Assembly: GCA_028871575.1 (NCBI GenBank)
Contig: JAGWMW010000007.1
Span: 1 to 39,703 of the forward strand
Length of the DNA: 39,703 bases
Direction of reading: 5' to 3'
Origin: Burkholderiales bacterium
GTDB lineage: Bacteria; Pseudomonadota; Gammaproteobacteria; Burkholderiales; Burkholderiaceae_C
Position numbers and translations under genes: made by a program. This document shows positions 1 to 39,703 of the stretch, piece by piece (the first letter of the stretch is position 1; each line of letters begins with the position of its first letter). The notes beneath the pieces are model-generated. The model was not told the origin of the DNA and did no database searches. It saw only the letters and a program-made list of their open reading frames with translations.

Positions 1-5
1 CGCCG

Positions 6-755
6 GTGCCCGAAGCGCGCCAGCCGGTGCCCGGCAAGCCGCCGGGCGAGGAGGCGCTGGACCGCGCCCGCCAGCGCGCCAGCGGCGTGGGCCTGCTGGC
101 GATGAAGAACGAGCTGGCCGCGATCAGCGGCGCGCCGCTGGCGGTGCAGCTGCGCCAGGACATCCGGCCCGGGCCCGGCGTGGGCAGCGGCAGCGGCCCG
201 GGCGTGGGCGCCGGCACCGAGGCCGGCCTGCCGGCGCGGGCGATGATCACGGGGCAGGCCACGCGCGGCAGCGGCGGCATCGACACCGCGGGCTTCAGCC
301 GCGACAGCGGCGGCGGCGGCCTGGCCGGCCGCTCGACCACGCTGGTCGAGGGGCGCGCCGGCGGCGGCGGGGGCGGCGGCCCGGGCGGCGGTGGCAGCCG
401 CTACGGCAATGGCAGCGGCGGCCACGGGGCCGGCGGCACGCTGGCGCGCGGCGGCAGCGGCAAGGCCAGCCGCTCGATCGAGGACATCAAGCTCGTCTTC
501 GAGCGCCACAAGGGCGCCATCTACGCGCTGTACAACCGCGCGCTGCGCGACGACCCCTCGCTGCAGGGCAAGGTGGTGCTCGAGCTGACGATCGCCCCGA
601 CCGGCCAGGTGACGCGGCTGCGCCTGGTCTCCAGCGAGCTGAAGGCGCCCGACCTCGAGCGCAAGCTGCTGGCGCGCATCGAGGGGTTCGACTTCGGCGC
701 CAAGGACGTGGACACGATGGTTGTCACCTGGCCGGTGGACTTCCTGCCTTCCTGA
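6..755 (+). CDS. AgmX/PglI C-terminal domain (TonB-like) protein with Gly-rich linker; probably 5'-truncated by the window edge
   Basis: ORF open to the window start; C-terminus IEDIKLVFERHKGAIYALYNRALRDDPSLQGKVVLELTIAPTGQVTRLRLVSSEL matches the AgmX/PglI C-terminal family; long poly-Gly linker. Confidence 0.75.
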   Translation: MPEARQPVPGKPPGEEALDRARQRASGVGLLAMKNELAAISGAPLAVQLRQDIRPGPGVGSGSGPGVGAGTEAGLPARAMITGQATRGSGGIDTAGFSRDSGGGGLAGRSTTLVEGRAGGGGGGGPGGGGSRYGNGSGGHGAGGTLARGGSGKASRSIEDIKLVFERHKGAIYALYNRALRDDPSLQGKVVLELTIAPTGQVTRLRLVSSELKAPDLERKLLARIEGFDFGAKDVDTMVVTWPVDFLPS

Positions 756-816
756 GCCCAGGGCGAGGGCGGGGTTTCGCGGGCATACTCCCCCGCCGAA
801 CCCGAGCCCCGCCCCG

Positions 817-3630
817 ATGTCTCCCGTCCGAGCCCTGCTGTTGACCGACGTGGTCGACAGCACGAAGCTGTCAGAGCAACTCGGCGACCAGGCCATGGCC
901 GCCGTGTGGGCCGCGCACGACCGCGCCGCGCGCGACCTGCTGCCCGCCTGGCGCGGGCTGGAGATCGACAAGACCGACGGCATGCTGCTGCTCTTCGAGC
1001 AGGCCGCCGATGCCGTGGGCTACGCGTTGGCCTACCACCGCGCGCTGGCCGCGATGCCGGTGCCGCTGAAGGCGCGCGCCGGCCTGCACGTCGGGCCGGT
1101 GATCCTGCGCGAGAACAGCGCCGAAGACGTGGCCCGCGGCGCCAAGCCGCTGGAGGTCGACGGCCTGGCCAAGCCCACGGCCGCGCGCGTGATGTCGCTG
1201 GCCCGCGGCGGCCAGCTGCTGCTGACCGCCGAGGCGCGCGCCGCGCTGGGCGACACCGAGCTGCGCGCCGAATCGCACGGCCACTGGCTCATGAAGGGCG
1301 TGAGCGAGCCGGTGGAGCTGTTCGAGCTGGGCGGGCCCGAGGCGCCCTTCGCCGCCCCGCCCGACGGCGAGAAGGTCTACCGCGTGGTCAAGAGCGGCGA
1401 GCGCTGGCTGCCGGTGGCCGAGATCCCGAACAACCTGCCGCAGCCGACCACCTCGTTCGTCGGCCGCGAGCGCGAGCTGGCCGAGATCAAGGCGCGCCTG
1501 GCGGGCACGCGGCTGCTCACGCTGCTGGGCATGGGCGGGCTGGGCAAGACGCGGCTGTCGCTGCAGGCCGCCGCCGAGGTGCTGCCGCAGTACCCCGACG
1601 GCGTCTGGTTCCTCGACCTGGCGCCGATCCGCGACCCGGCCCTGGTGCTGGGCGAGGCGGCCCAGGTGCTGGGCCTGCGCGAGGAGCCCGACCGGCCGCT
1701 GCTGCAGACCCTGGGCACCCACCTGCGCTCGCGCCGGGTGCTGTTCGTGATGGACAACTGCGAGCACCTGGTGAAGGCCTCGGCCGAGCTGGCCAGCGCG
1801 ATCCTGCGCGCCGCGCCGCAGGTGCGCATCATCGCCTCCAGCCGCGAGGCGCTGCGCGTGCCCGGCGAGCAGAGCTTCCCGGTGCTGCCGCTGCCGGTGC
1901 CGCGGCGCGACGACGCCCTGGAGGTGCTGCAGCAGTCCACCGCGGTGCGCCTGTTCGTCGACCGCGCGCGGCTGCACAAGCCGGCCTTCGCGCTCACCGC
2001 GCGCGAGGCGCCGGCGGTGGCCGAGCTGGTGGCGCGGCTGGAGGGCATCCCGCTGGCGCTGGAGCTGGCGGCGGCGCGCGTGCGCTCGCTGTCGGTGGCC
2101 GACATCAACGCGCGGCTGAACGACCGCTACAAGATCCTCACCGGCGGCGGCCGCGTGCTGCTCGAGCGCCAGCAGACGCTGCGCGCGCTGGTCGACTGGT
2201 CCTACGACCTGCTCGAGCCGCCCGAGCGCCAGGTGCTGGCGCGGCTGGGTGTGTTCGTCGGCGGCTTCGACCTCGCGGCCGCCGAGGCCGTCTGCGGCGC
2301 CGAGCCGCTGCAGCCCGAGGACGTGCTCGACATCGTCGATTCGCTGGTCGAGAAATCGCTGCTGACGCTGGACGAGAGCGACGCCACCACGCGCTACCGC
2401 ATGCTCGACACGATCCGCGAGTACGCGCGCGAGAAGCTGCAGCAGCAGGGTGACGCTGCAGCCACGGCGGCGCGCCACGGCGCGCATTTCCTGGCCATGG
2501 CCAAGGCCGCCAACCAGGGCCTCACCGGGGCCGAGCATGCCGAGTGGATCTGGCGCCTGGAGGCCGAGCTCGACAATGTGCGCGCGGCCATCGCGCTGGC
2601 GCTGGCCGGCGGCGCCGAGCCGGTGGATGCGGTGAAGTTCGCGGTCGCGCTGCAGGGCTTCTGGATCCTGCGCGGCTATGCCGGCGAGGGCCGCGCCATC
2701 GTCCGCGCCGCCCTCGCCCGGCCCGAGATCCTCGCCTCCGACCGCGCCCATGCCCACGCCCTGTACGTGGGCGCGGCGCTGGCCGAGAGCCAGAGCGACT
2801 ACGTCGAGGCGCGCCGGATGCTCGAAGAGTGCCTGCAGCTGCGGCGGCGGCTGGGCGACGGCTTCGACATCGCGGCCACGCTGTCCACGCTGTCGATGGC
2901 GCGCCTGCCGGCTGGCGACGCCGCCGGTGCGCGCGAGGGCGAGCTCGAGGCGCTGGCGCTGTTCCGCAGCCTGGGCGAGACCGTGGGCGAGGCCATCGGC
3001 CTGCTGCACCTGGGGCAGATCGACGCCTATGCCGGCCAGGCCGAGCGCGCGCGCGGCCTGCTCGAGGAGGGCCTGGCCCTGGCCCGCCGCATCCAGCACC
3101 AGGAGGTGGAGGGCGAATGCGAGCTGGCCCTGGGCGAGCTGGCCTTCGAGGCCGGCGACATGGCCGCCGCGCGCGCCCGCTTCCAGCGCGCGCTGATCGT
3201 CTGCACCGAGGCCGGCGACAAGCGCGGCGAGGCGCGCACCCAGCGCTGGCTGGGCAAGGCCGACATGGTCGACGGCGAGGCGGGCACGGCCCAGCGCCGC
3301 CTGGACGAGGCGCTGCAGGCCTTCCGCCGGCTCGAGATGCGCGAAGACCTGCTGGCCTGCCTGGACGACCACTCGTCGCTGGCGGTGCGGCGCGGCGAGG
3401 AGCCGCTGGCGGTGCAGCTGGCCGCCGCGGTGGACCATGCCCGCGAGCGCCTGGGCGTGGTGCTGCCGCCGCGCCGCGCGCCGGCGCGCCGGGTCAAGCT
3501 CGACCGCGTGCGCGAGGTCATGGGCCCAGAGCGCTATGCGCAGGCCTGGGCCGAGGGCTCGGCCTGGGACCTGGACGACGCCGTGCGCGCCGCCCTCACC
3601 CGCACCGTGTCCGCCGCCGTCGCGGCCTGA
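817..3630 (+). CDS. Adenylate/guanylate cyclase-domain protein fused to STAND/NB-ARC-type ATPase and TPR-like repeats
   Basis: N-term MSPVRALLLTDVVDSTKLSEQLGDQ (class III cyclase), FVGRERELAEIKARL...LLGMGGLGKTRLS (P-loop), VLFVMDNCEHL (Walker B), C-terminal helical repeats; ORF track start 721, ATG at 817 preferred. Confidence 0.85.
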   Translation: MSPVRALLLTDVVDSTKLSEQLGDQAMAAVWAAHDRAARDLLPAWRGLEIDKTDGMLLLFEQAADAVGYALAYHRALAAMPVPLKARAGLHVGPVILRENSAEDVARGAKPLEVDGLAKPTAARVMSLARGGQLLLTAEARAALGDTELRAESHGHWLMKGVSEPVELFELGGPEAPFAAPPDGEKVYRVVKSGERWLPVAEIPNNLPQPTTSFVGRERELAEIKARLAGTRLLTLLGMGGLGKTRLSLQAAAEVLPQYPDGVWFLDLAPIRDPALVLGEAAQVLGLREEPDRPLLQTLGTHLRSRRVLFVMDNCEHLVKASAELASAILRAAPQVRIIASSREALRVPGEQSFPVLPLPVPRRDDALEVLQQSTAVRLFVDRARLHKPAFALTAREAPAVAELVARLEGIPLALELAAARVRSLSVADINARLNDRYKILTGGGRVLLERQQTLRALVDWSYDLLEPPERQVLARLGVFVGGFDLAAAEAVCGAEPLQPEDVLDIVDSLVEKSLLTLDESDATTRYRMLDTIREYAREKLQQQGDAAATAARHGAHFLAMAKAANQGLTGAEHAEWIWRLEAELDNVRAAIALALAGGAEPVDAVKFAVALQGFWILRGYAGEGRAIVRAALARPEILASDRAHAHALYVGAALAESQSDYVEARRMLEECLQLRRRLGDGFDIAATLSTLSMARLPAGDAAGAREGELEALALFRSLGETVGEAIGLLHLGQIDAYAGQAERARGLLEEGLALARRIQHQEVEGECELALGELAFEAGDMAAARARFQRALIVCTEAGDKRGEARTQRWLGKADMVDGEAGTAQRRLDEALQAFRRLEMREDLLACLDDHSSLAVRRGEEPLAVQLAAAVDHARERLGVVLPPRRAPARRVKLDRVREVMGPERYAQAWAEGSAWDLDDAVRAALTRTVSAAVAA

Positions 3631-3648
3631 GGGCGAAGCCGGGGTGCC

Positions 3649-4431
3649 CTAGGCGCGCACGCGACGCGCCACACGCTGCCGCAGGGCCAGGCCCAGGGTC
3701 AGCGCGCCGAGCGCCAGCGCGAGCGAGCCGGGCTCGGGGGTCTCGAAGGTGGTGGCCGCGCTGTTGGACGCGCTGCAGCCGGCGATGTTCTTCGCGCTGC
3801 AGTTGTCGCCGCTCTGGAAGAGGCGGGTCTGCTGCAGGTCGGCCAGCGGCTGGTCATCCAGGTCGTTGTCGGAGACAACCTCCGGGCCGGGGAAATGGTT
3901 TTCGTCGGCACCGATCACCGGGTTGGTCACGCCGAACAGCAGGTAGAAACCGTAGAAGTTGAAATTGGCGCCCTGGATAAAGGTGGACGGGCCGATCAGC
4001 GGGTTCGCCGACGACTGGATGCCCAGCACTTGGCCGTCCTTCACGTACATGCCCAGGATCGAGCTGAAGCCCAGCGGATCGCCCGCGAACGTCACGCTGC
4101 CGTTCAGGCCGCCAGTGGTGCTGGTGAAATCGACGTGCGCGCCCAGGAAGTTCATGCCCGAGCCGCTGCTGCCGCCACCGCAGTTGTAGGTCTGGTAGAT
4201 GAAGGCGCCGACGCCGGGCGAGAGCAGGTTGAGGCACGCATCGGCGATCGAGAACGTGGCGGTGCCGGCGAAGTTGGTGCCGGCGAGCGCGCCGCCGAAA
4301 TCGGGGTCGAAGCGGCCCGTCACCAGCGCCGCCTGGGCCGAACCGACCGCGCCGAGCCCGGCCGCCAGGGCCGCGACGGCAGCCCAGGACTTGAGGGCCA
4401 AGGAGAACTTCTTCGCGTGGGGGGTTTGCAT
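3649..4431 (-). CDS. PEP-CTERM sorting-domain exported protein
   Basis: Signal peptide MQTPHAKKFSLALKSWAAVAALAAGLGAVGSAQA; C-terminus PEPGSLALALGALTLGLALRQRVARRVRA; ATG at 4431. Confidence 0.88.
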   Translation of the reverse strand: MQTPHAKKFSLALKSWAAVAALAAGLGAVGSAQAALVTGRFDPDFGGALAGTNFAGTATFSIADACLNLLSPGVGAFIYQTYNCGGGSSGSGMNFLGAHVDFTSTTGGLNGSVTFAGDPLGFSSILGMYVKDGQVLGIQSSANPLIGPSTFIQGANFNFYGFYLLFGVTNPVIGADENHFPGPEVVSDNDLDDQPLADLQQTRLFQSGDNCSAKNIAGCSASNSAATTFETPEPGSLALALGALTLGLALRQRVARRVRA

Positions 4432-4476
4432 AACGGCTGTAGGGATTGCGGGCCGAAGCACCAATGGCTGGCAGGA

Positions 4477-4492
4477 TGCAAATCGCATGCCG
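4477..4492 (-). promoter_or_regulatory. Candidate sigma-54 (-24/-12) promoter of the PEP-CTERM gene
   Basis: Minus strand CGGCATGCGATTTGCA aligned to TGGCACG-N4-TTGCW; GG and GC correctly spaced; about 45 bp upstream of the ATG. Confidence 0.5.
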
Positions 4493-4700
4493 CCAGCGGC
4501 CGGCGAGCCGCAAGCCCTTGATCCCAGGGCGGATTGCCGCGGCACCCCGGAACGGTCGACTGGTTGGTATACAAGACGTGTAAGGACTGTCGACACCGGG
4601 TTCGCCTGAGGTCAACGCCTTGGCGCCCAGGCCGGCAGCCCGCGCGGCCATGCCATCGCGCAGCCACCGCCACCATGGCACTCGCCGTTGAGAGATTCGC

Positions 4701-7472
4701 TCAGGCAGGCATCGCCGACGGCTGGCGCTGCGCCGCCGCCAGGATCGAACGCATCCTGCGGGTGAATTCCGGCATGTCGGCCGGATCCATGGGCCGGCCG
4801 AGCAGGTAGCCCTGGATGGACGTGCAGCCCGCCCGACGCAGGAATTCGAGTTGCGCCGGGGTCTCCACGCCCTCGGCGACCACCTGCTTGCCCAGGGCAG
4901 CGCACATGGCCAGGATGGACTCGGCCAGGCGGCAGGCCGCCTGGTCCTGCGGCAGGCCGGTGACGAAGGAGCGGTCGATCTTCACGGTGTGGATGGGGTA
5001 GGCCCGCAGGTAGCTCAGCGACGAATAGCCGGTGCCGAAGTCGTCCAGCGCCAGGCGTACCCCCAGACCAACGATGGACGACAGCGTCTCGGCCAGTTCC
5101 TGGCCATGGGCCAGCACGCTCTCCGTGATCTCCAGCTGCAAGTCCTGGCCGTCCATCCCGCTGTCGCTCAGGGCGGCGACCAGGGTGGACAGGTAGCCCG
5201 GCTCCCTGAGCTGGCGCACCGACACGTTGACCGAGAGGTGACTCAGCCGCAGCCCCTGGACGCGCCACGCGGCGAACTGGGCACAAGCCTGGCGCAGGAT
5301 CCACGCCCCGAGCTCGACGATGAGCCCGGTCTCCTCCGCCACCGGCACGAAGACGCTGGGCGGCACCCAGGAGGCCGGATCCCCACCGGGCCAGCGCACC
5401 AGGGCCTCGACGCCGATCGACCCCTGGGCGCCGTAGGAGACGATCGGCTGGTAGTGGAGCCGGAATTCGCGCTGCGCGAAGGCGCGCTGGATGCCGGTCT
5501 CCAGGCTCAGCCGCTCGAGCAGCCTGCGCTGCATCTGGGCCTGGAAGTACATGGCTCGCCCGCGCCCGGCGTCCTTGGCCTGGTACATGGCGATATCGCC
5601 GGCCTTCAGCAGTTCGTCCAGGGTCGAGCCGTCGGCGGGGAATACGGCGATGCCGATGCTCGCTGAGACACGATGTTCCCGGCTTTCGATGGCGAACGGC
5701 TGCCGCAGCTCGCCGAGAATGCGCTCGACCAGCGGCCTTACGCTGTCAGGATGGGCGATCCCGGGCAACAGCACCGCGAACTCGTCGCCGCCCAGCCGCG
5801 CGATGCTCGCGCCCGCGCCGACGCATGCGCTCAGGCGCTCTCCGACGATGCGCAGCAGTCGGTCTCCGGCCGCATGGCCGGCAGTGTCGTTGACGTGCTT
5901 GAAGTGATCGAGGTCGAGGTACAGCAGGCTGCCCTCCCCCTGTCGCTGCGCGGCGCTGTCCACAGCCACCCGGACACGCTCCGAGAACACGTACCGGTTC
6001 TGCAGCCCCGTCAGCGAATCGAAATTGGCCTGGCGGTACAGGCGCGCCGATTGCTCGAGGTTGGCGAGGATCAACGACAGGCGGCGCCCGAAGTCGACGG
6101 CCCCGACCGCGAGGTCGCCCAGGGCCGCGCGCGCGTCCGAGAACCCGATGCACAGCAACCCCGCGAGATGCGCTTCGTGCTGCAGCGGCTGCAGGTGCAA
6201 GGTGTGGATCGGCGGCTGCGTCTGCGGCACGAGGCCGCCGAGCCGGGCGACGGCCGGAGCCCCGAGCACGAGCTCCGGGGACTGTGCGCAGGCCGCCATC
6301 AGGGCCGGCCGGTCGGTGAAGATGCGCCGCACCGGAGGCTGCTGCGGCGTGGCGGCAAAGAAGTCGTGGGCGCAGGCCTGGCCGCCCGAGCCCTCGTCGA
6401 AGAGGATCACGGAGACGCTGTCGCAATCCAGGACGCTGGCGATGCGCGGCAGCAAGGCCTCCAGGATCCGTTCCAGCCCGGGCGCGTGCAGCAGCAGACG
6501 GTCGCCCTCGGCGAAAGTCTCCAGGGCTGCGAACTGCCTTCTCAGGTGCTGCGACATCGTGTCGAACGAGGTCGCGAGGTCGCCAAACTCGTCGTTCCAC
6601 TTCATGCCTCGGAAGGCATCGAAGTCCCTCTGGGCCACGCGCTTCGTCGCCTGCGTCAGCAGCCCCAGTGGCCGCAGTTGCCGGCGGATCGAGCTGACGG
6701 ACACCCATGCGATCAGCAAGAAGGTCAGGACGATGAGCCCGACGAAGACCGGGTAGGCGTGGCCACTGCCGCCGACCAGCGTGACCTGGGGCGCCGACGC
6801 CACCAGGCGCCAGGACGGCGAAGCGAACCGGCTGGCCAGGAAGATCTCCCAAGACCGATGCAGCCACGCGCCGGACGCGCCTGCCGCGGGCCGTTGGCCG
6901 GCCCAGTAGATCTCGCGCCCATGGCCATCGAGCACCTGCAGGTCGGCATCGGCGGCGAATTCGTCCGCTGCGGCCCAAAGCCACGAAGGCGCGATTTCGG
7001 TGTACAGCCAGGCGCCGCTGGACAGGGTGCGCACCAGCCAGACCCGAGGTCGGGCGCTGCGGTCGAGATCGCACAGCAGCACCGGCTTGCCGGCGGCCAG
7101 GGCTCCGCGTTGCTCGGCATCGGGCGGCTGCAACGCCAGGTCTCGGCCAGCCGAATCCGGGCCCGGCGGCAGGCGCAGCGTGCGGCGGGCCCAGCGCAGC
7201 CTGCCGACTTGGGCCTGGACGGACTGGTCGGTCGCCCCGGGAGCGGCCATGAGGCTGGCCAGCACATCGTCGGCGCTGCCCAGGCGGCCGAGGAGGGTCA
7301 TGCCGAAGCTGCGCACCCGGCCGTCGAGGCTGTGCACTTGGGCCTGGCCCAACTCGGCATCGAAGGCGCGGTAGAGCAAGATCGCGCACAGGCCCAGCGG
7401 CACGAGCGCACTCAGGACGAAGAGCGCCAGCACGCGCCGGCCGATCCGGCTCTTCAGCAGCGGCGCGCGCAC
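4701..7472 (-). CDS. Membrane sensor diguanylate cyclase/phosphodiesterase (periplasmic sensor region, HAMP, GAF-like, GGDEF, EAL)
   Basis: ARLGGDEFAVL; GVEALVRW, DDFGTGYSSLSYLRAYPIHTVKIDRSFV, AEGVETPAQ; TM and HAMP-like segment; GTG start at 7472 inferred because the upstream ORF extension runs through a hairpin. Confidence 0.9.
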   Translation of the reverse strand: MRAPLLKSRIGRRVLALFVLSALVPLGLCAILLYRAFDAELGQAQVHSLDGRVRSFGMTLLGRLGSADDVLASLMAAPGATDQSVQAQVGRLRWARRTLRLPPGPDSAGRDLALQPPDAEQRGALAAGKPVLLCDLDRSARPRVWLVRTLSSGAWLYTEIAPSWLWAAADEFAADADLQVLDGHGREIYWAGQRPAAGASGAWLHRSWEIFLASRFASPSWRLVASAPQVTLVGGSGHAYPVFVGLIVLTFLLIAWVSVSSIRRQLRPLGLLTQATKRVAQRDFDAFRGMKWNDEFGDLATSFDTMSQHLRRQFAALETFAEGDRLLLHAPGLERILEALLPRIASVLDCDSVSVILFDEGSGGQACAHDFFAATPQQPPVRRIFTDRPALMAACAQSPELVLGAPAVARLGGLVPQTQPPIHTLHLQPLQHEAHLAGLLCIGFSDARAALGDLAVGAVDFGRRLSLILANLEQSARLYRQANFDSLTGLQNRYVFSERVRVAVDSAAQRQGEGSLLYLDLDHFKHVNDTAGHAAGDRLLRIVGERLSACVGAGASIARLGGDEFAVLLPGIAHPDSVRPLVERILGELRQPFAIESREHRVSASIGIAVFPADGSTLDELLKAGDIAMYQAKDAGRGRAMYFQAQMQRRLLERLSLETGIQRAFAQREFRLHYQPIVSYGAQGSIGVEALVRWPGGDPASWVPPSVFVPVAEETGLIVELGAWILRQACAQFAAWRVQGLRLSHLSVNVSVRQLREPGYLSTLVAALSDSGMDGQDLQLEITESVLAHGQELAETLSSIVGLGVRLALDDFGTGYSSLSYLRAYPIHTVKIDRSFVTGLPQDQAACRLAESILAMCAALGKQVVAEGVETPAQLEFLRRAGCTSIQGYLLGRPMDPADMPEFTRRMRSILAAAQRQPSAMPA

Positions 7473-7490
7473 CGGTTCGTTGCCGGCCTC

Positions 7491-7526
7491 GCCCAAGCCA
7501 AGGTGGCTTTGCCACTTGGCTTGGGC
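7491..7526. repeat. Long near-perfect inverted repeat (REP-like or intercistronic hairpin)
   Basis: gcccaagccaaggtggc-ttt-gccacttggcttgggc, 16-bp stem with a single bulge; followed by cccccgcgggggg and gggcgcagccc. Confidence 0.8.
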
Positions 7527-7569
7527 CCCCGCGGGGGGCGTGCTGGGCGCAGCCCGGCCCTGGGGGCGT

Positions 7570-8067
7570 TCAGTAGTTCGCCGCAAGTCCAATGTAGTTG
7601 CCGTCGTTGGCCAGGATCACGTCGTCGTGGCTGACAGGGGCGGTCAGCGGGGGCCGGCTCTGCCCGTCGGCACCGACGCTGTACAGGTCGTATTGCGTGT
7701 TGATCGGCACCAGGTTCCTGTCCTTGCGCATCTGGCCCTTTCCCTTCAGGCCGGCGAAGTTGAGATACACGTAGGGCCGCCCCCAAGGATCGAGGACGTT
7801 GTCCGCTTGGATGGCGGCCAGATCCGGCGGCAGGCAGTTGTTGATGGTGAGGTACTGCGTGATGCGCTGCTGGATCATCAGGATGTCGGCTGACGCCGCG
7901 GCCACCTTGGCCGTCCGCACGTGCTGGTCGTAGGCCGGCAGCGCGATGGCCGCGAGGATCCCGACGGTGGTCATCGCCGCCAGCAGCTCGAGCAGCGTCA
8001 TGCCGCGGGCGCGGCGGGGGCCACCGGCATCGCGCCAGCGGGTCGGGACTGCCCTGGAAACGCTCAT
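7570..8067 (-). CDS. Type II secretion/type IV pilin-like pseudopilin (GspG-like)
   Basis: Prepilin motif ARG/MTLLELLAAMTTVGILAAIALPAYDQH; C-terminal LDPWGRPYVYLN...LYSVGADGQ. Confidence 0.8.
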   Translation of the reverse strand: MSVSRAVPTRWRDAGGPRRARGMTLLELLAAMTTVGILAAIALPAYDQHVRTAKVAAASADILMIQQRITQYLTINNCLPPDLAAIQADNVLDPWGRPYVYLNFAGLKGKGQMRKDRNLVPINTQYDLYSVGADGQSRPPLTAPVSHDDVILANDGNYIGLAANY

Positions 8068-8239
8068 GCCTGTGCCTCAGCGCTGGTTTCGGTCCGGTGA
8101 GGGCCCGGCACGGCGACTCTCCGACAGGCTATCGGCGGCGGCCGCAGATGCTGAAATGCCGTCGGGCCCGGGGCCCGCCATTCGGCGTCGCCCCGGGCTG
8201 CGCCGTGACGCATCTCACATCCGCCGGGCGGGAATCGGC

Positions 8240-10318
8240 TCAGGCGCCCGCAGGGCCGGCGGCGCCGGGGACGGCAGCCCGCGCCGCCATCGCATCGCGC
8301 AGCTTCTTCAGCCGCTCGCGCGGGTCGCCCTTGTCCACGGCCTCGTGCAGCTTCATCTCGGCGATGAAGCGGCTGGGCAGGCCCGGGGCCGTGTCGCGGC
8401 CGCGCTTGCGGCGCTTGAGGGTGCTGACGACCAGGGTGCGGCGAGCGCGCGTGATGCCCACGTACATCAGGCGCCGCTCTTCCTCGATGCGCGCGGGCGG
8501 CAGCTCGGTGTCCTGGTCGTCGCTGCCGCTGCGAAACGGCAGCAGGCCTTCGTTGACGCCGGCCAGCATCACGTGCGGCCACTCCAGGCCCTTGGCGGCG
8601 TGCAGCGTGCTCAGCGTGACCACGTCCTGCTCGTCGGCGCGGTCGGCCAGGCTCAGGATGAGGGCGATGGTCTGCGCCACCTCCAGCACGCTGTGGCGCT
8701 CGGCCTCGAAGCGGCTGCCCAGCTCGTGCGTCACCTGCCCGCCGCAGCGCTGGGCGATCCAGTCGACGAAGTCGAGCACGTTGCTCCAGCGCGCCGCCGC
8801 CAGCCGGGCGCTGTCCTCGCCGTCGTGCAGGTGCTGCTCGTAGCCGATGTCCTTCAGCCAGCCCAGCAGCAGCGCCCGGGCGTCCTCGGCCCCCGTGGCG
8901 TGGCGGGCCCGGTGCTGCAGGTCGTTGACCTCGCGCCCGAAGTCCTGCAGCGCCTCCAGCGCCTTGGCCTTCAGCGACAGCGCGAGGCTGGGCGAGAACA
9001 GGGCCTCGAACAGGCTGGTCTTCCAGCGGCCCGCGAACTCGCCCAGCGCGGCCAGGGTCTGGTGCCCGATGCCGCGCTTGGGCGTGGTGGCAGCGCGCAG
9101 GAAGGCGGGGTCGTCGTCGGGGTTGACGAGCAAGCGCAGCCAGGCGCAGAGGTCCTTGATCTCGGCGCGGTCGAAGTAGCTCTGCCCGCCTGAAACGCGG
9201 TACGGGATCTGCGCGGCGCGCAGCTTCTGCTCGAACACGCGCGCCTGGTGGTTGGCGCGGTACAGCACCGCGAAGTCGCCGAACTTCACGTCGCCGCCGG
9301 CGCTGCGCAGGGCCTGGATGCGGGCCACCGCGCGCTCGGCCTCGTGCTCCTCGCTGTCGCAGTCGATCAGGCGCACCGGCTCGCCGTCGCCGAACTCACT
9401 CCACAGCTTCTTCTCGAACAGCTTGGGGTTGTGCGCGATCACGGCATTCGCCGCGCGCAGGATGTGGCCGGTGCTGCGGTAGTTCTGCTCCAGCGCGATC
9501 AGCTTCAGCGCCGGGTAGTCCTGGGGCAGGCGCTTCAGGTTGTCGATGGTGGCGCCGCGCCAGCCGTAGATGCTCTGGTCGTCGTCGCCCACGGCGGTGA
9601 ATACGCCGCGCTCACCGACCAGCGCCTTCATCAGCTCGTACTGCACGGCGTTCGTGTCCTGCACCTCGTCGACCAGGATGTGCTGGAACTGCGCCTGCCA
9701 TTTCGCGCGCGCCTCGGGGTCACGCTGTAGCAGCTTCAGCGGCAGGCCGATCAGGTCGTCGAAGTCGACCGCCTGGTAGGCCTGCAGCCGCTCTTCGTAG
9801 CGCCGCATCACGCGCGCGGCGACCTGCTCGTCGGCGTCGGCGGCCTGGCTTTCGGCGCCGTCGGCATCCAGCCCCTGGTTCTTCCACAGGCTGATGGCCC
9901 ACTGCCAGCGCCGCGCCTGCGCGGCCTCGGTCGTGCCGCCGGCATCGCGCAGCACCCCGAGCACGTCGTCGCTGTCGAGGATCGAGAAGGTCGGCTTCAG
10001 CCCGAGGCGCTCGCCGTCGCTGCGCAGCATCCGCACGCCCAGCGAGTGGAAGGTGCTCACGGCCAGCTCGCGCGCAGCGCGCGGGCCGACCAGGGCCTTC
10101 GCGCGCTCGCGCATCTCGGCCGCGGCCTTGTTGGTGAAGGTGATGGCCGCGATCTGCTTGGGCTCCAGGCCGGCCTGCAGCAGGCGCGCGATCTTGTGCA
10201 CGATGACGCGCGTCTTGCCCGAGCCGGCGCCGGCCAGCACCAGGCAGGGCCCGGCCAGGTGGTGCACGGCCTCGTCCTGCGCGCGGTTGAGCGAGAGCGG
10301 CGGTGTCGGGGCGGTCAT
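8240..10318 (-). CDS. rep: ATP-dependent DNA helicase Rep (UvrD/Rep family)
   Basis: LNRAQDEAVHHLAGPCLVLAGAGSGKTRVIVHKIARLL; ITFTNKAAAEMRERAK; VDEVQDTNAVQYEL; VGDDDQSIYGWRGA; true start ATG at 10318. Confidence 0.93.
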   Translation of the reverse strand: MTAPTPPLSLNRAQDEAVHHLAGPCLVLAGAGSGKTRVIVHKIARLLQAGLEPKQIAAITFTNKAAAEMRERAKALVGPRAARELAVSTFHSLGVRMLRSDGERLGLKPTFSILDSDDVLGVLRDAGGTTEAAQARRWQWAISLWKNQGLDADGAESQAADADEQVAARVMRRYEERLQAYQAVDFDDLIGLPLKLLQRDPEARAKWQAQFQHILVDEVQDTNAVQYELMKALVGERGVFTAVGDDDQSIYGWRGATIDNLKRLPQDYPALKLIALEQNYRSTGHILRAANAVIAHNPKLFEKKLWSEFGDGEPVRLIDCDSEEHEAERAVARIQALRSAGGDVKFGDFAVLYRANHQARVFEQKLRAAQIPYRVSGGQSYFDRAEIKDLCAWLRLLVNPDDDPAFLRAATTPKRGIGHQTLAALGEFAGRWKTSLFEALFSPSLALSLKAKALEALQDFGREVNDLQHRARHATGAEDARALLLGWLKDIGYEQHLHDGEDSARLAAARWSNVLDFVDWIAQRCGGQVTHELGSRFEAERHSVLEVAQTIALILSLADRADEQDVVTLSTLHAAKGLEWPHVMLAGVNEGLLPFRSGSDDQDTELPPARIEEERRLMYVGITRARRTLVVSTLKRRKRGRDTAPGLPSRFIAEMKLHEAVDKGDPRERLKKLRDAMAARAAVPGAAGPAGA

Positions 10319-10393
10319 GGCGGCGCCGGATGATAGGGGCCGGCCACGCTCTAAACTTGCGCGCTGCAACTGCCAACGAGCCGGGAGACCCCC

Positions 10394-11560
10394 TTGACCC
10401 TCATGCCCTCGACGCGCCGCGTCTTCACCCTTGCGCTGCTGGCCGGCGCCCTCGGCCTGGCCGGCGCGGCCCGGGCCGCCGACATCCGCATCGGCGTGGC
10501 CGAAGCCCTGACGGGCGGCGCCGCGCAGTACGGCCAGAGCATCCGCAACGGCTTCCAGCTCGCCGCCGACGAGATCAACGCCGCCGGCGGCGTGGACGGC
10601 CGCAAGATCGCGCTCGTCGTCGAAGACGAGCAGGGCAAGAAGGAGGAGGCGATCAACGCCTTCAAGAAGCTGATCTTCCAGGACAAGGTGCTGATGCTGT
10701 TCGGCCCCACGCTGTCGAACTCGGCCCAGGCGGCCGACCCCGTGGCGCAGGCCGCCGGGGTGGTGGTCTTCGGCACCTCCAACACCGCCGACGGCATCAC
10801 CTCGATCGGCGACCACGTGTTCCGCAACTCGGTCACCGAGGCCGACGTGCTGCCGGTGACGCTGAAGACCGCGGTCGCGCACGCCCACATCAAGAACGTG
10901 GCCGTGCTCTACGGCAACGACGACGTGTTCACCAAGAGCGGCTACGACAACTTCAAGCACGCGCTCGAGGCGCTGAAGATCCCCGTGACCACGACCGAGA
11001 CCTTCGCCAAGGGCGATGTCGACTTCAAGGCCCAGCTCACCAAGATCAAGGCCAGCCACCCCGACGCCATCGTGCTGTCGGCGCTGCTGGCCGAGGGCGC
11101 GCCGATCATGGTGCAGGCGCGGCAGCTGGGGCTGAACGTGCCCTTCATCGGCGGCAACGGCATGAACTCGGTCAAGGTGTTCGACCTCGCCAAGGGGGCC
11201 TCCGACGACCTCTGGGTGGGCAGCCCCTGGTCGATCGAGAACCGCACGCCGGCCAACACCCGCTTCATCGCCGCCTACACGCAGGCCTACAAGTCGCCGC
11301 CCGACCAGTTCGCGGCCCAGGCCTACGACGCGATGCACATCGTGGCGGCGGCGCTGAAGACGGTCAAGCTCGGGGGCGACCTGGCGCAGGACCGCGCCGC
11401 GCTGCGCAACGCGCTGCCCGCCATCAAGTGGGACGGCGCCACCGGCCCCTTCGCCTTCCGCCGCGCCACCGACAAGGCCGGCCGGCCCGCCGGCTACGAC
11501 GCCGACCAGACCCCGATCGTCAGCGTGACCAAGGCCGGCCACTACGAGATCGTGAAGTAG
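10394..11560 (+). CDS. livK: Branched-chain amino-acid ABC transporter substrate-binding protein
   Basis: Signal peptide then ADIRIGVAEALTGGAAQYGQSIRNGFQLAADEINAAGG; TTG start at 10394 or ATG at 10403. Confidence 0.9.
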   Translation: MTLMPSTRRVFTLALLAGALGLAGAARAADIRIGVAEALTGGAAQYGQSIRNGFQLAADEINAAGGVDGRKIALVVEDEQGKKEEAINAFKKLIFQDKVLMLFGPTLSNSAQAADPVAQAAGVVVFGTSNTADGITSIGDHVFRNSVTEADVLPVTLKTAVAHAHIKNVAVLYGNDDVFTKSGYDNFKHALEALKIPVTTTETFAKGDVDFKAQLTKIKASHPDAIVLSALLAEGAPIMVQARQLGLNVPFIGGNGMNSVKVFDLAKGASDDLWVGSPWSIENRTPANTRFIAAYTQAYKSPPDQFAAQAYDAMHIVAAALKTVKLGGDLAQDRAALRNALPAIKWDGATGPFAFRRATDKAGRPAGYDADQTPIVSVTKAGHYEIVK

Positions 11561-11612
11561 CCGCGCCGGCGCGCAGCCAACGACCCTCGTCCCGCCCGCG
11601 GCGCCCCGCCCC

Positions 11613-12494
11613 TTGCTCGCGCAGCAGCTCTTCAACGCCCTGTCGCTGGGCGGCGTGTACGCGCTGTTCGCGCTCGGCTTCACGCTCGTGTTCGGGGTGC
11701 TGGGGGTGATCAACCTCTCGCACGGCTCGGTGTTCATGCTGGGCGCCTACGCGGCGCTGCAGGCGGCCACGCGGCTGCACTGGCCGCTGCCGGCGGCGCT
11801 GGCCTTCGCGTTCGCGTTCTCGGGCGCGGTGGGGTGGCTGATCGATGCGCTGGTGCTGCGCCCGCTGCGCGCGCGCAACGCCCCGCACCTGGCGCCGATG
11901 ATCGCCACCATCGGCGTGGGCATCGCCCTCAACAGCCTGGTGCAGGGGCTGTTCGGGGCCCAGAACCAGCGCTTCCCGGTGGCGCTGCTGCCGCAACAGA
12001 CGCTGCACGTCGCCGGGCTGGACGTGACGGCGCTGGAGCTGGGCATCGTGCTGCTGGCCTTCGTGCTGATGACGGTGCTGCTGCTGGCGCTGCAGCGCAC
12101 GCAGCTGGGCCGCGCGCTGCGCGCGATCGCCGAGTCGCCCAGGGCGGCGCTGCTGCTGGGCATCGACGTCGAGGGGCTGTTCCGGCTCACCTCTTTCGTC
12201 GCCGCCGGGCTGGGCGGGGTGGCCGGGGTGCTGATCGGCCTGTACTCGAACGCCCTGTTCCCGCTGATGGGCCAGCCGATGCTGCACAAGGGCATCGCCG
12301 TGATCATCCTGGGCGGCATGGGCGACATCCGCGGCGCGATGCTGGCCGGCCTGTTCCTGGGCTTCGCCGAGGTGCTGTCGGTGGCCTACATCGGCTCGAC
12401 GATGCGCGACGCGGTCGGCTTCGGGCTGCTGTTCCTGGTGCTGCTGCTGCGCCCCAGGGGCCTGTTCGGCAGCCTGCAGGAGCGCAAGGTTTGA
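11613..12494 (+). CDS. livH: Branched-chain amino-acid ABC transporter permease LivH
   Basis: LSLGGVYALFALGFTLVFGVLGVINLSHG; apparent TTG start. Confidence 0.92.
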   Translation: MLAQQLFNALSLGGVYALFALGFTLVFGVLGVINLSHGSVFMLGAYAALQAATRLHWPLPAALAFAFAFSGAVGWLIDALVLRPLRARNAPHLAPMIATIGVGIALNSLVQGLFGAQNQRFPVALLPQQTLHVAGLDVTALELGIVLLAFVLMTVLLLALQRTQLGRALRAIAESPRAALLLGIDVEGLFRLTSFVAAGLGGVAGVLIGLYSNALFPLMGQPMLHKGIAVIILGGMGDIRGAMLAGLFLGFAEVLSVAYIGSTMRDAVGFGLLFLVLLLRPRGLFGSLQERKV

Positions 12495-12582
12495 ACTCGG
12501 CCCCCGAGCGGCGCGCTGCGCGCCCGCGCTGCAGGCCCAGGCAGGGCTGCCCGGCCCGGAACGGCCCGGTGCCGCACCCGCG

Positions 12583-13461
12583 ATGGCCGACGCCCTGAGC
12601 AACTTCTGGGCGGTCTACAGCAACCTGGTGCTCAGCCTGGGCACCAACGCGCTGCTGGCGCTGTCGATCTACCTCACGCTGTCGTGCGGGCTGCTGGCGA
12701 TGGCCAATGCCGCCTTCATGGGCCTGGGGGCCTATGCCTCGGCGCTGCTGACGATGAACGCCGGCGCGCCGTTCGCGGTGTCGATCGGCGCGGGCATGGC
12801 GCTGCCGGCGGCGGTGGCCTGGGCCATCGGCAAGCCCACGCTGCGGCTGTCGGGCGTGTACCTGGCGATGGCCACGCTGGCCTTCGGCGAGGTGGTGCGC
12901 ATCGCCATCCTCAACGCCGAAGGCCTGACGGGCGGCGCGCTGGGGCTCAACGGCATCCCGCAGCTGACCCAGCCCTGGCAGGTGCTGCTGGCGCTGGTGG
13001 GGGCGCTGGCGCTGCTGGCGCGGCTGCGTCGCAGCAAGGTGGGCCGCGCCTACGAGGCGATCAAGGAAGACGAGACCGCCGCCGCGCTGATGGGCATCGA
13101 CGTGGGCGCGCACAAGCTGGGCGCCTTCGTGCTGGGCGCGGCGCTGGCGGGGCTGGCCGGCACGCTGAATGCCCACCTGACGTTCTTCATCGGCCCGAAC
13201 GAGTTCGGCTTCGACCGCGGCGTCGACATCCTGACCATGACCATCCTGGGCGGTATCCAGGGCCTGGCCGGGCCGGTGCTGGGCGCCTTCATCGTGACGC
13301 TGCTGCCCGAGCTGCTCAGCGGCCTGCGCGACTACCGGCTGATGGCCAACGGCCTGATCCTGGTGCTGATCGTGCTGTTCCTGCCCAACGGGCTGTGGGA
13401 TCCGGCGCGGCTGCGCCGCACATGGGGCCCGGCCGCGCTGCGCCGCCGGCAAGGCCGATGA
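12583..13461 (+). CDS. livM: Branched-chain amino-acid ABC transporter permease LivM
   Basis: Polytopic; LALSIYLTLSCGLLAMANAAFMGLGAYASALL; sits between livH and livG. Confidence 0.92.
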   Translation: MADALSNFWAVYSNLVLSLGTNALLALSIYLTLSCGLLAMANAAFMGLGAYASALLTMNAGAPFAVSIGAGMALPAAVAWAIGKPTLRLSGVYLAMATLAFGEVVRIAILNAEGLTGGALGLNGIPQLTQPWQVLLALVGALALLARLRRSKVGRAYEAIKEDETAAALMGIDVGAHKLGAFVLGAALAGLAGTLNAHLTFFIGPNEFGFDRGVDILTMTILGGIQGLAGPVLGAFIVTLLPELLSGLRDYRLMANGLILVLIVLFLPNGLWDPARLRRTWGPAALRRRQGR

Positions 13462-14274
13462 CGGGCCCGGCGATGCTGCAGCTGCGTTCGGTCTCGCGCC
13501 ACTTCGGCGGCCTGCAGGTGCTGCAGGACGTGAACCTGGCGGTGCCGGCCGGCGGCATCTTCGGCCTCATCGGCCCGAACGGCGCGGGCAAGACCACGGT
13601 CTTCAACCTCGTCACCGGCCTGCTGGCGCCCAGCCGCGGCGAGATCGAGCTCGACGGCACGAGCCTGCTGGGCCGGGCGCCGCACCGCATCACCCAGGCC
13701 GGCATCGCGCGCACCTTCCAGAACATCCGCCTGTTCAAGGCCATGAGCCTGATCGACAACGTGGTGGTGGGCATGCACCGCCACCTGCACGCCGGCTGGC
13801 CGGCCACGCTGCTGGCGCTGCCGCGCTTTCGCGCCGAGGAGCGCCGCGCGCGCGAGCGGGCACGCGAGCTGCTGTCCTGGGTGCGGCTGGAGCACAAGGC
13901 TGACGAGCGGGCCGACGCCCTGTCCTACGGCGAGCAGCGCAAGCTCGAGCTCGCCCGCGCGCTGGCCACCGAGCCGCGGCTGCTGCTGCTGGACGAGCCG
14001 GTGGCCGGCATGAACAGCACCGAAAAGACCGAGCTGATGCGCGAGATCGCCCACATCCGCGACCGCGGCTACACGGTCTTCATGATCGAGCACGACATGC
14101 GCTTCGTGATGGGCCTGTGCGAGCAGATCGCGGTGCTGAACTTCGGCCGCGTCATCGCCCAGGGCGAGCCGGCGCAGATCCGCCGCGATCCGCAGGTGAT
14201 CGAGGCCTACCTCGGCCGCGACGACGAGGACGGCGGCGAGAGCCGCAGCGAGACCGGTAACTCGGGGGCGGCCC

Positions 14275-14282
<8 letters not shown>
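13458..14282 (+). CDS. livG: Branched-chain amino-acid ABC transporter ATP-binding protein LivG
   Basis: GLIGPNGAGKTTVFNLVTGLL; ATG overlaps the livM stop (ATGA); LSYGEQRKLELARAL. Confidence 0.93.
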
Positions 14283-14994
<712 letters not shown>

Positions 14995-15010
14995 GGGCCG
15001 GCGCCGCCGC

Positions 15011-15141
15011 GGTGCGCGCAGCGCGCATCCCCATCTGACTCGTCGCGATTGTCTGAGCGCAGTGAGCATGAGCGAACGAAGCGAGTTTCGCGACGGGCCA
15101 AGAGACCGAGCACCGCAGGGCCGTCGATGCGCAGCATCGAC
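15011..15141. repeat. Composite palindromic intergenic element between convergent livF and metH
   Basis: TGCGCG-CAG-CGCGCA (15013-15027); CGTCGCGA...TCGCGACG (15041-15095); GTCGATGC-GCA-GCATCGAC (15123-15141). Confidence 0.65.
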
Positions 15142-15206
15142 CGCCGTGCCCGAAGCGCCGCCGGCCACCCGCACGCGCCTTGGCCACGCCAAGCCGGCCA
15201 GCGATC

Positions 15207-17963
<2,757 letters not shown>

Positions 17964-17967
17964 GCGG

Positions 17968-17989
17968 GCTCATCCAGGGCAGGATGAGC
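17968..17989 (-). promoter_or_regulatory. Riboswitch expression platform: hairpin GCTCATCC-TGCCCT-GGATGAGC that would hide the SD-like GGATGAG
   Basis: Perfect 8-bp arms ending 4 nt before the metH ATG; the 5' arm shares GCTC with the aptamer P1 3' strand. Confidence 0.8.
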
Positions 17990-18051
17990 GCCGTTGGCTG
18001 CAAGCCGGGGTTCCGAGCCTGGCGGGGTGGCCCCGTCGCAGCGCCCCTCGG
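17985..18051 (-). ncRNA. S-adenosylhomocysteine (SAH) riboswitch aptamer
   Basis: Minus strand CCGAGGGGCGCTGCGACGGGGCCACCCCGCCAGGCTCGGAACCCCGGCTTGCAGCCAACGGCGCTCA reproduces the conserved SAH riboswitch core; directly upstream of metH. Confidence 0.93.
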
Positions 18052-18156
18052 AAACCGAGCCGGGATTCTATCGGCTGGGCCCGGGCCCGCCGGGGGCTGC
18101 GTTAGCATGGGTCGACAGCCCCACCCCGTCCACCAGATTGCACCGGAAGGCAGAGG

Positions 18157-18837
18157 ATGAGCCAGATCCATTTCGTCGGCGGCGAAAAGGGGGGCGTCGG
18201 CAAGTCGCTGCTGGCGCGCGTGCTGGCCCAGCACTTCATCGACCGCGGCCTGCCTTGGGTCGGCTTCGACACGGACCGGTCGCACGGCGCGCTGCTGCGC
18301 TTCTACGGCGAATACGCGACACCGATGTCGCTGGACGGTCACGACAGCCTGGACCGCGTCCTCGAGGCCGCGGCCGAAGTGCCGGGCCGGCGCGTGCTCG
18401 TCGACCTCGCGGCGCAGACGCAGGGCGCGCTGCTGCGCTGGCTCGATGAAGCCGGCATCCCGGCCCTGGCCGGCGAGCTGTCGATCGGCCTGAACTACTG
18501 GCATGTGATGGACGCAGGGCGCGACTCGGTCGACCTGCTGGCGCGCTGGCTCGACGGCGCGGGCTCGGCCTTGCCGCTCGTGCTGGTGCTCAACGAAGTG
18601 CGCGGCGAGGCCTTCGACCAACTGGCCGCCTCGGGTCTGCAGGAGCGCGCCCAGGCCCAGGGCGCGCGCGTGCTGCGCCTGCGCAAGCTGCCCGATGCGC
18701 TGCTGCAGCGGGTCGACGCCGCCGGCAGCAGCTTCTGGGCAGCCACCCACGCCGGCAGCCTGGGCATCCTGGACCGGCAGCGCCTGCGGGTCTGGCTGCA
18801 GCGCGCGGCCGCCGATCTCGAGGCCCTGGGCGTCTGA
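18157..18837 (+). CDS. ParA/MobD-like P-loop NTPase
   Basis: MSQIHFVGGEKGGVGKSLLARVLAQHFIDRGLPWVGFDTDRSHG (deviant Walker A). Confidence 0.8.
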   Translation: MSQIHFVGGEKGGVGKSLLARVLAQHFIDRGLPWVGFDTDRSHGALLRFYGEYATPMSLDGHDSLDRVLEAAAEVPGRRVLVDLAAQTQGALLRWLDEAGIPALAGELSIGLNYWHVMDAGRDSVDLLARWLDGAGSALPLVLVLNEVRGEAFDQLAASGLQERAQAQGARVLRLRKLPDALLQRVDAAGSSFWAATHAGSLGILDRQRLRVWLQRAAADLEALGV

Positions 18838-18855
18838 CGGCGCTGGCCAGCGCCG
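18838..18855. other. 18-bp perfect palindrome right after the stop codon
   Basis: cggcgctggccagcgccg. Confidence 0.6.
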
Positions 18856-18960
18856 GGGCCCGGGCGGCCTGCGACGGACCGCTCAAGTTCCGGCGCGGGT
18901 CGGCCGATAAACCGGATGCGAGCCGGACAGAACCCCACCCGGCCGCAGGAAGGCGAGCCC

Positions 18961-19359
18961 ATGATCCCGCCCATCGGCACGATCCCCGTCGGTGCGGGCA
19001 GCAACCCGACGGTCACCGCCAGCAAGATCGCTGCCCTCAGCCGCCAGGCCAGCACGCTGCGCCAGGAACTGGCGCGCGCCCATCAGACGGCGCCCACCGT
19101 GAGCGACGCCTCGCCCTCCGAGGCGATCTCGCAGCAGCTGCTGAGCGTGCAGGCGCAGCTCAACCAGTGGATGCTGGTGGCGCAGCTGGCCCGGCTCGGC
19201 ACCGACGCCCCGGGGGCCGGGCCGGGCGCAGCCCCCCAGCCTTCGGGCTCACCGACCGATGCAACGAAGCCGGCCCGGCCGTCGCAGCGGCAGGCCGGCC
19301 CCCACGACCCGTACCAACCGCACAAGGCGCCGGGCAGCCTCGTCAAGACCCGGACCTGA
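18961..19359 (+). CDS. Hypothetical protein (Pro/Gly-rich C-terminus)
   Basis: MIPPIGTIPVGAGSNPTVTASKIAALSRQASTLRQELARAHQ; open frame, ATG at 18961; no family recognised. Confidence 0.6.
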   Translation: MIPPIGTIPVGAGSNPTVTASKIAALSRQASTLRQELARAHQTAPTVSDASPSEAISQQLLSVQAQLNQWMLVAQLARLGTDAPGAGPGAAPQPSGSPTDATKPARPSQRQAGPHDPYQPHKAPGSLVKTRT

Positions 19360-19424
19360 GCCGAACCCGACCCGGCCGATCCGGTCCTCCCGGGCAGCCC
19401 CGACGACCCCGGCGGCGCGCCGAT

Positions 19425-19457
19425 GAAAAAAGGGCCGGCCCTCGCGGGCCGGCCCTT
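19425..19457 (-). terminator. Rho-independent terminator of the porin gene
   Basis: Minus strand AAGGGCCGGCCCGCGAGGGCCGGCCCTTTTTTC, stem plus T-tract about 28 nt after the stop. Confidence 0.9.
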
Positions 19458-19484
19458 CCGTCCGGGGAACGGGTGACGCTGCCG

Positions 19485-20717
19485 TCAGAACCAGAGTTCC
19501 AGCTGCACGCCGGCCGCGGTCTTGGACGTCTTCGACTGCCCGTTGGCCAGTGCGTAGGCGTTGTTGTAGCTGAACGCCGAGACGTAGAAGCGGATTTCCG
19601 GCCGGTCGTAGAAGTTCGGGCCCACGGTCAGGGTCGGGGCGATCGTGAACTTGGTGACGTTCTCCGAGCTCTTGCCGTCGACCTTGGTGTTGGCGGTGCC
19701 CACTTCGGCCTGCATCTTGAAGTTCTTGGTCAGCGCGTAGGCCACACGGCCGGCGATCGACAGCGTCTTCGTGTTGAAGGTGCCGCCCGCGCCGTTCGGA
19801 AGCTGCGACTGCCCGTAATGGACGAGCGTCTGGGCCGTCAGCGGGCCGTTCAGCCAGGCCAGGCTGTCGGCGATGCGCCAGCTCTTGGTGTCGGAGCCGG
19901 CGTTGAAAGCGCCGAAGCCCATGTCGAGCCCGGCCGACCCGCGCGCCGTCTGCAGGAACAGGGTGTTGATGCCGCCGCCGGGCAGGCCCGACTGGATGTG
20001 CTGCAGCGTCAGGCCCAGGCCGCTCTTGCCGCCCGCACCGTCGAACTTCGTGCTGCTGACCACCAGGCGCAGCTGGCCGCCCGGGTTCACGGGCATGCTC
20101 TGCAGGTCGAAGTTCAGCAGCGTGCCGGCATTGGTGGTGGTGGTGGAGTCCTGGAAGCGGAAGACCGCCACGCCCAGCGAGCCGAAGCCCGTGTCGATGC
20201 CGTCGGCGCCGGCGCCCGTGGCGTTTTGGCCCAGGCCGCCCATCAGGTAGAAGCTGTCGTCGAAGTGGACGTCGGCGCGATGGTAGAAGCGGCGACCGAC
20301 CCAGAACGACACGTTCGGCGCAATGTCGTAGCCCCTGCCCTCGAGGTAGAGCTGGCTCACCGCCGGCGTGTTGGCCAACTGGTTGCCGAGCTGCGACGTA
20401 TCGGGCGTCGAACCCGTGCTGTAGAAGTTGGTCATCAGCTCGGCCTTGTAGGTGACGCCACCCATGGTCGCGTTCTGGACCAGACCGAATTCGCCGTACG
20501 TGTTGCACTCGTTGCCGAGGCGGCCGATGCCGCCGTGGCCCGGGGCGGCGGAGCCGTTGGCATCCACGCCGCCGCCGTTGAAGCAGCGCTGGCCGTCGCC
20601 GGAGGCCTGTTTCTGGCCGGGACCGACGCGCGTGTAGCCGGTGAAATCGACGGCGTAGGCGCCGCTCGACAGCAGGCCGAGCACGGCTGCGGCGATCAGG
20701 GTCTGTTTGATTCTCAT
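19485..20717 (-). CDS. lamB: LamB-type maltoporin / carbohydrate porin
   Basis: Signal peptide; VDFTGYTRVGPGQK...RCFNGG...GRLGNECNTYGEFGL; WVGRRFYHRADVHFDDSFY; terminal F; ATG at 20717. Confidence 0.88.
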   Translation of the reverse strand: MRIKQTLIAAAVLGLLSSGAYAVDFTGYTRVGPGQKQASGDGQRCFNGGGVDANGSAAPGHGGIGRLGNECNTYGEFGLVQNATMGGVTYKAELMTNFYSTGSTPDTSQLGNQLANTPAVSQLYLEGRGYDIAPNVSFWVGRRFYHRADVHFDDSFYLMGGLGQNATGAGADGIDTGFGSLGVAVFRFQDSTTTTNAGTLLNFDLQSMPVNPGGQLRLVVSSTKFDGAGGKSGLGLTLQHIQSGLPGGGINTLFLQTARGSAGLDMGFGAFNAGSDTKSWRIADSLAWLNGPLTAQTLVHYGQSQLPNGAGGTFNTKTLSIAGRVAYALTKNFKMQAEVGTANTKVDGKSSENVTKFTIAPTLTVGPNFYDRPEIRFYVSAFSYNNAYALANGQSKTSKTAAGVQLELWF

Positions 20718-20840
20718 GCTTGACTCCAGAGATGTCTCTTGTTTGGAAGAATCCGGCGCACCGGCAGACTCGAGCAACCCTCTGCCGAGCGCGCTGGGAC
20801 GGGCAATCCGATCGGTACAACGTTCATTGCAGGCGTGGCG

Positions 20841-20864
20841 CCAGCCGCCATCGACGGCGGCTGG
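20841..20864 (-). other. Perfect 9-bp inverted repeat upstream of lamB
   Basis: ccagccgcc-atcgac-ggcggctgg. Confidence 0.65.
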
Positions 20865-21070
20865 ATCTCGCACCTGCGACCTCAGCACTCCCTTTCGCCG
20901 AGTCGTCGGTTGGCGACGCGCGAATCGTTCGGCGCGAGCCGCTCTTGGCGACGGCGCTGTTCTTTGGGCGTGCACCTGCTCATGACGCCGCAGACTTTAT
21001 TAGCACCGTTGCCGAGGCCACACACGGGTTTGTACGCACAGTGCAGGAATGCAACACACGATCCAAAGCG

Positions 21071-21106
21071 ATTGGGAACACCCCGTGGTAACGCTATGTT
21101 CCCAAT
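21071..21106. promoter_or_regulatory. Perfect 10-bp inverted repeat, candidate operator
   Basis: attgggaaca-N16-tgttcccaat in the gap between divergent lamB and the SHOCT gene. Confidence 0.5.
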
Positions 21107-21438
21107 TCGCGTTTGAACGGAATTACAAGCATTGGCGGCACGAACCCCCAAGTTCGAATTCGGGGCCAACTGATCGGCAGCGATGCGCCGATTCATCGAC
21201 GTTGCGGATGCACCGAAGGCCTGGCTCGCGCACGAACCCGCCCGCCAGTCGATGCTCGCTGGGCCCTCGGCGCCGCGCGCACATCGATCGATCGAGGGTC
21301 CGGGCCCGGCCCAGGGCGACGTCGCGACATCGGCCCGCAGGCTTGGGGCCCCGGCCCGGCGGCGATACTCTCGCCCATGAACGCGGACCCGGCCTGCCGG
21401 CCCGGACCCCCCTCACCCCCAAGCCGAAGGGAAACTCG

Positions 21439-22329
21439 ATGAAACTCGCTGCAACCCGCCTCGCCGCGATGCTGCTGGGCGGCCTGTGCCTAGGTGCCGC
21501 GGCGCCGGCCCACGCCGATCTTTTCGGCGGCCTGTTCGATGGCGGCAGGTCGTCGAAGACCTCTTCGCCCGACCAGCGCAACTGGGTGCTGGGCGAGTTC
21601 AGCTCGATCCGGCTCGTGCCGCGTGAAGCCGGCTCGGCGCCGAACCAGCAGCCGGTGCAACTCAGCCGCGACTGGCTGCGCCAGCAGCTCGATCAGGTGC
21701 GGTTCGCCGCCGGCCGCATCGAGGAGCCGCTGTTCTCGCGCAGCGAGGTCGGCGACCTGGTCGAGGCGCTGGTCCAGGCCTTCGCCACCGCAGGCCCGGA
21801 CGACGACGTTCTGCTGCTCAGCAGTGCGCGACGCAGCGACACCGGCCAGGTCGTCCCGGTGGCGGTGACGGCAAGGCTGTTCGTGCAGGCGGGCCGGCTG
21901 CAGCTGATCGTCCACGATGCGCGCTACGAGTTCTACAACCAGATGCGCGGCACGCACCAGCCGCCTCAGTTCACCTATGGCTCACGCACGAGTCCGGGCC
22001 CGGCGAGCCTGCGCGACCCTTCGGCCATCAGCGTGCGGGCCGACTGGCTGGCCCTGCCGTTGACCGCAGCGACCGCCGCGAACGCATCACCCGCAACATC
22101 TGCGGCCCCGGCACTGGTGGCCACCCCGGCGCAGACACCAGCGCCGGCGGCGGCTCCGGCCGCCGCATCCCCGGTTGAAGCGCAGGTGCCCGCGCGGCCC
22201 CAGAGCCAGCCTTCGATGGGCGAGCAGATCGAGCAGCGACTGACGGTCCTCAAGCGCCTGCACGACCGGGGCCTGATCACGGACCAGGAATACGAGCAAA
22301 AGCGCAAGGAGATCCTGCAGCAGCTGTGA
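21439..22329 (+). CDS. Exported SHOCT-domain protein
   Basis: Signal peptide MKLAATRLAAMLLGGLCLGAAAPAHA; C-term IEQRLTVLKRLHDRGLITDQEYEQKRKEILQQL (SHOCT). Confidence 0.82.
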   Translation: MKLAATRLAAMLLGGLCLGAAAPAHADLFGGLFDGGRSSKTSSPDQRNWVLGEFSSIRLVPREAGSAPNQQPVQLSRDWLRQQLDQVRFAAGRIEEPLFSRSEVGDLVEALVQAFATAGPDDDVLLLSSARRSDTGQVVPVAVTARLFVQAGRLQLIVHDARYEFYNQMRGTHQPPQFTYGSRTSPGPASLRDPSAISVRADWLALPLTAATAANASPATSAAPALVATPAQTPAPAAAPAAASPVEAQVPARPQSQPSMGEQIEQRLTVLKRLHDRGLITDQEYEQKRKEILQQL

Positions 22330-22448
22330 GCGGCCGCGCGGCAAACGCTTTGGCCTGTGCCGCCGTCCGACTTCGCGTAATTGCTTGGCACGACGTGTTC
22401 AATGCGCCAACCTGGGAAACCCCTGGGGCAATGGCCGACCTGAATGGC

Positions 22449-22477
22449 TTGTCCTGTCAATCCCGTGTTGCTAATAT
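22449..22477 (+). promoter_or_regulatory. Candidate sigma-70 promoter for the gts operon
   Basis: TTGTCC-N17-TAATAT. Confidence 0.4.
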
Positions 22478-22549
22478 TTGCGTCGGCACAACCAAGGTGA
22501 AGGTCCGCACCCACAAGGCGGCGCTTGGCCGAATGGGGCGCGGGGCATT

Positions 22550-22578
22550 GGCCGCCGCGACTCGAGCGGCCCTCTTTT
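22550..22578 (+). terminator. Terminator/attenuator-like hairpin in the putative gtsA leader
   Basis: GGCCGC-cgcgactcga-GCGGCC followed by CTCTTTT. Confidence 0.4.
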
Positions 22579-22814
22579 CGGGCACCCCTACATTACATTT
22601 CACCCTGAATTTGCAGCCGATGTGTCGGTCCTTGAACGATGGCTGCCGAGCCCGGCCGGTCATTCAGTTGCAGGGCCATCGCATCGTGCGGCGATGCCGA
22701 GCGGGCCTGGACATGGCAGGCCGATTCACCTGACAGCGTCGATGTGGGGCCCCTGAAAGGACCCAGCTCGCCGCGGCGCCCCGAGGGCGCATTCCAATTA
22801 ACCGGAGAAGGACA

Positions 22815-24080
22815 ATGACGAAGACGAAGATGTTGCGCCCCCGTGCGCTGGCCCTTGCATGCGCGACGCTGCTCGCGGCAAGCGCGGCGCATGCCGGCGG
22901 CGAGGTGGAAGTGCTGCACTGGTGGACCAGCGGCGGCGAGGCCAAGGCCGCGGCGCAACTGAAGTTGATGATGCAGAAGAAGGGCGACACCTGGAAGGAC
23001 TTCGCCGTGGCCGGCGGCGGCGGCGATGCCGCCATGACGGTGCTGAAGTCCCGCGTCGTCTCGGGCAACCCGCCCACCGCGGCCCAGATCAAGGGGCCGT
23101 CGATCCAGGAGTGGGCGCAGGAAGGCGTGCTCACCAACCTCGACGACGTCGCCGGGCCCGAGCACTGGGATTCGCTGCTGCCCAGCGTCGTGTCCAACAT
23201 CATGAAGTACCAGGGCCACTACGTTGCGGTGCCGGTCAACGTGCACCGGGTGAACTGGCTGTGGGCCAACCCCGAAGCCTTCAAGAAGGCGGGCGCCACG
23301 GTGCCGACCACCTGGGACCAGTTCTTCGTGGCCGCCGACAAGCTGAAGAAGGCGGGCATCATTCCGCTGGCCCACGGCGGGCAGCCCTGGCAGGACTTCA
23401 CCGTGTTCGAGGACGTCGTGCTCGGCGTCGGCGGTGCCGACTTCTACCAGAAGGCGATGGTCAAGCTCGACCAGGGCGCGCTGACCAGCCCGACGATGGA
23501 GAAGGTGCTGACCACCTACAAGCGCGTCCACTCGTACATCGACAAGAACGCCCCCGGGCGCGACTGGAACCTGGCCACCGCGATGCTGATCAAGGGCGAG
23601 GCCGGCATGCAGCTGATGGGCGACTGGGCCAAGGGCGAGTGGGTGGCCGCCGGCAAGGTGCCGGGCAAGGACGTGGTCTGCGTCGCGGCCCCGGGCAGCG
23701 CGAAGGACTTCACCTTCAACGTCGACTCGTTCGCGATGTTCAAGATCAAGAACCCGGCGAACGAGCAGGCGCAGCGCGACCTCGCCTCGTCGATCATGTC
23801 GCCCGAGTTCCAGGAGCTGTTCAACCTCTACAAGGGGTCGATCCCGGTGCGCCTGGGCATGAACATGGACAAGTTCGACGCCTGCGCCAAGCAGTCCAGC
23901 CGAGACTTCGTGGCCGACAGCAAGAGCGGCACGCTGGTGCCGTCGATCGCGCACGGCATGGCCGTGCCGGCGGCGGTCTCGGGCGCGATCCAGGACGCGG
24001 TGAGCCAGTTCTGGAACACCGACAGCATGAGCGTGAAGACCGCGATGGCCAACATCGCGGCTGCCGCCAAGGCCAACTGA
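22815..24080 (+). CDS. gtsA: Glucose/mannose-type ABC transporter substrate-binding protein
   Basis: [18 protein letters not shown]...[38 protein letters not shown]; resembles Pseudomonas GtsA. Confidence 0.9.
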
Positions 24081-24085
24081 CGGCC

Positions 24086-24152
24086 GCACGCGCCGCCCGG
24101 GAGGACGGCGCGTGCCCCCGAAGCGCCTGCCTGGCCGCCCGACCGGGCGGCC
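24086..24152 (+). other. Two tandem strong stem-loops between gtsA and gtsB
   Basis: GCACGCGCCG-N10-CGGCGCGTGC (24086-24115); GGCCGCCC-GACC-GGGCGGCC (24133-24152). Confidence 0.85.
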
Positions 24153-24182
24153 CCGCCCTTCCCCTCCAGCCAGCGACCCGCC

Positions 24183-25061
24183 ATGTCCGCACCGTCTAAG
24201 GCCTCCGCGCCCTGGCTGCCCAAGCTGGTGGTCGCACCGAGCTTCGTCATCTCTTTTCTGTTCATCTACGGCCTGATCGCCTGGAACGGCTACCTGTCGG
24301 TCTCGGCATCGCGGCTGCTGCCCAACTACACCTTCGTCGGGCTGCACCAGTACGCCACGCTGCTGCACAACGAGCGCTTCCACGTCGCGCTCACCAACAT
24401 GGCGATCTTCGGGTCGCTGTTCATCGCCGGCTCGATCGGCATCGGTCTGCTGCTGGCGATCATGCTCGACCAGCGCATCCGCGCCGAAGGGGTGCTGCGC
24501 ACCATCTATCTCTACCCGATGGCGATCTCCTTCATCGTCACCGGCACGGCCTGGAAGTGGATGCTCAACCCGGGCCTGGGGCTGGAGCACCTGGTGCGCC
24601 AATGGGGGTTCACCAGCTTCAGCTTCGACTGGCTGGTCAACCCCGACCGCGCCATCTACTGCATCGCGATCGCGGGCGTCTGGCAGAGCGCCGGCTTCGT
24701 GATGGCGCTGTTCCTGGCCGGCCTGCGCGGCATCGACGATTCGATCATCAAGGCCGCGCAGGTCGACGGCGCCACCCTGCCCCGCATCTACTGGCGCATC
24801 ATCATCCCCAGCCTGCGCCCGGTGTTCTTCAGCACGCTGATGATCGTCAGCCACCTGGCGATCAAGAGCTTCGACCTGGTGGTGGCCCTGACCGCCGGCG
24901 GCCCGGGCTTCGCCACCGACCTGCCGGCCACGTTCATGTACACGATGGCCTTCTCGCGCGGCGAGATCGGCCTGGGGGCGGCCTCGGCCACCGTGATGCT
25001 GGCCACCATCGCCGCCATCGTCGTGCCGTATCTCTACTCCGAGCTGAGGACGCGCAAATGA
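24183..25061 (+). CDS. gtsB: Sugar ABC transporter permease
   Basis: Polytopic MalF-type permease; SIIKAAQVDGATLPRIYWRIIIPSLRPVFF EAA-like loop. Confidence 0.9.
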   Translation: MSAPSKASAPWLPKLVVAPSFVISFLFIYGLIAWNGYLSVSASRLLPNYTFVGLHQYATLLHNERFHVALTNMAIFGSLFIAGSIGIGLLLAIMLDQRIRAEGVLRTIYLYPMAISFIVTGTAWKWMLNPGLGLEHLVRQWGFTSFSFDWLVNPDRAIYCIAIAGVWQSAGFVMALFLAGLRGIDDSIIKAAQVDGATLPRIYWRIIIPSLRPVFFSTLMIVSHLAIKSFDLVVALTAGGPGFATDLPATFMYTMAFSRGEIGLGAASATVMLATIAAIVVPYLYSELRTRK

Positions 25062-25969
25062 GCGGCTCCGTCGCCTCCCCGCCTGCGGCTCCCATCGCCG
25101 CCACGGCTGCCGGCCAGCGCTCGCTGTCGCTGCAGCGGCTGCTGCTGTGGGCCGGGCTGCTGCTGTTCGCCGCCTGGTTCCTGACGCCGCTGTACGTGAT
25201 GGTGGTCACGTCGCTGAAGGATCTGGACCAGGTGCGCAACGGCAGCCTGCTGTCGCTGCCCACCCATCCGACCTTCGGCTCGTGGATCAAGGCCTGGGAC
25301 CAGGCCTGCACGGGCGTGGACTGCCGGGGCCTGCGGCCCTTCTTCATGAACTCGGTGTACATGGTGCTGCCGGCCGTGGCGATCTCCACCGCGCTGGGCG
25401 CCGTCAACGGCTACGTGCTGACCAAGTGGCGGTTCCGCGGCAGCGAGACGATGTTCGCCATGCTGCTGTTCGGCGTGTTCATGCCGATGCAGGTGGTGCT
25501 GCTGCCGATGAGCCAGGTGCTGGGCTGGCTGGGCATCGCCAGCTCGATCTGGGGGCTGATCCTGGTCCACATCCTGGCCGGCATCCCGAGCACCACGCTG
25601 TTCTTCCGCAACTACTACGTGGCGCTGCCCGACGAGCTGATCAAGGCCGCGATGCTCGACGGCGCCGGCTTCTGGAAGATCTTCACCCGCATCGTGCTGC
25701 CGCTGTCGGCGCCGATCCTGGTGGTCACGCTGATCTGGCAGTTCACCAACATCTGGAACGACTTCCTCTACGGCGTGGTGTTCAGCGGCGCCTACAGCAA
25801 GCCGATCACGGTGGGCCTGAACAACCTTTCCAACACGACCAGCTCGGTCAAGGAATACAACGTCGACATGGCCGCCGCGATGATCGCGGCGCTGCCGACC
25901 TTGTTCGTGTACGTCGTCGCAGGCAAGTATTTCGTGCGCGGGCTGACCGCGGGCGCCGTGAAGGGGTGA
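25058..25969 (+). CDS. gtsC: Sugar ABC transporter permease
   Basis: ELIKAAMLDGAGFWKIFTRIVLPLSAPILVV; ends [16 protein letters not shown] overlaps the gtsB stop. Confidence 0.9.
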   Translation: MSGSVASPPAAPIAATAAGQRSLSLQRLLLWAGLLLFAAWFLTPLYVMVVTSLKDLDQVRNGSLLSLPTHPTFGSWIKAWDQACTGVDCRGLRPFFMNSVYMVLPAVAISTALGAVNGYVLTKWRFRGSETMFAMLLFGVFMPMQVVLLPMSQVLGWLGIASSIWGLILVHILAGIPSTTLFFRNYYVALPDELIKAAMLDGAGFWKIFTRIVLPLSAPILVVTLIWQFTNIWNDFLYGVVFSGAYSKPITVGLNNLSNTTSSVKEYNVDMAAAMIAALPTLFVYVVAGKYFVRGLTAGAVKG

Positions 25970-25973
25970 GTCC

Positions 25974-27038
<1,065 letters not shown>

Positions 27039-27039
27039 C

Positions 27040-27070
27040 GGCCGGCCCCGGGCGGACCGCCCGGCCGGCT
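27040..27070. terminator. Hairpin between convergent genes, possible bidirectional terminator (no T-tract)
   Basis: ggccgg(cc)ccgggcg-gac-cgcccggccggct. Confidence 0.5.
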
Positions 27071-27076
27071 GCGGGC

Positions 27077-29437
27077 TCAAACGGTCAGCGCAGGGCCGAT
27101 CGCCGCCGCCAGCGGCGCGCCGCTGAATCGCCACGCGTGCGGCACCAGCGCCAGCCGCTGCGTGCCTGCGGCGGTTTCGACGACGGCCGCGCTCGCGCCG
27201 TCGTAGCCGACGAGGCGCAGCCTGAGCGGACCGTGGCCGGCGGCCAGGCAGCGCACGGCCAGGTGCAGGGTCTCGCCTTCACGCCAGGCGCGCAGCGACC
27301 AGCGGCTGCGCAAGCCGCGCCGGTAGCCGTAGGTCAGCCCGTCGTCGGCCACATAGTCGAGCTCGGCCGATTCGCGACAGCCCCCGCCCAGGATCACGTG
27401 CAGTTCGAGATCGGCCAGGTCGCTGGCCTGGCTCAGGCGCTCGCCCGGCTGCATCGGCAGCAACTGGCCCTCGCGCAGGTAGACGGGGGTCGAGCGGGCG
27501 TCGCTGCTGGCGTGGACCATCCGGCCCGCAGCCATGAAGGCGCCGCTGCCAGCGTCCATCCAGCGCCCTGCCCCCGGCAGCACCACGCTGCGGTGCGCCT
27601 GCCCCTGCTGCAGCAGCGGCGCCTGCATCAGCGCCGGGCCGACCAGGAACTGGTCGTCGACGCGATCCAGCGCCAGGCCCGGCGGATCGTCGAAGTCGTG
27701 GAACAGCGGCCGCATCACGGCACTGCCATCGGCCTCCTGCGCCACCCACAGCTGGTAGAGGTAGGGCAGCAGCTTGTAGCGCAGCCGAACGTAGTGGCGG
27801 ACGACCTCCAGCACCTCGGGGCCGAACACCCAGGGCTCCTGCTGGGCCGTCCCCTGCAGCGCATGGTTGCGCAGGAACGGGAACAGGAACCCGGCCTTGT
27901 ACCAGGCCAGGGCCAGTTCGCGGTCGGCGTGGCCGCCGAAGCCCGGCACGTCCGGCCCGTTGAACGGAAGACCCGACAGCGCCAGGTTGAGCGTGCAGGG
28001 GATGGCCGCGCGCAGGTGATGCCAGTTGCTCCAGTTGTCGCCGGTCCACACCGCGGTGTACCGGCTCGAGCCCGCGGCGGCGCTGCGCGCGACCAGGAAG
28101 GGCCGCTCGTCGGGCTGCGCGGCCAGGAAGCCCTCGCGCGTGGCCTGCGCCATGCCGGTGGCGTAGGTGTTGTGGTAGGTCCAGTGGTCCCACCGCCCGC
28201 GCTGGAAGCGCATGTCGTCGAGCTCGGCGGCCCCCGTGCTGGGATCGTTCATGTCCAGCCAGGCCCCGTGGAAGCCGCCTTCGCGGAAGCGGCGGGCGTA
28301 GTCGGCCCACCAGGTGCGCGCCTCGGGCAGCGAGAAGTCGGGGAACCAGGTGCGGCCGGGCCAGACGAAGCCGACATAGGGCTGGCCTTCGGGGTTGAGG
28401 CAGAAGATGCCGGCCCGCAGCCCGCTCTCGGCCACCTCGTAGCCCGCCTCCACCTTGACGCCGGGGTCCAGGATCGGCACCACGCGCCGGCCCTTGTCGG
28501 CCAGCGCCCGCAGTTCGGCAGCGGGGTCCTGGAAATGCTCGGGGCTGACCGTGAAGACCTTGTAGCGGTCCATGTAGTCGATGTCCAGCCACAGGCCGTC
28601 GCAGGGGAACTGGTGGGCCTCGAAGGCCTCGTGCAGGCGCTCGAGGTCGCGCGGCCCGCGATAGCCCCAGCGGCACTGGTGGTGGCCGAGCGACCACAGC
28701 GGCGGCAGCGGCGTCTTGCCGACCAGGCGCTGCAGCCGGCGCGTCACCGACGCCGCGCTGCGCCCGGCGATCAGGTAGAACGCCGGCACGCCCTGGTCGG
28801 CGCCGACCCACAGGCTGGGCGGCGCCTGCAGGTCGTCGTGACCGCTGAAGAACCAGTTCGAGCCGGTGTCCATGAACACCGCCCCCGGGTGGTCGACGAG
28901 CAGGCCGACCCAGTCTTCACCGTTGCGGATCAGCAGGTAGGGGATCGCCGCGTACTGCGGGTCGGCCTGCCCCTCGATGACCACGGGCATGGGGTGATCG
29001 GCCCAGACGTCGAGGTTCCAGAACTTGGTGCGCTGCCCGGACTTCTCCAGCCCGGTGACCTTCTCGCCCTGGCCGTAGAAGCGCATGCCGGCCTCGCGCT
29101 CGAGCTGCAGCAGCCACGCGCTGCCGCACACGCCGAGGCAGGCCGCGTCCCGGCCGCCGAGCACCGGGTGGCCGTCGCCCCGCAGCAGGCGCAGCCCAGC
29201 CCCCTCCGACAGCTCGAGGCGGTGCTGCGAGGCGCCGGCGAACGCGTCGTCGTGCATGCGCACCAGCCGCGGGTCCAGCGGCCAGCGGCCGGGGTCGGCC
29301 AGCTCGACATGGAACACATCCTCGCCCAGGTCGCGCAGCGTCACGCCGGCCTGGCCGGCGCCGAAGCGCAGCGTGCCGGCGTCGGCGCCGTGGGCGAACA
29401 CGAAGTTCGACGGATGGCGGATCTTGTGGAAGTACAT
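27077..29437 (-). CDS. GH31 alpha-glucosidase
   Basis: CDGLWLDIDYMDRYKVFTVSPEHF; GAWLDMNDPS; FLVARSAAAGSSRYTAVWTGDNWSNWHHLR; GPDVPGFGG. Confidence 0.92.
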   Translation of the reverse strand: MYFHKIRHPSNFVFAHGADAGTLRFGAGQAGVTLRDLGEDVFHVELADPGRWPLDPRLVRMHDDAFAGASQHRLELSEGAGLRLLRGDGHPVLGGRDAACLGVCGSAWLLQLEREAGMRFYGQGEKVTGLEKSGQRTKFWNLDVWADHPMPVVIEGQADPQYAAIPYLLIRNGEDWVGLLVDHPGAVFMDTGSNWFFSGHDDLQAPPSLWVGADQGVPAFYLIAGRSAASVTRRLQRLVGKTPLPPLWSLGHHQCRWGYRGPRDLERLHEAFEAHQFPCDGLWLDIDYMDRYKVFTVSPEHFQDPAAELRALADKGRRVVPILDPGVKVEAGYEVAESGLRAGIFCLNPEGQPYVGFVWPGRTWFPDFSLPEARTWWADYARRFREGGFHGAWLDMNDPSTGAAELDDMRFQRGRWDHWTYHNTYATGMAQATREGFLAAQPDERPFLVARSAAAGSSRYTAVWTGDNWSNWHHLRAAIPCTLNLALSGLPFNGPDVPGFGGHADRELALAWYKAGFLFPFLRNHALQGTAQQEPWVFGPEVLEVVRHYVRLRYKLLPYLYQLWVAQEADGSAVMRPLFHDFDDPPGLALDRVDDQFLVGPALMQAPLLQQGQAHRSVVLPGAGRWMDAGSGAFMAAGRMVHASSDARSTPVYLREGQLLPMQPGERLSQASDLADLELHVILGGGCRESAELDYVADDGLTYGYRRGLRSRWSLRAWREGETLHLAVRCLAAGHGPLRLRLVGYDGASAAVVETAAGTQRLALVPHAWRFSGAPLAAAIGPALTV

Positions 29438-29485
29438 GGCGCAAGAGGCTCCGTCCAGCGGCCGTGCGGCGGCGCCGCCGGCCGC

Positions 29486-30622
<1,137 letters not shown>

Positions 30623-30643
30623 CCTGTCTTCTCCAGTCGGGGG

Positions 30644-32281
30644 TTAGGCCAGGCGCGCGAACAGCCCGCCGAAGGGTTCGAATCGAAGACCGGCACCGGC
30701 CAGGCCGGCCCCTTGGACCCCGCTCTCGTCCAGCACCCGCGCGACCGCCAGGCCCTCGGGCAGGCCGTAGCCGCAGGGCCGCTCGCTGAGGTTGAACGCG
30801 CAGAGCACGCGCTCGCCGGCCTGCCTGCGCACGAAGGCCAGCACCTGCGGATGGCTGGGCAGCAGGTCCATCTCGCCGTGCAGCAGTGCGGGCTGTCCGC
30901 GGCGCCAGGCGAGGAGCCGCCGGTAGTGGTGCAGCAGGGAGCCGGGATCGGCCAGCTGGCGGTCGACCGCCAGTGCGCGGTGGCGGGGCTCGAGAGGCAG
31001 CCAGGGCCGCCCGGTGCCGCTGCCGAAGCCGAGGTCGGCCGCCTGCGAATCCCAGGGCATGGGCGTGCGGCAGCCGTCGCGCCCCTTGAACTCGGGCCAC
31101 ATCGCGATCCCGTAGGGGTCCTGCAGGTCTTCGTAGGCGACTTCGGCCTCGGGCAGCCCGAGCTCGTCGCCCTGGTACAGGCAGGGCGTGCCCCGCAGGC
31201 TGAGCTGCAGCGCGGCCACCAGGCGCAGCAGCTCCGGGGCCGGCTGCGCACCGCCCCAGCGCGTGGCCACGCGCACCACGTCGTGGTTGCTCACCGCCCA
31301 GCAGGGCCAGCCGCTGCCCACCACCTGGCCGAAGCGGGTGAGCACCCGGTGCAGGTAGGGCGCGTCGTGCGGCGTGCCGAGCAGGTCGAAGCAGTAGGCC
31401 ATGTGCAGCTTGTCGCCGCCGCCGGTGTACTCGGCCACGCGGGCCAGGCCGTCGTCGTCGCCGATCTCGCCGACCATGGTCGTGTCGGGGTACTCGTCCA
31501 GCAGGCTGCGCAGGCGCTGCAGGAAGCCCAGGTTCTCGGGCTGGCTCTTGTCGTGGCGGTGCCATTGCCAGCCGTAGGGGTTGGCCGCCGGCACCGCCGG
31601 GTCGGCACCGTCGGGCTCGCCGCGCGCCGGGTTGTCGCGCAGTTGCCGGTCGTGGAAGTAGAAGTTGACGACATCGAGCCGGTAGCCGTCGACGCCGAAG
31701 TCGAGCCAGAACTTCACGCTGTCGAGCACCGCCTGCCGGACCTGCGGGTGGTGGAAGTTCAGGTCGGGCTGGCTGGTCAGGAAGTTGTGCAGGTAGTACT
31801 GGCGGCGGCGGGTGTCCCACTGCCAGGCGCTGCCGCCGAAGACCGACAGCCAGTTGTTGGGCGGCGTGCCATCGTCCTTCGCCGGCGCCCAGACGTACCA
31901 GTCGGCGCGCGGGTTGTCGCGGCTGGAGCGGCTCTCGACGAACCAGGGGTGCTGGTCGGAGGTGTGCGAGTAGACCTGGTCGATCATCACCTTCAGGCCC
32001 AGCGCGTGGGCGCGGTCGATCAGGGCCTTCAGGTCGTCGCGCGAGCCGAACAGCGGGTCGACGTCGCGGTAGTCGCTGATGTCGTAGCCGAAGTCCTTCA
32101 TCGGGCTCTTGAAGAACGGCGACAGCCAGATGCCGTCCACGCCCAGGGCCGCGACATGGTCGAGCCGGCGCGTGATGCCGCGCAGATCGCCGATGCCGTC
32201 GCCGTTGCTGTCGGCGTAGCTGCGCGGATAGATCTGGTAGATGACGCCGCCGCGCCACCAGCCGCTGTTGGATGCCTTCAT
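30644..32281 (-). CDS. aglA: GH13 alpha-glucosidase (AglA-like)
   Basis: WWRGGVIYQIYPRSYADSNGDGIGDLRGI; GVDGYRLDVVNFYF; TMVGEIGDDDG; AVSNHDVVR. Confidence 0.9.
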   Translation of the reverse strand: MKASNSGWWRGGVIYQIYPRSYADSNGDGIGDLRGITRRLDHVAALGVDGIWLSPFFKSPMKDFGYDISDYRDVDPLFGSRDDLKALIDRAHALGLKVMIDQVYSHTSDQHPWFVESRSSRDNPRADWYVWAPAKDDGTPPNNWLSVFGGSAWQWDTRRRQYYLHNFLTSQPDLNFHHPQVRQAVLDSVKFWLDFGVDGYRLDVVNFYFHDRQLRDNPARGEPDGADPAVPAANPYGWQWHRHDKSQPENLGFLQRLRSLLDEYPDTTMVGEIGDDDGLARVAEYTGGGDKLHMAYCFDLLGTPHDAPYLHRVLTRFGQVVGSGWPCWAVSNHDVVRVATRWGGAQPAPELLRLVAALQLSLRGTPCLYQGDELGLPEAEVAYEDLQDPYGIAMWPEFKGRDGCRTPMPWDSQAADLGFGSGTGRPWLPLEPRHRALAVDRQLADPGSLLHHYRRLLAWRRGQPALLHGEMDLLPSHPQVLAFVRRQAGERVLCAFNLSERPCGYGLPEGLAVARVLDESGVQGAGLAGAGLRFEPFGGLFARLA

Positions 32282-32312
32282 GGTCGCGCCGTCCGCACCC
32301 CCGGGGCCCGCT

Positions 32313-33148
<836 letters not shown>

Positions 33149-33152
<4 letters not shown>

Positions 33153-34063
33153 GACGATTCCTCCGAGAGCCTGACGCGCGCCGCCCGCAGGAAGAGCAGG
33201 GCCGACAGGAAGATGATCAGGGTCAGCGAGGTCGACGCCGCCGAGCCGAAGCCCAGGTTGCCGTTGTCGATCATCTCTCGTCGCACGAAGCCCGACATGC
33301 TGATCGTGCTGGCGCTGTTGGAGGTCAGCACGAAGATCAGGTCGAAGATGCGCAGCGCATCGAGCAGCCGGAAGATCACCGCCACGAACAGCGGGTGCTT
33401 GATCAGGGGCAGGGTGACCTTGAAGAAGACCCGCAGCGGGTGCACGCCGTCGACCTTGGCCGCCTCGTAGCAGTCCTTGGGCAGGGTCTGCAGCGCGGCC
33501 AGGATCAGCAGCGCCATGAAGGGCGTGGTCTTCCAGACGTCGACCGCCACCACCGTCAGCAGCGCATAGTGCGGGTCGGCGGTCCAGGCGATCTTGTGCG
33601 AGATCAGCCCCCAGTCGAGCAGCATCTGGTTGATGACGCCGTACTGGTCGTGCAGCATCCAGCCCCACATCTTGGCCGAGACGATGGTCGGGATGGCCCA
33701 GGGCACGAGCACCGCGGTGCGCACCAGCATCCGGCCCCTGAACTCCTGGTTCAGCAGCATCGCCACACCCAGGCCGCTGAGGGTCTCGAGCGTCACCGAG
33801 ATGATCGAGAACTCGAACGTGTTCGCGATCGAGCGGCCCCAGTCGCTGGCCCAGAAGCCGTCGGTGTAGTTGGGGTTGGCGAACAGCCCGTAGTCGCCGA
33901 AGTAGTTCGACAACCCGACGAAGTGGCTGCTCGAGATGTCGTTGATGTTGGTGTCGGTCAGGCTGAACCAGATCGACCGGCCCAGCGGCCACCCGGCCAC
34001 CAGCACCATCAGCACCAGCATCGGCGTCAGGAACAGCCAGGCAGTGCGGGTCCGAGGGTTCAT
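33149..34063 (-). CDS. MalF-type sugar ABC transporter permease
   Basis: Polytopic; [35 protein letters not shown]. Confidence 0.9.
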
Positions 34064-34114
34064 GGCCGTGGGCGTCCTGGGGCGCTGGAGTGCTGGGTGA
34101 TGCGCGCTCTCACG

Positions 34115-34201
34115 GCCCCGGCCCCGCCTAGGCGGCCGGGGCGCGGGGGGCGAGCTGGGGGCTCATGCGATGGCGGGCCGGGCCTCGAGCCCGCGCCCGC
34201 C
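34115..34201 (-). other. Two tandem strong stem-loops between the binding-protein gene and the first permease gene
   Basis: gccccggcc(cc)gcct/aggcggccggggc (34115-34142); ggcgggccgggc-ctcga-gcccg(c)gcccgcc (34172-34201). Confidence 0.85.
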
Positions 34202-34212
34202 GGGCCGTGGAT

Positions 34213-35478
<1,266 letters not shown>

Positions 35479-35619
35479 GCTGGAAGTCTCCTTGGGGTTT
35501 GAGCGGCTGGCGCCCTGCGGCCGCGGTGGGTGGCGCAGGCGCAGGCAGGTATCGAGCAGGCGGGACACGGCCCTTTCGGCCGGGCGGACGGACCCTTTGA
35601 TTCGTCGTGGCCCCGGGGC

Positions 35620-35636
35620 TCCAAAAGGGCTTTGGA
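35620..35636 (-). promoter_or_regulatory. Candidate operator for the LacI-family regulator
   Basis: tccaaa-agggc-tttgga in the gap before the alpha-glucoside operon. Confidence 0.4.
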
Positions 35637-35670
35637 TGTTATTTAGCCCCCGTGGCGAATTCGATCGGTG

Positions 35671-36738
35671 TCATCCCCTAGCGCGCCCGGCGTCATCACC
35701 CTGGGCGGGCGCCGCGCGGCGCCGGGCGGGGCCGATCGAGTTGCCGTCGACGAACTCCGGGCGGCACAGCACCTGCCGCTTCGGCAGCTGCCGGCCCTCG
35801 ATCAGCGCGAGCACCATCGCCCCGATCTTCTGGCCCGACCGGTAGGGCGTCGGCTGCTCGATGGCCGCCACCTGCAGGCCGGCGAACAGCGTGTCGGGCG
35901 GGATGCCTTCGTAGACCAGCACCGAGATCTCGCGGCCGATCTCGGCCCCCGCATCGAGCAGGGCACGGATCAGGCCGATCCCGCCGATGCAGTTGTCCAC
36001 GATGACGGCGGTGGGCCGGGGCTGCAGGGCCAGCAGCCGCTGGCCCGCCGCGTGCCCGGCCCGGCGGTCGATGCCGGCCTGCGTCACCCAGGCCGCGTTC
36101 ACCTTGAGCCCGGCCTGCGCCATGCCCGCCAGGTAGCCCGCATGGCGCTGGAACGCGAACTGGTACTGCAGCGACGCATGGGCGTAAGCGATGCGGCGAT
36201 GGCCGAGGGCCGCCAGGCGCTGCACGGCCAGCCGGGCGCCGGCCTCGTTGTCGAAGTCCAGCCAGGGGTAGGCGCCGGGCCGGGCCGAGCGGCCGTAGGC
36301 CACGAAGGGCACGCCGGCCTTGAGCAGGTAGTCGATGCGGGGGTCCTCGCGCAGCGTGTGGGCCACGACCAGGGCATCGACGCGCCGCCCGCGCACCATG
36401 CGCTCGTAGACGAGCAACTCGTCGGTGCGCGGCGCGGCGGCCAGCAGCAGGTCGTGGTTGACGGCCTGCAGCGCGTCGGCCAGCCCGGCCAGCGTCTCGA
36501 GGAACGCCGGGTTGCCGAGGAACTCGTCGCCCAGCGGATAGACCACGCCCACCGCGTCGGCGCGCCCCAGCGCGATCTGCCGCGCCGCGCGGCTGGGGTG
36601 GTAGTCCAGCGCCTCGGCCAGCCGCTGCACGCGATCGCGCGTCGTCGGGCTGACGTCGCTGTAGCCGCCCAGGGCCCGACTGACCGTCGTCGGCGACAGG
36701 CCGAGCCGCGCGGAAAGCTGCTTGAGGTTGATCGTCAT
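35671..36738 (-). CDS. LacI-family transcriptional regulator
   Basis: INLKQLSARLGLSPTTVSRALGGYSDVSPTTRDRVQRLAEALDYHPSRAAR HTH plus periplasmic-binding-like domain; ATG at 36738. Confidence 0.92.
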   Translation of the reverse strand: MTINLKQLSARLGLSPTTVSRALGGYSDVSPTTRDRVQRLAEALDYHPSRAARQIALGRADAVGVVYPLGDEFLGNPAFLETLAGLADALQAVNHDLLLAAAPRTDELLVYERMVRGRRVDALVVAHTLREDPRIDYLLKAGVPFVAYGRSARPGAYPWLDFDNEAGARLAVQRLAALGHRRIAYAHASLQYQFAFQRHAGYLAGMAQAGLKVNAAWVTQAGIDRRAGHAAGQRLLALQPRPTAVIVDNCIGGIGLIRALLDAGAEIGREISVLVYEGIPPDTLFAGLQVAAIEQPTPYRSGQKIGAMVLALIEGRQLPKRQVLCRPEFVDGNSIGPARRRAAPAQGDDAGRARG

Positions 36739-36842
36739 GCCGGCTTCGAGCCTGTGGCCACGCGGCCGGATTGTGGGCGGCCGGTCCGGGCCCGGCACCC
36801 GGACGAACCCGCCCGCGGTCCTCGGGCCGGGCCGCGCGCCGG

Positions 36843-38771
36843 CTAGGCCCGGCGCGCGTCGAGCCAGAGCACCTGGCAGGGCGCCAGCGTCAGCCCGCCA
36901 CTCAACTCGAGGGCCACGCCGGCGACCCGGTCGGTGACGCGCGGGGGCATGCCCGACAGCACCTCGGCCGCCACCGTCTGCGCGTGCTCGCTGAAGTTGG
37001 CCAGCACCAGCACCGGGCCCGCCTCGCCGGGGCGCATGAAGCCGAGCACGCTCGGGTTCTTCGTGCGAAAGCCGATCAGGCGGCCGCCACCGAACTCCGG
37101 GATCGACCGGCGGCCCTCGATCAGGCGCCGCAGGCCGGCGTAGATGCGGCCGGCCGGCGTGCCGGCCTCCAGGCGCTGGGCCTGGCGGGCGGCGTCGCGG
37201 CGCGGGCGGTGGACCCAGCGGCTGTCGCCCGCCTTGGCCGGGTCCTGCAGGCTGCTGCGGTCGTTCAGGGTGCCGACCTCGTCGCCGAGGTAGATCAGCG
37301 GGATGCCGCTGGTCGCGAGCATCACGCCGTACAGCAGCACGATGCGCTCGACCGCCAGCGCATCGCCCTGCTCGAGCCCGCACAGCGAGGCGCAGGTGCC
37401 GCTGATGCGGCAGTCGCCGGTGGCCGGGTTGTCCTGGAAGGGCACGCCGCGCGCGAAGCTGCCCGGGAAGCGGTTGACGTAGAAGCGGTTGAGGAACTGC
37501 CGGTGGTCGAAGCCGCGGATGCCCAGGCGCATCGCGTCCTCGTCGGCGAAGGTCCAGCCGATGTCGTCGTGGCTGCGCACGTAGTTGACCCAGGCCGTGC
37601 CGTCGGGCAGTGCGTTGCGCTCCTCCAGCGCCTGCTGCAGCAGGTTGACTTCGCGCGTGGCCAGGCTGTTCCACAGCAGCGCCATCTGCAGCGGGTTGTA
37701 GGCGACCTGGCACTCGGCCGGCGAGATGTACCGGACCACGTCGTCCGGGTGCACGATCGCCTCGGACTTGAACACCAGCCCCGGCGCGGCGATGCGCGCC
37801 AGCGCGTTGTAGGCGCGGATCAGCGCATGCGCCTCGGGCAGGTTCTCGCACGAGGTGCCCAGGCGCTTCCAGACGAAGGCCACCGCGTCCATGCGCAGGA
37901 AATCGACGCCCAGGTTCGCGATGAACAGCATCTCGCCGGCCATCGCCGCGAACACCTCCGGGTTGCCGTAGTTCAGGTCCCACTGGTACGAGTGGAACGT
38001 GGTCCAGACCCAGCGGCCGTCGGGCAGCGGGGAGAACGCGCCCGGGTGCTCCTCGGGGAAGATCTCGCGCAGCGTGCGCTCGTAGCGGTCGGGCTCGTCG
38101 CGGCTGTCGAACAGGAAGTAGTAGTCGCGATGCCGCGCGTCGCCGGCCCGGGCCGCCTGGGCCCAGGCGTGCTCGTCCGAGGTGTGGTTGAAGACGAAGT
38201 CCAGCACGAGCGAGATGCCGGCCTCGCGCAGGGCCGAGGCCAGGCGGCGCAGGTCGTCGATGCTGCCCAGGTCGCGCCGCACGCGGCGGTAGCTGCTGAC
38301 CGCATAGCCGCCGTCGCTGTGGGGTTCGGGGCAGTCGTAGGGCGGCATCAGGTGCAGGTAGGTCAGCCCGAGCTCCCTGAAGTACGGGATGCAGGCCTCG
38401 ATGCCGCGCAGGTCGCCCGCGTACAGGTCGACGTAGCAGACGCCGCCGATCAGCCGCTCGGACTGGAACCACGCGGGGTCGCGCTCGCGCTGCTCGTCCT
38501 GCCGCTTCAGCGCCGCGCTGCGCTCGAGCCAGGCGCCGCAGGCCTGCTCCAGCAGCGCGACGACGAAGGCCTCGAAGTCGCCGCGGTGGCCGTAGAGCAG
38601 CGCCAGCTCGGCGCGCAGTGCCGGCAGGTGGCGCCGGACCCGGGCGAGGAAGGGCTCGGCGGCAGGCCGCGGCACCGCGGCGCTGCGGGCCAGCGCCTCG
38701 ACGATGCGCTGCAGCGAGGGGTCGGCCAGGGTCGCGGCGGCGGCGGCGGCCGCGGAAGGTTCGCTCGGCAT
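36843..38771 (-). CDS. Amylosucrase (GH13)
   Basis: [155 protein letters not shown]; close to Neisseria amylosucrase as recalled. Confidence 0.95.
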
Positions 38772-38847
38772 GGCTTCAGGCCCTTTCTGGTCCGACGGCC
38801 GGAAAATTATCGATGACGCAGGCCGGCCGGTGCCCGGGTCGGCGCCC

Positions 38848-39552
38848 TCAGGCCTCGCCCCAGCGGAACTCGAGCGTGGCGCGCGGACGGGTGGCCGCGA
38901 TCAGGCGCGCATTGGGCTCGTCGGTGCCGCTTACCCAGGCCGCCGCGTCCTCGGGGCTGCGGCCGAACTGCTCGTGGCGACGCCGCAGGCGGCCCTGCCG
39001 CAGCGCGTCGTCGACGTCGACCCACCAGACCTCGTCGAGCAGGGCCGCGATGCCGGCCCAGGGGCCGCTGTCGAGCAGCAGGTAGTTGCCCTCGGTGATG
39101 ACGAGCCGGGTCTGGGCGAACACGGGGATGGCGCCGGCGACCGGCTCCTCGAGCTCGCGCCGGAAGTCGGGCGCGTAGACGATCTCGTCGGGCGGCTGCC
39201 GGCGCAGGCGCTGCAGCAGGGCGGCGTAGCCGGCGCCGTCGAAGGTGTCGGGCGCACCCTTGCGAGCGGCGCGGCCCAGCCGGGCCAGCTCGGCGTTGGC
39301 GAGGTGGTAGCCATCCATCGGGACCACCTGCGCGACCTCGGCGAAGGCCTGCTGCAGGGCCTGCGCCAGCGTCGACTTGCCCGCGCCCGGCGGGCCCGCC
39401 AGGCCGAGCAGCCGGCGCGGCTTGGCCCGCAGCAGCGCACGCACGCGGTCGAGGTAGCGCGGCGGGACGGCGGGCAGGCCGGGGTCCGCGCCCGGCTCGG
39501 CGGTGCCCGGCACGGCCTCGGCCCGCGGCGGGGTTGGAACCGGGCCGGGCAT
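38848..39552 (-). CDS. P-loop sugar/nucleoside kinase (FrcK/uridine-kinase-like)
   Basis: [52 protein letters not shown]. Confidence 0.82.
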
Positions 39553-39557
39553 CGCTG

Positions 39558-39703
39558 CTAGCCCAGCTCGGCGCGCCGCGGCAGGTCGGCGCCGCGCCGC
39601 GCGCAGGTGATGGCGGCCGCGCGCGCGGCGAACTCCAGCGCCCGTCGCATCCCGGCCGCATCCAGCGCGGCCAGCGCCGCCGGCGCCAGCGCATCGTGCT
39701 CGG
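39558..39703 (-). CDS. PfkB-family fructokinase, C-terminal fragment (runs off the window)
   Basis: Manual translation EHDALAPAALAALDAAGMRRALEFAARAAITCARRGADLPRRAELG*, typical fructokinase C-terminus. Confidence 0.78.
   Translation of the reverse strand, partial: EHDALAPAALAALDAAGMRRALEFAARAAAITCARRGADLPRRAELG

Follow-up and report, generated by a model that had tools for sequence, protein, structure and literature searches.

A probable SAH riboswitch that would switch on metH translation through a hairpin masking the ribosome-binding site in Burkholderiaceae

The S-adenosylhomocysteine (SAH) riboswitch class was reportedly described by Wang et al. in 2008. Riboswitches of the class increase ahcY expression in response to SAH, with an affinity quoted in the same source (PMC7057144), and MetH has been listed as a member of the SAH-riboswitch regulon in the Comamonadaceae (Leyn et al. 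2014, PMC4239095); control of MetH by an SAH riboswitch in this group is already published in that work. In the SAM/SAH riboswitch (RF01727), binding of the ligand occludes the ribosome-binding site (PMC2864571, PMC10907184). The element examined here lies in a 39,703-nucleotide stretch of Burkholderiales DNA, called the window throughout, and is a genuine but ordinary member of the known class RF01057. Its interest is the comparative support that it and its relatives bring to how metH SAH riboswitches likely control translation in Burkholderiaceae, the related leaders serving as natural compensatory variants of the hairpin that forms the expression platform.

The preliminary description of this locus, made from the sequence, had placed a complete SAH aptamer on the minus strand upstream of metH and named a cmscan comparison with RF01057 as the way to check it. 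That comparison, run against Rfam, returned a match of 60.1 bits (E 8.6e-9) covering model positions 1-78 of 78, 23 bits higher than the curated gathering cut-off of 37 bits. RF01057 was the sole Rfam family to reach gathering level in the 39.7-kb window; RF01727 gave no match there at its gathering threshold. The match lies 15 nt 5' of the metH start codon and so has the SAM-cycle gene context of the class. The P1 and P2 helices and the conserved core GAGG.GCGNTGC...CCAGGCTCGG...AACGGCGCTC are present, with a deviation from the related cores located at one core position. The 5' core and GCGCTC on the 3' side can form six base pairs, one of them G-U, and this helix, predicted by complementarity, is what we take from knowledge of the class to be the pseudoknot. 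The G-U wobble noticed earlier is real, but it belongs to the GGGCGC/GCGCTC pseudoknot and not to P1, which is TTCCGAG/CTCGGAA. The interval first given, 17968-18051, picks out the right element but leaves out the first 4 nt of the Rfam match and ends short of the ATG (Table 1).

Table 1. Coordinates of the metH leader features in the window
Feature	Position	Strand	Basis
metH (metH2 half), B12-dependent methionine synthase without homocysteine domain, 918 aa	15207..17963	-	TIGR02082, Pfam
SAH riboswitch aptamer, RF01057 full model	17979..18055	-	cmscan 60.1 bits, E 8.6e-9
Whole feature, as better delimited	18055..17963	-	aptamer through ATG
P1 5' strand TTCCGAG, partner 18011-18017	18047..18053	-	Rfam structure line
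P1 3' strand CTCGGAA	18011..18017	-	Rfam structure line
Predicted pseudoknot 5' strand GGGCGC, G replacing otherwise constant A (G-U wobble)	18041..18046	-	Rfam match, comparison of cores
P2 stem-loop CGGGG-CCA-CCCCG, strands 18035-18031/18027-18023	18023..18035	-	Rfam match, coordinates
Small 4-bp stem-loop GGCT-TGC-AGCC, between P1 and pseudoknot 3' strand	17996..18006	-	sequence, folding
Predicted pseudoknot 3' strand GCGCTC	17986..17991	-	conserved in Rfam match
Anti-pseudoknot hairpin GCTCATCC-TGCCCT-GGATGAGC (expression platform)	17968..17989	-	z -4.4; conserved and covarying in metH leaders
SD-like GGATGAG, in hairpin 3' arm	17969..17975	-	position ahead of ATG; weak anti-SD match
-10-like TAGAAT, probable promoter, 11 nt ahead of P1 5' end	18065..18070	-	near-constant position in related metH loci

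The product of the gene downstream matches TIGR02082 with 1154 bits, starting at profile position 323, and carries the Pfam domains Pterin_bind, B12-binding_2, B12-binding, and Met_synt_B12 (folate, B12, and reactivation); of a methionine synthase split in two, the gene encodes the C-terminal half. Its nearest named relatives, at 86-87% identity, come from a Rubrivivax-like metagenome bin and a Rubrivivax sp. bin, which makes a member of the Burkholderiaceae the most likely host. The assembly holds one gene for the homocysteine domain (the metH1 half), on a separate contig (C228) at a locus where no SAH element could be detected; the riboswitch here sits on the metH2 half. Just upstream of metH1, a 79-bp unit is repeated in tandem in 2.6 copies (positions 4-208 of locus L141), and a sequence similar to it occurs on the opposite strand at the far end of the same locus. 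In Paraburkholderia, Burkholderia, Cupriavidus, and Pandoraea (for example L181, L189, L200, and L213), a pattern search ahead of metH2 found no SAH core, and the gene immediately 5' of metH2 there is the one for the homocysteine domain. In the window, the metH leader shares its intergenic region with a divergent gene (18157-18837, plus strand), whose product is a CbiA/ParA-like nucleotide-binding protein and shows a weak TraL-like match. A TAGAAT- or TAAAAT-like element stands about 11-12 nt 5' of P1 in nearly all related metH leaders; a consensus scan found no full sigma-70 promoter at the window locus. The position of this element suggests that the transcript starts near the aptamer, with a leader of only about 95 nt.

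The 8-bp hairpin GCTCATCC-TGCCCT-GGATGAGC has the sequence originally reported, with its 5' arm at 17989-17982, its loop at 17981-17976, and its 3' arm at 17975-17968, ahead of the ATG at 17963. For the segment 17992-17964 the computed folding energy is -18.0 kcal/mol (z -4.4), a stability that no shuffle out of 200 attained. Taken whole, the leader folds with no exceptional stability (z -1.0), and we dropped whole-leader folding as evidence; the minimum-free-energy fold of a longer stretch lacked the aptamer helices. The hairpin takes four bases of the pseudoknot 3' strand (17989-17986), or five if extra outer pairs form, in agreement with the earlier claim that hairpin and aptamer are mutually exclusive. 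In folding calculations its 3' arm is fully paired in the free leader and partly open when the aptamer helices are imposed and the pseudoknot strand is blocked. The SD-like GGATGAG is in this arm ahead of the ATG, as had been noted, but it is weak, pairing at -3.8 kcal/mol with a canonical anti-SD tail, whereas relatives often have AGGTGAG, which reaches -8.4; the canonical tail was assumed, the genome's own 16S tail not having been found by pattern in the incomplete assembly.

Comparison with related leaders carries the argument further. Among the genomes sampled, 196 of 200 from the family and 59 of 60 from the genus carry the RF01057 element, and all 140 related elements fetched stand directly ahead of metH (59) or ahcY (81). 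Of 58 metH leaders, 35 have a stem of 6 bp or longer anchored on bases of the pseudoknot strand, against about 5 expected from shuffles, and 13 have one of 8 bp or longer on the same bases, against 0.6. When the set was enlarged with named genomes to 98 distinct leaders and their downstream sequences were exchanged, the 68 stems of at least 6 bp fell to 47 on average, with 56 as the highest count over 1000 exchanges, and with the leaders bearing the common arm GCTCACC removed the figures were 29 against a mean of 14.8 and a maximum of 24; these leaders are related by descent, and the exchange counts are not to be read as probabilities. Across the 98 leaders, pair 6 of the hairpin is found as C-G, T-A, G-C, and A-T. 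The commonest form, GCTCACCTG...CAGGTGAG followed by the ATG, has a better Shine-Dalgarno sequence than the window's. The platform had been called unusually compact, a description that does not hold among its relatives: the overlap lies 26 nt from the ATG in the window, the median in the 58 metH leaders is 29 nt, and 31 of the 58 are at 30 nt or less. Family membership, the overlap of the two folds, and the conservation and covariation of the hairpin are established. Longer leaders precede metH in Pelomonas, Roseateles, Albitalea, and Mitsuaria (L144, L146, L148, and L149), where a GCGGCC-like segment after the GGTGAG arm could pair with GGCCGC near the start codon, and these platforms may have a second step.

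Because the hairpin is conserved and covarying and overlaps the aptamer, a translational ON switch is supported, and the core of the preliminary reading, an anti-pseudoknot platform on metH, stands, with its direction taken from the class. We consider it very probable that this element is an SAH riboswitch that switches on metH translation through a hairpin masking the ribosome-binding site. SAH as the ligand, and the ON direction, we infer by analogy with the known class, and by the same analogy the window RNA is predicted to bind SAH with discrimination against SAM. Without SAH, the GCGCTC of the pseudoknot 3' strand would start the 8-bp hairpin and bury GGATGAG, keeping metH translation low. 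SAH build-up would stabilize the pseudoknot, which would claim the four to five shared bases so that the hairpin could not form; the ribosome-binding site would then be exposed and MetH made, regenerating methionine from the homocysteine that SAH breakdown yields. Such regulation is otherwise as expected: as SAH builds up, the enzyme that uses its homocysteine product would increase.

One rival reading concerns the wobble of this particular copy. The G at an otherwise constant pseudoknot position was seen in the window copy alone when it was compared with the metH and ahcY cores located in relatives (the remaining cores have A, a few rows excepted where the pattern landed on the wrong place). 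When the variant core was sought by pattern across the genus, the matches were scattered, and the window's own was the only one to coincide with an RF01057 place among those listed. The change from A-U to G-U weakens the pseudoknot helix by about 0.9 kcal/mol relative to the consensus. A weakened copy, genuine as an aptamer but with a G-U pair and a strong hairpin that together keep metH mostly OFF at physiological SAH, would account for these observations, as would an error at that base, the source being an incomplete, fragmented metagenome assembly. Against both, a G-U pair can still form in the pseudoknot, every other core position fits, and the score clears the RF01057 cut-off by its wide margin despite the wobble; we regard this explanation as unlikely.

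The hairpin itself might act otherwise than by masking the ribosome-binding site. It is strong and G+C-rich, as a terminator or part of one would be, but no T-run follows it (CCCGCATG), no terminator-like site was found, and in most relatives its 3' arm abuts the start codon; a terminator platform was rejected on the first two grounds, and we give transcriptional control of this kind hardly any credence, while Rho-dependent effects coupled to translation may remain compatible with the data. By calculation the hairpin also exceeds the isolated pseudoknot helix in stability, and switching therefore requires ligand energy or co-transcriptional timing. The same stability would suit a constitutive translational damper or an RNA-stability element that overlaps the pseudoknot strand by chance; the 5' arm nevertheless begins on that strand in most metH leaders, even where the arm sequences are quite different, and does so in ahcY leaders as well, which makes an incidental overlap very unlikely.

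The ahcY leaders of the family, including that of the same genome (L001, contig C136), share a hairpin with GGTGAG. Some 90 nt separate their start codon from the pseudoknot strand, giving a platform longer than that of metH, and the segment right after the pseudoknot strand (CCTGCACG) is complementary to a distal segment (CGTGCAGG) as well. The helix between the proximal and distal segments averages 7.33 with own partners and 6.11 with exchanged ones, and 0 of 200 exchanges reached the observed value; the two segments vary together as CCTGTACG/CGTACAGG in L063, CCCCCTCG/CGAGGGGG in L084, and CCGCATGTGT/GCACATGCGG in L026. In many ahcY leaders the distal segment runs on into the complement of the Shine-Dalgarno region GGAGCC, a possible pairing that does not stand apart from its exchange control (5 of 200 exchanges reached the observed value), and the stretch from the distal segment to the ATG is more structured than its shuffles (mean z -2.07 in 69 leaders). 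Conservation or covariation thus supports the predicted anti-aptamer hairpin and distal helix, and complementarity and folding suggest that the distal segment could mask the ahcY ribosome-binding site.

These features would fit a relay, in which the proximal segment pairs either with the nearby anti-aptamer GGTGAG arm or with the distal segment; SAH would free the proximal segment, which would then capture the distal one and release the ribosome-binding site. A possible arrangement of this type was noted in the ahcY leader of the same genome and in about 70 related ahcY loci. We therefore suggest, tentatively and with somewhat more doubt than conviction, that Burkholderiaceae use one SAH aptamer with two platforms, a single hairpin masking the ribosome-binding site on metH and a relay on ahcY. 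No description of the ahcY relay was found in the literature searched; the primary papers on the class lie outside that search, and the novelty of the relay is uncertain.

Set beside the RF01057 members ahead of metH and ahcY in the beta-proteobacteria (PMC4239095), the window element is alike in its full-length match to the model and its SAM-cycle gene context, and, as in the other metH leaders compared, the 3' strand of its pseudoknot also supplies bases to a hairpin covering the ribosome-binding site. It differs from its relatives in the G-U wobble of the pseudoknot, which is absent from the other related cores located, and in an SD-like sequence weaker than in most. The SAM/SAH riboswitch is likewise a pseudoknotted RNA that is able to bind SAH and acts on translation, but it has another fold and lies upstream of metK in Rhodobacterales.
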